NCBI GenBank assembly: GCA_036939755.1
Contig: JALLAZ010000863.1
Coordinates: forward strand, 1-11,551
Source: Stephanodiscus triporus
Taxonomy: Eukaryota > Bacillariophyta > Thalassiosirophyceae > Thalassiosirales > Thalassiosiraceae
Direction: 5' to 3'
DNA: 11,551 nt
Shown here: positions 1-11,551 of the stretch, piece by piece
Numbering within the stretch: position 1 is the stretch's first letter
Layout of the letters: each line of letters begins with the position of its first letter
Program-made: the position numbers and the translations under genes
Notes under the pieces: generated by a model
The model's database searches: none
What the model was told of the DNA's origin: nothing
What the model saw: the letters and a program-made list of their open reading frames with translations, nothing else

Positions 1-259
1 TTTGGCTGGCTGAGGCGGCAAAAATTGGCAAAGAAACTACAATTTTACGAAGCTCGTAAAAAATTGGTCGCATATCTGTGACCATAGTTGTTAAGCTGTT
101 AATGACATTGGTGCTCCGGTCGCTGTAGACCGATACGACGCGGGTGTAAACCCCATCGTACGCGCCAGGGCAAACGGCCAAATGCAGCGGCAAAAAAACG
201 ACCTTGCACGTCGTCGTCCCATCGCCTTTCATGGCGTAGACGGCAAGCACGGCCTCCAT
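1..259 (-). CDS. Partial open reading frame of unknown function, running off the left edge
   Basis: Reading the minus strand from an ATG at 259-257, there are 86 codons with no stop up to the window edge, so the end of the gene is missing. The product begins MEAVLAVYAMKGDGTTTCK and continues with a mixed, protein-like composition (Val, Tyr, Leu, Thr, Arg), not the low-complexity runs that usually mark shadow frames here. A TGA lies 21 bases upstream of the ATG in the same frame, which fixes the earliest possible start unless the segment is an internal exon. I do not recognise a family. It could be an exon of a host gene or part of a transposable element. Open length and composition are the only support, so confidence is low. 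Confidence 0.35.
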   Translation of the reverse strand, partial: MEAVLAVYAMKGDGTTTCKVVFLPLHLAVCPGAYDGVYTRVVSVYSDRSTNVINSLTTMVTDMRPIFYELRKIVVSLPIFAASASQ

Positions 260-763
260 CCTCCACAGGTTCTTTGCGTATCATGGGGGAAAATTATCGA
301 AGGGGGGGGGAGGCCAACTATTCCCTCAACTCCACTTAAAGCCCTAAGACAAAAGCCTTAGGGTTTTCCTCATCACATAGGAATACGTAAGTAAAAACAT
401 GTATTGTAACCTCCAGAAAGTCCAGGTTCGCAAACACGGATGGGGGCGGGCCGGGGGGGGGGGGCCGTTGCGATGACGGTGGATCAATCGTTATGACAGA
501 TTTAGACCGAGGTCGAACACATAGTCGTTCCAATCGTGTTTTATCACATATCAAAACAGTTTGTAGGGCATGGTTTTGGGCCAGAATACACCCAAAACTC
601 GTGTTCTCTCGTGTTCTATGATACTCTATTGGTAACACCGAAGCAATCGCGAATGAATATTTATTTTATTTTTTTTAGAGGGGAAGAAAGATTACGATAC
701 GCCCTTCGTACGATCTAATCTCTCTCTACCGGTAGAGTAAAACACCCGTCATTCTTAGTCATC
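260..763. other. Non-coding stretch with G-runs and an inverted repeat
   Basis: No convincing gene is seen. The stretch has a run of nine G at 302-310 and a run of twelve G at 453-464. An inverted repeat, CCCTAAG at 342-348 and CTTAGGG at 357-363 around an 8-base loop, has flanking AAA (338-340) and TTT (365-367) that lengthen the possible stem to 11 pairs with one G-T pair. The right-hand part, from about 650, becomes T-rich and then leads into the next gene, so it probably holds that gene's promoter and 5' untranslated region. Short open frames on both strands have no recognisable content. Confidence 0.6.
724..737. promoter_or_regulatory. Perfect 14-bp palindrome upstream of the gene at 764
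   Basis: The sequence CTCTACCGGTAGAG is a perfect palindrome whose last base is 27 bp before the ATG at 764. Palindromes of this length are typical of binding sites for dimeric transcription factors, and the position suits a promoter-proximal or 5' untranslated element. No factor can be named, and a chance palindrome cannot be excluded. Confidence 0.3.
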
Positions 764-1639
764 ATGCTCGAGAGCACGCCGAGCCAAGGCGAGAGGCGGA
801 AGCGACCGCTCCATACAGTTGACGCACCCGACCAGCAGGTCAAGGCCGTCTGTTTCTACCTCTCGTCGTTCGAGCCCATCCCGGCCTCCGAAATCGCCAT
901 CGAGCATCGAGACCGTGCCCATCATCGTCATCACCATCATCACCATAATAATCGAGCCTCGAGTCCTCCGATCGACGGCGGCGATTCGCCGACGCCCACC
1001 GCGGACGACTACGCCAACCTTCTATTCTACGAGTCGTCCGACGAGGACGAGGAGGGTGCGACGTCGGACGACGTCGCCGTCGACGCCGAACCGGCCAGGA
1101 GGCGAGTGTTCTTCGACCCGCTCGCACCCACCGTGCATCACCTACTCGACGTGCCCCCCGCCCGCGACATGACCCCCGACGAGGTGTCGAACCTATGGAT
1201 CAGCCAATCGGACCTCGTCGCCCTCAAGTCCGACGCGCACTCCCGAGCGCAGGACGCCAGACATCGCATCCTGGCGGAGCGGGACGGGTCGGCCCACGAA
1301 GACGTCGGCGGCGGCGGCAGCGGCAGGGGCGGGAAGTACGGGAACAGGGCGAGTCTTCGCTCGTTCATGTCGATCGTCGAGCGCGAGTCGAACGCGTCGA
1401 TACGCGGCCTGGAGCACCGCCTCTTCCGGAGTAGGCACACTCGCCATGCGCTCGTTCGAGACGTCCTCGAGTGTCAGGCGCACGCGACCGGCCTCGCAAA
1501 GTTCGGGATGCAGGGAGTGGACGGAAAGGAGAGAGCGATGCTCCTCGCAAGGGTCTCAATGGAACGGTCCGTTAAGGCGCGGAACCTGGCGTTCGTGGAT
1601 GCCATGGAGGATCGAGCGGAGGTTCTCAATGGGTTATGA
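764..1639 (+). CDS. Diatom-type conserved protein of unknown function (291 aa)
   Basis: The function is unknown. The ATG sits in the context TCATCATGC, and the frame ends at a TGA at 1636-1638 or the following bases of the stop region. Seen in order: a charged N-terminus (1-45); a histidine tract at 53-61 encoded by CAT/CAC repeats; an acidic stretch SSDEDEEG (91-98); a conserved-looking block around 113-156 with RRVFFDPL, then RDMTPDEVSNLWIS (134-147) and SDLVALKSDAH; a Gly-rich linker (182-190); and a helical, Arg-rich C-terminal part with IRGLEHRLF (213-221) and a possible coiled coil to the end. From general knowledge, the pattern of an aromatic/basic strand, a short gap, then 'T-x-[DE]-E-x-x-x-x-W-[YI]-S' followed later by 'RGLE' recurs in large lineage-specific families of diatom proteins with no assigned role. 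There is no signal peptide or membrane segment, so the product is probably nuclear or cytosolic. Gene reality is well supported by length and high GC at third positions. Low-complexity tracts are fast-evolving fillers. Confidence 0.8.
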   Translation: MLESTPSQGERRKRPLHTVDAPDQQVKAVCFYLSSFEPIPASEIAIEHRDRAHHRHHHHHHNNRASSPPIDGGDSPTPTADDYANLLFYESSDEDEEGATSDDVAVDAEPARRRVFFDPLAPTVHHLLDVPPARDMTPDEVSNLWISQSDLVALKSDAHSRAQDARHRILAERDGSAHEDVGGGGSGRGGKYGNRASLRSFMSIVERESNASIRGLEHRLFRSRHTRHALVRDVLECQAHATGLAKFGMQGVDGKERAMLLARVSMERSVKARNLAFVDAMEDRAEVLNGL

Positions 1640-1927
1640 ATAATAGGGAGGAAACAGTGATGAATGTTTAACTTAAAAGTAAGGATTGTAATCAATATGC
1701 AAGCTAGGAATTTTAGCAGAGTTGCTCTCAATCGGGATAGCTCCACACGACCCAAGCCGTAAGTCGTACAGTCTGAGGAAGAGTCTCCTGCTCAGTCCGG
1801 CACGCAAAAACGTCATTATAGCGTTTCATATTATGGCAATGAGTCAACGATAGACAATATGCGTCGTTATGTTTTTTTTCTTTCTATCGAATGCCAACAC
1901 GCATCGTCAGATTGAGCGCGAAATTTT

Positions 1928-2812
1928 TCACCACCACCACCACCAGCCCTTGACTGGAATCGTACGCTTTATCGGTTCGGTCTCCATGCACTTGTCCAAC
2001 CAGGAACGCAAATTTTCCTCACCGTCTCCAGTAATGCCAAATTCTTGATCTATCCTCCAAAGAAATGGAAATGCCGCGCAATCGGCGAGAGACAATCCCT
2101 CTCCGACCAAGTACGGCCCCACAACCAAGGTATTCAATTCCTTCAACAGGGATCGGAGCTCCGACAGGGAACCTCGTAACACGGCCGATTTCCCCACAGG
2201 AATCAGACGATCTGCTATTGATCCCCTCCAACGATCGGCCAGCGCCCTTTCATCGGCGCTCAGCCCGTCCGTGCATAGCGCTCCCCGAGCGCCCTCGGCG
2301 GCGACCACTCCGTCTCCCACGGCATCCAGGATCGATTCCGAATCCGAGAACACGACGTAGTCGTCATCGTCGACTCCCCCCGCCACGACCGCCACGACAG
2401 GGACGGTCCCGCGCGGGTTCATCCTCAGGAACCATCCCGGCTTCCCCCCCGGGCCGTACAGTGACACCTCGGTCGTTTCGTACACGCACCCCGACGCCTC
2501 GAGCGCGATCCACGCCTTCTGAGCGTAGGGACATCGTCCGTTTGTGACAAATCGAATCGTCGTCCGCGCATCGTCGTCGTCGTCGTCGTCGCCTCCAACC
2601 GATCTCGCGGATGCCCTTGAGGCGCGGCATCGCGATCGAGGGGGAGGCATCGCTGCGGCGGCGAGCGGAGACGTCCCCCCGACCAGGCAACTGTCGACGA
2701 TGGGGTTCGCCGCCAATCGGAACGATGATACGTCGCTGAGCGGTGTCAATGACAGTAGGACAATGCAATGGCGAGAATGACGACTATGGGACCGATACTT
2801 AGTGGGTGCCAT
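1928..2812 (-). CDS. Glutathione S-transferase-like protein with N-terminal extension
   Basis: A thioredoxin-fold plus helical GST protein of 294 aa, starting at the ATG at 2812-2810; the same frame extends upstream only with a non-ATG codon. Seen: a basic N-terminus, a hydrophobic run CIVLLSLTPL (16-25), then SSFRLA; an Asp run (75-81) from a GAC repeat; the thioredoxin-like strand TIRFVTNGRCPYAQKAWIAL with the active-site type motif CPYA (94-97); NPRGTVPV (132-139) with the cis-Pro; SDSES (156-160), the glutathione gamma-glutamyl contact; and the C-terminal helical domain with YLVGEGLSLADCAAFPFLW (234-252). The CPYA motif points to Cys-type classes (omega, lambda or dehydroascorbate-reductase-like) that reduce mixed disulfides or dehydroascorbate, not classic Tyr/Ser conjugating GSTs; this is inference. 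The N-terminal 55 residues could be a signal or plastid-targeting presequence; an inner ATG (M55) would give a cytosolic form of 240 aa. The C-terminus ends in five tryptophans encoded by a CCA-repeat complement, which is odd. Convergent with the gene ending at 1639. Confidence 0.82.
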   Translation of the reverse strand: MAPTKYRSHSRHSRHCIVLLSLTPLSDVSSFRLAANPIVDSCLVGGTSPLAAAAMPPPRSRCRASRASARSVGGDDDDDDDARTTIRFVTNGRCPYAQKAWIALEASGCVYETTEVSLYGPGGKPGWFLRMNPRGTVPVVAVVAGGVDDDDYVVFSDSESILDAVGDGVVAAEGARGALCTDGLSADERALADRWRGSIADRLIPVGKSAVLRGSLSELRSLLKELNTLVVGPYLVGEGLSLADCAAFPFLWRIDQEFGITGDGEENLRSWLDKCMETEPIKRTIPVKGWWWWW

Positions 2813-3201
2813 GTGGTATTTTCTGGCGTACGCCAATAGAATTTTGCTGGCGTCGTACCATATGCATTTTGCTGGCGTACCTACTATCTCAAAAATGATA
2901 AGAGTGTGTAGAAGAGTGAGATATTTTTTGATTTCACAGGTTTCTCGTAGATACTTTGATTTATTTCTTATTTCCCACGTAGATCTGGAAAAGAAACAAG
3001 TGTTTCTTAATTTCTAAAAAATAATGGCCCCTTTTTCTTCTAAATATCGAGAAATCAACGAAATCTTCTTTGATGCCAATAATCGCCATGGCAAAATCCT
3101 CGCCCGCATCTTCGTCCTCTCAAATATTATCATTCACCCATTGCATCGAGAAGTCGATACTTCCAGCCACAAGCAACAACCTCATCCATCATCTTGTCGA
3201 C
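2813..3201. other. Divergent intergenic region between the GST-like and silaffin-like genes
   Basis: This region must hold the promoters of two genes read away from each other. Next to the GST start are three spaced copies of a short motif (annotated separately). From about 2890 the base composition becomes A/T-rich. Open codons run from 3070 in frame with the gene at 3202, but they encode no recognisable domain and would bury the signal peptide, so I treat them as 5' untranslated sequence. No clear TATA box is seen. Confidence 0.5.
2818..2880. repeat. Three copies of a 14-18 bp motif in the GST upstream region
   Basis: The motif ATTTTGCTGGCGTAC occurs as ATTTTCTGGCGTAC at 2818, ATTTTGCTGGCGTCGTAC at 2841 and ATTTTGCTGGCGTAC at 2866, spaced 23 and 25 bp apart, about two helical turns. 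The first copy overlaps a perfect 12-bp palindrome, TGGCGTACGCCA (2824-2835). The array starts six bases from the GST ATG, so it lies in that gene's 5' leader or core promoter. Regular spacing suggests a cis-regulatory array, though a simple tandem duplication relic is possible. Confidence 0.55.
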
Positions 3202-3780
3202 ATGATTACCAACATTGCCATCATTTACCTCCTGTCATTGTGGGCGGCGGCATGCCCAGGCGTCACGTCGCGGCCCATCGAGTCTGATCCGTTACGCAAG
3301 CGTGTAATTGATAACGCCAGGCATCTTCAAGCGAAGGTGGAGGTGAGCATGTCGATGTCTAGTGATTTGAATATGTCGCTCTCGTCCCTCTCCATGTCTA
3401 TAGGTTTCGCGGGCATCCAGATAGCCGTCGAAGATATTCCGATCGAAACCATCGATGTCAAGACCACCCATCCTAATGCAAAGTCCAACAAACACTCCGC
3501 TGAGAAAACTGCAAAGTCCAGCAAAGCGTCCGCTGCACTCCCATCCTTCTCCATTCCTAATGCGAAGTCCAACAAACATTCCGCTAAGAAAATTGCAAAA
3601 TCCAGCAAAGCGTCCTCTGCATCTATGTCCACCAATTCTTCTGCCAAGTCCAGCAAAGCGCCCACTGCAGCGAAGTCCCCCGATTCCTCTGCCAAGTCCA
3701 CCAAAGCACCCACTGCTGCTATGTCCACGGATTCATCTGCCAAATCCAGCAAAGCGCCCACATCGAATTTGGAACGATAA
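3202..3780 (+). CDS. Silaffin-like secreted protein with KxxK repeats (192 aa)
   Basis: Predicted biosilica (cell-wall) protein. The ATG at 3202 is chosen because it opens directly into a good signal peptide, MITNIAIIYLLSLWAAA, with small residues near 15-20 for cleavage. A short basic propeptide follows and then ARHLQ (39-43), which fits the RXL-type processing site reported for diatom silica proteins ([SARK]-x-L before [DENQ]). Residues 47-68 are a Met/Ser-rich stretch. From 92 on, the protein is Lys/Ser/Ala-rich with seven KxxK tetrads: KSNK (94, 122), KSSK (105, 133, 149, 181) and KSTK (165), arranged in internal repeats. In silaffins such lysines carry polyamines and the serines are phosphorylated, driving silica deposition and targeting to the silica deposition vesicle. 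Sequence similarity is by composition and motif only; no catalytic domain exists. The opposite strand is also open across the repeats, coding acidic 'ALLDLAEES'-type repeats, which I take to be a shadow. An in-frame upstream ATG at 3070 would bury the signal peptide. Codon use is less GC-rich than that of its neighbours. Confidence 0.68.
   Translation: MITNIAIIYLLSLWAAACPGVTSRPIESDPLRKRVIDNARHLQAKVEVSMSMSSDLNMSLSSLSMSIGFAGIQIAVEDIPIETIDVKTTHPNAKSNKHSAEKTAKSSKASAALPSFSIPNAKSNKHSAKKIAKSSKASSASMSTNSSAKSSKAPTAAKSPDSSAKSTKAPTAAMSTDSSAKSSKAPTSNLER
3475..3621 (+). repeat. 84-bp-period direct repeat (two copies) in the silaffin-like gene
   Basis: Two copies, 3475-3537 and 3559-3621, encode NAKSNKHSA followed by KSSKAS-type residues (aa 92-112 and 120-140). 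They differ at a few bases, several of them silent, which suggests selection on the protein after duplication. A 21-bp segment coding LPSFSIP separates them. Confidence 0.8.
3640..3777 (+). repeat. 48-bp tandem repeat (about three copies) in the silaffin-like gene
   Basis: Units at 3640-3687 and 3688-3735 and a partial unit at 3736-3777 each encode SAKSSKAPTAA-like 16-residue blocks (SAKSSKAP, SAKSTKAP, SAKSSKAP). The copies are close but not identical. Copy number is likely to vary between alleles. Confidence 0.85.
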
Positions 3781-4326
3781 CATAACGATTGAAAGGCGAG
3801 GAAAGGCATCCAAACAGACGATAGTTGTTAAAATGCCGAAGCGTGTCTAACGATTGAAAGGTGCAGCCTCTGACCGAAGTATACGTCTGCCCCAGTCCAG
3901 TGTCAATGTAGAAGACAATGTAGTCAACTCGATATCTATAATCATAAAACATTTTATGTCTGAATTGCAGCGTGCAAGAACGCAAATGAGGAGGAGGGAA
4001 TTTTAGCTGCATTTATTCGTATGTTATTTGTTTTGGTATTAGATTAGTTTCGGAATCTACAAGTAATTCAAGATGATGTTATCCCCAATGAACAATTGAC
4101 AAACGCGTAGTGAAATGAATAGATGGGTCGTGATATTAATTAGGCAGTTGACATGGCAGTTACTTCGACGAATTCATTCACTCACCATCATGCCAAGGGG
4201 GCAATATGTGTGTCGATCCAAAGCATTAGTGCCATAGAGGCACTCGTCACATTCTTCGGAAGAGAACACTCCTTCTTCCAACACTCGCGACCCGACCCTC
4301 CCGTCCCGTCCTATACACTCCAATGA
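3781..4326. other. Intergenic stretch without a convincing gene
   Basis: The first part is presumably the 3' untranslated region of the silaffin-like gene. I see no tRNA, no structured RNA and no recognisable coding region. On the minus strand codons are open, without a usable ATG, from 4404 down to 4177, with several cysteines; this overlaps the plus-strand open stretch described next and at most one of them can be real. Confidence 0.5.
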
Positions 4327-4545
4327 ACACACCAAACACCCCAAACACCGCAGCGATGCTGCTCGTCTATCCCATACTACGCCAAACGCCTCTCTTGGCA
4401 GTACCTAGGCGTCAACTATAAAGGTAGAGCCATTACGACTACATCATACCTTATTCACAACAGCAAGGTTGGCATGAAGACTGAGGCAGTAGAATGCACA
4501 GTTGAATCAATGCAAAAGAAAGACATCCCAATGGTAATCGAGTAA
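4327..4545 (+). other. Open stretch of 72 codons, possible exon or gene relic
   Basis: After a TGA at 4324-4326 the plus frame stays open to a TAA at 4543-4545. The translation has a natural-looking composition in its second half, with LSWQYLGVNYKGR and later HNSKVGMKTEAVECTVE. The stop overlaps a good splice-donor-like sequence, GTAAGG at 4542-4547, so the stretch could be an exon continuing downstream. An ATG at 4474 would leave only 23 codons. I do not recognise a family; a remnant of a DNA transposase is one guess, with no firm support. Confidence 0.22.
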
Positions 4546-4953
4546 GGGTGACGTCATCTTCAATGCACCAGGATTCCGACGAACGGCTAACATTTCGCAC
4601 TTGTCGCTACCCATCGTCATCGCGACTGCTCTCGCCCAGAAGCGGTCCGATCCGACCAGACGCGGAGTTGTTCAAATGCTGTCTGATACGCGTGAACGAA
4701 GGAGGCAACGAAAGACAGAACCACCCCTCGTTCCCCGTCGTTGCGCCATGACATCCTTCTCTCCTCGGTCTCATAGATGATTCTACGAGAGATCGACTCC
4801 CTCCCTTCCGTTCCTCGTTTGTTCCGCGGGGCGACGCTACCAAACCACGACTGTCGGTATCTACGACACCGATATCCGCGCCGAGATGGCGAGCAAACGT
4901 ATATCCGACATCCCAAAATACTCAATAATCCCTCAGCCAAAAAACCGGATCGA
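4546..4953. other. Intergenic stretch downstream of the folate enzyme gene
   Basis: This lies 3' of the gene ending at 4954 on the minus strand and must contain its 3' untranslated region. Open frames on both strands are present, but their translations are Arg/Ser-rich and look like shadows. No other feature is seen. Confidence 0.5.
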
Positions 4954-6900
4954 TCACCGGGCGGGAGAAGAGTCGACCCATCTTCGGATCGCATTATTCC
5001 TCTCGTGCAGTCTCATCAGGTTGTATTCCAATGCGGCCACGGTCACTCTACCCACGTGGGGGACGTAAATCACGCCTCGGGCACCGTCATCACCCAAGAG
5101 CGTCCCCTCGTCGAAGTTACTCCCTCCCCCTGAGGTGGTGGTAGTCGCCACGTTGATGACGATGGCATTGTCCGATATCCATTCCGTGGGCACCCTGAAC
5201 GAGTCCGAGGGTACACCCGAAACGACCACGGACGATCCCCTAACGCACCGTTCGACGGTCGTATCGTCGACGATCTCGCGTCGTACTGTCCCATCGGGGA
5301 GGTATCGCAACACGGAATCGACGTCGACCGAGTAAACCGTGGCTCCTCGTTCCGAGAGCATGACGGCGAGGGGTCGACCGAGGACCTCGGATCGGTTTAT
5401 GATCGTCATCGTTGCGCCAACGTATCGATCGCGCACGACGTCGTCGGCGTCGTCGGCGGTCGGCGACGACCCGTCGGAGAACGACGACGACGAAGCGCGC
5501 AATAGCGATTCCAGGATCTTGTACACCGCCAGGGCGGTGCACGGGCGAATGACCGGCCCCGAATCTTCTTCCGGCCGTTTTGCGTCGACGTCGTCGTCAC
5601 CATAACGATCGCCGCATTCGTGGACGACGTCGTCCTCGTCGCCGTCCACTCGTTTTCGCGTCCACGACGATCCCCCCCCACCGCGATATCCCTCCACGTC
5701 CTTGTGACGCGCGACTAGATTCCGAAGATGGTCGTCCATCGACGACCTGCCGCCGCCTTCGCCGCATCGGCGGACGCCTACTCCGGTAACGGTGGTGGTG
5801 GATCGTAGTCGTTGTTTTGTTTCTCCTTCGCGACAAGGCGTCCGACCACCAACCGACGATGACGACGACGTCGATGCCTCGGCGTCGACAACGACTGCGC
5901 AATTTTCCTCCTCCTCCACCGCCACCGCCATCGTCGATGTCGATCTATCGAAGATCGGGTAGAATACCAATATGCCGTGCACGTCAGTATTTTCGTTCGC
6001 CTCGCGAATGGCGAATTCCAAGTCCTCCCTCGTCGGTTCGACCCGACGCAGCTCGTACAGTATCCCGTCCTTCGCGCAGCACGACGCTATCTGTTCGGAG
6101 TACCTCTCGTTCCCGTGAGTATCGTCGCAATCGCGATATTTTTCGTCGTCGTCGTCGTCGGGGAAAATCATCGGAGGACGGAACGACGTGGTTTTCGTCG
6201 TTTTCGCTTTGGCGGTGGTGGCGAGGATGCCGACGAGCTTGATGCGTTCTTCCCCCCCCGGGGACGAATCGCGCATCTTCGCGACGTACTCGCGTACGGC
6301 CGATCTCATCGTTTCGGCGGTCTCGCTAACGATCGACTCCGAGGAGAAGCAATCGGATCTGAGGGGCCGATTATCATCATCGTCCTCGTTTCCCCTTCCG
6401 GCACGAGCAGCGTCCCGCGAATCGTCATCGTCGCGTCGGCGATTCGGACGACGAAGACGATAATGACGCGACGTGGGGGGATGACGAAGGATGCTGCTGC
6501 CGCCGCGGTGGTGGTGCCTCCCCTCCTCCGCCGCCGCGGACGGGAGGTGGGCGATCTTCTCCTCCTTCGGCAGTCTCGGCGACGATGGACATTCGCCACC
6601 CTCGGCCATTCGTCGGAGTTGTCGATGTCGCTGATGCGACGGATACGAATACGAAGATCGGCGATGGCTCGGCGACGATGGAGGAAGGAGACGATGGTGA
6701 TTATGGCGTCTACTACTACCGCCACCGCCGCCGCCGAAGCGGCCGCGATAGCGCGGCAGCATCGCGGCCGAGGCGAACGACGACGACGGCGAATGCGAAA
6801 AGTTCGCGACGACGATGATGGGGGAGGAGGATGAGCGGCATCCCGATCGAACGATATTGTTGATGTGGCACGAGAGGGCGTGATAGTGATAGCGCGACAT
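4954..6900 (-). CDS. MTD1: MTD1-type methylenetetrahydrofolate dehydrogenase with long low-complexity inserts
   Basis: Oxidises 5,10-methylene-tetrahydrofolate to the methenyl form in one-carbon metabolism. The closest family I recognise is the yeast MTD1 type, NAD-dependent and without cyclohydrolase activity. The 648-aa frame is twice the usual length of about 320. Seen: a Ser/Arg/His-rich extension (1-185) with Gly, Asp and Arg runs; the catalytic-domain start SETAETM (192-198); KLVGILAT (221-228); ERYSEQIASCCAKDGILYELRR (265-286); EANENTDVHGILVFYP (300-315); a low-complexity insert (316-387); ARHKDVEGY (397-405); a second insert (406-446); RPCTALAVYKILE (452-464); the Rossmann core INRSEVLGRPLAVMLSERGA (501-520) with TVYSVDVDS (521-529); VSGVPS (560-565); and IYVPHVGRVTVAAL (611-624). 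The active-site Tyr is Y267, but the Lys four residues on in bifunctional enzymes is Ile271 here. The true start is uncertain: M1, M47 (6762) or M99 (6606); the Arg/Ser-rich N-terminus could be a mitochondrial presequence, and parts of the inserts could be unspliced in-frame introns. Confidence 0.85.
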   Translation of the reverse strand: MSRYHYHALSCHINNIVRSGCRSSSSPIIVVANFSHSPSSSFASAAMLPRYRGRFGGGGGGSSRRHNHHRLLPPSSPSHRRSSYSYPSHQRHRQLRRMAEGGECPSSPRLPKEEKIAHLPSAAAEEGRHHHRGGSSILRHPPTSRHYRLRRPNRRRDDDDSRDAARAGRGNEDDDDNRPLRSDCFSSESIVSETAETMRSAVREYVAKMRDSSPGGEERIKLVGILATTAKAKTTKTTSFRPPMIFPDDDDDEKYRDCDDTHGNERYSEQIASCCAKDGILYELRRVEPTREDLEFAIREANENTDVHGILVFYPIFDRSTSTMAVAVEEEENCAVVVDAEASTSSSSSVGGRTPCREGETKQRLRSTTTVTGVGVRRCGEGGGRSSMDDHLRNLVARHKDVEGYRGGGGSSWTRKRVDGDEDDVVHECGDRYGDDDVDAKRPEEDSGPVIRPCTALAVYKILESLLRASSSSFSDGSSPTADDADDVVRDRYVGATMTIINRSEVLGRPLAVMLSERGATVYSVDVDSVLRYLPDGTVRREIVDDTTVERCVRGSSVVVSGVPSDSFRVPTEWISDNAIVINVATTTTSGGGSNFDEGTLLGDDGARGVIYVPHVGRVTVAALEYNLMRLHERNNAIRRWVDSSPAR

Positions 6901-7072
6901 GGTTCACCCAGCCAGTGAGCGTCGGATGCGAACGGCGTTTTCGGGCGGGGGGGCGGGGGCAGCCTCTCCCCCCCATTTGGAAAAGACGACGGACGGACCA
7001 GTCGTACCACGACCAAGAAAAGGATTCCCTGAGAAGGAGGATAAATTATCGCCTCAGGTGTCAGGTGGGATC

Positions 7073-7468
7073 ATGGCACCTGACGTTCGTTGCGTGTCTT
7101 GCTTCCCACCACTAAACCAATCAAACGCCCCCCCTGCTCGAACGCGTACTACTACTACTACTGGCGCATCGCCATCGACTCGCTCACCTCGTTGCCAATG
7201 TCACGAGTCCAGGTCCATTCTCGACGCGAGCGATTTCATCGTCCCCGCGGTGATGCGATATCTCGGCGTGCGGAGCCTCGTTCGATTCGGCGCCACGTGT
7301 AAATCGTACCGCACAGCGGCGTCGATGGAAGTCGCTCGTAGGAAGGACTGCATCGCGTCGATCGAATACGAGGTGACTCGGCTGCTCGCTGGCGGGACAT
7401 CGGACGACGACGATGAAAAATTCTACGAGGCCGAAGCGCTCGTTAACGATACGATACGATGCGACTGA
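7073..7468 (+). CDS. F-box-like protein segment, probably the 5' part of a split gene
   Basis: The frame is open from 6899, but that ATG overlaps the farthest start of the divergent folate gene by two bases, so the ATG at 7073 (131 aa) is preferred. Seen from 7073: a Pro/Thr/Ser-rich N-terminus with a Thr run from an ACT repeat (7146-7160), Cys pairs near its ends, then an F-box-like helical motif, VPAVMRYLGVRSLVRFGATC followed by KSYRTA, near residues 57-82, and an acidic stretch before the end. F-box-like motifs link target proteins to SCF ubiquitin ligases; the 'L-x-x-L-x-x-F-x-x-x-C-K' spacing is recognisable but weak. The frame stops at a TGA at 7466-7468, directly after an (ACGAT)3 repeat. 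The next frame overlaps by 10 bp, and one repeat unit accounts exactly for the frame difference, so this is probably the front half of one gene. Composition is GC-rich, unlike the following segment. Confidence 0.55.
   Translation: MAPDVRCVSCFPPLNQSNAPPARTRTTTTTGASPSTRSPRCQCHESRSILDASDFIVPAVMRYLGVRSLVRFGATCKSYRTAASMEVARRKDCIASIEYEVTRLLAGGTSDDDDEKFYEAEALVNDTIRCD
7446..7460 (+). repeat. (ACGAT)3 short tandem repeat at the junction of two overlapping frames
   Basis: Three perfect copies of ACGAT sit where the frame of the F-box-like segment (phase of 7073) must change to that of the Cys-rich segment (phase of 7459). The frame difference is two bases, equal to five modulo three, so a two-copy allele would read straight through. 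Replication slippage or a sequencing/assembly error at this repeat is the simplest explanation of the split. Confidence 0.8.
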
Positions 7469-8028
7469 TCGACGACGAGGCGCTTTACTCGCTCAGAATC
7501 ATGACGAATTCCTCTGATATCGACACATCCCTCGCCTACGAGTGGAAAGGGACCGACTGCTTTTTTCTAGAGAGGAAAAAAATCATTTCTTTGCTAGAAC
7601 GTCGTTATTATTATGACGACAGCACCAAAGTGAGCTTGGGTGGATATGAGTTCTGCATCATCTGTGCCCGCAGCGACGGTGAATGCGGCTTTCATCAGCA
7701 TGACACTTGCGAGGACTGCGACGAGTATTATGGAAGTTGTACATGTAGAGGATTGGGCTGGGATTTCTGCGTAAACTGCGGAAAGCTCGTGAATTGTAAT
7801 TGCTGTAGACTCGGATGTACTTATCGTGGAGATTCTCATGACGATCGCAGTCTTGATCACTTGCCATGCTGCTACAATGCTGATGAATACGGAATTACCG
7901 GTCATGGCGGAACTATCTGGAAGGGGTCGATGAGATGCAGAGCGCGAATGGCTAAGAAAGGCATCACAGCCAAGAGCTTAGCGGAAAGAATAAATAGGAT
8001 GGGCAGTTCTCCCAATATTCGCATCTAA
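7459..8028 (+). CDS. Cys-rich, probably zinc-binding protein segment (189 aa), likely 3' part of a split gene
   Basis: The function is unknown. An ATG at 7459 begins the frame and TAA at 8026-8028 ends it. After about 60 residues with acidic and aromatic character (LIDDEAL, ERRYYYDD) comes a dense Cys region, 66-138: CIIC (66-69), CEDC (84-87), CTC (94-96), CVNC (104-107), CNCC (113-116), then C120, C137 and C138, plus H79 and H81. The paired CxxC/CxC spacing suggests several bound zinc ions, but it matches no named finger that I can recall. The C-terminal 40 residues are basic (RARMAKKGITAKSLAERINR) and could bind nucleic acid or a partner. The frame overlaps the F-box-like segment by 10 bp and is likely the rest of that gene, split at (ACGAT)3. 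Its codons are more A/T-rich than the preceding segment. If it were independent, its promoter would have to lie inside the upstream coding sequence. Confidence 0.6.
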   Translation: MRLIDDEALYSLRIMTNSSDIDTSLAYEWKGTDCFFLERKKIISLLERRYYYDDSTKVSLGGYEFCIICARSDGECGFHQHDTCEDCDEYYGSCTCRGLGWDFCVNCGKLVNCNCCRLGCTYRGDSHDDRSLDHLPCCYNADEYGITGHGGTIWKGSMRCRARMAKKGITAKSLAERINRMGSSPNIRI

Positions 8029-8790
8029 AGAATAGAGGGGTACTTTCCATTACTAACGTGACACAACATAATGTTATTCATCGCTTCACTTGTTCCCCAA
8101 GGAGCCATCTGCGCCACAGCGTCCAAAGTATCAACACATGCCTCCATGCCAACGATCCCTGCTACGTTGAGCTCGCAGGCTACTTATTATCGTAGATACT
8201 TTTACGTATTTATTATTTACCCCCACATGGCAGAAGGCTCTGATGCTCGCCTTATGGCTCCTCTGAGGGTCATAGAAAGATATCCTCCTGCTTCGCAGTG
8301 ATGTCAAGGTGCGCAGGCGTGAAAAAAAGCGAAGCGAAGCTCTCCGGGGCAAAACCTCTTTAATCTTTTATCTTTTATCTTTAATCTTTTATATTTGAGA
8401 GTTTATTCTGGTACCAAGTGGGCATTGAACTGGCATTTTCCAAAGTGTGCAGAAGTCCCAGCGTCCACAGGGAGTAATCCTCCTCCACAAAAACAAAAAC
8501 ACATACGTTCTCAACAGCCGCCCCACTGCATCTTTGTCTAGGCGCGCCAGAGCGATAATGATGGTGTCAAGTGGCAGCCTCCGACCCCCTGTTTTGTCCA
8601 ATCAACCATAATTTTTGCTGATCATAATAAACTTTTACCTCTAGATAATAGTTGGTTGGCCTGGGGCATCTTATATTATATCATGGGTCAATGTCCAAAA
8701 AACGTCGAATGTCGCTCGCTACCTGTCGACCGTGTCCATTGTTTTTCGTTTTTGCCAAATCCACACGATGATGCCTTGCTCCAACCCGAA
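8029..8790. other. Convergent intergenic region
   Basis: This lies between the 3' end of the Cys-rich gene (+) and the 3' end of SRP54 (-), so it should hold both 3' untranslated regions. It contains a TCTTTWA minisatellite (annotated) and a short AGCGAAGCGAAGC stretch near 8330. Small open frames on both strands (for example 70 codons on the minus strand, 8389-8601) have no recognisable domain. No RNA gene is seen. Confidence 0.55.
8357..8391. repeat. Five tandem copies of a 7-bp unit, TCTTTWA
   Basis: The units read TCTTTAA, TCTTTTA, TCTTTTA, TCTTTAA, TCTTTTA without interruption. This pyrimidine-rich minisatellite sits in the gap between two convergent genes, 400 bp past SRP54 on that gene's own strand. 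It is a good polymorphic marker but shows no sign of a function. Confidence 0.9.
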
Positions 8791-10663
8791 CTACCGGCGC
8801 GTAGGTCCTCCCATCCCCATCTGGCTCATCATCTGCATCATTTGATTCATGTCCGGCATCCCGCCCGCTCCTCCGCCACCACCCCCTATGCCGGGCATTC
8901 CGCCACCCCCTCCGCCACCGCCCATCATTTGCATGATCGTGCTCATGTCCGGCATGCCACCCCCTCCCATTCCGCCTAGTTGTTGCATCTTAATTTTTTT
9001 ATAATAGAGAGGAGGGGAGAGACGCAGGGTGAGAGCGCCCGGGTTAGCTCGAGAGGATAAGTTTCGAGAATACAAGTCAAAACAATGTTTTACTTGCCAT
9101 TTGCATCGCCTGGGGATTGTTCTGAATCTGCTTCATCATCGCCTGGGGATTCTTCCTCATCTGCTCCATCGCCTGCCGTTGCCTCGCCTGGCCCGCCTTC
9201 CCCATCATCCCCGACTTGCCCATCTTGCTAACCATCCCCTCGAACTGCTTGTGCGTTCGCAATAGACCCCGCACCTCGTTCGGGTGGGTGCCCGACCCGG
9301 CCGCGATGCGCCGCACCCGCCTCTCCACGGACGGATCGTCCTTACCGTGCATGTCGACCCTGCCGTCGAGCTCGGCGTCGCTCATCGAATCCATCATGTA
9401 CATGAACTTCCGCAGCCGCATCGTAGAATCGTCGTCCCCATTCTGAGGTATGAGGTAGTCGGGCATGCCGGGGATCATACCCATGACCTTGTCGATCGGC
9501 CCGAGCTTCATTACCGATTGGAACTGCTTGTACATGTCCCTCAGGGTGAACACCCCCTTCGCCATCTTCTCCATCATCTCCTCCTGACCCTTGCCGTCCC
9601 CCTGGATGGACTTCATCTCCTCCACGAGGCCGCGCACGTCGCCGAAGCCAAGGAGCTTCGAAACGAACGACCCGGCGTTGAAGGGGTCGAGGTCCTCGAA
9701 GCGCTCGCCGCTGCCGAGGAATATGATCGGACTCCCCGTCGCGGCCACGGCGCTAAGCGCTCCCCCCCCCCTGGCGTGACCGTCGAGCTTCGTGACGATG
9801 ACGCTGCCGACGTTCACGGCCGAGTGGAACGCGAGTGCCTGGTCGTACACCGCCTGTCCCTGCGTCGCGTCCATGACGAACACAGTGTTGTCGGGCTCGA
9901 CGGCCGCGGATATCTCCTGCATCTCCTCGAAGAGCGCCTCCTCCTGACGATGACGACCGGACGTGTCCACGACGATCACCTCGTACCCGTCCTCCGCGAA
10001 TTTGCGCACCCCCTCCTCCGCGATCGTCACCGGATCGGCCTCGGTGTAGCTGCCGTAGAACGGTATACGCAGCTTCGTGGCGTTCTGCTTCAACTGGTCG
10101 AACGCCCCGGCTCGGAAGGTGTCGGCGCAAACCATGGCCGTCTTCCACCCACGGCGCTGGTAGTAGTGCGCGTATTTGGCGATGGATGTGGTCTTGCCTG
10201 CTCCCTGCAGTCCAACGAACAGTATCACGTTGGGCTTGCCGCGCTTCATGACGTACGGCCTCGAGGTCGTCGTCGTCGTCGTCGTCTTCGACTTGGCGGA
10301 CCCGATGCCGGCCTTCCCGTCGTCCCCTCCCCCCCCCCCGCCGCCGGGCGTGAGCATGGCGGTCAATTCGTCGACGACGATCCTCTGTACCGTTCGATTG
10401 ATGTTCGCGTTGTTGTTGTTGGTGGTGGCGGTGGCGGAGCCCCCCCCGCCAGCCCGCCTCGCGACGAGCTCCCCCGCCCTCTTCTGGATGTTCGTCCGCA
10501 GCCTCATCACGAGCTGCACGTTCACGTCGGACTCGATCAGGGCGCGGGAGATTTCGGATATCAGGGCGTTGAGGGCCTCGGTCGTTAGGGCGTCGTCGGC
10601 ATCGTTCGATTGGAGCTTTTGGAGGGAGGAACGGAGCTTCCCCCCCAGTTCGGCGAGGACCAT
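8791..10663 (-). CDS. SRP54: Signal recognition particle 54 kDa subunit, two exons
   Basis: The GTPase of the cytosolic signal recognition particle: it binds signal sequences emerging from the ribosome and, with the SRP receptor, docks them at the ER. Exon 1 is 10663-9094 and exon 2 is 8975-8791, joined over an intron, giving 584 aa. Seen: the N domain starts [19 protein letters not shown], as in cytosolic eukaryotic SRP54 and not the plastid form; a low-complexity insert (70-90 and 106-136, with Gly, Asn and Thr runs) lies in the N-G linker; the G domain has GLQGAGKTT (P-loop, 151-159), [12 protein letters not shown] (181-192), DTSGRH (233-238), [11 protein letters not shown] (291-301) and GSGE (317-320); the M domain has MGMIPGM (394-400), RIAAGSGTH (452-460), then Met-rich helices. 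Exon 2 supplies the Met/Gly-rich tail ([13 protein letters not shown]) ending in PTRR. Without splicing, exon 1 would stop after six extra residues (SKTLF-stop), losing the tail. Human SRP54 is about 504 aa; the excess comes from the inserts and Gly runs. A second copy of the 5' end lies at 11441. Confidence 0.95.
8976..9093 (-). other. SRP54: Predicted 118-nt intron of SRP54
   Basis: The donor GTAAAA begins at 9093 on the minus strand, and the acceptor CTAG ends at 8976. Joining leaves codon A|GC (Ser) and moves exactly from ...PQAMQMA into [10 protein letters not shown], keeping frame. Another AG (8990-8989, ATTAAG) would not keep the Met/Gly frame with this donor. Exact borders are inferred; the length is normal for diatom introns. 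Confidence 0.75.
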
Positions 10664-10694
10664 GGTGTGGTGATGTGAGTGGGTTTTTGTAAAC
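10584..10694. repeat. 111-bp direct repeat, copy A (5' end of SRP54 and upstream bases)
   Basis: This copy contains the first 26 codons of SRP54 plus 31 bp upstream of its ATG. It matches 11441-11551 with no gaps and three differences, at 10607, 10633 and 10639 (108 of 111 identical). The identity stops on the gene side at 10583/11440; on the other side the window ends before it can be seen to stop. Confidence 0.95.
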
Positions 10695-10870
10695 TGTGAA
10701 TGTACGTACGTAGATACATACGGTACTCGTCTCTACAGTATCAATCTACAGACGGACCGTCATTACGCTCGTCACTACTGTACATTTGACCTGAATTTAC
10801 CACCCCCAAATCGGGGGCAAATTCACCGCGACCCCTGCATGCTACCACCTACCATACATGATGATGTTGC
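10695..10870. other. SRP54 upstream region
   Basis: Probable promoter region of SRP54, read leftward. It contains a 10-bp palindrome, TACGTACGTA, at 10703-10712 and a short inverted repeat of five C and five G around 10802-10816. No TATA box is evident. Its right end runs into the retroelement fragment. Confidence 0.45.
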
Positions 10871-11404
10871 TGATGGCTATGGTTTGTCACTTTCTGCCGC
10901 ACATTCAAGTATTTGGGGTCATGCATCTCATATTATCTCTGAGATGACGCTGATATTGAAGTGCGACTTGCTGCTGCAAATCAAAGCATGGGCACTCTGA
11001 AAGAGGTATGGAGGAATCCACACCTCGACACCTACAGCAAGTATCTTCTCTTCCTTGCAATCCCAATGAACCTTCTACTTTGGGGATGTGAGGATTGGTC
11101 TCTACGACAAGATCTCCTAAGACAACTTGAAGTTTTTCTCCATCGTAGCATCCACAGAATTCTCCATATCTCCATTACGCAGGTTCAAGAAGAGCGCATC
11201 CAAAATGACAAGATTCGCCGTCTGTTCTACGACATTCCATGTGTCATCAACATGATTGCAGCATGACAACTAGGATTCCTTGGTAAAGTCATGCGTGGTC
11301 CACATGATACTCCAGCCCATCATATGCTCACAGCTTGTTGCCAACACAAACGCAAGCGTGGACGTGTCCATATCTTCAAAACAAGGATGTTGAAGAACCC
11401 CTGA
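10871..11404 (+). mobile_element. Decayed LINE-like retrotransposon fragment, C-terminal reverse transcriptase region
   Basis: One plus frame (phase of 10961) reads through FCRTFKYLGSCISYYL, then DDADIEVRLAAANQSMG, WRNPHLDTYSKYLLFLAIP, LLLWGCEDWSLR, VFLHRSIHRILHIS and FLGKVMRGPHDTPAHHML. The 'FKYLGS...D.D...R...A...MG.L' and 'LLWGCEDW.L' patterns are typical of the region just after the palm domain of non-LTR reverse transcriptases. The catalytic palm (YADD-type) motif is not present, so the fragment is truncated at its 5' end. Two in-frame TGA codons interrupt it (10940-10942 and 11264-11266), and a TGA at 11402 ends it. The upstream boundary is vague; a frameshifted piece may reach back to about 10855. 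It is a dead relic between SRP54 and a copy of its 5' end. Confidence 0.8.
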
Positions 11405-11414
11405 TTACATGCAT

Positions 11415-11440
11415 ACTAGTACGCACCCATGCGTACTAGT
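11415..11440. repeat. Perfect 11-bp inverted repeat with 4-nt loop at a duplication border
   Basis: ACTAGTACGCA (11415-11425) and TGCGTACTAGT (11430-11440) are exact reverse complements around CCCA. The right arm ends at the very base before the SRP54 duplicate begins (11441). It may be the terminus of an inserted element or a hairpin that promoted the break. Confidence 0.9.
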
Positions 11441-11520
11441 GTTAGGGCGTCGTCGGCATCGTTTGATTGGAGCTTTTGGAGGGAGGAACAGAGCTCCCCC
11501 CCCAGTTCGGCGAGGACCAT
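11416..11520 (-). pseudogene. SRP54: Truncated duplicate of the SRP54 5' end
   Basis: From an ATG at 11520-11518 the first 26 codons match SRP54 except for Lys9 to Glu and Arg11 to Cys; the third base change is silent. At 11441 the match ends, and the frame runs through the hairpin for eight more codons to a TAG at 11418-11416, so at most 34 residues are made. It lacks the G and M domains and cannot work as SRP54. The upstream sequence is also duplicated, so it may still be transcribed. Confidence 0.85.
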
Positions 11521-11551
11521 GGTGTGGTGATGTGAGTGGGTTTTTGTAAAC
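11441..11551. repeat. 111-bp direct repeat, copy B, reaching the window edge
   Basis: The partner of 10584-10694, 857 bp away in the same orientation. Because it is still matching at the last base, the duplicated block probably continues outside the window. Confidence 0.95.

Follow-up and report, generated by a model that had tools for sequence, protein, structure and literature searches.

The question raised by this locus is whether an uninterrupted ORF of 192 codons on the plus strand, at 3202-3780, encodes a protein of diatom silica. It lies in the window analysed here (the whole stretch of 11,551 nucleotides, contig C853 of the genome searched, a 21.65-Mb assembly of 1324 contigs), and its product of 192 amino acids (P0001) had been proposed to be a silaffin-like precursor. 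Judging from motifs and composition, P0001 is fairly likely to be a silaffin-like precursor that is secreted, processed at R-x-L and bound for biosilica. The genome contains a near-complete silicon transporter (positions 2-478 of the 513-position Pfam model, 758.8 bits), with closest matches in the protein library at 97% and 87%. Its best named relatives are from Cyclostephanos tholiformis (84%), a freshwater species, and SIT3 of Thalassiosira pseudonana (74% over 77% of the query), and the transporter and these relatives place the host among the thalassiosiralean diatoms, perhaps the freshwater ones. Partial silicon transporter matches were also seen at two other places, C722:598-933, with an in-frame TGA, and C1256:11520-11756.

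The first 23 residues of P0001 (MITNIAIIYLLSLWAAACPGVTS, 3202-3270, plus strand) form a putative signal peptide, recognised by the hydrophobicity of the N-terminus (15-residue hydropathy maximum of 2.0 at residues 5-19) and with a cleavage site picked by eye; the segment is helical in a low-confidence structure model. Behind it lies a putative propeptide (3271-3327, plus strand, residues 24-42) ending in RHL. The putative R-x-L processing motif, RHLQ, occupies residues 40-43 (3319-3330, plus strand), and the sister frames described below carry RHLE at an equal spacing to SMS. The original prediction had read RHLQ as a match to [SARK]-x-L/[DENQ], which is correct, and SDLN and SNLE match as well; that pattern is the prediction's own, the wording in the literature consulted being R-x-L, and R-x-L itself occurs in the protein only at RHLQ. 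The predicted Met/Ser-rich part is also found (SMSMSSDLNMSLSSLSMSIG, 3346-3405, plus strand, residues 49-68), with SMSMS at residues 49-53 and a second SMS at 64-66, and has the highest plus-frame codon score of the gene's three segments. It is followed by a linker (FAGIQIAVEDIPIETIDVKTTHPN, 3406-3477, plus strand, residues 69-92), which together with the end of the Met/Ser-rich segment yields another hydrophobic stretch, less pronounced than the first (hydropathy of 1.43 for the 19 residues starting at 58). Serine makes up 25.5% of the chain after RHLQ, alanine 16.1% and lysine 13.4%; Tyr, Trp and Cys are absent from it, and its net charge before modification is +11. The structure model is mostly coil (mean pLDDT 49.2, a low confidence obtained from single-sequence input), which would be compatible with disorder, and its quality is too low for further use. 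Positions 3202-3777 had no Pfam match at E<=0.01, and a scan of the window for Rfam families and tRNAs found none. Plastid targeting was considered and appears unlikely: an aromatic residue is expected just after the signal cleavage site of plastid-targeted proteins, and none stands behind the presumed site of P0001.

The surroundings of the gene include a 25-bp repeat of 2.7 copies (2818-2884), located between a GST gene and the silaffin-like gene, and a 648-aa folate dehydrogenase/cyclohydrolase on the minus strand (4954-6900; PF00763, PF02882) with a long low-complexity stretch between its domains. Two overlapping ORFs of 189 aa on the plus strand (6899-7468 and 7459-8028), both without a Pfam match, may belong to a single gene divided by an intron or by a break in the frame. 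A 111-bp direct repeat (10584-10694 and 11441-11551, 97% identical, 857 bp apart) represents the start of the SRP54 gene recurring at the contig end, by duplication or as an assembly effect.

The C-terminal half of P0001 contains two families of repeats, and the 84-bp and 48-bp periods predicted for them were both recovered in the DNA. A 67-nt unit coding for AKSNKHSAxKxAKSSKAS is present in two copies (3471-3537 and 3555-3621, together 3471-3621, plus strand) that are 91% identical and spaced by 84 bp, and a tandem array of about 3.5 copies of a 48-bp unit, AKS(S/T)KA...SS, covers 3594-3761 of the same strand. Seven AKS[SNT]K units are distributed over 3481-3753 (plus strand), their KSxK tetrads spanning 3481-3492, 3514-3525, 3565-3576, 3598-3609, 3646-3657, 3694-3705 and 3742-3753. 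The prediction of seven KxxK tetrads holds if AKSxK is what is counted, but with overlaps there are nine KxxK, the additional ones being the overlapping KTAK and KIAK. When residues 25-192 were shuffled, KxxK averaged 2.5 per shuffle, with nine reached once in 20,000 shuffles, and AKSxK averaged 0.09, with a maximum of three and seven never reached in 20,000, a test that in part re-expresses the repetitiveness of the region. Hence, we compared P0001 with other ORFs of its own genome, a sample of 311 ORFs in 219.8 kb (at least 100 aa from the first ATG, taken from the window, 20 sampled 10-kb stretches and 3 transporter loci). K[SG][SGTN]K was found in ten of them, nine carrying a single one and P0001 seven, so that it is the sole ORF of the sample with more than one. 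By plain KxxK, other ORFs come near to P0001 or equal it (8 in 418 aa; 9 in 820 aa). When the seven AKSxK cores were compared, 6 of 18 columns varied; the codons of the Ala and of the first Lys vary only synonymously, and amino acid changes occur at the third position of the tetrad and at the residue behind it, which hints slightly at selection on the tetrad and at nothing beyond.

The assignment of P0001 to a class depends on the definition used, and published proteins and criteria are given here as described in the parts of the cited papers that were available. The silaffin-like screen that PMC3478156 quotes from Scheffel et al. asks for at least 18% Ser and at least 10% Lys per 100 aa together with an ER signal. 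This Ser/Lys composition is reached in 68 of the 93 100-aa segments of P0001, with starts at residues 26-93, and by five of 299 ORFs (20 sampled stretches and the window), P0001 included; none of the other four has more than one K[SG][SGTN]K. The KXXK screen, in the wording available from PMC5501833, looks for repeated KXXK in which X is S or G, located 1-6 residues apart, and fails to retrieve P0001, whose KSSK tetrads at 105, 133, 149 and 181 have 24, 12 and 28 residues between them; close KxxK pairs arise only when N, A or I is allowed as X. The pentalysine cluster, described in PMC5501833 and PMC9650480 as five non-consecutive lysines within 12-14 residues, is narrowly missed as well: the stretches with five Lys in 12 residues (122-133 and 125-136) contain adjacent KK, and without one Lys of the pair five lysines span 15 residues. 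Silaffins sensu stricto are isolated from biosilica and possess polyamine- or methyl-modified lysines and phosphorylated hydroxy-amino acids; one of their criteria, R-x-L behind a putative signal peptide, is present in P0001 as RHLQ, as a motif. Biosilica proteins are described as typically or frequently having R-x-L in this position (PMC5525289, PMC5647440, PMC4557024), and the role of this motif in precursor processing is given in the available text of PMC5647440 as still to be proven. We would thus file P0001 as silaffin-like by composition and not as a silaffin, a term that in the strict sense is biochemically defined, and it is probably a candidate addition to the known silaffin-like class. 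The silaffin-like reading originally put forward draws support from the composition screen, from the silicon transporter and from the look-alike sisters, but not from the strict KXXK and pentalysine definitions.

It had also been anticipated that homology searches would miss such a protein, and indeed P0001 has no relative in the protein library, where 3115 candidates gave no match at E<=0.01 and residues 1-120 used separately gave 16 candidates and no match at E<=10. There was no match among PDB sequences at E<=0.1 or among phage records, and a paralogue search of the genome at E<=10 scored ten candidates and retrieved only P0001 itself. A literature search for Met-Ser/KSSK motifs in diatom biosilica led to T. 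pseudonana only.

Comparison with the described silica proteins shows a mixture of shared and distinct traits. P0001 resembles the SFLPs and KXXK proteins of T. pseudonana, as far as described in the excerpts of PMC3478156 and PMC5501833, in Ser/Lys composition, tandem repeats and a presumed ER signal. It has KSSK tetrads in common with Thaps3_24597, where most tetrads are KSSK, and a Met-Ser motif (SMSMS) in common with Thaps3_24597 and Thaps3_25838 (MSMSM); these two proteins both cluster with Tpsil3, and the role of their MSMSM is unknown (PMC3478156). R-x-L is shared with the ten new KXXK proteins of PMC5501833. Unlike in these groups, the seven KSxK of P0001 are 7-13 residues apart, three of them with N or T in the third position, its four strict KSSK are 12-28 residues apart, and its repeats have 28 and 16 aa versus 53 aa in Thaps3_24597. 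The silaffins tpSil1-4, following the portion of PMC4557024 at hand, likewise possess a signal peptide (putative in P0001), KXXK tetrads, a body rich in hydroxy-amino acids and R-x-L in their precursors. They differ in that no sequence match to them was found for P0001, which lacks a strict pentalysine cluster; the likeness is one of sequence, and silaffins are defined by lysine modification and extraction from biosilica. With cingulins (PMC4557024, PMC9650480, both in part) there is a coincidence in K(X)2K motifs and a presumed secretion signal, but in cingulins KXXK alternates with Tyr/Trp-rich regions and P0001 has neither Tyr nor Trp after RHLQ, nor a lysine-enriched region with S and G only. 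Finally, SAPs, in the sections of PMC5647440 used, show the same succession of presumed signal peptide, R-x-L and Ser-rich segment. However, they have a single transmembrane segment and a conserved cytoplasmic domain; the second hydrophobic stretch of P0001 is moderate (1.43 over 19 residues), and a cytoplasmic domain was not recognised in its own sequence.

Similar layouts were found elsewhere in the same genome. A codon pattern for MSMSM had 59 matches, most of them in an ATGTCG unit, and ten loci on five contigs plus four further places were read. One of them, C1177 14220-14939 (L051:120-839), codes for 239 aa with a hydrophobic N-terminus, GRHLEQEVFTSMSMSVGF, the tetrads KSSK, KSNK and KSSK and then a Cys-containing C-terminal end. 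Used as a query against the genome, this protein retrieved frames in contigs C80 (E 2.5e-25, 58%) and C1229 (E 6.3e-13, 51%). The C80 frame (L053:1501-2457), read from the matching Met, has 318 aa with a hydrophobic N-terminus, KARHLEQAVFASMS, KSSK, a Ser-Pro stretch and a C-terminal P-domain of the proprotein-convertase type (PF01483, E 9.3e-9). In C1229 (L054:1501-1713) the N-terminus is also hydrophobic, the frame stops shortly after RHLEQEL and a KSSK-bearing frame comes after it, suggesting an interrupted sister that may be broken or spliced. The gap from RHL[EQ] to SMS is five residues in each of P0001, C1177 and C80. A 200-kb sample with 1464 stop-to-stop frames (60 aa or longer) contains no case of the order R-x-L-[DENQ] with SMS at most 8 residues on; shuffling P0001 residues 25-92 produced it 27 times in 50,000. 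The SMS of C1177 is not independent evidence because this frame was found through MSMSM; independence does hold for its RHLE, for the spacing and for the tetrads, though these were viewed post hoc.

The relationship between P0001 and these sisters is less clear by similarity. Genome searches at E<=10 did not link them from either side, and pairwise BLASTP with P0001 was weak (E 2e-4 for the first 93 residues of C1177, 0.025 for the whole C1177 protein and 0.31 for C80). Ser amounts to 8.8% in C1177 and 15.1% in C80, and the Ser/Lys values of the composition screen are reached in no segment of the former and in 65 of the latter. A profile of the three sisters scored 15.6 bits against P0001 without composition correction, which none of 5000 shuffles (best 15.5) and none of the 1464 sample frames reached, but only 1.2 bits after correction, a score also attained by 446 shuffles out of 5000 and by 49 of the 1464 frames. 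A common origin of P0001 and the sisters is therefore possible, from a similarity that is suggestive and fails composition correction; constraint shared on a processing or targeting segment would give the same picture.

Other patterns gave a variety of loci. A KS(S/N)K-A DNA pattern occurs at ten places in the genome, four of them within the window gene; among the other six, L025, L027, L028 and L029 have one K[SG][SGTN]K each and L026 and L030 none. A further codon variant had 39 matches (9 for the reversed control), one of them in C80, and another had two, in 3-kb loci without a frame of at least 60 aa that contains MSMS or two KSxK-type tetrads. The SMSMS DNA pattern had 50 matches in the genome versus 10 for its control. 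L025 (C75:19125-22138) contains a minus-strand frame of 193 aa with a hydrophobic N-terminal stretch, KRHLKRKSNK, in which RHL adjoins the KSNK tetrad, and a Cys-containing end. Met-Ser runs behind R-x-L, as in the window protein, were seen in two more frames. That of C877 (L047:342-1304, 320 aa) has RKLQ and then CMSESMSMCMSVSMSMSM, with long Met-Ser runs, Thr-Pro stretches and a hydrophobic C-terminus, and that of C449 (L048:344-871, minus strand, 175 aa) combines TRKLVEG and MSMSMP with a hydrophobic segment close to its C-terminus, a layout reminiscent of SAPs. In C1177 a Met-Ser candidate (GGGEIMSMSMSF, L049:318-791, minus strand) starts about 330 bp from the sister frame, on the opposite strand. 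Other MSMS frames (for example in C9, C25, C40 and C197) have no KxxK and resemble codon-repeat tracts.

Codon statistics (trained on 43 sequences with 25,866 codons) leave the strand unsettled and overall do not favour the plus strand. The whole ORF scores 0.11 in the plus frame and 0.20 in the same-phase minus frame, the first 43 codons 0.06 versus 0.13 and the repeats -0.07 versus 0.12; the Met/Ser-rich part is the one place where the plus frame scores higher (0.33 versus 0.24). Coding by the minus strand (ORF 3327-3809, 160 aa, rich in Leu, Asp and Ala), or by no strand, could appeal to this slightly higher overall score and to a minus frame that is open across the repeats and shares third codon positions with the plus frame. 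We nevertheless regard it as very improbable, given that the N-terminus of the minus product is not hydrophobic (0.61 at most for any 15 residues among the first 30) and that the motif order of the plus product recurs in two other frames of the genome; a weaker argument is that 35 nucleotide differences in four copy pairs cause 17 amino acid changes when read in the plus frame, compared with 21 in the minus frame of the same phase. The plus strand is preferred because its protein motifs are ordered, which is our judgement and not one decided by codon statistics. On this strand the frame assigned to 3202-3780 is indeed open, but it stays open ahead of 3202, where ATGs in the same frame stand at 3073 and 3088, the second of them in the context gccATGg, which we take to be good for initiation. 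A start at one of them would produce a basic intracellular protein (with, for example, a chromatin-like tail) or a signal-anchored membrane protein, an outcome we hold to be quite unlikely: it leaves the hydrophobic stretch, R-x-L and SMSMS unaccounted for, the absence of Pfam matches in 3202-3777 speaks against it, and the extension with the two ATGs (3073-3201, plus strand), a probable 5' leader, has a codon score of -0.19, below the 0.11 of the whole body from 3202, of which the repeats by themselves reach only -0.07. The distance from Met to R-x-L is 55 and 53 residues in the open sisters, and in the window 40 from ATG 3202 and 83 from ATG 3073; since 53-55 is closer to 40 than to 83, 3202 is favoured. 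The Met of C1177 that aligns with that of C80 sits immediately ahead of the hydrophobic stretch; in C80, however, another in-frame ATG lies farther upstream, which keeps the sisters from deciding the start. ATG 3202 is likely the start codon, in a choice that is ambiguous.

A protein starting at 3202 could still end up outside silica, as a secreted Ser/Lys-rich protein of the cell surface or mucilage (for example mucin-like or adhesive). A putative secretion signal and low complexity suit many extracellular matrix proteins, and the sister in C80 has its C-terminal P-domain and a mucin-like match far under the cut-off (E 0.016, 15.6 of 34.7 bits). On the other hand, seven AKSxK, R-x-L and SMSMS jointly resemble silica-associated proteins as published in the excerpts cited above, and a Lys/Tyr-rich candidate adhesin proved to be a cell-wall protein according to the part of PMC4220933 consulted, so that we consider a mucilage protein rather unlikely.

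For the silaffin-like precursor that we prefer, the steps beyond the sequence (signal cleavage, R-x-L processing, modification, vesicle targeting and silica binding) are modelled on T. pseudonana silaffins and cingulins, their basis being the work on T. pseudonana and C. fusiformis reviewed in PMC4557024, in the part available. The hydrophobic N-terminus would direct the chain into the ER and the propeptide would be cut after RHL, leaving a Ser/Met-rich and KSSK-repeat body that would remain disordered. Phosphorylation of its serines and modification of its clustered lysines would convert it into a zwitterionic polymer, which could bind polyamines and newly forming silica inside the deposition vesicle and become trapped in the frustule wall. 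More tentatively, P0001 and its sisters may share a modular frustule address consisting of a hydrophobic signal, a short propeptide, RHL[EQ], exactly five residues, SMS and KSxK tetrads. It is also only a tentative idea that this module would be joined to differing C-termini, namely KSxK repeats in the window protein, a Cys-containing domain in C1177 and a Ser-Pro stretch with a P-domain in C80.

Most descriptions of diatom silica-forming proteins come from a small number of species, and the proteins have little sequence in common. The window would add a clear candidate from another thalassiosiralean, together with sisters of the same layout and different C-termini. The order R-x-L, fixed gap, SMS and KSxK is concrete enough to be used in searches, and T. 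pseudonana would allow its role as a targeting signal to be examined. The common front end with changing C-termini is the part most worth pursuing and, if the address module is real, it would be a readable code for targeting to silica, beyond a bias in composition.
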